DNA of 26,988 bases. Source: a virus. The notes under the pieces are model-generated. The model saw only the letters and a program-made list of their open reading frames with translations, did not search any database and was not told the DNA's origin. Shown here piece by piece: positions 1 to 26,988 of this stretch (positions within the stretch are counted from its first letter, which is position 1; each line of letters opens with the position of its first letter). The position numbers and the translations under genes were made by a program. The stretch spans positions 1 through 26,988 of the IMG/VR virus record IMGVR_UViG_3300018036_001836. One strand, written 5' to 3'.

Positions 1-10
1 CTGCTCTCAC
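1..10. repeat. left copy of 10-bp terminal direct repeat (candidate cos)
   Basis: The first ten bases, CTGCTCTCAC, are identical to the last ten bases of the window (26979-26988). A 10-base repeat at both ends is what filling in 5' cohesive overhangs of a linear phage chromosome would give, and overhangs of 9-12 bases are usual for cos phages. It lies 54 bases upstream of the small terminase start, the position cos takes in lambda-type genomes. It could also be an assembly overlap, although 10 bases is short for a k-mer artefact. Confidence 0.5.
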
Positions 11-63
11 CACGAGATTTTTTTGATATCGGTTAATTTTTACAGAAAAAACAAGGAATGAAT

Positions 64-726
64 ATGCCAAAGCAGAAGGGCAGGAAGAGTAAATTCACAG
101 CACCAGTAAAGGAGCGCATAATCGAAGCACTCCGAGCGGGTACTACTTATGAGATCGCTGCTCAATATGCAGGGATCTCCAGATCTACTCTCTACGAATG
201 GATTAAGAAGGGAGAAGGCTTCGAGACCGGAGTATATCGTACTTTTTACGACAATATAAAAAAGGCAGAAGCAGAAGGAGCGGTAGTACACCTTGGGACC
301 ATCTCCCAAGCATCGAAGAAAGATTGGAAGGCTGCAGCGTGGTTACTTGAGAGAAGGCATGGATACTCCAAAGAAGGAGTAATGCGAGCAGAAGAGCAAA
401 CCAAAGAGATCGAACTCCCATCGAATATGCTCGAACTACTGAAGATGCAAGCCAAAGAACTCCGGGGATCGATGGCCAAAGCAGAATCTTCCGAATCTTG
501 GCAAGCGTACGCAGCACTCCAGAGGCAACTCCTCCAAGTAGTACAACAGATTAGACAGATCGAAGCGGAAGAGGGTATGGGAGATGAACTCGAAGGCTTA
601 ACGGATGAGCAGTTACTAAGCGAGATTACTTCTGCTATTGTATCTCTACCTCCAATCCTTAGACAGAGGCTAGAGGGTACGATACAATCTATGCAAGATG
701 TAATCCCTCTTAAGGTGAAAAAATGA
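64..726 (+). CDS. terS: small terminase subunit (TerS), DNA recognition for packaging
   Basis: A protein of about 220 residues that would bind phage DNA at the packaging site and hand it to the large terminase. The N-terminal 55 residues hold a helix-turn-helix (TYEIAAQYAGISRSTLYEWIKKG). A segment ending AAWLLERRHGY follows, typical of phage small terminases of the HTH type, and the C-terminal half is helical and rich in Glu and Gln, as expected for oligomerisation. The ATG at 64 is preferred over the ATG at 58 because the AAGG at 53-56 is well spaced from 64 but abuts 58. Its position at the left end beside the candidate cos, upstream of the large terminase, supports the call. The stop overlaps the next start (ATGA). 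Confidence 0.85.
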   Translation: MPKQKGRKSKFTAPVKERIIEALRAGTTYEIAAQYAGISRSTLYEWIKKGEGFETGVYRTFYDNIKKAEAEGAVVHLGTISQASKKDWKAAAWLLERRHGYSKEGVMRAEEQTKEIELPSNMLELLKMQAKELRGSMAKAESSESWQAYAALQRQLLQVVQQIRQIEAEEGMGDELEGLTDEQLLSEITSAIVSLPPILRQRLEGTIQSMQDVIPLKVKK

Positions 727-1148
727 CTATATTCCATATCGTTATAATATCTGCGATGAGCGGGGCTCTTCTCACTACTGGAGCGATACTCGCGATAGAG
801 AACCGCTCGAAGCAATGGGAGAAGATCTCTACAGATCAATCGGAAGTAATTAAGGGCCTTGCAGATCTTCAAGGAGAGATGCAGAAGGGGAAGATCGATC
901 TACAGAAGAATCTAACCGCTCCAGATCTTATCGAGGTTCCATGCTCGGAGCAGTTTATCGATAAGAATGGAGAGGGACTCTGTAGAGAGATGTTCTGCAG
1001 ATTGCAAACGAGAGAAGGAGATGGAGCTTCCCAATCGGAATGCGAAGAGATTGCGAACCTTAACAATACAATCTCCATTCTCAGCGAGTGTAAAAATATG
1101 GAAGTAGAGATCGATCAATGCATAAAAGTACTCGATACGAGAAAATAG
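723..1148 (+). CDS. cysteine-rich membrane-anchored protein of unknown function (spanin-like layout)
   Basis: 141 residues. Residues 2-25 form one hydrophobic N-terminal segment (FHIVIISAMSGALLTTGAILAI) with no signal peptidase site apparent, so an anchored protein with most of its length outside the cytoplasm is likely. A charged helical stretch follows (about 27-65), then a C-terminal domain with six cysteines (CSEQF, LCREMFC, ECEEI, ECK, QCIK) that could form disulfides in an oxidising compartment. An N-terminal anchor plus a periplasmic helix resembles an inner-membrane spanin, but spanins normally sit beside the lysis genes and this one lies between the terminase genes. AAGGTG just upstream serves as ribosome site, and the start overlaps the terS stop. 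It is followed in the same frame, after a single TAG, by the HTH gene. Not recognised with confidence. Confidence 0.7.
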   Translation: MTIFHIVIISAMSGALLTTGAILAIENRSKQWEKISTDQSEVIKGLADLQGEMQKGKIDLQKNLTAPDLIEVPCSEQFIDKNGEGLCREMFCRLQTREGDGASQSECEEIANLNNTISILSECKNMEVEIDQCIKVLDTRK

Positions 1149-1202
1149 ATTGCTACTGCGAGGCTTGCGATTGCGATCCCTGCGATTGCGATGGGGTATG
1201 GG

Positions 1203-1436
1203 ATGAATTTCGGATACTGGGTACAGATGCAATTACAAAAACACGACAAGTCCTTAACGTGGTTGGCTGGCAGGATAGGCTCGCATCCTTCTCTCTTGTG
1301 CAAGTGGAGGGCAGGCTTATCGAACCCAAAAACAGAGTACTTCTTTCTCGTATGCAAGGAGATCTCCCTTCTACGGAAGGAGCCCATCGAGCAAACGATA
1401 CGAGAGGGAGCGAGCGCAATGGGGATTAAGTTCTAA
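1203..1436 (+). CDS. small XRE-like helix-turn-helix protein
   Basis: 77 residues, nearly all one Cro/C1-type domain: a first helix (YWVQMQLQKHD), then the helix-turn-helix SLTWLAGRIGSHPSLLCKWRAG, then further helices (EYFFLVCKEISLL). It should bind DNA and is probably a regulator, or possibly an accessory packaging factor given its place between the terminase genes. Two starts are possible: 1191 without a ribosome site, and 1203 with GGGG six bases upstream. The HTH is complete in both. The stop overlaps the large terminase start (TAATG), which suggests translational coupling. A cysteine-rich reading in another frame (1118-1429) overlaps it and was rejected. Confidence 0.7.
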   Translation: MNFGYWVQMQLQKHDKSLTWLAGRIGSHPSLLCKWRAGLSNPKTEYFFLVCKEISLLRKEPIEQTIREGASAMGIKF

Positions 1437-2851
1437 TGAGCATCCGGGATACTACAAAGAACCTAAGAAGGCTCCGGAATCGAGCAACGCAGAATCCACT
1501 CGCTTATTTTTGCCCTACCCCTCCGCAGGAGGCTTGGCTTCGAGATAAAAGTAAGATTAAACTACTACTCGGAGGAAACCAAGTAGGGAAAACTTACGCG
1601 CAGACCGCAGAGTTACTCTATAGATGCCTTGGAAACCATCCTTATCTCGAAACCGATCCCCCTCCGATACAGTGTTTTCTAATTACTCACTCTCACCAAC
1701 AAAGCATAACGATCCAAGAGAAGCTCTATGCAATGTGTCCAAAGGATGCTCTCCATCCTTCCTGCGAGTTCGTACCCGGTAGGGGCTTCCGAGGTATCCA
1801 TCCAGTAGTAAAATTCAATAACGGAAGCATGATATACGTTAAGACAGCGAACCAAGGGCTCGGGCTTGCTTCTGCGACCGTTGGCTACGTTGCAATCGAT
1901 GAGCCTGTATCGCAAGAGGTATGGGGAGAACTCGCTGCTCGAGTCCTTCGAGGTGGAGCGGGTGGTACTACTGGTACAATAGGGATAACTATGACCCCGG
2001 TTGGACAGGATGTATCCTACCTTAAGCAATTGGTAGAAGAAGGGAGAGTATCTTGCCATAGGGCTCCCCTCACCGTAGAGAAAACTACTCCAAAGTACTG
2101 TAAACCGATTATCTCGCAATCCCAGATCGATTCGATCTCCCAAACCTATCTCCCCATCGATAGAGCAGCGAGACTCAATGGAGATTGGGTAGTGGGTATC
2201 CCGGAGGGTAGAGTATTCGATCAATTCTCGGAAGATATGATATCGAAGCAATCCGCTCCGATGGGTAACTATTCTTTCTGCGTAGGGGTAGACCATGGAA
2301 GCCAACCCAATGCACAGGTAGCAATCCTCGCAGCGGTAGAGATGAGCGATAGCTCCAAGCCTTGGGTATACGTATTAGATGAGTATGTATCGGGATCCGC
2401 TCCTCCAGAAGCTCACGCTCGAGCAATCTTGGAGATGCTTTCTCGAAATTCTATCGAGGCTGCTTCCTGTAGATGGACTGGGGATAATATCCATTACGGG
2501 GGCTCCGGAGGTGGGAAGATGAGTAACTCTCTCCTTATGAAGGCCTTCGAGAGAGTAATGGGCTACCCTCAAGGGAATCTCCCCTTCCGTATTAGAACGA
2601 TAAAGAAGCCTCGATATAGTGTATACTATGGCAGTGCTATGATACACTCGATTATGGCAAGAAGGCAATTCTTTATCCATCCGAAATGCGAGAGGTTAAT
2701 CCTATCGCTCCAACGGTGGACAATGAAGCGCAACCAATCCGCTCGATCGCGTGATGAGTGGGGCCATTCAGTCGATGCTCTTCGATATTGTATCGTACCC
2801 ACCCTAGAATCTAGTAAAGCAAATATCCCCGGTAAACTTAGGATCTACTAA
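1436..2851 (+). CDS. terL: large terminase subunit (TerL), ATPase and nuclease
   Basis: 471 residues, the packaging motor that pumps DNA into the prohead and cuts concatemers. The ATPase domain shows Walker A GGNQVGKT (46-53), Walker B with catalytic Glu VGYVAIDEP (149-157) and a coupling motif GITMTPVG (183-190). The RNase H-like nuclease domain shows FCVGVDHGS (first Asp at 286), a central acidic strand VYVLDEY (311-317) and the final acidic motif in DEWGHSVDALRY (440-451). The order and length fit the family. It overlaps the upstream HTH gene and the downstream portal gene by TAATG. The packaging mode cannot be read from the protein alone, but the terminal repeat suggests cos. Confidence 0.95.
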   Translation: MSIRDTTKNLRRLRNRATQNPLAYFCPTPPQEAWLRDKSKIKLLLGGNQVGKTYAQTAELLYRCLGNHPYLETDPPPIQCFLITHSHQQSITIQEKLYAMCPKDALHPSCEFVPGRGFRGIHPVVKFNNGSMIYVKTANQGLGLASATVGYVAIDEPVSQEVWGELAARVLRGGAGGTTGTIGITMTPVGQDVSYLKQLVEEGRVSCHRAPLTVEKTTPKYCKPIISQSQIDSISQTYLPIDRAARLNGDWVVGIPEGRVFDQFSEDMISKQSAPMGNYSFCVGVDHGSQPNAQVAILAAVEMSDSSKPWVYVLDEYVSGSAPPEAHARAILEMLSRNSIEAASCRWTGDNIHYGGSGGGKMSNSLLMKAFERVMGYPQGNLPFRIRTIKKPRYSVYYGSAMIHSIMARRQFFIHPKCERLILSLQRWTMKRNQSARSRDEWGHSVDALRYCIVPTLESSKANIPGKLRIY

Positions 2852-4311
2852 TGCAGTATACAAATATCCCGATGAAGCCCTTCGCTCCTTCCCCAGATGA
2901 GCAGGAAAGATGGAACCACACAGCACTCCGGAAGCGGATGATTATCGGAGCATGGGAGCAAGATCTCGAGGATGAACTCTCGAGGCATCTTCCCGCAGAT
3001 CGTAGAGAAGCATGGGGGCCCGCAGATCTTTCCTCGAATCCCTTCGAGCAGATTACTAGACAATTGAGCGTACTCTATCATGAGATCCCCGCAGTAACCA
3101 ATCTTAACGGAGATATCTCCGATCTGACTTCGAGAGAGGGGCTAGTTACCAAGGCAGGATTATGGCAACTCATGCAGAGAGCGCAGCAGATGGTAATCGG
3201 ACTCCGAGAGAGCGCGATTAGAATAGATGTTAATCCTCATGTAGAAGGGGCTCCAACCCTTGCACCGGGTATCCAGTATCGAATCGTTACTCCAGATATG
3301 CTCTACTGCGAAGCCCATCCAGACCAACCCGATATCCCAGTATACTATCAAGAGGCTAGGCTTCGAGATTACGAGGGTAAAGCGGTATGGGTTGCAGATG
3401 TGCTCGATATTCGAGATCCTAGGATGCCTATTTTCGGTATGTATATAATCGAGAAGGATGGATCTCTCGGAATGGACGTATCCGAGTATTATATGGGCCA
3501 TCCTACTCACAGAGGGGAAGATTACCCCTATCGAGATGGAGAGGGTAATCCTTTCCTCCCTGTAGTGCTCTACCATGCAGAGAAAACAGGATTCCTCTGG
3601 GATAGTTATAACGCTTCTCAAATGGTCTACGGTTCTTTAACTTCTGCGGTACTTTATTCGATGTGGGTACACCTTGTTCGAGATGCTTGTTGGAGCCAAA
3701 AATACGTTGCGGGGCTATCTGTAGCGGGGCTATCTCAGATAGATCAAAATGAGATCGCTCGGAGATCTTCGATTGCTACCGATCCCTCTTCTATCCTTGT
3801 CTTTACTCAAGATCCAGATGCCCAGGGGCAACCCCTCGTAGGCTCCTTCTCGATTCCTACCGATCCCCATGCTCTACTCGAATCGATCTCCAAGTACGAG
3901 ATGCGAGTAGGACTTGCTGCAGGGCTTTCTCCAAGCGAACTAAGCAGAACCAATGGAGACCCTCGAAGCGGGTATGCTCTCGCAGTATCGAAGAGTGGAC
4001 AAAGAGAAGCGCAGAAAAAATTCGCTCCTATCTTCCGCTTGGGAGATGAGGAACTACTCGCTAAAACTGCGATGCTCGCTAATCGCTTTCTCGGTACAGA
4101 TCTTCCAGAGGATGGATATCGAGTATCGTACCACTCAATGCCATTAACTCCGGATGAGATGCGAGCGCAGAGAGAGGATATAACTGCAAAGATGCAAGCG
4201 GGGCTAATCTCTCCAGTACAGGCCGTTATGATGATGTACGACGATATGGACGATAGAGAGGCTCGAGAGTATCTTCTGCAGATCCGTAGAGAGCGAGCGG
4301 AGTTTCTCTAA
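2851..4311 (+). CDS. portal protein
   Basis: 486 residues. It would form the dodecameric ring at the unique capsid vertex through which DNA enters and leaves. The call rests on size, on position directly after the large terminase, and on portal-like features: an alpha/beta domain with short strands (IQYRIVTPDMLYCEA, PVYYQEARLRDY), a central helical stem region (YGSLTSAVLYSMWVHLVRD), and a C-terminal helical part (ISKYEMRVGLAAGLSPSELS, then SGYALAVSKSGQREAQKKF) resembling the crown-side helices of siphovirus portals. The C-terminus is acidic and helical. Start and stop are shared with neighbours in TAATG overlaps, so terL, portal and the next gene are probably co-translated. Confidence 0.85.
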   Translation: MQYTNIPMKPFAPSPDEQERWNHTALRKRMIIGAWEQDLEDELSRHLPADRREAWGPADLSSNPFEQITRQLSVLYHEIPAVTNLNGDISDLTSREGLVTKAGLWQLMQRAQQMVIGLRESAIRIDVNPHVEGAPTLAPGIQYRIVTPDMLYCEAHPDQPDIPVYYQEARLRDYEGKAVWVADVLDIRDPRMPIFGMYIIEKDGSLGMDVSEYYMGHPTHRGEDYPYRDGEGNPFLPVVLYHAEKTGFLWDSYNASQMVYGSLTSAVLYSMWVHLVRDACWSQKYVAGLSVAGLSQIDQNEIARRSSIATDPSSILVFTQDPDAQGQPLVGSFSIPTDPHALLESISKYEMRVGLAAGLSPSELSRTNGDPRSGYALAVSKSGQREAQKKFAPIFRLGDEELLAKTAMLANRFLGTDLPEDGYRVSYHSMPLTPDEMRAQREDITAKMQAGLISPVQAVMMMYDDMDDREAREYLLQIRRERAEFL

Positions 4312-4625
4312 TGTATTGCGATCAATGTAACCAACCCATCGAGGAGATAAAGGACTCTATCGTAGAATGGATCTCATCCGATGACTGGGCTTTAGCTATG
4401 TATATTCGGTTAGTCCATCCGGGATGCTGTTACTATGAGAAGCGGAGAGAACTACTCGAGGAGATGCAGGCCAATGACCATTGGCTACCGGTAATCGATA
4501 TGGAGAGCCTTATCGAGATCGCTTGGGAGATGCCTTGGGATAACAAGAATCTAGCAGAATCGCAGTTTATTCGATATATTAACGAGAGAAACCACCAAAC
4601 CAGAGGTACAGATGAAAACAATTGA
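4311..4625 (+). CDS. small CxxC protein of unknown function
   Basis: 104 residues, not recognised. The N-terminus has CDQC at residues 3-6 and HPGCC at about 36-40, a Cys/His arrangement that could hold one zinc ion. The rest is acidic and helical with several tryptophans (VEWISSDDWALAM, IEIAWEMPWDN). The ATG overlaps the portal stop (TAATG) and its end overlaps the next gene by 14 bases, so it belongs to the head operon. Its place between portal and scaffold suggests a part in head assembly or a small regulator carried along, and neither is shown by the sequence. Confidence 0.65.
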   Translation: MYCDQCNQPIEEIKDSIVEWISSDDWALAMYIRLVHPGCCYYEKRRELLEEMQANDHWLPVIDMESLIEIAWEMPWDNKNLAESQFIRYINERNHQTRGTDENN

Positions 4626-5247
4626 GCACGAGGGCCAAACCTTCGTATTGAAAACAGAGATCGAGGCTGCTTTTAAGGAAAGAATCTCGAAACTTTCTGC
4701 GAGAGCAATCCAAGCAGAAGAGCAAGCGAAAGCACTCCAAGATAATCTCGATAATCAATCTGGAGAACTCGAAAAGATCTCCAAACTACAAGAGAAAGTA
4801 AGTACCCTCGAAGCATCTCTACAGGATGCAGAGAGTAAGTATTCTCGAGTATCGATGCTAAGCGAGCAAGGTTTTACAGATCCCGAACTTCGAGAGGCTG
4901 TAGAATGGGCTTATCAAAGATCCAAGAGCGAAGCATCTTTGGAAGATTGGATTAAAACAATCAAAGAGAACCCGGAGCAGGCTCCTCTCGTATTGAAACC
5001 CCATCTCCAAGCAAAGAAAGCTCCAGAGGCATCTCCAGAGGCATCTCCGGAAGCAGTACAGATGGAATCCGCTCCGATGGCATCTGCAGAGGTTTCTCCT
5101 TCTCTCTTGCCTCCCAAAACGAATACAGGAGCGAAGCCCGCTCCAATACAGCATGGGGATATCCTTTCTCGAGGTATCAAGGATCCAGAGTTCTACGCAG
5201 CGAACCGAGATGCCATTAAGAAGGCTTGGAAAGCCCGCAAATTCTAA
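4612..5247 (+). CDS. capsid scaffolding protein (likely)
   Basis: 211 residues. The protein is acidic to neutral and highly helical, with a predicted coiled coil over about residues 15-80 rich in Glu, Gln, Lys and Leu. A Pro/Ala/Ser/Glu linker with short repeats (EASPEASPEA) follows, then a basic C-terminal tail (NRDAIKKAWKARKF). This layout, and a place between portal and major capsid genes, match phage scaffolding proteins, whose basic C-terminus contacts the capsid protein during prohead assembly. No protease motif is apparent. GAGGTACAG precedes the ATG. It lies in the same operon as the portal and overlaps the preceding gene by 14 bases. Confidence 0.75.
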   Translation: MKTIEHEGQTFVLKTEIEAAFKERISKLSARAIQAEEQAKALQDNLDNQSGELEKISKLQEKVSTLEASLQDAESKYSRVSMLSEQGFTDPELREAVEWAYQRSKSEASLEDWIKTIKENPEQAPLVLKPHLQAKKAPEASPEASPEAVQMESAPMASAEVSPSLLPPKTNTGAKPAPIQHGDILSRGIKDPEFYAANRDAIKKAWKARKF

Positions 5248-5265
5248 TAAATACAGGAGGTACAA

Positions 5266-5574
5266 ATGGCCCTAGATCTACGAGCCGAAACCTTGGCTAC
5301 TTTCGTGAAAACTTTCACAGCAAACCAGACCGCTACAGAGATTCAACTACCGAAGATCTGTAATACAGTTACCATCGGATGCGAACAGCATGAGATATAT
5401 TGGAGTCATGAGGGGACCGAAGGAGTATCTCTTGGATCCGATAAGGACTGGATAACCAGTGGAGCGAAGCAACAAATCAAAGTAGGGAGAGGTAGGAATC
5501 GAATGGATACTATCTATATCGCTACTAAGAGTTCTTCCTCTGCGCTCGTTACTCTCATATTCGAGGAGACTTAA
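5266..5574 (+). CDS. small beta-rich protein, possible capsid decoration protein
   Basis: 102 residues with alternating hydrophobic positions (TEIQLPKICNTVTIGCEQHEIYW, QQIKVGRGRNRMDTIYIAT, SSALVTLIFEE), which suggests a compact beta sandwich. It has no signal peptide or membrane segment. The gene has a strong ribosome site, AGGAGGTACAA, and lies between the scaffold and two fibre-like genes. A virion surface or decoration role is likely from context. No family was recognised. Confidence 0.6.
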   Translation: MALDLRAETLATFVKTFTANQTATEIQLPKICNTVTIGCEQHEIYWSHEGTEGVSLGSDKDWITSGAKQQIKVGRGRNRMDTIYIATKSSSSALVTLIFEET

Positions 5575-5578
5575 GAAG

Positions 5579-5797
5579 ATGGCCCTATACTTTGCTCCCT
5601 CCTCTGCGAGGCCCCAAGTACACTCCTTTACCTCGAGTACTCAAGTAATGATAAATCACAATCTCGGATACAAGCCGATGGTACAGATTATCCTAAGCGA
5701 TGGTACAATAGCCGCGGGAGAGGTAACCCATAGCACCTTAAACCAAGTAGTTATTACTTTCCAAATTTCACTCTCGGGAGAGATAATCTTGCGATAG
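5579..5797 (+). CDS. stand-alone fibre C-terminal-type domain, 72 residues
   Basis: This small protein matches the C-terminal 60 residues of the 460-residue fibre gene downstream. Both share a strand, then INHNLGYKPMVQ against LNHALGEKLVHC, a turn with SDGT against DSSGNK, LNQVVITF against ANNLKVRS, and a final short strand (GEIILR against AEIVVSI). This HxLG beta domain is common at the ends of phage fibre and adhesin proteins. The free copy could cap or assemble with the fibre, sit on the capsid, or be what is left of a shortened fibre gene. It starts four bases after the preceding stop. Confidence 0.7.
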   Translation: MALYFAPSSARPQVHSFTSSTQVMINHNLGYKPMVQIILSDGTIAAGEVTHSTLNQVVITFQISLSGEIILR

Positions 5798-5805
5798 TAT
5801 AAGAG

Positions 5806-5830
5806 CGAGGCATCGAGCCTCGTAATCTTT
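5806..5830 (+). terminator. weak hairpin before the fibre gene
   Basis: CGAGGC (5806-5811), loop ATCGA, GCCTCG (5817-5822), then a broken run of T (TAATCTTTT). The stem has only six pairs and the T tract is poor, so this is more likely an attenuator or an RNA-stabilising hairpin than a full terminator. Confidence 0.35.
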
Positions 5831-5849
5831 TCTAATGGAGTATACAGAG

Positions 5850-7232
5850 ATGCAATTTTTAGCACCTACCAATATTTTTGAGGGAGCGGTTCAATTGAAC
5901 AGTGCTCCGACCGCAGATTCTCACGCAGTAACTAAAGCATACTTGGAAGCCAATGCCGTAGTAGGCATCGCTACCGATAGCGCAAATTACGCAGAACTTG
6001 TAACAGTAGATGGAGAGAAGCAATTAAAACTTAAGCCTCTTACCATTACAGACGTAGCCGTAGATACCTCCGCTACTTCTCTTTCTGCTTGGGTTACAGC
6101 AAACTATACTAATGGAGATGAGAAGCAAGAAGGAGATATTATCGTTCTTACTGCGGTATCCGGTCGCGCTCAAACCTTTATCCATAACGGAGATACACAA
6201 GGTACTACAGCAGACTTTACAGAGATCGAAGGTGCAGACGTTACAGATGCAGAGATCCGCGCTTCTTTGTCTGCTTCTGCAGGTATCAATTTTAACTCAA
6301 GTACAGGTGAGTTCACTGCAGATTCTGGAGAGATCCGAGGATTCTTTGCTGCAGGTACGGGCCTTGCTTATGATGGTGCTAACGGTACTTTCTCTTTGGA
6401 TACCGATAGCGATGGCATCTCGGAAGGAAGTGTAAATTTATATTTTTCCGAAAGCCGCTCGAGAAATAGCATCTCGGTTACAGGTAATGGAATTTCTTAC
6501 TCTGCTGCTACAGGTGTAATTACTCTTGCAGTCGGTACGGATGATATCACAGAGGAAACCGCGCTATTTTATACAGATGCTCGCTCTCGCGGGGCTCTTT
6601 CTTTGGAAACTGTAGCGGGCCCAGATTCCCAATTGCTTTCTTACAATAGTAGTACCGGGGTTCTTTCTCTTCCTGCTTCTGATGTGCATGGTATCTTCTT
6701 TGCAGGTCAAGGTATGTCATTTTCTAACGGAGAGTTCGCTCTCGATGCTAATACTGATGATATTACTCAATTGGCAGGTGCTACTAATAAGTTTTATGCT
6801 GATAGTTTGGTAGATGCTCATCTCTCCGGTGGTACTGGAATCAATTACAATTCTGGAGAGATCGCTCTCGATGCTAATACTGATGATATCACAGAGGAAG
6901 CCGGAGCGGTAAATAAGTTCTTTACCGATACAAGAGCCCGTAATGCTATCTCTGCAGACCCTGCAACTGGAAACCTTGCTCAATATGATAGTGCTACCGG
7001 TGAGATCTTGGTATCTCGTTCGGATTTCCGCTCTACTTTCGCTCCTCAGAACTTGGCTGCTAATACTTGGGTAACCTTGAACCATGCACTCGGAGAGAAA
7101 TTGGTTCACTGCTCTGCTTATGATAGTAGCGGTAACAAGGTACAAGTGGAAGTACAGTTAACAGATGCCAATAATCTTAAGGTTCGCTCTGTAATCGCTG
7201 TTACAGCTGCCGAGATCGTTGTTAGTATCTAA
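5850..7232 (+). CDS. repeat-containing fibre protein, probably on the capsid
   Basis: 460 residues. The N-terminus reads MQFLAPTNIFEG...DSHAVTKAYLEA, resembling the DAxTKxYVD start of many phage fibres. The shaft holds at least four copies of a motif around (T/S)DDIT(E/Q)...(N)KFFTD.RARNAIS (about residues 186, 230, 301 and 344), typical of trimeric fibre shafts. One 28-base stretch is repeated exactly (6736-6763 and 6862-6889, 126 bases apart). The last 60 residues form the HxLG beta domain shared with the 72-residue gene upstream. The start at 5850 has GGAG nine bases upstream, and an in-frame ATG at 5835 lacks one. Its place before the major capsid gene rather than after the tail genes suggests a head fibre. 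Codon use leans to T-ending codons, as in the capsid gene, pointing to high expression. Confidence 0.75.
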   Translation: MQFLAPTNIFEGAVQLNSAPTADSHAVTKAYLEANAVVGIATDSANYAELVTVDGEKQLKLKPLTITDVAVDTSATSLSAWVTANYTNGDEKQEGDIIVLTAVSGRAQTFIHNGDTQGTTADFTEIEGADVTDAEIRASLSASAGINFNSSTGEFTADSGEIRGFFAAGTGLAYDGANGTFSLDTDSDGISEGSVNLYFSESRSRNSISVTGNGISYSAATGVITLAVGTDDITEETALFYTDARSRGALSLETVAGPDSQLLSYNSSTGVLSLPASDVHGIFFAGQGMSFSNGEFALDANTDDITQLAGATNKFYADSLVDAHLSGGTGINYNSGEIALDANTDDITEEAGAVNKFFTDTRARNAISADPATGNLAQYDSATGEILVSRSDFRSTFAPQNLAANTWVTLNHALGEKLVHCSAYDSSGNKVQVEVQLTDANNLKVRSVIAVTAAEIVVSI

Positions 7233-7290
7233 TCCCACCTAACACTCCCCATAAAAAAGGGGAAGGGTCGTACCTCCCCCTCCCCCCTTT

Positions 7291-7319
7291 CCTCTCTGCT
7301 TCTGCAGAGGGGTTTTTTT
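7291..7319 (+). terminator. strong rho-independent terminator after the fibre gene
   Basis: CCTCTCTGC (7291-7299), loop TTCT, GCAGAGGGG (7304-7312), followed by seven T. The stem has nine pairs, one of them G-T. It ends the terS-to-fibre transcript, so the major capsid gene needs its own promoter. Confidence 0.9.
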
Positions 7320-7323
7320 ATGC

Positions 7324-7352
7324 TTGCAAGAGCCGATACTATGATATAAAAT
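7324..7352 (+). promoter_or_regulatory. sigma70-like promoter for the major capsid gene
   Basis: TTGCAA (7324-7329), a 17-base spacer and TAAAAT (7347-7352) within the AT-rich run GATATAAAAT. It lies just after a strong terminator and about 80 bases before the capsid gene, where a dedicated promoter would be needed. A small hairpin, GAGCG/CGCTC (7355-7372), lies in the expected leader RNA. Confidence 0.6.
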
Positions 7353-7397
7353 AAGAGCGGGTAGGGTCGCTCCCGAAACAGCAGAAGAGCCCAGATA

Positions 7398-7433
7398 ATG
7401 AATTTTTTCCCTTTTCTTCTAATGGTGCAATAA
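7398..7433 (+). CDS. possible 11-residue leader peptide coupled to the capsid gene
   Basis: ATG at 7398 opens a reading frame MNFFPFLLMVQ whose TAA (7431-7433) overlaps the capsid ATG as TAATG, the same coupling used between many genes in this genome. The capsid start has no clear Shine-Dalgarno of its own, so ribosomes ending this peptide could restart on it. The ribosome site for the peptide is itself weak (AGAAGAG, 13 bases upstream). It may be chance. Confidence 0.3.
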   Translation: MNFFPFLLMVQ

Positions 7434-8368
7434 TGGCAAATGAAATTACAAATAATGGGTTAGTCGGAGATCTTCGATTGGCTCAAATGATTAGCGCAGA
7501 GATCCGCTTGCTTCTTAAGGACTCTGTAAACCTTCGTAATACTCCTTTCGTGGACTTCGTAGGCTCTATTAACGGTATGGGCTCCGATACTATCCGAGTT
7601 CGTAAGGCTTTCCTCGATGGTGAAGATGGATTCTCCGAGTTCACCGGTGCAACCGAAGATGGTGCAGTAGGTAATAAGGCTCTCGTAGATGGACACGTAG
7701 ATGTAGTATGCAAGAGAAATTCTTTAGCGTACGCTATCAGCGATCTCGCTTCGATGACTGGAATGGGCAGCGATATCGATCCTTTCCGCATCGCAGAGCA
7801 TATCTCTAAATCTTATGATGCTTTGTTCGCTAAATTGACTGCAGCGGTATTTGGTGGTTTTACTGCTCAAGTCGGTAGTGCTTCAGCATTAACTGTAGAT
7901 GTATGGGTAGATGCTATCCAAGCCTTGGAAGCAGCCGCTTCTAATAAAGGTGCTCCGGGCCCTTACGTGTGTGTATTGCATCCTGCACAGTTCGCAGAAT
8001 TGCAAGACTCAATCCGTAACGAGGCTAATACTGCGGTATCTTATTCTCCTGCTTCTTTCGAGGCTATCTCTGCTAAGGGCTCTCACTATAAAGGCTCTTA
8101 TATGGGTGTAGAGATCTATACTAGTTCTTACGTAACTGATAATGGATCAAACTACGCTGCTGCTATGTTTGCTGCCGGTGCTATCGGTTATGCTACTGGT
8201 ATGCCTGCTTCTCTTCCGGGTGCTGTTGAGGCTATGGAGATGGGAGAAGTTATGGTAGAGATGGATCGCGATGCTACCAAGGCTCTTACTAAGGTTGTAG
8301 GACATGCTTATCTGGGTATCGCTATCATCGATGACGATCGCGGGGTAGAGATCGCTACTTTGGTATAA
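7433..8368 (+). CDS. major capsid protein (HK97-like fold likely)
   Basis: 311 residues, in the expected place after portal and scaffold. The N-terminal arm is helical (LVGDLRLAQMISAEIRLLL). An extended strand region follows (SDTIRVRKAFLDGEDGFSEF), then helices of the peripheral domain (DPFRIAEHISKSYDALFAKL), and late segments with a VCVLHPAQFAEL helix, the strand MGVEIYTSS and the C-terminal GHAYLGIAIIDDDRGVEIATL. This order fits HK97-fold capsid proteins that use a separate scaffold and have no delta domain. No head maturation protease is seen nearby. The gene is boxed between two terminators with its own promoter. Arginine codons are mostly CGC/CGT (7 of 10), unlike the CGA/AGA of neighbouring genes, a sign of selection for high expression. 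Confidence 0.85.
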   Translation: MANEITNNGLVGDLRLAQMISAEIRLLLKDSVNLRNTPFVDFVGSINGMGSDTIRVRKAFLDGEDGFSEFTGATEDGAVGNKALVDGHVDVVCKRNSLAYAISDLASMTGMGSDIDPFRIAEHISKSYDALFAKLTAAVFGGFTAQVGSASALTVDVWVDAIQALEAAASNKGAPGPYVCVLHPAQFAELQDSIRNEANTAVSYSPASFEAISAKGSHYKGSYMGVEIYTSSYVTDNGSNYAAAMFAAGAIGYATGMPASLPGAVEAMEMGEVMVEMDRDATKALTKVVGHAYLGIAIIDDDRGVEIATLV

Positions 8369-8383
8369 TATATTCTCCTGTTT

Positions 8384-8413
8384 GGATGGGGAGGGCTTCC
8401 TTCCCATCCTTTT
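8384..8413 (+). terminator. rho-independent terminator after the major capsid gene
   Basis: GGATGGGGAGG (8384-8394), loop GCTT, CCTTCCCATCC (8399-8409), then TTTT. The stem has eleven pairs with one G-T. With the terminator before the gene it makes the capsid gene a single-gene transcript, although read-through into the tail genes is likely because the T tract is short. Confidence 0.85.
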
Positions 8414-8438
8414 AATCTTAAATTGAGGTACAAAAATT

Positions 8439-9098
8439 ATGAGTTTTACTCCGCAGCCTTGGGCTCCCATACAAACTACACAAGAGCAACTACTTCCAGA
8501 GAGAGCGAACCATCCTTTCTTCTACAAGTGGCATCCGAGTAATTGGACCTTCCATTACTTCGATAAGGAAGTTACCAAGGGCAAGAGCACAAAGATCGAG
8601 CGCGTAGGATACTTCCTTCCTACTATCCGCTTGGAGCGTATTATTCCCGGTGTCAATGGAGTACACCAGATTAACGGAGAGCAAGGCAATCCGGGCTCTC
8701 GTATCGGTAAGTTACAGCAAGAAGGATGGGTATACCTCGATCCTGCTAAGTATCAATATGTACACCAGTACCGAGTACGTAATGGGAGATACCATTGTCC
8801 TAAGTGGCAATCGGTTCGAGTAGTGGGGAATCGAGTTATTAAAAGCTTCGATCGCGATGCCTTCCTTAAGTGGAGTGCATCTCTAATCGTAGATGGTACT
8901 CTGCAGCCTATCGAGCCTCATTTTTGGGAACTCGAAAGCCTTAAGAGTAACAAGGTAATCGGAAGATTACAGAATACCCAGCATATTCCAGAAGTGAAGC
9001 AGCAACTCGAAGAGAAGTACAAGATACGAGAGGATATGCTATCCTTTATCGAATCCTTCAATCAGAAGGGAATCGAAATATACAAAGAGATTATCTAA
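8439..9098 (+). CDS. unknown virion-region protein, 219 residues
   Basis: Not recognised. It is basic and aromatic-rich in its first half (HPFFYKWHPSNWTFHYFDKEV, GWVYLDPAKYQYVHQYRVRNGRYHCPKW) and ends in a charged helical segment (EVKQQLEEKYKIREDMLSFIESF). The ribosome site is GAGGTAC. It follows the capsid terminator and overlaps the next gene by TAATG, which puts it in the head-tail connection block. A head completion or capsid accessory role is plausible from position only. Confidence 0.65.
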   Translation: MSFTPQPWAPIQTTQEQLLPERANHPFFYKWHPSNWTFHYFDKEVTKGKSTKIERVGYFLPTIRLERIIPGVNGVHQINGEQGNPGSRIGKLQQEGWVYLDPAKYQYVHQYRVRNGRYHCPKWQSVRVVGNRVIKSFDRDAFLKWSASLIVDGTLQPIEPHFWELESLKSNKVIGRLQNTQHIPEVKQQLEEKYKIREDMLSFIESFNQKGIEIYKEII

Positions 9099-9865
9099 TG
9101 GCAACGAATACCCCATATGCTCCGCAGATAAAGATTCCGGAACTCCTCGAGCGAGGGAAGAGTAATACCTCTACCCTCCCAATCTATCGAGATGGGGTAC
9201 TCGTAGTACCTACAGAGGTTCGATACACTCTGTATAAACCTAATCAAGAGAAGTTAATCGATAATGCCTCCGCTAGCTTTCCCGGTAATATCCCTACTTA
9301 TGTGCATACTGCAGCGATCTTGGATTCTAGCCTTACTCTCGGAGAAGGGTACTTGCAGGAGTGGAAGATTACAATTGTAGGAGAGGTCTTTACTTTCCGC
9401 AGAATGGCAGCGCTCGTACTCCGTAGGCTCTATCCTGTAGTATCGGATGGAGATCTTACTGCTACTTACTCTCAACTCGCAGATCTAAGACCATCTAATC
9501 TTACTTCGTACCAAACCTATATAGACGAGGCTTGGTATACGATGATCCAACGGATGAGAACCGAAGGAGGAGGGCTAGAGTATCTTGTGATGAGTGCAGA
9601 GGCTTTCCGGGGAGCCCATCAGAATCTCGCGCTCTATTATATCTTCCGAGATTTCCATTCGAGTCTTGGACAAAGTAACGGAAGATACCTCGATCTTGCT
9701 AACGAGCATTACGGGCAATACAAAGATGAATGGAAGCGGATTAACTTCGTATATGACCATAACCACGATGGACAGAGCGCGAACCCAGAGGATCGCATCG
9801 CTAAGCAGCCTGTAATCTATCTGAATGGGCAAGGTCGCTTCTCTCGTAGGATGAGGAGGAGATAA
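9098..9865 (+). CDS. head-tail connector / adaptor candidate
   Basis: 255 residues. Residues 1-105 look beta-rich, like a small immunoglobulin-type domain (LPIYRDGVLVVPTEVRYTLYKP, LQEWKITIVGEVFTFRRMAALV). From about 110 the protein is helical (DLTATYSQLADLRPSNLTSYQTYIDEAWYTMIQRM, FRGAHQNLALYYIFRDF), a pattern seen in adaptor proteins that dock under the portal. The end is very basic (RFSRRMRRR), which could contact DNA leaving the portal. Position between capsid and tail terminator genes supports this. It overlaps both neighbours by TAATG or a similar stop-start junction. Confidence 0.55.
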   Translation: MATNTPYAPQIKIPELLERGKSNTSTLPIYRDGVLVVPTEVRYTLYKPNQEKLIDNASASFPGNIPTYVHTAAILDSSLTLGEGYLQEWKITIVGEVFTFRRMAALVLRRLYPVVSDGDLTATYSQLADLRPSNLTSYQTYIDEAWYTMIQRMRTEGGGLEYLVMSAEAFRGAHQNLALYYIFRDFHSSLGQSNGRYLDLANEHYGQYKDEWKRINFVYDHNHDGQSANPEDRIAKQPVIYLNGQGRFSRRMRRR

Positions 9866-10293
9866 TGGCCCAATCTCTCTCGAGCATCCGCAGAGCAATA
9901 GCATCGAAGATCGAAGAGATCTCCGGTTTCAAGGAATCGAAGCATACTCCAGATTATTTCGGTAGAACAGAGAACACAGTAGCCCATCGAGCCTTCTCTA
10001 TCTCGGTATCCTCTTCTACTGCAATGGAAGAGAGGCAACGCAGAGCGGTAGGGGTGTATATCTCTACTCCAATGCAAGTTCTTTTCTCGTATCGCTTAAG
10101 ACCGTTGGATATCTATCCTACGGATTACGATGCGAGCCTCGATGCAGAGGAGAGCGTTATTAACAAGGTGCTCGAGGCTTATGCTACGGATAATCAGTTT
10201 ACTATCCGATACACTGGAAGCGAGCGCAACGTTACAGACTCTCAAGAATATATACTTATCTCTCTCTCGTTCAATATCTTGCACACTATCTAA
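9865..10293 (+). CDS. tail terminator / tail completion protein candidate
   Basis: 142 residues. It begins with an amphipathic helix (SLSSIRRAIASKIEEI) and continues as a mixed alpha/beta domain with strands (AFSISVSSSTAM, VGVYISTPMQVLFSYRLRP), a helix (AEESVINKVLEAY) and two late strands (FTIRYTG, EYILISLSFNIL). This order and size resemble tail terminator proteins (lambda gpU type), which cap the tail tube and join it to the head. The gene lies directly before the tail tube gene, the usual place. It is assigned by pattern and context, without a recognised motif. Confidence 0.6.
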   Translation: MAQSLSSIRRAIASKIEEISGFKESKHTPDYFGRTENTVAHRAFSISVSSSTAMEERQRRAVGVYISTPMQVLFSYRLRPLDIYPTDYDASLDAEESVINKVLEAYATDNQFTIRYTGSERNVTDSQEYILISLSFNILHTI

Positions 10294-10307
10294 CGCAATC
10301 GTATAGA
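10279..10307 (+). promoter_or_regulatory. candidate promoter for the tail tube gene
   Basis: TTGCAC (10279-10284), 17 bases, TATAGA (10302-10307), overlapping the end of the preceding gene and lying 27 bases upstream of the tail tube start. The tail tube protein is needed in large amounts, so an extra promoter here would make sense. The match is fair only. Confidence 0.4.
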
Positions 10308-10333
10308 ATAGTAATCAATCCCCGGAGGCCAGC

Positions 10334-10831
10334 ATGGCATATTCAACAATCCCAAAAACAAAGCGCGATGGAGTTATTACTCTTCTCGATGGTACTGGAA
10401 CCCCAGTAGAGCTCGAAGTAGCCTACGAGGATGGAAACTTTACCTTTTCAGATCCCCAGCAATTCTCGGAACTTGTAGTAATGGATCGCGGTAACTTTGC
10501 TGCAGTTCGCAAGCAAGATGAGCAAGCAAAAACGGGCTCTTTCTCTTTCCACTTCAGACAGTTTACAGACGCTGCAGAAGCGGGCTCGGTTCGAGACTTC
10601 ATTAACCAAGTAGGTAATTACTCTGGTAATGTTTCTACAGGTCTTACAGGTACTCCATATATCGAGCACTACACTATCGATATCAAGTACTTAGCAGATA
10701 GCCCGGATGCCTTAGAAGCAGACCATACGGTTACATTGAGTAAGTGTATATGCTCTTTGGACTTCTCAGAAGGAGATCCCTCGAGTTTCACTCTTAACTT
10801 TACTTGCTACGGTGGTCTTACTGTAGCGTAA
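10334..10831 (+). CDS. major tail (tube) protein
   Basis: 165 residues, mainly beta. The sequence has strands typical of siphovirus tube proteins (DGVITLLDGTGTPVELEVAYEDGNFTF, TGSFSFHFRQF, IEHYTIDIKYLAD, HTVTLSKCICSLDFSEGDPSSFTLNFTCYGG), with the last part matching the usual alternating strands of this fold. It lies between the tail terminator and the frameshifting assembly chaperone, the standard order. Ribosome site GGAGG sits eight bases upstream, and a promoter-like element lies at 10279-10307. Confidence 0.75.
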   Translation: MAYSTIPKTKRDGVITLLDGTGTPVELEVAYEDGNFTFSDPQQFSELVVMDRGNFAAVRKQDEQAKTGSFSFHFRQFTDAAEAGSVRDFINQVGNYSGNVSTGLTGTPYIEHYTIDIKYLADSPDALEADHTVTLSKCICSLDFSEGDPSSFTLNFTCYGGLTVA

Positions 10832-10849
10832 TAGCAAATAGGAGGTACT

Positions 10850-11215
10850 ATGCTATTAAATCTTGGAAAACTTGGAAAGCATGAGGGGAAGATTCCTTCC
10901 TCTATTGCTACTTGCTTAGATTTCGTATCGATCTGGGGCTCCGAACCCAATCGAGCACAATTGGGAAGGCTTTGCGCAGCGGCTATCGCGGTATCGGTAG
11001 ACCATGCAAGAATCCTTCCTGCTTATCCTGTATCGAGTGGAGATCCGATTGCTTTCGGGTATAAGATTCTCGATCGGTTGCTCGATAATGGGGTTACTCC
11101 TGCTCAAGTCTACGAGATGGGCTCTGCTCAACTTATCGAGATGATGCGAGTAATCCCTTCCGAAGATAAGGTGGAAGATCGAGCAAATTTTACGCAAGCG
11201 GGAGAGGAGGGCTAG
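10850..11215 (+). CDS. tail assembly chaperone, unshifted product (lambda gpG type)
   Basis: 121 residues, mostly helical, with a strong ribosome site (AGGAGGTACT). Tail assembly chaperones coat the tape measure protein and bring tube subunits to it. The gene is placed between tail tube and tape measure, as in nearly all long-tailed phages, and has an overlapping open frame at its 3' end reached by a -1 slip (separate entry). Conserved-looking helices include SIATCLDFVSIWGSEPNRAQLGRLCAAAIAVSV and GYKILDRLLDNGVTPAQVYEMGSAQ is a likely second helical hairpin. The short form ends TQAGEEG after the slip site. Confidence 0.75.
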   Translation: MLLNLGKLGKHEGKIPSSIATCLDFVSIWGSEPNRAQLGRLCAAAIAVSVDHARILPAYPVSSGDPIAFGYKILDRLLDNGVTPAQVYEMGSAQLIEMMRVIPSEDKVEDRANFTQAGEEG

Positions 11216-11403
11216 ATCTCCTTGCTATGAGGATCGCTCTCCGATGGGGGAAGGATCCTCTATGGTATTATACTCTCCCAGAAGATCTCCAAGTATCTCT
11301 CCTTGCCGAGTATAGGCTCTCGAATGAAGATTCGAAAGCGATACAGGCTAGGCAAGAGCGCATAAAAAGGGCTAGAATGGAGGAGATGTTGAGGAGAAGA
11401 TGA
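10850..11403 (+). CDS. tail assembly chaperone, -1 frameshift fusion product (lambda gpGT type)
   Basis: Frame 0 reads GCA AAT TTT ACG at 11183-11194. A slip of one base back on A AAT TTT (11185-11191) continues as Tyr-Ala-Ser-Gly and runs open to a TGA at 11401-11403, adding 70 residues to the first 114 for a 184-residue fusion. The added part includes LLAMRIALRWGKDPLWYY and LPEDLQVSLLAEYRL, then a basic helix, a close match in style to the T domains of other phages. The -1 frame is closed by a TAA at 11167-11169, so the usable window is short and contains this one good heptamer. The fusion's stop overlaps the next gene's ATG (ATGA). Programmed -1 frameshifting here is well known in long-tailed phages. 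Confidence 0.75.
11185..11191 (+). promoter_or_regulatory. slippery heptamer AAATTTT for -1 frameshifting
   Basis: The heptamer reads A AAT TTT in frame 0, matching the X XXY YYZ rule. After a -1 slip the tRNAs still pair well (AAT to AAA, TTT to TTT). It lies 22 bases before the frame-0 stop codon. No clear pseudoknot was identified downstream by eye. Confidence 0.7.
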
Positions 11404-11873
11404 GTACAAAAATTACTACAGGTAGAGCCGGAGTAACGATCGATACAGATCTCCAAGAATTCTATACAGGCTTCTTGGATAAGGTCGCTCCCAATGCTCG
11501 AAAGATTCTCGAAGATACGATGCAAACCATCGAGAAAGATGCTCGCAGAGATTGGCCCGTACGGAAGCCCCAGATCCGAAGAGATAGCGAGGGCAATGTA
11601 GTATTTTTTAAGAAAACCTCTAAGGGCTCTTGGAAACTATTCGAGCGGGGCTTTCGGATTCTAGGTGATGGAAGCTTCGAGGCTTATCTCAGTAATCGCG
11701 CTCCCTACTCATGGGCTATAAAGTTCGGAGTAGATTCCGAGAATAACCGGGGCCAAGATATTATCCAACCTCAAGGAAAGCGGGTTGCTAATGAACTCAT
11801 GGTAAAACCACAGAAGAAAGCCTCGAATAAAGTAGTAAAGGCTCTCGCTGATGACTTGATGCGGAGATTATAA
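11400..11873 (+). CDS. minor tail / tail completion-like protein, 157 residues
   Basis: The N-terminal helix (DTDLQEFYTGFLDKVAPNARKILEDTMQTIEKDARRDWPV) followed by a beta segment (NVVFFKKT, GSWKLFERGFRI, SFEAYLSNRAPYSWAIKFG) resembles HK97 gp10-like head-tail joining or tail completion proteins, where a long helix leads into a site of the form AxxxxPVxxG...I..NxxPYAxxxE.G. The match is partial. Position between the assembly chaperone and tape measure is less usual for that family. The start overlaps the frameshift product's stop, and the gene's own stop overlaps the tape measure start. Confidence 0.5.
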   Translation: MSTKITTGRAGVTIDTDLQEFYTGFLDKVAPNARKILEDTMQTIEKDARRDWPVRKPQIRRDSEGNVVFFKKTSKGSWKLFERGFRILGDGSFEAYLSNRAPYSWAIKFGVDSENNRGQDIIQPQGKRVANELMVKPQKKASNKVVKALADDLMRRL

Positions 11874-13900
11874 TGGCAGAAGAAAAAAGATCGATATCGA
11901 TCTCGTATAAGGCAGATCTTAAGGATCTAATCTCGAAACTTAAGCAGATGCCTAACGTAACGGAAGCGGAAGCTAAGAAGATGGTATCCGCTCTGGATAG
12001 GCAACTTAAGCAAGCCGAGAAGGCAGCCAAGAAGAGCGCAGAAGCATCCAAGAAAGCAGCGAAGCAGGCTAGCCAAGCAGCGAGAAGGGGAGCGCAAGAT
12101 TTCGATGCGATGGGAGATGCTGCGAGAAGAGCAGAAGAGAGGCTCGAGCGAGTAGCAGAATCCTCTGGAGATATCGATAGAGGTTTCTCTTCCGTAGGGC
12201 TTGCTCTCCGGGGTGTTAATCCTCAACTCGCAGAGGCTGCAGATGGGCTCGCGGATACTTTCGCAGTAGTGGAAGGTCTTACTATGTCCTTCTCTGCTCT
12301 CAATCCCTTAGTAATCGCGGGGGCTGCAGCGGTAGGGGCTCTTACTCTTGGGTATATGTCACACTTAGCAGAGCTCGAGAGAGTACGAGAAGAGACTCTC
12401 GCTCTCCGAGATGCGCAGAGGGCTCTCTCCGATTCTCAATTGGAGCAAGAGAATAACCTAATCGATGCTGCATCGAAACTTCGAGATCAAAGATTGGAGT
12501 ATCAACTTCTTACGGGCCAGATCACAGAGTACGAGTTTAATCTCCAGAAAGCAGGAGAGGCTGCTAACGAATCTTTCCGGGGTAATATCGAATCGATCTC
12601 CAGTACCATCTCCGAGAATGAATTGCTATTGGCTACTATTCGATCTCTCAAGGATTCTTATATTGATTCGAGTAACGCTGCTGTAGTGCTCTCGGATGGA
12701 GAGAAGGAGAGATTACGGACTCTTCAACTCCAAACCAACGCAGTCAAGAACAATGTAGATCTAACAAAGAATGGACTCCGAGAAGCAGCCGAGCTCGGGA
12801 AACTTGAGAAAGCCCTACTCTCGCAGATAGCAAACCAGAACCAACAAAGAGAAGCGATCGAGGCAATGCAAGCGGAAGCAGTAGATCGCGCTCAAGAGAT
12901 GGTAATGCTCGAGAAAGAGCTCGCAGATGCTACAGAAGATGCCGCTACTCAATCCGAGCGCAGACAAGTAGCAACAGAGAAAACAGTATCCGCAGAAGAG
13001 GAACTCGCTCGGGCTATCGAGGAGGCGCTCGCTCTTTCTGATGATGTTATTAAGGGCAAGAAGTTACAGGAGCAGATGGATAGAGCGGTCGCAGAGGCTT
13101 TCCTCGATGATGAGGGTAAGAAGCGATTAGCACAGCAAGCAAGGCTCGAGGAGGAGATCGCTGCTCTGGAGATGCTCGGTATCGCTACTGGGAGAGAAGC
13201 AGAGGCCTCGATGGCAATCGAGGCTCTAAGGCATGAGAAGAAGATAGAGAACCTACAAGAAGAAGAAGATAAGGTAATAGGCATCTCTAAGCAGCAATTT
13301 GAGAACGCTCAAGCAATGTTAGGTTCTTTCGGAGATCTTACCAATAGCCTCCAAGAGTTAAACGAGCTCAAGATGGCATCTAATGAGATCGATGTAGAAG
13401 CATCTCAGAAGAAAGCAGAGAGCCTAGAGAAACTATCCAAGGAAGAGCGCAAGCAGATGGAGAGAAGAGCCCATATGTCAATTGCTCTTTTTAATATGTC
13501 GAAGGCAGCGAGCATCGCAGAGGTAGCGATGAATACTGCGGAAGCAATTACCAAGGCTCTAACCTATGGCCCTGTACTGGGTCCTATTATGGCAGGTATC
13601 GCAACCGCAGCCGGAGCCGCGCAAGCGGGAGTAGTCGCAGCGCAACCCGCTCCGCAGATGCAATTCCATATGGGGGGTATGGCCGCGGATGAGATGCAAG
13701 CAAGAGTATTGCGGGGAGAGGCTATACTGGATAGGGCTACTGTAAGAAGGATTGGAGGAGATCAAGGGGTACGGAATCTCCAACAGGGGGGAGAGGCTCG
13801 CTCGAATACCGTAGTAATCCAACCGTACAAGCACTTTGGAAGGTTCGCTAAGGATCTTGGAATCTCTCAACCTAGAAGAATAGGCATTAAAGGATATTGA
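11873..13900 (+). CDS. tape measure protein
   Basis: 675 residues, which would set a tail of roughly 100 nm by the usual ratio of about 0.15 nm per residue. The protein is nearly all helical: an Ala/Lys-rich coiled coil (residues 40-75), a hydrophobic segment (about 142-162, ALNPLVIAGAAAVGALTLGYM in pieces), long Glu/Ala-rich coiled coils (165-520), and a second hydrophobic Gly/Ala region near 565-600 (GPVLGPIMAGIATAAGAAQAG). The C-terminus has the common end pattern FHMGGMAADEMQARVLRGEAIL followed by RIGG, seen in many tape measures. It follows the assembly chaperone and precedes the tail tip genes. Confidence 0.9.
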   Translation: MAEEKRSISISYKADLKDLISKLKQMPNVTEAEAKKMVSALDRQLKQAEKAAKKSAEASKKAAKQASQAARRGAQDFDAMGDAARRAEERLERVAESSGDIDRGFSSVGLALRGVNPQLAEAADGLADTFAVVEGLTMSFSALNPLVIAGAAAVGALTLGYMSHLAELERVREETLALRDAQRALSDSQLEQENNLIDAASKLRDQRLEYQLLTGQITEYEFNLQKAGEAANESFRGNIESISSTISENELLLATIRSLKDSYIDSSNAAVVLSDGEKERLRTLQLQTNAVKNNVDLTKNGLREAAELGKLEKALLSQIANQNQQREAIEAMQAEAVDRAQEMVMLEKELADATEDAATQSERRQVATEKTVSAEEELARAIEEALALSDDVIKGKKLQEQMDRAVAEAFLDDEGKKRLAQQARLEEEIAALEMLGIATGREAEASMAIEALRHEKKIENLQEEEDKVIGISKQQFENAQAMLGSFGDLTNSLQELNELKMASNEIDVEASQKKAESLEKLSKEERKQMERRAHMSIALFNMSKAASIAEVAMNTAEAITKALTYGPVLGPIMAGIATAAGAAQAGVVAAQPAPQMQFHMGGMAADEMQARVLRGEAILDRATVRRIGGDQGVRNLQQGGEARSNTVVIQPYKHFGRFAKDLGISQPRRIGIKGY

Positions 13901-13901
13901 T

Positions 13902-16900
13902 ATGGCAAATATTACTCCCGATTACTTGAGGGGCTTTCTTATCCCTTCCATCTCCATCTCGAAGGATAATCTCTGGGATGCTCAATCATCATATACCCAA
14001 GGCAATGCGAGAGCAGGGATTCCAGAAGCGCAGAGCGCAGGAGTTAATCTTACTCTCTCTTCGATTGGCTCTCAAGGTGAAGAGATCAAAGTAGAAACCA
14101 TCCAGGGGGGATTACCCGGAGAGGCTCTTTTTAAGTGGAGCGGAGAGGATTCCGTAGAACTTGGAAGAGATGCAGCCCATATCCTAACAGAAGCAGGATT
14201 CTGGAAGTACTCTGCGAGCCCATCCTCTGCTCGGTATCTCCATTCCGATTGCGTATCGAGCCTCGATGGTACTATGTGGGTAGTATCGGAGCGAGATAAC
14301 CTTACGAATATCAATACCATAGAGGTAAGTAGACAAGAGAAGAGCGGAGCTATTACGAGCCTTAATACTTTCATATCTCTTCCGGGTACTTTCTCGAGCG
14401 ATGGGCTTCCATGTATTACTCGATTACAGGATGGGAGCCTCTTGGTAGCCTATTTCCAGTATACCGTACAGGATGAGATCAATATTAAGGTGCATCGAAG
14501 CATCGATAATGGGGATACTTGGCAGGAGATCGCTCCAAGAGGGCTCGCAGAGAGCATCGATAGCACTACCTACGAGCCTAAGAAAATGAAGATGGTATCA
14601 ATCGATAATACTGTATCTCTGTTTATTGAACTTGAGACCTCGAACCGCAATCGATTAGCGCAGTACGTATCGAGAGATGGGGGTACTACTTTCTTACTTG
14701 TAAATCGAATCTCTAGCAGTACAGAGAGTTATTTTCACGAGCCTAGCCCGGTATCGCTTCCAGATGGTACAATAGGATTAGCCTATATCTCGGATAGCAC
14801 AGAGTTAAACTTTACTAAGATTCCCAATCCCGGTATACGTTTATCGAGTAGCGAATGGACTGCAGCGAACGAGAGAACCATCTCTCTCGGTACTACTTTC
14901 TCGAGTATTACTTCTAACGTAATGAGCGGGGGAGAGGTCGCAGCGTGGTTCCAAGATGGTATAATCTGGGTAGTCGCTCAAGAGTACGGAAGGGGAAGGC
15001 TAATTGCTTTCTATTCTGATAATATGGGAACCTCTTGGAGATATGCCTCCGGTGGTACTTCTACGGTATCGAATGGATATATCCTAGACTACGAGAGCAA
15101 TGCTAACCGAGTAACCGGGCTCTCTGCGTGTACTCATGAGGGGAGAACAAAGATTCTAGCCCACAATACAAATAGCATATGGTATCTCGCTCTCGGAGGA
15201 TACTCCTCCTTCTCTTTCCCTCCCAGAGTGGATAGCCCTTCGAGATATGAGTATCTTGTATGGGAGAGCACCTATATTCCTGTAATGCTTCCCGCGGTCT
15301 CCAGTCAGTATACAACCATTGGAGCAGGTACCCAAGCCCTCGATGGGGAAGGGCTTAAGATCGAGACCTCTGGGAATGCTCGATACTATCGCTATGCTCA
15401 TAGTGGAGGCTATTTCGATGAGGGCCAAGTAGTTCGCATAAGGCTCCAAGTAGATCAAAATACGAGCGGAGTAACCGCAGATTATATCTATCTTGAGATT
15501 GAGCAAGACGATACCGTAAATTCTCTATCTCTTAAACTTCGATTCTCTCCGAGTACTATACAGGTACGAGATAAGAATGGAACGCTTGCTACCATCTCTC
15601 ACGATATGACAGAAAGCACAGAGATAGTAATCGCGATTACGGATACAGATGCAAAGATATGGTATCGAACCGCAGATGGAGCGCAGGCTAAGAAGTGGAA
15701 TCTCGAATCCATTACAGGTATTGCGAAGGGTGGGACCGGAGCGGGGAATAATATCGAATGGGGGCATAAAAGCTTCTCGGGAGTCCTAACTTATCGCTCG
15801 CATTGGCAAGAAGTAAGTATCTCCTCTGGAGAGCAAGCGGGCCAATTTAGATTCGATCTCCGGGGTGCTACATATCCTCCGCTTGGAGAGTATCAATATA
15901 TCGATGGTGGGCTCGCGATTACCTCTAAGGATGCACCTGCTCGAGGAGAGGATGAGTATAAGATTAGCCCTCGATTCGATTATGGCATTGAGAATATCTT
16001 CCATGGCATCTCTCTTTCTCCTCGCGTGGTCTGGAGATCGAAAGCGGATACCGCTCTGCAGAGAATCCCTCTCTTTATCGATCCCGTAGTAGCCTCTACA
16101 GATAAGAGCATGGGACTATCGGATATGCTCGGAGTCCATCTTTCCAATATAAATTTTAGAGAGTTTATACTCGAATCTTGGAGCGGATCTTCATGGGTTA
16201 CTCTCGCTTCTGTAGATACGAGCGAGGGCTTCCAAGGCAAGTATCTTAAGAAGGGTAATACCCTTATCTCAAACGATAGTACAAAGCAGTTTTTACTCCA
16301 ATATGGGGAGGCCATCGGATGGAGAGCCGAACTTTCTAACGGAGATGATACTACTGTAATTGTTAAAATCAGAATGAATAGCGAGGGAATCTGGAGCACA
16401 GATAGCACAGTAAAGCAGGCTATCCTCCAATACGATACAGACCTTACAGATCCGAGCACTATCCCCGCGAGCGGTAATATAAAACTTATCCCGGATAGCA
16501 TTACCTTCCTTAAAAATAGGCTCGATGGAGTAAACCTTGGGCAGTATGCTCTCTCGATAAATATCCCAATCCAAGCAACTCTCGAAGGGTACTTCCAGAT
16601 TGGATCGTTACTAATGGGATCGGTAGCTTTCCCCGCTCCGCAGTACCAACGCGGTAGAACGATTACCTATACACCCAATATCCAATCCCAATCGAGCCTC
16701 GATGGTATGTTCTTTTCTCGAAAGATGAGCGCAGGCCGTAGAACTGCTTCTATCGCTTGGACAGAGCCTATCGATACTACTCGATTATATGATCTCAATC
16801 CGGATTATTGGCAAGTATCCAGTACTGCAGGAGCGCAACCGGTAGCGAACTATGGAGATCCTTATCTAATGAATGGAATCTTTCGATACTTGAGCAATCG

Positions 16901-17087
16901 AGAGCCCTTGGTATACCTCCCCTCGATTCCAAAGAATCCTACCAATAACCAAGTACTCTTGAACCATCGAGAAGAGCATATGCTCGCTCGAACTACTGGA
17001 GAGGTATCCGTAGAGAGTGTAATTGGAGAAGAGCGGGTGGATGAAATGTTTAGAGTAGCTACTGTAAACCTCGAGGAGATCGAGTAA
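13902..17087 (+). CDS. large tail-tip protein with sialidase-type (BNR/Asp-box) domain
   Basis: 1061 residues. Residues about 100-430 hold three Asp boxes of the S-x-D-x-G-x-T-W type: SIDNGDTW (200-207), SRDGGTTF (257-264) and SDNMGTSW (372-379). Beta-propeller strands lie between them (GTMWVVSERD, GSLLVAYFQYT, GTIGLAYIS, GIIWVVAQEYG), as in sialidases and other six-bladed propellers. Residues about 450-640 look like a beta-sandwich sugar-binding region. The C-terminal 400 residues are beta-rich and may be the part that joins the tail. The catalytic Arg triad of true sialidases could not be placed with certainty, so binding rather than cleavage of host glycans is possible. It follows the tape measure and overlaps the hub gene start (TAATG), so it is probably the distal tail or receptor-recognition protein. 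Confidence 0.7.
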   Translation: MANITPDYLRGFLIPSISISKDNLWDAQSSYTQGNARAGIPEAQSAGVNLTLSSIGSQGEEIKVETIQGGLPGEALFKWSGEDSVELGRDAAHILTEAGFWKYSASPSSARYLHSDCVSSLDGTMWVVSERDNLTNINTIEVSRQEKSGAITSLNTFISLPGTFSSDGLPCITRLQDGSLLVAYFQYTVQDEINIKVHRSIDNGDTWQEIAPRGLAESIDSTTYEPKKMKMVSIDNTVSLFIELETSNRNRLAQYVSRDGGTTFLLVNRISSSTESYFHEPSPVSLPDGTIGLAYISDSTELNFTKIPNPGIRLSSSEWTAANERTISLGTTFSSITSNVMSGGEVAAWFQDGIIWVVAQEYGRGRLIAFYSDNMGTSWRYASGGTSTVSNGYILDYESNANRVTGLSACTHEGRTKILAHNTNSIWYLALGGYSSFSFPPRVDSPSRYEYLVWESTYIPVMLPAVSSQYTTIGAGTQALDGEGLKIETSGNARYYRYAHSGGYFDEGQVVRIRLQVDQNTSGVTADYIYLEIEQDDTVNSLSLKLRFSPSTIQVRDKNGTLATISHDMTESTEIVIAITDTDAKIWYRTADGAQAKKWNLESITGIAKGGTGAGNNIEWGHKSFSGVLTYRSHWQEVSISSGEQAGQFRFDLRGATYPPLGEYQYIDGGLAITSKDAPARGEDEYKISPRFDYGIENIFHGISLSPRVVWRSKADTALQRIPLFIDPVVASTDKSMGLSDMLGVHLSNINFREFILESWSGSSWVTLASVDTSEGFQGKYLKKGNTLISNDSTKQFLLQYGEAIGWRAELSNGDDTTVIVKIRMNSEGIWSTDSTVKQAILQYDTDLTDPSTIPASGNIKLIPDSITFLKNRLDGVNLGQYALSINIPIQATLEGYFQIGSLLMGSVAFPAPQYQRGRTITYTPNIQSQSSLDGMFFSRKMSAGRRTASIAWTEPIDTTRLYDLNPDYWQVSSTAGAQPVANYGDPYLMNGIFRYLSNREPLVYLPSIPKNPTNNQVLLNHREEHMLARTTGEVSVESVIGEERVDEMFRVATVNLEEIE

Positions 17088-18784
17088 TGGATACCATTAA
17101 GAGAAGCGATATCGAGAGTGGAGAGGTATGCTTTCTGCTCGATATCTATTATTTCGGAGCGATATACCGTTTTTCTACAGTACCCATAGAGATCGAGGAT
17201 ATTGCAGAGAATACCTCGATCCCTTACCGGGGTGCTCTTTCCGATCCTCCTGTAAATTTACAGAGCGATCTCCTCGGAGTAGACCTCGAAGCCAATACCA
17301 TCTCGCTCGAACTTGTATTCGAGGAGATAGATTGGGTATCCGAGTTTCTCAAGGGTAGAACCATTAATGATGCTCTATGCGATCTCTCAATGGTGATTAT
17401 AAAGGATGGAAAAACCTCCTTTACTCAGCAAGATAGGATCGGTATCTTTTCTGGAAGGGCTCTCGATGCCATCTTTGGTAACCCAGATGCACCCAAGGGA
17501 GCAGTAGCCTTCTCTATCGAGAACTCGATCAATATTCGAGATAGAAAACTCCTCGGAGAAGAGCATATAATAATCGATGATAACTACCCAATCGGGATTA
17601 TAGAGAAGAGTAGGGGGAAGGTGGTTCCTTTCGTATTCGGTAGTCCTTTTAGTGCTCCAATCGAGAGTAGTGGGAGCATCACCCTCGAGGAAGATCTTCG
17701 AGTTACTCCATGCTACCAAGCAGGAGGTACTCCTACCCTAAAAACTCAATACTTCCAAGTAGCATATCATTCGGTAGTAATTGAGCAGGTCTCGAATATA
17801 AAGATCTACGATGGCCAAGGGGGATCCTTTACCAACCCCGTAGAGATTGCAGTGGATTCGAGGGGCTTTCTCCATGCATATGTACCCTATTATCTTAATG
17901 TAGGAGCTCCAGAGGGGATAAATATACAGGAGGATAACTTCCAAGCCTCGAGCCCAGAGATAGCCTTCCAGTATTATGCTCAATGGAGCGGAAGCGATGG
18001 GGGGATTCCATCGATTAACGGAGATGGCCCATTAGAGAGCGCAGTAGATATCTCGCTCTATGCTCTGGAGAGATCGGAGTTATTATTCGATTATTCCTCA
18101 TGGCAAGGGCTCGCTCCAGTACTCAATCGATACAAGTTCGGAGGCTATGTAAACGATCTCGATCTTACTGCTTACGAATGGGTAAAGCAAAATATATGGG
18201 ATCTCCTTCCAATAATGGTAACTACCGGGGGAAGGGGTATTAAGGCATCTCTTAATCTGTATACCTACTCTCAAGAGATTATCCCCTCTCACTATCTAAT
18301 AGAGAGCGGAGAAATCGAGATTATCTCTCCCCTTACCCCTCTCGAGGGGGATATTATCAATCGGATTGTATTGCGCTTCGCTTATGCAGGCAATGCAGGA
18401 GCCTTTCGCTCTCAAGTAGTAATCGATCCCCGGTTAACAGAAGATGAGCCTCTAAAATTTCGAGATCCTCTTGCTTACATATCCTATACTCGGTATGGAT
18501 TGCGAGAGAAGGTAATCGAGGCTCCTTTCGTATACGATCTCCAGACTGCTATCCGCATTGCTCGAGATAAGATTCGAGCCCATGCTCTGGGTAACTACGC
18601 TATCGAGATCTCTGCTTCCCCTCGGTATGGGTATCTCGATCTTGGAGATATCGTAGCAATCACTTCCGAGAGAGTCGGATTAACCGAGCATAAATGCCAG
18701 ATTGTATCTAAATCTTGGAATAACAACCGGTGGAGATACGTGCTGCATATCGAGGATAACCCTCTCGTAACGATCCGCTCTTAA
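17087..18784 (+). CDS. tail hub / baseplate protein
   Basis: 565 residues, mostly beta. The C-terminal part has the hub-like pattern YDLQTAIRIARDKIRAHA, then IEISASPRYGYLDLGDIVAITSERVGL, then KCQIVSKSWNNNRWRYVLHIED. This segment occurs in tail-tip hub proteins (gp27/gpJ-like) where the helix and the LGDIV turn shape the ring. The N-terminal half (LLDIYYFGAIYRFSTVPIEIED, VNLQSDLLGVDLEANTISLELVF) looks like the first hub domains. It directly follows the sialidase-like protein and precedes the lysis genes, so it should close the tail tip. About 40 bases without a gene separate it from the endolysin. Confidence 0.7.
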   Translation: MDTIKRSDIESGEVCFLLDIYYFGAIYRFSTVPIEIEDIAENTSIPYRGALSDPPVNLQSDLLGVDLEANTISLELVFEEIDWVSEFLKGRTINDALCDLSMVIIKDGKTSFTQQDRIGIFSGRALDAIFGNPDAPKGAVAFSIENSINIRDRKLLGEEHIIIDDNYPIGIIEKSRGKVVPFVFGSPFSAPIESSGSITLEEDLRVTPCYQAGGTPTLKTQYFQVAYHSVVIEQVSNIKIYDGQGGSFTNPVEIAVDSRGFLHAYVPYYLNVGAPEGINIQEDNFQASSPEIAFQYYAQWSGSDGGIPSINGDGPLESAVDISLYALERSELLFDYSSWQGLAPVLNRYKFGGYVNDLDLTAYEWVKQNIWDLLPIMVTTGGRGIKASLNLYTYSQEIIPSHYLIESGEIEIISPLTPLEGDIINRIVLRFAYAGNAGAFRSQVVIDPRLTEDEPLKFRDPLAYISYTRYGLREKVIEAPFVYDLQTAIRIARDKIRAHALGNYAIEISASPRYGYLDLGDIVAITSERVGLTEHKCQIVSKSWNNNRWRYVLHIEDNPLVTIRS

Positions 18785-18825
18785 TCTTTCCCATCTTTCT
18801 AGTAATTTCAAGGTAAGATAGCATT

Positions 18826-19404
18826 ATGATAGTATTTATAGATAGACAGCATGCAGGTAAACCAGACAAGCCCGAAGATCGAGGGGCTACTGTAATGCCC
18901 TCTCCTGCTTTCGGTAACGGTATGGAGGCAATCTATACCGGGTATCTATCTCTGATGATAGAAGAGAGGCTCCTCGAGAATGGAGCGAAAGTAATTCCGA
19001 TTGCAGATGGAAAGTACTCGGATAGGCATAAGCGAGTAAACGAATACTCGAAGAGATTCCAAGGGGAGAAGCAAGTTTATCTCGCGCTCCATCTCAATTG
19101 CGGAGGTGGGGATTACGCTTCTTTCTTCCATATGGGGAGCGAAGCAGGTGCTAATCTTTCTGCTAAAATTTGCGATGAGATGCGAGATGCTTCTCTTCCG
19201 GGGTTGGTACGTTGCTTACCTAAGAGAGCATCTGCAGAGGATTGGACTAAGAACGCGTGGTACACGATACGAGGAATCCAAGCACCGATAGCGATATGCT
19301 GCGAGCCTCTTTTCATGGATACCCATCTAGATCTACTTACCCTTGAGCACTTAAAAACGATTGCAGATGCCATCGCTACAGGTGTAACGAGATGGAGCCT
19401 GTAA
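18826..19404 (+). CDS. endolysin, N-acetylmuramoyl-L-alanine amidase (Amidase_3 type)
   Basis: 192 residues. It would cut the bond between N-acetylmuramic acid and L-alanine of peptidoglycan to release progeny. The zinc site is visible: His9 in IDRQHAG (the usual motif is DPGHGG), Glu34 in NGMEA, and His89 in LALHLNCGG, the expected SxHxN-like strand. The catalytic Glu is 160 in CCEPLFMD. There is no cell-wall-binding domain and no signal peptide, so export would depend on a holin. AAGGTAAG precedes the ATG. It is followed by the holin-like gene with a TAATG overlap, forming a lysis cassette. Confidence 0.88.
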   Translation: MIVFIDRQHAGKPDKPEDRGATVMPSPAFGNGMEAIYTGYLSLMIEERLLENGAKVIPIADGKYSDRHKRVNEYSKRFQGEKQVYLALHLNCGGGDYASFFHMGSEAGANLSAKICDEMRDASLPGLVRCLPKRASAEDWTKNAWYTIRGIQAPIAICCEPLFMDTHLDLLTLEHLKTIADAIATGVTRWSL

Positions 19405-19721
19405 TGGAAGAGAATCTTATCCACTTGATGCTAAACGGAGGGGCTAATATCGCTTTCGGGCTCTTTCTGTATATGCAGAATAAAGAACTCAAAGATCGCG
19501 CAGATGCTAGAGAAGAGAAGCAGGATAAGAGAGAGCAGGATCTCCGAGATCGATACGATAAGGTTATTTCCGAGATGCAGCAAAGAGAAGATACGATGCG
19601 GAAGGAACTAGTATCGGAGATAAACGATCTCGATAAAAAGGTAACGATGCTAGAAACAAAGATAGAGCATATCGTAAAGATTATCGATGAGATAAAGGCT
19701 CGTTTTGTAGCGGTAAGATAA
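19404..19721 (+). CDS. holin-like protein, one membrane segment plus coiled coil
   Basis: 105 residues. One hydrophobic segment lies at about residues 6-24 (HLMLNGGANIAFGLFLYM), then a highly charged coiled coil (RADAREEKQDKREQDLRDRYDKV..., ending LDKKVTMLETKIEHIVKIIDEIK). This layout matches BhlA/UviB-type holins. The ATG at 19404 is chosen because it overlaps the endolysin stop and has GGAG seven bases upstream; an in-frame ATG at 19392 would add four residues. It is the last gene of the late operon. Its 3' end overlaps the end of the leftward gene by 41 bases. Confidence 0.7.
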   Translation: MEENLIHLMLNGGANIAFGLFLYMQNKELKDRADAREEKQDKREQDLRDRYDKVISEMQQREDTMRKELVSEINDLDKKVTMLETKIEHIVKIIDEIKARFVAVR

Positions 19722-20217
19722 TCCGCTCGATCTCCTTATCTTGGAACAGATCCCAAGATGCTCTCTTAAATATCGTGAGATCTTTCGGGCCTGTATTCTC
19801 TACAGTAAACTCGCTCAAGAATGGAACGAGGCCATCTATCGCAGAGTAGAGCCTATGGGTATCGATTATCGCTATCCATAGTTTACCGGAGTATAGGAAT
19901 CCTTCCATCGTTAAATCGGATATCTCCCCTCCGTTATGTATTGCATGAAGTCTCGAATCGATCTCCAGAGGCATCTCCGGGTACTTGGTTCTCTTCCATC
20001 TAAGAGCGAAGTGCTGCGCAGGTCTACTCTTCCATAGTCGAGCGGATACGGTTAACTCCTTCCCATTCTCGGTATAGGTATAATCGATTCCAGCCTTCAT
20101 ATCTCTATCGGTTCCAATCTCGGTTCTCCATTCACCGGGGAAGCGGTCGCGCAAAGTAGGAACCACCCAATCGAACCAGAGCAGATCGGATTCTCTCAAT
20201 CTATCTTGTGTATTCAT
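19681..20217 (-). CDS. leftward gene, unknown; faint PD-(D/E)XK-like pattern
   Basis: 178 residues from the ATG at 20217, which has GGAGG seven bases upstream; a longer reading from 20250 would begin upstream of the ribosome site. It shows an N-terminal helix with WFDWVVPTLRDRF, then TEIGTDRDMKAGIDYTYTENGKELTVSARLW, LEIDSRLHAI and the strand GKLWIAIIDTHRLY. A GID strand, a turn with NGK and a following strand resemble PD-(D/E)XK nuclease-like folds, but the expected Lys is replaced (VSARLW), so catalysis is doubtful. It is the only leftward gene between the late and early operons and is transcribed divergently from the early operon, the place where an immunity or host-takeover gene often lies. 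No HTH is seen, so it is not a classic repressor. Confidence 0.6.
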   Translation of the reverse strand: MNTQDRLRESDLLWFDWVVPTLRDRFPGEWRTEIGTDRDMKAGIDYTYTENGKELTVSARLWKSRPAQHFALRWKRTKYPEMPLEIDSRLHAIHNGGEISDLTMEGFLYSGKLWIAIIDTHRLYSAIDGLVPFLSEFTVENTGPKDLTIFKRASWDLFQDKEIERIILPLQNEPLSHR

Positions 20218-20240
20218 GCCGTAGCCTCCGAGACTGTAGC

Positions 20241-20249
20241 AGTATAACA
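20241..20249 (-). promoter_or_regulatory. extended -10 promoter for the leftward gene
   Basis: Read on the minus strand, TGTTATACT gives a TGn extension followed by TATACT, about 23 bases upstream of the ATG at 20217. No good -35 is present at the right distance, which is common for extended -10 promoters. Confidence 0.5.
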
Positions 20250-20278
20250 CAAAAATATATCAAAAAATCGCTATTTTC

Positions 20279-20307
20279 TTGACATTGCAATAGTTTTCTA
20301 TGATATA
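20279..20307 (+). promoter_or_regulatory. early promoter, consensus -35
   Basis: TTGACA (20279-20284) is a perfect -35. After 17 bases comes GATATA (20302-20307); TATAGA at 20304 or TATGAT at 20299 are alternative -10 choices with poorer spacing. It drives the rightward operon that begins at 20352. The -10 lies inside the palindrome described next. Confidence 0.7.
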
Positions 20308-20333
20308 GATATCTATATCCAATAGTGGATATA
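20302..20333. promoter_or_regulatory. operator candidate: two adjoining inverted repeats
   Basis: GATATAGATATCTATATC (20302-20319) is a perfect 18-base palindrome. Overlapping it, TATATCC-AATAGT-GGATATA (20314-20333) is a 7-6-7 inverted repeat. They cover the -10 and start of the early promoter, where a bound dimer would block RNA polymerase. The first HTH protein of the operon (20458) is a reasonable candidate ligand. Confidence 0.6.
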
Positions 20334-20351
20334 TTAACAGAGGTACAAATA

Positions 20352-20456
20352 ATGGACAAAATGAAATATGAACTCTTAAGCACAGTAGTAGCCCTCGGAT
20401 GCTTTCTTGCTATCCCTGCAGCTCTTTCTCTTCTTTGCTATGTGATGGGGGTATAA
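20352..20456 (+). CDS. 34-residue single-pass membrane peptide
   Basis: ATG at 20352 follows AGAGGTACAAATA, the ribosome site style used across this genome. The peptide starts MDKMKYELLS and continues with a hydrophobic stretch of about 20 residues (TVVALGCFLAIPAALSLL in part), ending CYVMGV. It is the first gene of the early operon, one base before the HTH gene. Function unknown; early phage membrane peptides often act on the host envelope or on superinfecting phage, but nothing in the sequence decides this. Confidence 0.6.
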   Translation: MDKMKYELLSTVVALGCFLAIPAALSLLCYVMGV

Positions 20457-20457
20457 G

Positions 20458-20973
20458 ATGAACCGCAACCGAAGAAACTATATCAAAGAGAACGGAAGAA
20501 CAGCACTCCGAAAGATGAGCAATAAGCGAACCCCTCCCCAGCCTATCAAACTCGAGGATAATGCCTCTCTTGTACGAGTGCAGAAGATTGGATCTCTCTG
20601 TAAACTCTGGAGTCCTGTTTACTGTACTTGGGTATGGGAAGCAACTGTAGAGATCAATGGATTAGTACTGCGCTTCGAATCTTGCGAAGAGACCTCCGAG
20701 AAGGCTATTCGATGGGCTCGCGAGAAGTACTGCGCTATTAAGAATCCTCGCTTCGCTAGACTGCTCCAAGGCCATATCTCCCGCAGCGATTACTCCTTGG
20801 GAGATATTGCAGACCATATCGGTATTACTGCCAATGGGATCTCTAAGTGGATTGCAGGGGATACCCATCCTACAGTACCGATGCTCGTTAGATTGTGTAA
20901 GATGCTATTCAAGGATACTTGGGAAAAAGAGTACCTAACCCTCTCGAAGATCGTAGAGATGGAGCGAATCTAA
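20458..20973 (+). CDS. HTH regulator with an N-terminal beta domain
   Basis: 171 residues. The N-terminus is very basic (MNRNRRNYIKENGRTALRK). Residues about 35-95 look like a small alpha/beta domain (SLVRVQKIGSLCKLWSPVYCTWVWEATVEI, then a helix EKAIRWAREKYC). Residues about 105-150 form an XRE-type HTH (YSLGDIADHIGITANGISKWIAGDTHPTVPMLVRLCKML). The protein should bind DNA, probably at the operator just upstream, making the early operon self-controlled. GGGG seven bases before the ATG serves as ribosome site. The stop overlaps the RusA start (TAATG). It is not a standard C1 repressor because it lacks a C-terminal peptidase domain. Confidence 0.65.
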   Translation: MNRNRRNYIKENGRTALRKMSNKRTPPQPIKLEDNASLVRVQKIGSLCKLWSPVYCTWVWEATVEINGLVLRFESCEETSEKAIRWAREKYCAIKNPRFARLLQGHISRSDYSLGDIADHIGITANGISKWIAGDTHPTVPMLVRLCKMLFKDTWEKEYLTLSKIVEMERI

Positions 20974-21413
20974 TGTGGAAACTAGCATATCAATCGATTA
21001 TCCAAGGGCCTCCCGTAGCAATGGGGAGGCCTCGCTTTACTAAGACCGGAAGAGCCTATACCGCTCAAACCAGTAGAACCTATAAGGATGAAGCAGTTAA
21101 GGCCCTCAAGGATGGAACCGGGGAAGATTGGACTCCCCTCGATGGAATCTTTAAGATTAAGATCGCTTTCGTGCATCCTCGTACAAAAAGATTGATTCTT
21201 AAGAAGGGTGCTCTCCCTCATGGTAGAATCTGGAGACCTAAGAAGCCCGATCTCGATAATCTGATTAAGATGGTGCTCGATTGCATTACCCAGAGCGAAA
21301 TATGGATCGATGATAATCGAGTAGTATCTCTTACTGCGGAGGATTACTACTGCGGAGAGGATGAAGAAACCCATACTCTCTTCTCTATCTACCAATGGAG
21401 GGAAGATGCGTAA
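20973..21413 (+). CDS. rusA: RusA-type Holliday junction resolvase
   Basis: 146 residues. RusA is a small dimeric nuclease that cuts four-way DNA junctions, here probably to debranch replicating phage DNA before packaging. The family signature is clear: KKPDLDNLIKMVLD (90-103) followed by WIDDNRVVSL (111-120). Asp93, Asp95 and Asp114 correspond to the metal-binding acidic residues. The N-terminus GPPVAMGRPRFTKTGRAYTA is also typical, with basic residues for DNA contact. The ATG overlaps the HTH gene stop; a longer reading upstream has no support. Its end overlaps the methyltransferase start by eight bases. Confidence 0.92.
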   Translation: MWKLAYQSIIQGPPVAMGRPRFTKTGRAYTAQTSRTYKDEAVKALKDGTGEDWTPLDGIFKIKIAFVHPRTKRLILKKGALPHGRIWRPKKPDLDNLIKMVLDCITQSEIWIDDNRVVSLTAEDYYCGEDEETHTLFSIYQWREDA

Positions 21414-22035
21414 GGATCCAATTATAAATCTCTCTCTCGGATGCTCTCTGCAGGCTATGCGAGAGATGCAGGATAACCAGTACGATCTCGCAATAGTAGA
21501 TCCTCCGTATGGAATCGAAACTGCATCCGCTTTCCAAGGCTCCGGAAAACTTAAGAATAGAGCCCTCAATCAAGATAAGAAGATTCAAAGATGGGATACC
21601 GCTCCTTCTGCAGAGTACTTCGAGCATCTATTCCGAGTAAGTAAAGAGCAAATTATATGGGGTGGAAACTACTTCGATCTACCTCCTACTCGCTGTGTAA
21701 TCGCTTGGGACAAGGTGCAGCCTTGGGAGAACTTCTCTGCATGGGAGATGGGATGGACTTCCTATAATAAGCCCGCTCCTCTATTCAAGTTCGATAACCG
21801 TAGAGCAGGTAAGATCCATCCTACGCAGAAGCCCATCGCGCTCTATAAATGGTGCTTGGAGAAGTTCGCTAAGAAAGGAGATCGGATACTGGATACCCAT
21901 CTTGGGAGCGGTTCCATCGCTTGCGCTTGCTACGATATGGGATTCGATCTCGATGCGTGGGAGATCGATGCGTACTACTTCGAGAAAACTTCGAACCGCT
22001 TCCAAGAGTACTCGAAGCAGAGCAAACTATTCTAG
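21406..22035 (+). CDS. DNA methyltransferase, beta-class N6-adenine/N4-cytosine type
   Basis: 209 residues. Catalytic motif IV DPPYG lies at 32-36, and the AdoMet-binding motif I ILDTHLGSGS at 161-170 comes later, preceded by HPTQKP (138-143). This order, IV before I, marks the beta class. DPPY favours adenine-N6 methylation, but target and base cannot be read from sequence. It is short, with little room for a target recognition domain. GGAGG lies four bases before the ATG, and it overlaps RusA by eight bases. With no restriction partner in view it is an orphan enzyme, likely used to protect phage DNA or to mark it for replication control. Confidence 0.85.
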   Translation: MRKDPIINLSLGCSLQAMREMQDNQYDLAIVDPPYGIETASAFQGSGKLKNRALNQDKKIQRWDTAPSAEYFEHLFRVSKEQIIWGGNYFDLPPTRCVIAWDKVQPWENFSAWEMGWTSYNKPAPLFKFDNRRAGKIHPTQKPIALYKWCLEKFAKKGDRILDTHLGSGSIACACYDMGFDLDAWEIDAYYFEKTSNRFQEYSKQSKLF

Positions 22036-22043
22036 GAGGGGAG

Positions 22044-22886
22044 ATGCAGAAAAAATTCAAGATTAGCACCTTCCAATCGAAGTTCGATCGAACCCCGGAG
22101 CCTGCAGAGGTGGATCTGCGTACTCTCGCTCGCGCTCTTATGATGCCCTCGAAGCCTTACCCAGTACGGATAAAGGATGCTCTCCCACTATGGAGCCCTA
22201 CTTCCTTCGCGGGTACTCGCTCTGGAGCCAATGCTATCGAGATCTCCTGCCTAGTCTATGATCTCGATGATGGTACGGACTGGGGCCATAGATTCTCTTT
22301 CTCAAACTACCACTACATAGCCCATACATCCTTCTCTCACTCTGCAGAGGTGCATAAGTGGAGAATCGTACTACCGCTCGAAGAGCCTGTACCTGCTACG
22401 GATTGGAAGCGAGCAGCGCAAGCAGCGAAGGAGTTATGGGATAGAACAGTAGGAGAGGGAGAACCGGATTCCAGTGCTCTTACTGATTGCGCTAGAATGT
22501 ATTATCGATTCTCGATTCCAGATAGAGAAGATGCCTCTCTGCAATCGAAGGAAGCCAACAAAGGAGAGAGCCTGCTTAGATTGGATTATTCCCATATACC
22601 CAAGGAAGAGCCTAAGCGAAAGTATACAAAATGGAAGAGCAGAAAAGTAGACTCTATCCAAGGAGCGGAGGCTCTATTCCATAATCCAGAATTTAGAATG
22701 GGGGTCGCTCGTAAGGTGGGAGCATCTATCGAGGGCAATATGGCCCGCTGTATTACTTGTCCTGCATGCGGAGAGAGAGAGGTTTATTTCTCCATCGATC
22801 CTGCTCTTCCTCATGCAGTATTATGGCCTCACTGTAACCGCGCTAATAAGTGCTCATGGTGGGGAAGATTGGAGGCTCTATTATGA
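22044..22886 (+). CDS. PrimPol-like DNA primase with C-terminal zinc ribbon
   Basis: 280 residues. The catalytic strand ISCLVYDLDDG carries DLDD at 73-76, the hDhD metal motif of archaeo-eukaryotic primases. HYIAHTSFSHSAEVHKWRIVLPL (90-112) gives the second motif with its His residues, and TDCARMYYRFSIPD (147-160) the third with Asp148 and Arg151. This set is common in plasmid and phage primase-polymerase proteins paired with a VirE or D5-type helicase. The C-terminus has a likely zinc site, CITCPAC (236-242), with Cys264 and Cys270. GGAGG eight bases upstream fixes the ATG. The stop overlaps the next ATG (ATGA). It would prime replication from the nearby origin. Confidence 0.7.
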   Translation: MQKKFKISTFQSKFDRTPEPAEVDLRTLARALMMPSKPYPVRIKDALPLWSPTSFAGTRSGANAIEISCLVYDLDDGTDWGHRFSFSNYHYIAHTSFSHSAEVHKWRIVLPLEEPVPATDWKRAAQAAKELWDRTVGEGEPDSSALTDCARMYYRFSIPDREDASLQSKEANKGESLLRLDYSHIPKEEPKRKYTKWKSRKVDSIQGAEALFHNPEFRMGVARKVGASIEGNMARCITCPACGEREVYFSIDPALPHAVLWPHCNRANKCSWWGRLEALL

Positions 22887-23179
22887 GAATACCTAAGAAC
22901 GCAACCGCTCTTAAATTGCATCTCCTGCGATATGCCAAAGAGAAAGATATCTCTACTCATGAGATAGCCAAGAGAATCGGACTCAATGTTAAGACAATAC
23001 GAAACCTACTCTATACAAGTACTCCTCTAAGGATGAATAGTTTTCTAGAGTTCTGCGAGGTTCTCTGCGATACTCGCGAAGAATACGAGGCTCTTATAAT
23101 GGCAGCGATAAAACAGACTCCAGAGTATATGTTTACAGAGCGTAGACTACGATGGAAAGAAAAGAACGATAACCAATAA
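22883..23179 (+). CDS. HTH protein A of a three-gene paralogue array
   Basis: 98 residues: a helix (LKLHLLRYAKEKD), an HTH (ISTHEIAKRIGLNVKTIRNLLY), then a C-terminal helical part (FLEFCEVLCDTREEYEALIMAAIKQTPEYMFTERR). The C-terminal part lines up with the two following genes at the CE.L, EALIM.A and EY...ERR positions, so the three are related, this one most diverged. It overlaps the primase stop by ATGA, so it is co-translated with it. A DNA-binding role in replication or its control is likely. Confidence 0.7.
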   Translation: MRIPKNATALKLHLLRYAKEKDISTHEIAKRIGLNVKTIRNLLYTSTPLRMNSFLEFCEVLCDTREEYEALIMAAIKQTPEYMFTERRLRWKEKNDNQ

Positions 23180-23207
23180 ACCAATAAACAAAAACTCGGA
23201 GGTACAA

Positions 23208-23489
23208 ATGAGTTTACAAAAACGGTTTTTTAATGAATGGGTGATGCATAAGTTAGAAGCATCTCCCCTCACCCGCAGAGAACTCTGCAATATTAGCGGA
23301 GTATCCTACTCGAGCCTCTGCAAAAAATTCCAACCTCGATTAGCCAATCTTGTGTTAATCTGTGAAACACTCAACGAAGCAGTAGAGGGAGATTCTAAGG
23401 CTCTCGATGCTCTTATTATCGAGGCTATTGCGAACTCTTCGCGCGAGTATCGCTACGCTAAGGAAAGAATCGAGAAGGGGAAGGAATGA
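23208..23489 (+). CDS. HTH protein B of a three-gene paralogue array
   Basis: 93 residues. The HTH is LTRRELCNISGVSYSSLCKKF, followed by PRLANLVLICETLNEAVEGDSKALDALIIEAI and a basic end EYRYAKERIEKGKE. It is closely matched by protein C: TR(K/R)E, SG(V/I)S, PR..NLV..ICE..NE, GD, (A/S)LIIEA, EY.YA..R.EK. It has a strong ribosome site of its own (CGGAGGTACAA) 29 bases after gene A, so it may be made in larger amounts. It overlaps gene C by four bases. Confidence 0.75.
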   Translation: MSLQKRFFNEWVMHKLEASPLTRRELCNISGVSYSSLCKKFQPRLANLVLICETLNEAVEGDSKALDALIIEAIANSSREYRYAKERIEKGKE

Positions 23490-23749
23490 CTTTTAGCCTA
23501 TGGATTAAAGAGAAAGCAGATGCTCTCGGAGTTACTCGCAAAGAAATAGCAAGGCTCTCCGGGATAAGCGAGCGCAGATTAGTAGCATCTTATACCAGAT
23601 CTCCTCGCATCGAGAATCTTGTAATTATCTGCGAGATTATCAACGAACTGCAGAAGGGAGATCGAGCCTCTTTCGATTCTCTCATTATCGAAGCCCTAGA
23701 AACAATAACAACCGAATACCAATATGCTATCCAACGAATGGAGAAATAA
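23486..23749 (+). CDS. HTH protein C of a three-gene paralogue array
   Basis: 87 residues. The HTH is VTRKEIARLSGISERRLVASY, then PRIENLVIICEIINELQKGD, SFDSLIIEALETI and EYQYAIQRMEK. It is the nearest relative of protein B, a clear tandem duplication. The ATG overlaps the protein B stop (ATGA), and the helicase gene begins four bases after its stop. Candidate ligands are the iterons or DnaA-box region 1.4 kb downstream, or the early operator. Nothing in the sequence shows which. Confidence 0.75.
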   Translation: MTFSLWIKEKADALGVTRKEIARLSGISERRLVASYTRSPRIENLVIICEIINELQKGDRASFDSLIIEALETITTEYQYAIQRMEK

Positions 23750-23753
23750 AACA

Positions 23754-25022
23754 ATGAACCAAGAACAAATGAACAAGATGCTAGCCCTCGCAAAGGAGAT
23801 GGGGATCGAAGCAGAGTACAAGCATGCACCCGAAGGAGCGGATATCGATACTTGGGATATGCTTAAGAAGAGTGCTGCAAAGTACGATAAGGAAGGAAAC
23901 CTAACCAAGGCTCCGAGACCATATGCCAATAGAGGAAATATCGCGCTCATCCTAGAAAATGATCCAGAGTATTCTACTCTTGTTTGGAATGACCATAGCA
24001 ATAAGATTAAGTGGAAGGGGAAGGAACTATGGGATCCCGATCTGGAATCGATTGGACTGCATATCGAAACCTCATATAACATTAGATACCCTAGCGCAGA
24101 TATCAAGCGAGCAGTTCTACGCGTAGCCCATAACAACCTAGAGGAAACGATTAAGCCTTGGCTCGAGAGCCTTCCTGCATGGGATAAGCATCCTCGCATC
24201 GAGAATCTCTTCCATAATGTTTTCCATGCAGAGAGAATCGATGGAGCGGAAGCCCTTATACAGGAGATGAGTAAGAAATGGATTATCTCTCTCGTAGCGC
24301 GAGCAATGGACCCGGGCTGTAAAATGGATACCTTCCTTATCCTCTGCGGAGAGAAGGGATTGGGCAAGTCTACAGGGCTTAAGGCTCTCGCGGGAGATGC
24401 TTGGTTTTCAGATTCCCCGCTCGATATCTCCAAGAAGGATTCCCTCGAACTTATCCATTCTACAGAGACTTGGTTATGGGAACTCGCAGAGTTACACTCT
24501 CTCCAAGGCAAGACCGCAGATAACTTTAAGGCTTTCATCTCTTCCGCAGAGGATAAGTTCAGACCATCCTATCAGCAATTCCCGAAGAGTTATAAGCGTA
24601 GAGTAGTGTTCGCAGGTACTTCGAATAACTATCAATTCCTTAGCGATGGACCGGAGCGCAGAGTATGGCCCATTACGGTTAAGATGCCTGTAGATATTGG
24701 ATATCTTCGAGCCCATAGAGAGCAGATCTTCGCAGAGGCTCTCGAGTGCTATCGAGATGGGGAGATATGGCATCTTGAATGGAAATCTCAGTACCTATTG
24801 AACGAGTTACAGGAAACTTATATTATCGATGATCCTTGGGCTATGCGGGTACGAGAGGCGATCGTAGTAGGAAAAAATACAACTTCCGAGATTATGCAGC
24901 ATCTCGAACTCCCAGTATCTCAACAGCATACCGGTAACGCTCGCAGAATCTCCCAGATCTGTAAGGAATCTGGATACAGACAAGTTATTAGAGATGGGAG
25001 TAGAGTATGGACTCGAAAATAG
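23754..25022 (+). CDS. VirE-type P-loop replicative helicase / ATPase
   Basis: 422 residues. Walker A is GEKGLGKST (199-207) after LILC. The acidic strand WLWELAEL (240-247) acts as Walker B, and a sensor strand RRVVFAGTSN (282-291) is followed by DGPERRVWPI (298-307). This is the layout of virulence-associated E family proteins, superfamily 3-like helicases that usually pair with a primase. The first 100 residues are helical and charged and may contact the primase. The C-terminus has a small winged-helix-like end (TTSEIMQHLELPVSQQHTGNARRISQICKESGYRQV in parts). The ATG at 23754 has GGAG ten bases upstream. It ends the early operon, directly before the origin region. Confidence 0.85.
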   Translation: MNQEQMNKMLALAKEMGIEAEYKHAPEGADIDTWDMLKKSAAKYDKEGNLTKAPRPYANRGNIALILENDPEYSTLVWNDHSNKIKWKGKELWDPDLESIGLHIETSYNIRYPSADIKRAVLRVAHNNLEETIKPWLESLPAWDKHPRIENLFHNVFHAERIDGAEALIQEMSKKWIISLVARAMDPGCKMDTFLILCGEKGLGKSTGLKALAGDAWFSDSPLDISKKDSLELIHSTETWLWELAELHSLQGKTADNFKAFISSAEDKFRPSYQQFPKSYKRRVVFAGTSNNYQFLSDGPERRVWPITVKMPVDIGYLRAHREQIFAEALECYRDGEIWHLEWKSQYLLNELQETYIIDDPWAMRVREAIVVGKNTTSEIMQHLELPVSQQHTGNARRISQICKESGYRQVIRDGSRVWTRK

Positions 25023-25023
25023 A

Positions 25024-25052
25024 TTGCTCTAAAATTTCGAATAGGCTATAAT
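25024..25052 (+). promoter_or_regulatory. promoter candidate at the origin edge
   Basis: TTGCTC (25024-25029), 17 bases, then a perfect TATAAT (25047-25052). It lies just after the helicase stop. No rightward gene follows before 26004, and a strong terminator lies only about 30 bases past the expected start site. Confidence 0.5.
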
Positions 25053-25058
25053 ACTCTG

Positions 25059-25114
25059 GACATATTGGTTGTTTGTTGTTTAAGGGCTCGGAGATTTCTC
25101 CGGGCTCTTTTTTT
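25059..25114 (+). ncRNA. possible short transcript of about 55 nt
   Basis: A transcript from the TATAAT promoter would start near 25059 and end at the terminator at 25084-25114. It would be a U- and G-rich leader plus a stable hairpin. It could be a small regulatory RNA or a short RNA that opens the origin. It may equally be only the 3' end of the helicase message, with the promoter match by chance. Confidence 0.3.
25084..25114 (+). terminator. rho-independent terminator after the helicase
   Basis: GGGCTCGGAG (25084-25093), loop ATTT, CTCCGGGCTC (25098-25107), then seven T. The stem has ten pairs, two of them G-T. It ends the early operon and shields the origin from transcription. Confidence 0.9.
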
Positions 25115-25119
25115 GTACC

Positions 25120-25299
25120 TGTGGATAACTCTGTGGATAAAAGGCACCAGTCATAAAATAAAAGGCACCAGTCTACAACTTATCAACACCTGTGGATAAC
25201 TCTGTGGATAACTCTGTGGATAACTTATCAACACCTGTGGATAACTCTGTGGATAACTCGTAGAGCCTCGAGCCCATCGGTTTAATATGCTGTGGATAA
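25120..25299 (+). repeat. eight DnaA boxes in 12-base phase
   Basis: TGTGGATAA, the reverse complement of the DnaA box TTATCCACA, starts at 25120, 25132, 25191, 25203, 25215, 25236, 25248 and 25291. All are in one orientation. Within clusters the spacing is exactly 12 bases, the repeat unit being TGTGGATAACTC. Two near-boxes in the opposite orientation, TTATCAACA at 25180 and 25225, face the next box across two bases. Confidence 0.85.
25137..25173. repeat. 16-base direct repeat within the DnaA-box region
   Basis: ATAAAAGGCACCAGTC occurs at 25137-25152 and again at 25158-25173, 21 bases apart, about two helical turns. The first copy overlaps a DnaA box. Confidence 0.8.
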
Positions 25300-25363
25300 C
25301 TCTACTAATACTTGAGATCTGGTAAGTAAAGCAAACCAGATGGAGCCCTCTCCAGTAAAAAAT

Positions 25364-25401
25364 ACAGATAGAAACAGATAGACAACAGATAATAACAGAT
25401 G
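25364..25401 (+). repeat. left iteron array, four ACAGATA-type units
   Basis: ACAGATA at 25364, 25374 and 25385 and ACAGATG at 25395. The start-to-start spacing is 10, 11 and 10 bases, one per helical turn, so a bound protein would line up on one DNA face. Confidence 0.8.
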
Positions 25402-25475
25402 GTCTAATCTTCGATAGCCCTCTACCCTTCGAATCAAAGTGCTAGAAATAGGGCTAATATAGAGTACTTTGTACA

Positions 25476-25513
25476 ATAGAGAAAAAAAAAGAGTTAACTA
25501 TTTATATTATATA
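25476..25513. other. AT-rich segment, possible DNA unwinding element
   Basis: 38 bases with only 5 G or C, including a run of nine A and TATTTATATTATATA. It lies midway between the two iteron arrays, the expected place for strand opening. Confidence 0.5.
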
Positions 25514-25586
25514 CACGCGCGAGGGGCTCGAACCCCAGTAAAATAGAGTATCGAGCCCGTAGCATCGAGCATATCGTAGAATATGC

Positions 25587-25624
25587 TATCTGTTTTCATC
25601 TGTATTTTATCTGTTTCTATCTGT
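25587..25624 (-). repeat. right iteron array, inverted, four TATCTGT-type units
   Basis: TATCTGT at 25587, CATCTGT at 25597, TATCTGT at 25608 and 25618: the reverse complement of the left array, with the same 10-11-10 spacing and one variant unit. The arrays therefore form a large imperfect inverted repeat with about 185 bases between them. Confidence 0.8.
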
Positions 25625-25974
25625 TATTTATCATCAGATCGGAGCTTACGGATTGCTCGCTTAACCCATCGAGAGCCCGGAGAACCTCCCCACAGAGCCC
25701 AAGCGATTGCAGCCTTACTCGTTTTATCTTGTCTAGCCTTCGCAGAGCCCTCGGATTCTTTATGCCTTGCGAACCACGCTGCCATTAGTTCCAACTGGGG
25801 AAGATCTACCTCTCCAGAGGCCAGCCTTCGAGCAGTTCGCATACCGGTTCCGGGTATCCGCTTTCCGTTGGAATCTTTGTAGGCTGCTCGTTTACTCATT
25901 GGCTGCTCGAGGTTATAATCTATTGCTCTCTTTGCGAGCATCTGTATCTCGCGGGGTACTCTAATCTTAGGCAT
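25624..25974 (-). CDS. leftward small basic protein with AIAWALWGG motif, unknown function
   Basis: 116 residues from the ATG at 25974, with GGAGGG six bases upstream. Features in order are MPKIRVPREIQMLAKRAIDYN, GTGMRTARRLASGEVDLPQLELMAAWFARHK and KAAIAWALWGGSPGSRWVKRAI. A pattern of TARxLA, then MAxWFARH, then AIAWxLWGG with a basic end is familiar from a widespread phage protein family without assigned function. It is basic and may bind nucleic acid. Its stop lies against the right iteron array, and its start is only 30 bases from the divergent gene at 26004. Confidence 0.65.
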   Translation of the reverse strand: MPKIRVPREIQMLAKRAIDYNLEQPMSKRAAYKDSNGKRIPGTGMRTARRLASGEVDLPQLELMAAWFARHKESEGSAKARQDKTSKAAIAWALWGGSPGSRWVKRAIRKLRSDDK

Positions 25975-26003
25975 TAAGCCCTCCAATATGTTAAGGTGAA
26001 TAC

Positions 26004-26363
26004 ATGAAACTTAGAAGATTCAATAACAGTATACCACTCCCAACGGGAGCAAGGCTCGCAGATCTCTTTCCCGGTATCACTATCGAAGAGGAGTTCGAGG
26101 TAGCAGATGCTCAAAGGCTATTGGCTAGTCACGTTGAAGAGATGCACGATGCTATCCACTGCCATACTATCGGAGATACTTCCATCTTAACTGTACGAGG
26201 GGAGATCTTTATCTCTGCTAAGTGGGATGAGGATGGAGTTATCTTAGACTTCGAGCGCGAGAGTTTTCCTGCGATGGGATTGCTCGGAGCGATCCTTACT
26301 ACGATAAATATAATCCGAGGGCATAACGGAGAAGAAGAGAGCGATAGTATCGATGAGGTCTAA
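26004..26363 (+). CDS. unknown acidic protein, 119 residues
   Basis: Not recognised. The protein is acidic, with a short basic start (MKLRRFNN), then beta/alpha segments: EEEFEVADAQRLLASHVEEMHDAIHCHTIGD, TSILTVRGEIFISAKWDEDGVILDF, and a hydrophobic helix MGLLGAILTTINIIRG. AAGGTGA precedes the ATG. It is the first of three rightward genes that run to the right end and, if the ends join, on into terS. Confidence 0.6.
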   Translation: MKLRRFNNSIPLPTGARLADLFPGITIEEEFEVADAQRLLASHVEEMHDAIHCHTIGDTSILTVRGEIFISAKWDEDGVILDFERESFPAMGLLGAILTTINIIRGHNGEEESDSIDEV

Positions 26364-26373
26364 GGAAGATAAT

Positions 26374-26550
26374 ATGCTAATCCGATACAAGATATCGAGA
26401 TTGATGCGAGAGGGGTATAAGTGGGAGCAAGCAGCGGCCATCGCTATGCGGATGTATAAAGATGGAGAACTACGAGGCTCGAAGCCTTACTCGAATCCCA
26501 AGCGCAGAAAGGAAAGAGAAGAACGCAGAAGAGATCGCTATCGAAGATAA
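26374..26550 (+). CDS. small basic protein, 58 residues
   Basis: Starts at the ATG at 26374, with AAGGA about eight bases upstream; an in-frame ATG at 26353 lacks a ribosome site. The first half is helical (YKISRLMREGYKWEQAAAIAMRMYKDGEL), resembling the REGYxxxQAxAIA segment of many short phage proteins. The end is strongly basic (PKRRKEREERRRDRYRR), so nucleic acid binding is likely. Function unknown. Confidence 0.6.
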   Translation: MLIRYKISRLMREGYKWEQAAAIAMRMYKDGELRGSKPYSNPKRRKEREERRRDRYRR

Positions 26551-26594
26551 CGAAACAAAATATAAACACTTATCCAGAAGTAGAGGTACAAGAT

Positions 26595-26933
26595 ATGGAA
26601 ATAAAATTACTGGCAACTCCCTTGGGAATGGAATGGGCTATCGATTGGATGGAAGAGCATCTCGATGCAGAAGATCCGCTCTTTATCTGTATTCACCTTA
26701 ACCAGATGATTAAGGATGGATTCTCAGATAAACAGATAGCGGAACTCGTAGGCTCCATCGCTAAGGGGGAATCGAATAGTATCCACTTAATGCAGCCAAA
26801 GGATAAGGAGTTCTACTATACTGATGAGTGGTTAAGTAAACTGTATACCGCTTGGAATACTCTCCGCGGGGTCTATTGGTGGCAACCCTCACAGATACCA
26901 GAGCAGTATCTCGAGGGCTCGCGAAAGGGCTAG
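26595..26933 (+). CDS. unknown protein, 112 residues, last gene before the right end
   Basis: Not recognised. Helical and acidic, rich in Trp (MEWAIDWMEEHLD, WLSKLYTAWNTLRGVYWW), with a short central helix-like unit FSDKQIAELVGSIAKG that looks like a small HTH or resolvase-type helix pair but is incomplete. Ribosome site AGAGGTACAAGAT. It ends 55 bases before the right end, where the cos-like sequence begins. Confidence 0.6.
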   Translation: MEIKLLATPLGMEWAIDWMEEHLDAEDPLFICIHLNQMIKDGFSDKQIAELVGSIAKGESNSIHLMQPKDKEFYYTDEWLSKLYTAWNTLRGVYWWQPSQIPEQYLEGSRKG

Positions 26934-26988
26934 GAGGGCTCCTTCTAGGGCATGTGTACGGTAGGTACCCCCCCCGCACTGCTCTCAC
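26934..26988. other. right end with cos-like features
   Basis: An imperfect inverted repeat around AGGAGGGCTCCT spans the end of the last gene (26930-26948). It is followed by GTACGGTAGGTACC and a run of eight C (26968-26975), then GCA and the 10-base terminal repeat CTGCTCTCAC (26979-26988). Small terminase binding and cutting sites would be expected here and in bases 1-57. Confidence 0.45.

Follow-up and report, generated by a model that had tools for sequence, protein, structure and literature searches.

Three genes, apparently for a small beta protein, a free fibre-end domain and a fibre, lie directly upstream of the major capsid protein (MCP) gene of this virus, which raises the question of whether the fibre decorates the capsid or belongs to the tail. 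The window analysed here is the whole virus record of 26,988 bases. Its structural genes run in the order terminase, portal, putative scaffold, the three-gene block, MCP, head-completion and tail genes, and tape measure (Table 1); the names head-completion, hub and amidase were assigned partly by position. All three open reading frames were found between scaffold and MCP, where the initial annotation had placed them. The large terminase (TerL) had no tblastn match at 1e-5 among 50,697 phage records, indicating a lineage without a close cultured member there, and MCP had one partial match only, covering 32% of the query. The gene upstream of the block matches Pfam Phage_scaffold at E 0.071, below the cut-off, and is called a putative scaffold from its position, its coiled coil and its equivalent in DSL-LC06, which carries a scaffold annotation. 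Ten identical bases at 1-10 and 26979-26988, found nowhere else in the record, can be read either as a cos-like end or as the assembly overlap of a complete genome.

Table 1 Features of the window discussed in the text
Feature	Position	Strand	Description	Basis or remark
Large terminase (TerL)	1436-2851			
Putative scaffold	4612-5247	+	211 aa	Position after portal, coiled coil; weak Pfam Phage_scaffold match
b102	5266-5574	+	102 aa, putative adaptor/base	Predicted jelly-roll model; relatives in third and sister clades
e72	5579-5797	+	72 aa, free fibre-tip-like domain	Alignment to FIB C-terminal domain
Short hairpin with T-rich tail	5805-5823	+	Between e72 and the fibre gene	
FIB	5850-7232	+	460 aa, repeat-built fibre	Start re-assigned from 5835
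FIB tip domain	7020-7229	+	Residues 391-460	pLDDT 92-95
Terminator closing the block	7291-7319	+	Stem 7291-7312 plus T7	
MCP promoter	7324-7352	+	TTGCAA-17-TAAAAT	
Structured RNA	7359-7392	+	5' end of MCP transcript	Directly after MCP promoter
MCP	7433-8368	+		Pfam Phage_capsid_4 E 7.6e-6, just under cut-off; PHROG major head protein
Terminator after MCP	8384-8409	+		Terminator-like in 55/73 distinct intervals
Tape measure	11873-13900			
BNR protein (BNR1061)	13902-17087		1061 aa, BNR repeats; separate tail adhesin candidate	Pfam
Hub-like protein	17087-18784			
Amidase-like protein	18826-19404			

The predicted model of b102 agrees with its earlier description as a small beta protein, being all-beta with 8 strands (pLDDT 94.9, pTM 0.86). 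Its predicted fold is a double-stranded beta-helix, or jelly-roll (best Z 9.1 in structure comparison), and it matches the PM2 spike protein 2vve with Z 8.5 and rmsd 2.8 over 82 aligned residues. A function for b102 was not drawn from its fold matches (a carboxylase domain, cupins, endospore appendages and the PM2 spike), since the jelly-roll is common. Neither the RcGTA base protein nor lambda gpD, which has a beta-tulip fold, appeared in the 50 fold matches listed, an absence that excludes neither. By sequence, the b102 profile had no match to PDB chains up to E 10, and a search of the phage records with b102 gave none at E 1. Of the 39 sources scanned with a b102-family HMM, 20 hold a single copy each. 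Outside this set, L019 (1778-2083), L022 and L087 (the last two being the same contig) have, besides b102, a second paralogue of it between g219 and g255.

For FIB, position 5850 is a more likely start than 5835, judging from the 48-row alignment beginning there, in which its Met column is invariant, and from a GGAG 8 nt upstream. With the start so corrected, the product is repeat-built as first proposed: its best self-alignment score is 185, against a maximum of 73 across 60 shuffles. Across 51 sequences, conservation covers the tip and most of the first 200 residues, and the variable part is the repeat shaft (about 210-390). The full-length model was too uncertain to interpret (pTM 0.28, confident only in the last 70 residues) and gave no Foldseek match at E 0.001 or better. 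The predicted tip best matches the C-terminal domain of the P. aeruginosa pseudaminidase 2w38 (Z 8.1, rmsd 2.5, 70 aligned). Beyond this pseudaminidase domain (Z 8.1 and 8.0), no row exceeds Z 5.8; the tips of tail fibres and tailspikes stand in these lower rows (AP22 gp53, Z 5.8; R2 pyocin, Z 5.4). These comparisons hint that the modelled tip has the fold of trimeric phage fibres, although a Z of about 8 may reflect a common arrangement. The fold also occurs in enzymes and hence lacks specificity for tail fibres.

The second product, e72, had been described as a free fibre-end domain. It resembles the FIB C-terminal domain in hhalign (E 7.8e-4 over 49 columns, with a probability of only 25%) and shares phrog_21918 with it (matched by 51/51 e72 and 26/48 FIB family members), in line with that description. 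Three of the 51 e72 members also match phrog_2647 'head decoration' (best E 3.4e-4). A relationship between e72 and b102 was rejected (profile E 0.08). The FIB of the window itself matches 0 Pfam families and 0 PHROGs up to E 1, and no curated head-fibre family; its relatives match structural, minor tail and tail fibre families, and one matches phrog_122 head decoration (E 0.0091). Cyanophage structural proteins with YFTDARAR-type repeats (phrog_697) match 31 of 48 FIB members in the shaft (best E 2.5e-23). Among the 20 of 39 cyanophage records listed, tblastn matches cover only about residues 166-391 of the 465-aa FIB query, leaving the N-terminus and the tip without a match.

Searches with 23 proteins of the window against 115 loci showed that the order scaffold-b102-e72-FIB-MCP recurs. 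All loci with both matches yielded 97 distinct scaffold-MCP intervals, distinct by sequence identity, so that near-copies remain. All three block genes occur in 75 of them (2154-2444 bases from scaffold match to MCP match) and none in 17 (106-760 bases); four have the jelly-roll without FIB (1998-2874 bases). In L239, which has a divergent form of the block, the interval count found FIB only, yet a b102 homologue is present there (HMM E 1e-25), as is a 73-aa gene that by reading resembles e72. The scaffold gene directly precedes MCP in the sister clade L189-L202, in DSL-LC06 (OR003941) and in the MAG contig L188. Profile comparison supports jelly-roll homology from the main to the third clade (hhalign P 98.9, E 3.4e-17), from the third to the sister clade (P 97.5, E 8e-12) and from the main to the sister clade (P 90.4, E 1.4e-6).

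A portal tree was built from 37 of 39 rows, without two that were too short, one of them the window's own locus. On one side of a branch (support 94/91) stand all 23 rows that have a jelly-roll in this slot, and all 18 rows with b102, e72 and FIB group together (100/100); long branches among some of the outgroups make the deep order unsure. Since the block-bearing rows all lie on one side of that branch, a single insertion between the scaffold gene and the MCP promoter is the simplest reading of the sequences. On the same reading, L239 and the main clade would have retained FIB, and the third clade (L218, L225, L242, L245) would have exchanged it for a 254-270 aa protein or for proteins of 137 and 416 aa (read in L218, L225 and L242). 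Pairs of loci at an MCP distance of 0.35-0.38 can show a FIB N-terminal distance of 0.10-0.24; judged by these distances, FIB is swapped between lineages independently of MCP. The whole looks like a movable module, in which a constant jelly-roll adaptor is combined with an exchangeable fibre.

Several other features of these loci were seen. One small gene, whose product has a hydrophobic stretch at its N-terminus and a shared Cys-containing motif, lies beside the terminase genes in the window (723-1148) and, by reading, inside the scaffold-MCP interval in L218 (3914-4321) and L239 (7407-7787). In L040 (1-3000), the minus strand carries the portal and terminase matches, against the orientation of the rest, reflecting either a rearrangement or an assembly error. 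Binning of the MAG contig L187 weakly suggests an alphaproteobacterial host.

The sister clade offers a different location. Its records L204, L205 and L206 carry a lone jelly-roll copy in the tail-tip cluster, whereas in the main clade the block genes lie outside that cluster. In L205 (12064-13269) and on the minus strand in L204 (7385-8620), the jelly-roll gene is followed by one for a 294-303 aa partner protein, and in L205 the amidase gene comes directly after the partner. Homology of this partner to the third-clade adhesins was unsupported (E 0.067).

One possible explanation is that the module makes a tail fibre whose genes moved to the head operon, with b102 docking FIB at the tail tip in the way that its sister-clade homologue would. 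The jelly-roll homologue of L205 lies, with the other protein, between hub and amidase, where the window has no gene between the hub end at 18784 and the amidase start at 18826. The predicted likeness of the FIB tip to AP22 gp53 and R2 pyocin also fits a tail fibre, and so does its exchange independently of MCP, host-recognition tail genes often being exchanged independently between lineages. On the other hand, the FIB tip is conserved and the shaft variable, which is not typical of a receptor-binding tip, and a BNR-domain tail protein is present anyway. We put this explanation at clearly less than an even chance. It is very improbable that FIB is a secreted or cell-bound product rather than a virion part, given its fibre architecture, its head-operon position and its conservation within the structural gene cluster.

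The layout between FIB and MCP indicates how the two are separated. A hairpin with a T-run between them is present in 46 of 49 distinct intervals, compared with 3 of 360 coding control pieces, in support of the strong terminator with which the block had been said to end. Elsewhere, terminator-like hairpins were found in 9/47 cases after the major tail protein (MTP) gene, in 1/66 between g219 and g255, and in none at six other junctions (n 30-65). The hairpin between e72 and FIB is terminator-like in just 5 of 50 relatives and is thus not a conserved feature. Between the terminator and MCP, the pattern TTGNNN-(15-19)-TANNNT occurs in 62 of 67 distinct upstream regions, against 222 of 1340 mononucleotide shuffles; the 12 examples written out have a spacer of 17 and, 6 nt further on, an RNA element. 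Nine sister loci have both the promoter pattern (with an 18-nt spacer) and the RNA element, and all nine lack the terminator upstream of MCP. Thus, presence of the terminator follows that of the block, and the promoter and leader belong with MCP.

This RNA element is predicted to fold into a 4-bp outer stem, an inner hairpin with the loop TCGCN and an A-rich linker, and a search pattern for the fold fits 104 of 106 leaders (42 distinct). In 19 gapless rows, which were picked from the 42 by the fold itself and are thereby biased towards it, 98.2% of pair cells are standard (85.6% in shuffles) and changes on both sides occur in 6 of 9 pairs (2.2 in shuffles), with the outer stem and the hairpin covarying. 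The sequences further suggest a 2-bp pseudoknot between loop and linker, by reading GC with GC in most, GT with AC in L029, L030 and L032, and AC with GT in L045. In the 19-row count, two cells are unpaired at one of these two pairs and a single cell at the second, since L030 and L032 have the partner displaced by one base. The exact pattern was found in 52 viral contigs, with an MCP match in 41 of 45 newly fetched loci, and the leader is also present in clades that lack the fibre block and whose MCP is only 28-45% identical. Searches gave no gathering-level Rfam match in seven sources, and a model search over 39 sources turned up no additional copy within any of them at E below 0.01. Among the titles searched, which omitted most subscription papers, none named a capsid leader RNA or a capsid-fibre block at this slot.

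To ask whether FIB could be a high-copy virion part, we scored codon use in 40 loci as synonymous bits per codon towards MCP versus the portal, terminase, tape measure and BNR genes. Among 14 gene classes, FIB is nearest to MCP: it averages +0.114 (n=28; above zero in 23/28), compared with -0.030 for MTP (above zero in 10/34) and -0.21 to -0.30 for the remaining twelve classes. The capsid-like codon style ascribed to the block from the start therefore holds for the fibre (+0.114, n=28), but not for the two small genes, b102 (-0.245, n=35) and e72 (-0.299, n=36); the scaffold scores -0.254. Within loci, FIB exceeds MTP in 22/23, the BNR protein in 18/18, the scaffold in 27/27, b102 in 27/27 and e72 in 27/28. 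Since FIB alone in the block has capsid-like codons, and these lie above MTP in 22 of 23 loci, a head-borne, many-copy FIB is favoured.

Calibration on four phages gave a mixed picture, so that this proxy supports many copies of FIB without proving them. The scaffold ranks first in T7 and the tail fibre gp17 sixth of seven; in T4 the scaffold, sheath, tube and vertex proteins come first, and the fibre gp12 and the whisker wac are low, near the bottom. Such low scores of tail fibres count for a head position of FIB and against a tail fibre. In lambda, D and V come first, with small differences. Other results count against the head: T4 hoc is low too, the phi29 appendage gp12 scores above the head fibre gp8.5, the third-clade adhesins are not MCP-like (-0.28, -0.13 and -0.07), and the scaffold, expected in many copies, scores as low here as do b102 and e72. 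For the sister-clade partner protein, two records gave +0.05 and -0.29; a close relative supplied the MCP used for the second score. A separate 79-83 aa sister-clade protein, encoded between the g219 and g255 homologues (L205 1532-1771; L204; L047) at the place of the second b102 paralogue, has capsid-like codon use (+0.18 and +0.05 in the two scored) and is a candidate small decoration protein.

The same measure bears on whether the fibres sit at the neck, like whiskers, or line the tail tube. A gene in the head operon would suit such a position, and the cyanophage proteins matched by the FIB repeats are annotated only as structural or tail-fibre-like. However, whiskers are few per virion, at odds with the codon bias of FIB, and T4 wac itself scores near the bottom, which makes this reading improbable.

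Co-divergence was also considered as a locator, using partial correlations corrected for portal and TerL. The FIB N-terminal part shows no significant coupling to MCP (0.14; 38 of 300 permutations as high), and b102 and e72 co-diverge with MCP (0.60 and 0.61; 0 of 300 as high). However, b102 also follows BNR1061 (0.72) and g142 (0.66), and e72 follows BNR1061 (0.52). Because both track BNR1061 besides MCP, co-divergence cannot separate head from tail, and it was rejected for this purpose; the idea that it links b102 and e72 to the capsid was likewise dropped, as b102 follows the tail BNR protein as strongly.

Taken together, the capsid slot and the codon bias of FIB favour the capsid, while the sister-clade location and the absence of significant coupling to MCP favour the tail. 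The fibre-bearing capsid of the initial annotation is plausible from the slot, which is that of lambda D, and from FIB codon use, and the jelly-roll folds of the PM2 spike and of the RcGTA head-fibre base also count in its favour; it is weakened by the tail-tip homologue in the sister clade, by the lack of a co-divergence that would locate FIB, and by a predicted tip fold that is also that of tail fibres and tailspikes. We put FIB on the capsid in many copies at about an even chance.

Known systems show parallels in plan. The initial annotation regarded head fibres as known from a few phages only, but they are less rare: capsid fibres have been described in phi29, crAss001 and 7-7-1 (PMC7602432, PMC10172136, PMC12796354), and the RcGTA head spike is reported to have a jelly-roll base, Rcc01079, carrying a head fibre, Rcc01080, that binds capsule (PMC7296036). 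As in RcGTA, a jelly-roll protein is paired here with a fibre gene, a likeness in fold only, and in a common fold that does not prove function. Unlike FIB so far as its sequence goes, the RcGTA fibre is reported to bind as one subunit through an Ile/Leu-Gly repeat threading the base pentamer; FIB begins MQFLAPTN, and such a repeat was not found at its N-terminus. The head fibre gene of phi29 (gp8.5) lies near the capsid gene, as FIB does, and gp8.5 and crAss001 gp21/gp29 are described as oligomeric fibres on the capsid. The phi29 fibre is reported as a helical supercoil on a beta-tulip base, whereas the FIB shaft is a mixed, beta-rich series of repeats and its predicted tip is of the tail-fibre type. 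The parallel with RcGTA is one of plan; the sequence comparisons gave no evidence of membership in RcGTA, phi29, crAss001 or 7-7-1 systems.

In lambda, the decoration gene D occupies the same slot between scaffold and MCP (nu3-D-E), but gpD is a single small protein (333 bases), compared with three genes including a long fibre here. A further parallel is found in Dinoroseobacter phage R5C, where gp039-gp040, an e72-like domain gene (hhalign P 96.6, E 6.5e-10 against e72) followed by a fibre gene, lie downstream of the portal. That the e72-like gene of R5C adjoins a gene annotated 'tail fiber protein' just after the portal speaks for a tail fibre. Unlike the block, the R5C pair is not next to MCP; its fibre tip similarity is weak (E 0.087), and b102 found no match at E 1 among the phage records.

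We then propose a model built on the head reading, in which FIB sits on the capsid. A single insertion would have placed the module between the scaffold gene and the capsid gene promoter, and the terminator, brought along or gained there, would separate transcription of the module from that of the capsid unit. In this arrangement b102 may act as the constant jelly-roll adaptor, and FIB as a fibre, probably trimeric, with a conserved N-terminal part, a shaft of variable repeats but nearly constant length, and a conserved tip; e72 would be a small accessory protein related to that tip. Many copies of FIB on the capsid could make weak, repeated contacts with the cell surface, and these contacts may precede engagement of the tail through the BNR protein and the hub. 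It is tempting to speculate that the locus is a capsid socket system, in which a constant jelly-roll anchors swappable adhesins and the module moves between tail-tip and capsid slots, a proposal that we hold to be somewhat short of an even chance.

Head fibres are already known, mostly as fixed single cases. If FIB is capsid-borne, it would be a head adhesin exchangeable across a whole lineage and recognisable by its adaptor, and comparison with the sister clade would let one ask how an adhesin changes its place on the virion. The terminator-promoter-leader layout also illustrates how a module of this kind can enter next to a strongly expressed phage gene and leave it undisturbed.
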